Below, piece after piece: positions 1 through 6,089 of a stretch of DNA of 6,089 nucleotides (its first letter is position 1; the number at the start of each line of letters is the position of its first letter). The notes below the pieces were generated by a model. That model was not told the DNA's origin, searched no databases, and saw nothing but the letters and a program-made list of their open reading frames with translations. Made by a program: the position numbers and the translations under genes. Source of the stretch: Streptosporangiaceae bacterium (GTDB lineage Bacteria > Actinomycetota > Actinomycetes > Streptosporangiales > Streptosporangiaceae); NCBI GenBank assembly GCA_025934635.1, contig JAICWX010000439.1:1-6089 (forward strand), read 5' to 3'.

Positions 1-437
<437 letters not shown>

Positions 438-477
438 GCGACCGCCACCGAAAAAGCCGCCCAAGCCGCCCCAAACA

Positions 478-2346
478 TCATGACCCCGCGGCACCGAGGG
501 CCGAACGATCCGGGCTGGTCGCCGGGGCGGCCGGCAGCCTGACCTGGATGGTCAGCCCGCCGCCGGGCGTGTCCACCGCGGAAATGCGGCCGCCCATCGC
601 CTCGGCGAAACCGCGCGCCACGGTGAGCCCGAGCCCCACGCCCGGGTGCCGGTCGCCGGCCCGCTCGAACGGCTCGAAGATACGGTCCTTCTGCTCGTCC
701 GGCACGCCCGGACCGTGGTCCGCCACCTCGAGGCACACCGTCCCCCCGGACAGCGAGGCGTGCAGCCCGGGCGGCCGCCCGGCGGGGGAGTAGCGCAGCG
801 CGTTGGAGAACAGGTTGGCCAGCACCCGCTCGAGCAGGCCAGGATCGGCCAGCACCAGCGGGAAGCCGTCCGGCACGGCCAGCTCGAGCCGCAGCGAGTC
901 GTCCAGGCCGACTGCCGCCACCGGCGCCACCTCGTCGATCGCGGTCGGCCGCAGGAACGGCTGCAGCGAGCCGGCGTGCAGGCGGCTCATGTCGAGCAGG
1001 TTGCCGATCAGCGCGTCCAGCCGGTCCGCGTTCTGCTCGATCGTGGCCAGAAAGTCGGCCTGATCTTCCAACGACCACGCCACATCGGTCTGCCGCAGGC
1101 TGCTGACCGATGCCTTGACCGAGGCGAGCGGGGTGCGCAGGTCGTGGCTGACCGCGGCCAGCAGCGCGGTCCGCATCCGGTTGCCCTCGGCCAGCGCCTC
1201 GGCCTGGGCGGCCTGGGTGCGCAGCCGCTCCCGGTCGAGCGAGGTCGCGGCCTGGGCCGCGTACCCCGCGATCACGGCCGGCGTCGCCGACGGAGCCTGG
1301 CCGCACAGAAGCAGGGTCAGGTCGTCGCGGATATCGATGCGGTTGGCCGCGTCCAGCGCACCGTCCACACCGCTCGAGGCGATCCGGACCCAGGTACCGC
1401 CGGCTCGTTCGGTCAGTTCGGCCTGGCCGCCGTGGGCGCGGGTCAGGTGCTCGAGGACGGCGGCCGGCGAGTCGGCCCCGCCGAGCACGGTCTGCGCCAG
1501 CTCCAGCAGCGAGGCCGCCTCCTCGCGGGCCGCCGCGGCCTGGACCGCGCGCCGCGCGGCCAGGTGGACCATGCTGCTGACGGCGACCGCGACGGTGACG
1601 AACAGCAGCAGGGCCAGCAGGTTCGGTGGCTCGGCGATGGTGAACGTGTGCAGCGGCTCGGTGAAGAACCAGTTGAGCAGCAGGCTGGCTGCCACCGCGG
1701 CCAGCACGGCGGGCCAGAACCCGCCCACCACCGTGATCGTCACCACCGCGACCAGGTAGATGAGCAGGTCGTCGGCCAGGTCCAGGTGCGGCCGGGCAGC
1801 GGTGAGAACCAGTGTCAGCAGCGGCAGCAGCGCCGCGGCCAGCAGCGCCCCGCCCACCCGGCGCCGCAGGCCGATCGCGGCATCCCCAGTCGCCGCGGCC
1901 GCGGAGCCCGCGCCCGCCAACGAGGCCGCAGCGGCCGCGCGCCGGTCACGTCGCATGCCCGGATACCTGCCCACGCCTACCAGTGTGCGCCGCCGCCCGT
2001 GCCAGCGGAACACCACGCCAGCCACCGCGCCAGCCACCACGGCCGCACCGATCACCAAAGCGGCGTGCCCGGAGGCCGGCCCGGTCGGCCGCAGCTGCGC
2101 GTACGGCGGTCGCGCGAAACCGACAGCGGTGAGCCAGCCGATCCCGGCCAGGAACAACGCCGCCACCGGTTCGGCGGCAAAGGACATGAAACAAGCGATC
2201 ACCGCGCAGAGAACCAGCACTCCGGTGGCCGGCAGGCGGCCGTTCAGGGCGGCGGCGGCCGTGCCCACGGCCAGGAACATGGCGAAGGCGGCCGGCAGCG
2301 CGTACGGCGCCGGCGCCGCCGAGGACCCAAAGAACCTGTATCTCAT
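478..2346 (-). CDS. kdpD: Short KdpD-type sensor histidine kinase (DUF4118, HisKA, HATPase)
   Basis: Membrane histidine kinase of 622 residues, expected to autophosphorylate and signal to the adjacent KdpE. Domains in order: four predicted N-terminal membrane segments (about 13-33, 39-56, 60-77, 92-114); a basic, Ala-rich linker (115-164); a DUF4118-type four-helix module (about 165-262) with the signature LLNWFFTEPLHTFTIAEP; a GAF-like or coiled region (about 265-390); HisKA with phospho-acceptor H401 in SHDLRTPLASVK; HATPase with N-box N511/N515 (NLFSNALRYS), G1 DHGPGV (543-548) and G2 GVGLGL (569-574). All catalytic motifs are intact. The roughly 350-residue N-terminal KdpD and Usp domains of E. 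coli-type KdpD are absent. The ATG at 2346 follows GGGGGTGCG, an acceptable ribosome-binding region. ATG 1956 would give a 492-residue form with one membrane module, but the upstream frame is open and looks like coding sequence. The gene is divergent from a KimA-like permease, which supports a potassium-related role. Confidence 0.9.
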   Translation of the reverse strand: MRYRFFGSSAAPAPYALPAAFAMFLAVGTAAAALNGRLPATGVLVLCAVIACFMSFAAEPVAALFLAGIGWLTAVGFARPPYAQLRPTGPASGHAALVIGAAVVAGAVAGVVFRWHGRRRTLVGVGRYPGMRRDRRAAAAASLAGAGSAAAATGDAAIGLRRRVGGALLAAALLPLLTLVLTAARPHLDLADDLLIYLVAVVTITVVGGFWPAVLAAVAASLLLNWFFTEPLHTFTIAEPPNLLALLLFVTVAVAVSSMVHLAARRAVQAAAAREEAASLLELAQTVLGGADSPAAVLEHLTRAHGGQAELTERAGGTWVRIASSGVDGALDAANRIDIRDDLTLLLCGQAPSATPAVIAGYAAQAATSLDRERLRTQAAQAEALAEGNRMRTALLAAVSHDLRTPLASVKASVSSLRQTDVAWSLEDQADFLATIEQNADRLDALIGNLLDMSRLHAGSLQPFLRPTAIDEVAPVAAVGLDDSLRLELAVPDGFPLVLADPGLLERVLANLFSNALRYSPAGRPPGLHASLSGGTVCLEVADHGPGVPDEQKDRIFEPFERAGDRHPGVGLGLTVARGFAEAMGGRISAVDTPGGGLTIQVRLPAAPATSPDRSALGAAGS

Positions 2347-2387
2347 CGCACCCCCATTCCAGCCCGGGAAACAGTCGACTCCAGCGC

Positions 2388-2406
2388 CCCTAACGGATCC
2401 TTAACG
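2388..2406 (-). promoter_or_regulatory. Paired direct repeat CGTTARGG at 11-bp pitch (candidate operator, kinase side)
   Basis: On the minus strand CGTTAAGG (2406-2399) is followed exactly 11 bp later by CGTTAGGG (2395-2388), matching at 7 of 8 positions. Head-to-tail half-sites one helical turn apart are typical of OmpR-family regulators. The pair lies about 42-60 bp upstream of the kinase start, suited to autoregulation by the KdpE encoded next door. The assignment to KdpE is inference. Confidence 0.45.
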
Positions 2407-2458
2407 CCCAGCTCAGAAAGCTTGACGCGACGCATACGGCGGCGGCGCCACCCCGCGC

Positions 2459-2491
2459 ATAGCGTCAGAAAAACGTGAGCGGCACGTGAGC
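2459..2491 (-). promoter_or_regulatory. Three-unit 11-bp direct repeat, PHO-box-like (candidate operator, permease side)
   Basis: On the minus strand GCTCACG occurs at 2491-2485 and again at 2480-2474, with the exact repeat extending one more base (T). A weaker unit, TCTGACG at 2469-2463, falls at the same 11-bp pitch and matches at 5 of 7 positions. The unit matches the Streptomyces PhoP direct-repeat core GTTCACC at 5 of 7 positions and has the same 11-nt period. The array ends 25 bp before the permease GTG. It may bind KdpE, a PhoP-like regulator or another OmpR-family protein. Confidence 0.5.
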
Positions 2492-2516
2492 ACAAAACCG
2501 GACGGAGCCAAGCCCA

Positions 2517-4955
2517 GTGGCGATGCGCAAGGCGGCTGGCCTGCTAGTCGGCGGTCAGCCGAACGAGCTGCCGGAGACCTTCTGGTACTCCGTCAAGCGC
2601 CGCATGCTCGGCCCGCCGATGGTCAACGAGCAGCTCAAGGAGGAGCGGCTGTCCAAGCCGCTGGCCCTGGGCGTGCTGTCGTGCGACGGGATCTCGTCGG
2701 CGAACTACGGCTCGGAGTTGATCCTGCACGAGCTGCTGCCGCTGTTCGGCCTGGCGTCGTTCACGCTGCTGATGCCGCTGACCGGAGTGATCCTGCTCGG
2801 CATCTTCCTGGTCGTGCTGTCCTACCGCGAGGTGGTGACGGTCTACACCCGGGCGGGCGGCTCCTACGTGGTGGCCAGGGAGAACTTCGGCCCCCGGGTG
2901 GCCCAGGTCGCGGCCGTCGCGCTGATGGTGGACTACGTGGTCACGGTCGCGGTGCAGAACTCCGCGGGCAGCGCCGCGATCTTGTCCACGTTCCCCGCGC
3001 TGGCCCGGCCGCTCGGCGAAACCGCGACCCTGCTGCTGATCACGGTCGCGGCCACGCTCCTCATGGCGTACGTGAACCTGCGCGGCGTCCGGGAGAACGG
3101 CAGGACGTTCGCGCTGCCTACCTACCTGTTCACCGGTTCTGTGGGCCTGATGATCCTGACCGGGCTGGCCCGGGAGGTCTTCGGCGGCGGCCTGTCCCAC
3201 GTCACCTGGCACCCCGGAACGGTGGCGATCGGGCACAACGCCGGCACCCTGATCGCCTTCGCGGCCATGCTCACGCTCGCCCGCGCGTTCGCCAACGGCG
3301 GTTCCTCGCTGACCGGCATCGAGGCGGTGTCCAACGCGGTCAGCGCGCTGCGCCCGCCCGAGGGCCGAAATGCCCGGCGGATCCTGGAGATCCAGGGCGC
3401 GATCGTGATGTTCCTGATCGCCGGCATTTCCTGGCTGGCCCACCTCACCCACGCGGTCCCGTACGCCAGCGGCGTCCCCACGGTGGTCTCCCAGGAGGCC
3501 GGCCTGGTCTTCGGGCCCACCGTCTTCGGGCAGGTCATGTTCTACCTGGTCCAGGCGGGCGCCATCACGATCCTGTTCACCGGCGGCAACACCAGCTTCA
3601 GCGGCTTCCCGTTCCTGACCAGCTTCGTGGCGGAGGATCTGTTCCTGCCGCGCTGGCTAAGCAAGCGCGGCCACCGGCTGGTGTTCTCCAACGGCATCAT
3701 CGTGCTCACCGTGCTCGCGCTCGCCCTGCTGTTCGCGGTCGGGGCGAACACCAACAACCTGGTCCCCTTCTACGCGATCGGCGTGTTCACCGGGTTCTCC
3801 ATGGCTGGCTTCGGCATGGTCCGCTACCACCTGCGACAGCGCGAGCAGGGCTGGCGCCGCCGGCTCATCATCAACCTCACCGGCGGCATCTACACCGCGC
3901 TGGTCGTGGTGATCTTCGCGGTGGTGAAGTTCACCGAGGGCGCCTGGCTGGTGGTCGTGGTCTTCCCGATCGGGGTGTTCGCGTTCATCCGGCTGAACCG
4001 CGAGTACCGGACCGAGTCCCGGGTGCTGCAAAACATCGGGGAGCGCCGCGCCACCGGCGTGGCACAGAACCCGCCGAACTACACCCGCCGGGTGGTCATC
4101 GTCTTCATCGACGACTTCGACCTGGCCACCCTGGCCGCGCTCCGGTACGCGAAGAGCCTGCGGGCGACCACGGTGCGGGCCGTGCACTTCGTCATCGACA
4201 GCGAGCAGGCCGAGCGGCTGCGGGCCGCGTGGCTGCCGGACCGCGGCGTATCGCTGGAGTTCGTCGACTGCCCGGACCGCAGGCTGACCCGGTGCGCCGC
4301 TGACCTGGTGGCCCACGAGGCGGAGGCGCCCGGCACCCAGGTGACCGCGATCCTGCCCCGGCGCAGCTTCGCGCCGCTGCTCGGCCGGCTGCTGCACGAC
4401 CGGACCGCGGACAAGATCGCCGGCGTGGTCAGCCGGGTGCCGAACGCGGCCGCCACCATCATCCCGTTCGACGTGCAGAACCGGGTCCGCGTACTGCAGG
4501 AGCGCCAGGCCGGCCTGATCCCCGTGCCGACGCCGGTCACGGGTCCCTCGCCCGATGACGAACTGCGGCACCTCAAGGCCGCGGCCGCCGCCGCGACGCC
4601 GGCCGACGACCGGCCCGGCCCCGTCGACCCGCTGCCCGGCGCGGGCGGCTACGACCGGCCCGTCCCGCCCAGGGACGCGACCCCGATCGGCTCGATCCAC
4701 GAGCCGGGCAAGTTCACCGTCGAGGGCCGGGTCCGGGTCGTCGAGATCAGGTCGGTGCAGAGTAATTCGGTCCTGGCCTGCGAGCTGTCCGATTCCACCG
4801 GGGACCTGACCGCGCTGTTCTACGGCCGGTCCCGCATCGCGGGCGTGATGTGCGGCTCCCGGGTCAGGTTCCGCGGCCAGGTCGGCATCAAGGAAGGAGC
4901 ACCCGTCATGGTCAACCCGGCCTACGAGCTCACCTCCGCCCAGGACAACGATTAA
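2517..4955 (+). CDS. KimA-like APC-superfamily potassium permease with USP-like and OB-fold tail
   Basis: Predicted inner-membrane potassium importer of 812 residues; KimA of B. subtilis, a proton-coupled APC/KUP-superfamily transporter, is about 607. Twelve membrane segments span about residues 46-491. The segment-1 motif SCDGISSANYG carries D57 and Y64, with the same spacing as the KimA potassium-site D36/Y43; D139/Y140 in MVDYVVTVAV match KimA D117/Y118; E269 lies in the segment-6 LTGIEA motif; EGAWLVVVVFP marks the last segment. A cytoplasmic USP-like domain follows (about 523-660, with LLGRLLHDRTADKI), then a Pro/Ala/Asp-rich linker (661-721) and an OB-fold (722-806, with LTALFYGRS and VMVNPAYEL). 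The GTG at 2517 is nine bases after GGAG; ATG 2523 is the only close alternative, and a stop at 2487 closes the frame. Automatic annotation would probably say amino acid permease, but the conserved site residues and the Kdp neighbours favour potassium. The OB-fold is not part of B. subtilis KimA and its role is unknown. Confidence 0.88.
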   Translation: MAMRKAAGLLVGGQPNELPETFWYSVKRRMLGPPMVNEQLKEERLSKPLALGVLSCDGISSANYGSELILHELLPLFGLASFTLLMPLTGVILLGIFLVVLSYREVVTVYTRAGGSYVVARENFGPRVAQVAAVALMVDYVVTVAVQNSAGSAAILSTFPALARPLGETATLLLITVAATLLMAYVNLRGVRENGRTFALPTYLFTGSVGLMILTGLAREVFGGGLSHVTWHPGTVAIGHNAGTLIAFAAMLTLARAFANGGSSLTGIEAVSNAVSALRPPEGRNARRILEIQGAIVMFLIAGISWLAHLTHAVPYASGVPTVVSQEAGLVFGPTVFGQVMFYLVQAGAITILFTGGNTSFSGFPFLTSFVAEDLFLPRWLSKRGHRLVFSNGIIVLTVLALALLFAVGANTNNLVPFYAIGVFTGFSMAGFGMVRYHLRQREQGWRRRLIINLTGGIYTALVVVIFAVVKFTEGAWLVVVVFPIGVFAFIRLNREYRTESRVLQNIGERRATGVAQNPPNYTRRVVIVFIDDFDLATLAALRYAKSLRATTVRAVHFVIDSEQAERLRAAWLPDRGVSLEFVDCPDRRLTRCAADLVAHEAEAPGTQVTAILPRRSFAPLLGRLLHDRTADKIAGVVSRVPNAAATIIPFDVQNRVRVLQERQAGLIPVPTPVTGPSPDDELRHLKAAAAAATPADDRPGPVDPLPGAGGYDRPVPPRDATPIGSIHEPGKFTVEGRVRVVEIRSVQSNSVLACELSDSTGDLTALFYGRSRIAGVMCGSRVRFRGQVGIKEGAPVMVNPAYELTSAQDND

Positions 4956-4962
4956 AACCTAG

Positions 4963-4995
4963 GCACCGAACGGGGTAGCCATCCCCGTTCGGTGC
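4963..4995. terminator. Bidirectional intrinsic terminator between convergent permease genes
   Basis: GCACCGAACGGGG (4963-4975) and CCCCGTTCGGTGC (4983-4995) form a perfect 13-bp inverted repeat around the 7-nt loop TAGCCAT. It sits 7 bp after the plus-strand TAA and 25 bp after the minus-strand TGA. The minus-strand transcript has a short T run about five bases past the stem (TTTT at 4957-4954), whereas the plus-strand side has only a weak one (CTTTGATC). This suits a shared terminator for two convergent genes in a GC-rich genome, where U-tracts are often poor. Confidence 0.85.
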
Positions 4996-5020
4996 AAGGT
5001 CTTTGATCTCGTGGTGCTGG

Positions 5021-6089
5021 TCAGACCGCGGGGAAGATCAATTCGTAAGCCGGGTTGATCATCACCGGGTGGCCGTCCTTGATGCCCACCGAGCCCTTGA
5101 AGCGGACCCGCGCGCTGCACACGATGCCCGGGATGTGCGAGCGGCCGTAGAACAGCGCCGTGAGGGTGCCGCTCCCGTCGGAGATCTCGCAGGCCAGCAC
5201 CGAGTTGCTCTTGACCGGCTTGATCTCCACCACCCGGATCCGGCCCTCCACGACGACCTTGCCCGGCTGGGTGATCGAGCCGATCCGGGTGATCCCGGGG
5301 ACGGTGGATGGCGTCTCGCCGTCCGGGCCGGTGTCCTCGCACGGCTCCGGCGTCTTGCGCCGGAGCAGGCCGCGGGCCTTCGCCGCTTGCTCGGAGAGCG
5401 GCGCGCCCTTGCCGTTGGGCCCCGCCCCGTTCGGCCCGGCCCCGTTGGGCCCGGTGCCGGTCGATGCTGCGCCGTTCGCGTGGTCGGCCGCGACCGCGGC
5501 CTCCTCGGTCCTGAACTTCTGGTCGGCGGTGTCGGCGGCCCCGGCCGCCATCGTGGCGGCGGCCTGGCGCTCCTGCAGGACCCGGACGCGGCTCTCCACG
5601 TCGTAGGGCACGATGGTGGCGGCCGAGCGCGGGATGCGGCTGACCACGGCGGCGATCTTGTCCGCGGTGCGGTCGTGCAGCAGCCGGCCGAGCAGCGCGG
5701 AGTAGCTGCGCCGGGGCAGCACCACGGTGACGTGGGTGCCGGGGTCGGCGACCTCCCGCTCGACCAGTTCGGCGGCCGCCCGGAGCAGCCGCCGGTCGGC
5801 CACGTCGACGAAGTCCAGCGGGACGCCGCGGTCGGCCCGGGTCCACTTCTCCCGCAGCTTGTCGGCCCGGACGCTGTCGAGGACGAAGTGCCCCGCGCGG
5901 ATGCTGCTGGGCCGCATGCTCCGCGCGTACCGCAGCGCGGCCAGCGTGGCCAGGTCGAAGCCGTCCACGAAGACGAGGATGATACGGCGGTTGTAATGCG
6001 GCGGGGGCGGCGGCTGGTTCTCGGTCAGCGTCTCGAGCACGCCGGACTCGGCCGCGTACTCGCGGTTCATCCGGATCAGGGCGGGCACC
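5021..6089 (-). CDS. C-terminal part of a second KimA-like permease with USP-like and OB-fold tail (5' end beyond window)
   Basis: The visible 355 complete codons start inside the gene. The first residues, VPALIRMNREYAAES, align with VFAFIRLNREYRTES just after the last membrane segment of the permease at 2517, so the transmembrane part lies past the right edge and the GTG at 6088 is an internal valine, not a start. A USP-like domain spans visible residues 31-172 and shares LLGRLLHDRTADKI and RVRVLQERQA with its paralogue. A longer Ala-rich linker (173-265) contains a short Gly-Pro-Asn-Gly repeat, and an OB-fold follows (266-352). The OB-folds of the two genes match at about 59 of 82 positions by eye, while the linkers have diverged completely. 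The gene ends in TGA at 5023-5021, convergent to the first copy and separated by a shared hairpin. It looks intact within the window. Function is inferred from the paralogue. Confidence 0.88.
   Translation of the reverse strand, partial: VPALIRMNREYAAESGVLETLTENQPPPPPHYNRRIILVFVDGFDLATLAALRYARSMRPSSIRAGHFVLDSVRADKLREKWTRADRGVPLDFVDVADRRLLRAAAELVEREVADPGTHVTVVLPRRSYSALLGRLLHDRTADKIAAVVSRIPRSAATIVPYDVESRVRVLQERQAAATMAAGAADTADQKFRTEEAAVAADHANGAASTGTGPNGAGPNGAGPNGKGAPLSEQAAKARGLLRRKTPEPCEDTGPDGETPSTVPGITRIGSITQPGKVVVEGRIRVVEIKPVKSNSVLACEISDGSGTLTALFYGRSHIPGIVCSARVRFKGSVGIKDGHPVMINPAYELIFPAV
5411..5455 (-). repeat. Three 15-bp tandem units coding for an AGPNG linker repeat
   Basis: Three near-identical 15-bp units (5411-5425, 5426-5440, 5441-5455) differ at only a few bases. 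They encode consecutive Gly-Pro-Asn-Gly-Ala units in the linker between the USP-like and OB-fold domains of the second permease. The paralogue at 2517 has no such repeat. The repeat is in frame and probably arose by slippage in a flexible, low-constraint linker. Confidence 0.8.

Follow-up and report, generated by a model that had tools for sequence, protein, structure and literature searches.

The nearest described relative of the permease reported here is KimA of Bacillus subtilis, a KUP family transporter with a chain of 607 residues (structures 6s3k, 8b70, and 8b71). The available portion of PMC10284832 names its residues Y118, N237, and R337 and describes its inhibition by c-di-AMP bound at its cytosolic domain. 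A second related system is the small stand-alone OB-fold protein of actinobacteria, whose neighborhood is already known in part, as a Streptomyces OB-fold cluster is syntenic with trkA, kdpD, and kdpE according to the accessible part of a 2026 paper (PMC13118837). In its sources this protein is named as OB-fold nucleic acid binding, RecG-like helicase, or hypothetical, and the passages of the literature covered report no function for it. A literature search of partial coverage, with most subscription papers outside it, found no report of a fusion between KimA and an OB domain, and the portions consulted of PMC10284832, PMC10117811, PMC13118837, PMC4255298, and PMC4686210 do not name one.

Such a fusion is encoded in the stretch of DNA that we analyzed, 6,089 nucleotides from a Streptosporangiaceae bacterium, referred to here as the window. 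Four potassium-related genes are present. On the plus strand, at 2517..4955, lies a KimA-like potassium permease of 812 residues with a C-terminal OB domain, recognized from its open reading frame and its matches to AA_permease_2 and to KimA (6s3k). Converging on it from the minus strand is the 3' part of a second KimA-OB gene (5021..6088), which encodes the C-terminal 355 residues and has its 5' part beyond the window. The two copies are identical at 183 of 354 alignment columns (52%, OB tail included), and comparison with the first copy places the second OB domain at 5039..5293 on the minus strand. The window thus holds two OB-type tails, one for each convergent permease. RNA folding of the region between the genes (4945-5030) gave z scores of -6.9 for the plus strand and -5.2 for the minus strand and revealed a hairpin (4963..4995) whose 13-bp stem is perfectly paired; it is probably a two-way terminator shared by the convergent genes. 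A search for riboswitches in the window and six loci returned no Rfam match above the gathering score.

The remaining two genes, both on the minus strand, resemble the KdpDE two-component system in that a histidine kinase with DUF4118, HisKA, and HATPase domains by Pfam (478..2346) and a response regulator adjoin a potassium transporter. The regulator, truncated at the window edge (3..434), matches PF00072, and its best NCBIfam model is KdpE, with a score under the cut-off of that model. The pair differs from KdpDE in that the kinase matches neither the KdpD sensor family (PF02702) nor the USP family (PF00582) at an E value of 1 or better, that it adjoins KimA-OB, and that no kdpFABC is found in the window. 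Full-length KdpD, with both PF02702 and USP present, is found in the kinases of loci L062, L070, and L075. We considered the short kinase as a marker of c-di-AMP loss and rejected it because two genomes with a diadenylate cyclase (G037 and G055) carry the short form too.

Four parts can be distinguished along the 812-residue permease, all on the plus strand: an APC/KUP transmembrane part (residues 24-490; 2586..3986), defined by the AA_permease_2 and 6s3k matches; a cytosolic USP/PPAT-like domain (residues 522-656; 4080..4484), defined by a KimA alignment that runs up to residue 592 and by dN/dS; a Pro/Ala/Gly-rich linker (residues 660-719; 4494..4673), marked by relaxed selection; and the OB-fold domain (residues 722-806; 4680..4934). 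The protein matched AA_permease_2 (PF13520) at an E value of 8e-27 and KimA 6s3k at 9.8e-87 over residues 23-592, and its Y140, N273, and R379 align with Y118, N237, and R337 of KimA. From APC-fold homology and these three residues, we predict that it is a KimA/KUP-type K+/H+ symporter. Among the 49 rows of the fused KimA clade described below, the Y118 equivalent is Y in all 49 and the R337 equivalent is R in 46, while the N237 equivalent is N in 31 and D in 18. The rows from seven small genomes (L079, L080, L084, L085, and L087-L089) all have D at this last position, and two of them are without the R. The window protein resembles B. subtilis KimA in its transmembrane core and in the first portion of the USP/PPAT-like domain but extends beyond it with an OB-fold attached through about 60 residues of linker. 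The KimA alignment stops short of the C-terminal residues of the c-di-AMP pocket, and the cytosolic domain alone had no PDB match.

The initial annotation had placed an OB-fold unit at residues 722-806, behind the USP-like domain, and structure prediction confirmed it. The AF2 model of this segment (pLDDT 90.8) is a beta-barrel with the topology that defines the OB-fold superfamily, and its structure matches include RPA, the RecG wedge, and the anticodon domains of aspartyl-tRNA synthetase. By sequence, the closest models are RecG and PF01336, although the OB domain of the first copy matched no Pfam family at an E value of 0.01 or better and that of the second copy reached 15.4 bits, short of the PF01336 gathering cut-off of 27 bits; the stand-alone OB protein of L053 passes it with 34 bits. 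Among solved structures the RecG wedge is closest by sequence (9wm0, E 0.0029), and it has an OB-fold and a P-x-Y motif near its end as the window domain does, but the GRxxIxG loop is absent from RecG, and the window domain has NP where RecG has HP. The protein is not a RecG helicase, as no helicase family is among its Pfam matches and the RecG models hit the wedge-like stretch only.

The likeness to a small stand-alone protein that the initial annotation had pointed out also proved correct at the level of family. An alignment and residue counts over 76 domains show the signature G..D...GRxxIxG...G...NPxYEL in the window domain and in the stand-alone actinobacterial protein, and one profile retrieves both forms. 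The stand-alone protein thus shares the pattern of G, D, GR, G, G, NP, and Y and the potassium context, but it is encoded by a separate gene, has a higher median charge, and lies beside a different, long-diverged KimA clade. Four proteins of 124-133 residues that are 85-89% identical to the tail in the window (P0001-P0004) are annotated as separate proteins; they may be either true splits or pieces of fused genes produced by gene calling.

OB-folds frequently bind proteins or small ligands. It is conceivable, if unlikely, that the domain binds RNA or DNA and so ties the transporter to nucleic acid or senses nucleic acid. The fold is common to the RPA, RecG wedge, and synthetase domains named above, RecG and PF01336 are the nearest sequence models, and the computed charge of the stand-alone domains is mildly basic (median +3.6, range -0.2 to +6.7; n = 25, including L011, which is really fused), with some fused domains reaching +6.0. 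As a group, however, the fused domains are near neutral (median +0.8, range -8.3 to +6.0; n = 50), and ten of them, encoded in genomes of 1.2-2.2 Mb, have acidic values (-2.2 to -5.2). This lower charge mildly disfavors nucleic-acid binding as the function shared by the two forms. It fits the earlier suggestion of a regulatory rather than a DNA-binding role, which we can only infer because the charge of the fused domains spans so wide a range.

Residues 715-812 as query retrieved 1708 proteins whose lengths range from 0.55 to 1.75 times that of the full permease; some of the best 120 are fragments, and the weaker matches may be other OB proteins. A fused open reading frame is present in 17 of 20 related loci, including L001, which is cut at a contig end, and the other three comprise an assembly gap (L011) and two fragments (L019 and L020). 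At L011 the OB and permease frames differ, and we rejected a genuine gene fission in favor of an assembly gap because unreadable bases, seen as X in the translation, fall within the repetitive linker. The convergent KimA-OB pair recurs in 9 of the 20 loci, together with the kinase and regulator in eight of these; the ninth, L015, ends earlier. A third OB sequence of Trebonia kvetii (L022/L065, 8399-9313) was considered as a stand-alone gene, but it is a decayed KimA-OB remnant in which most of the permease is missing and the OB tail is still readable.

In a class sample of 197 genomes, an OB profile built from 27 rows and applied at a cut-off of 1e-10 matched 173 genomes (63 of 66, 54 of 66, and 56 of 65 in the three parts of the sample). 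It returned 184 OB rows, of which 29, in 28 genomes, immediately follow a KimA in the same orientation and are counted as fused. The other 155, in 155 genomes, do not lie behind any listed KimA; setting aside the Trebonia remnant, which is among them, leaves the stand-alone form in 154 of the 197 genomes, G028 and G053 included. Every OB row in a long frame sits behind KimA at this cut-off. KimA was found in 178 genomes, and the two proteins occur together in 169, with KimA only in 9, OB only in 4, and neither in 15, counts that ignore kinship and genome completeness. Weak OB matches (E 1.4e-7 to 1.7e-6) right behind KimA in G067, G170, and G180 stand outside the count of 28, and the KimAs ahead of them are 56-57% identical to the window KimA. 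G180 also carries two fused-clade KimA genes in tandem, neither of which has an OB tail (L092, 7562-9520 and 9545-11647). In a phylum sample the profile matched 83 of 198 genomes, a figure for which the cut-off of 1e-10 fails to exclude RecG-like frames, and many rows between 5e-16 and 9e-11 have frames of 690-960 codons. Two strong matches in that sample, G350:C77:4632-4907 (7.2e-29, 919-codon frame) and G271:C1:2008794-2009063 (7.9e-26, 839-codon frame), may be further fusions.

The stand-alone gene had been said to lie near TrkA, DUF3159, and APC-permease genes, and our survey of its surroundings bears this out. By Pfam, the locus of L053, from a genome of 7.5 Mb, consists of dUTPase, DUF3710, OB (PF01336), DUF3159, two TrkA genes on the opposite strand, a KimA-like permease, and a TRAM methyltransferase. 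Among the 155 non-fused OB rows, 96 come from genomes with a KimA row among the best KimA matches listed and could be checked. KimA lies 1.4-5.9 kb from the OB gene in 77 of these 96, and in 76 of the 77 it is downstream on the same strand; the other 19 have no listed KimA within 15 kb, being on another contig in 18 cases and far off on the same contig in G083. Twenty regions were also picked by hand for spread, one of which is the Trebonia remnant. The 19 stand-alone loci among them hold the TrkA pair in every case, KimA in place in 18 (as two open reading frames in L066), and DUF3159 in 16. KdpDE lies between DUF3710 and the stand-alone OB gene in three (L062, L070, and L072), and in L071 the OB gene and TrkA pair are present with KimA absent from the locus. 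A fused KimA-OB gene adjoins the usual locus in L066 (5380-13663, genome G021), where the OB gene, the TrkA pair, and the split KimA persist.

Because the TrkA pair accompanies all 19 stand-alone loci, against 18 for KimA, a role through TrkA has to be weighed, in which the OB protein would be a partner of the TrkA/RCK pair, as an assembly or gating-ring factor, and would reach KimA by way of TrkA. A review could not identify TrkH or KtrB in S. venezuelae (PMC10117811, in the portion available), so the TrkA proteins may serve KimA. The fused loci argue otherwise. The seven fused loci of the small genomes (1.2-2.2 Mb) gave no TrkA match within the regions retrieved, and the fusion partner is KimA, with no joined TrkA-OB frame among the 40 regions examined. 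We therefore regard a TrkA partner as quite unlikely. Since the usual locus also holds dUTPase, DUF3710, DUF3159, and methyltransferase genes, it is the fusion and not the neighborhood that points to KimA.

Phylogenetic analysis was performed separately for the permeases and for the OB domains. The KimA tree contains 67 rows (65 different), with L021-L052 and frames shorter than 560 residues left out, and is without the second copy in the window, L001, the Trebonia remnant, and the split KimA of L066. In it, 46 fused rows form one clade together with three OB-less rows (the L011 artefact and the two of G180), and this clade lies far from the 18 KimAs of the usual locus. The OB tree was built from 75 domains, with identical ones merged and the short L019 left out; it has few columns and rough bootstrap values. 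A supported branch in this tree separates fused from stand-alone domains, with the assembly gap at L011 as the exception. The simplest reading is that a single fusion arose long ago, then spread, and was lost in a few cases.

One genome, G012, carries the fusion within the usual locus (L086), in the order dUTPase, DUF3710, two TrkA, KimA-OB, and TRAM methyltransferase, with neither a separate OB gene nor DUF3159 at the locus. Its one KimA at 1e-20 is placed in the fused clade, and the fusion thus seems to take the place of the separate KimA and OB pair. With all 122 candidates scored, the genome has one further OB-like match, which is weak (E 8.2e-6, 938-codon frame) and probably RecG; the separate OB gene may also have been lost through incomplete assembly. 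The Rosetta-stone link that the initial annotation proposed between the stand-alone OB protein and the permease is thus supported as an inference by the fusion itself, the tree grouping, the proximity to KimA, and the G012 locus.

Given the inhibition of KimA by c-di-AMP at its cytosolic domain (PMC10284832, in the part available), the OB domain could be imagined as a second c-di-AMP sensor on KimA. A diadenylate cyclase (PF02457) was found in 151 of the 197 genomes of the class sample and in 11 of 14 control genomes. The stand-alone OB form and the cyclase tend to agree, with both in 141 genomes, OB only in 13, cyclase only in 10, and neither in 33 when kinship is ignored. By OB form, the cyclase occurs in 9 of 9 genomes with both forms, 132 of 145 with the stand-alone form only, 8 of 24 with no OB, and 2 of 19 with the fused form only, the completeness of these last genomes not being given. 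It was also found in 7 of the 20 genomes of window-like loci and in none of the nine with the convergent KimA-OB pair. The fused-only genomes measure 1.2-2.2 Mb, except G001, G012, and G024, and the fused-only cases represent few independent events because the seven small-genome loci share one supported clade of the KimA tree. Still, the fused OB persists where PF02457 was not found, in 17 of 19 fused-only and 9 of 9 convergent-pair genomes, which makes c-di-AMP unlikely as the ligand of the OB domain. Moreover, the c-di-AMP site of KimA already sits on another cytosolic domain according to the same portion of PMC10284832, and we consider a second sensor very unlikely.

Selection on the domains was estimated from seven pairs of related fused genes. 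Values of dN/dS were 0.03-0.17 for the OB domain, 0.03-0.19 for the membrane part, 0.03-0.18 for the USP domain, and 0.23-0.55 for the linker; the pairs were picked as relatives and are not all independent (two are from the same two genomes, and L080 is in two), and saturation affects several dS values, which lie above 1. We preferred dN/dS to per-domain identities because the latter, such as the mean pairwise identity of 0.64 for linker residues 662-719, are biased by the ranking of proteins on the OB region. The OB tail is under purifying selection, and the linker is relaxed. That the tail is a functionless passenger of an old fusion is highly improbable in light of this difference from the adjoining linker and of ten residues conserved in at least 75 of the 76 OB domains, even though some fused-clade KimAs are without it (G180) and the OB matches behind KimA in G067, G170, and G180 are weak.

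We are thus inclined, by a modest degree, to the explanation that the OB domain regulates or assembles KimA. The tail would serve a KimA/KUP-type K+/H+ symporter as an accessory domain in the cytosol. It would represent, in cis, a small actinobacterial OB protein that has a gene of its own in most of the relatives sampled. That gene lies next to those for a KimA permease and two TrkA proteins, and its product would probably act there in trans. The most likely mode of action would be that the domain docks to a partner protein or to the cytosolic face of the KimA dimer and adjusts transport or assembly, responding to a protein or small ligand that is not c-di-AMP. We make no docking claim because the full-length AlphaFold model of the 812-residue protein had a pLDDT of 43.4 and was discarded. 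Several observations run against a role tied to KimA: L071 has the OB gene with TrkA and without KimA, the two fused-clade KimAs of G180 are without OB, 19 of 96 rows have no nearby KimA, and 9 genomes hold KimA only and 4 OB only.

The fusion supplies a concrete partner, KimA, for an OB protein present in 154 of the 197 genomes of the class sample, and suggests that this protein, so far little studied, probably assists or regulates the uptake of potassium. Where KimA is kept and no diadenylate cyclase is found, potassium uptake would have to be controlled otherwise. A tentative possibility is that the actinobacterial OB protein constitutes a third cytosolic regulator of KimA, independent of c-di-AMP, beside the USP-like domain and TrkA/RCK. 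The fused form may then have taken over the control of potassium uptake from c-di-AMP in lineages that lost the diadenylate cyclase, namely Trebonia and its kin and the actinobacteria whose genomes measure 1.2-2.2 Mb.
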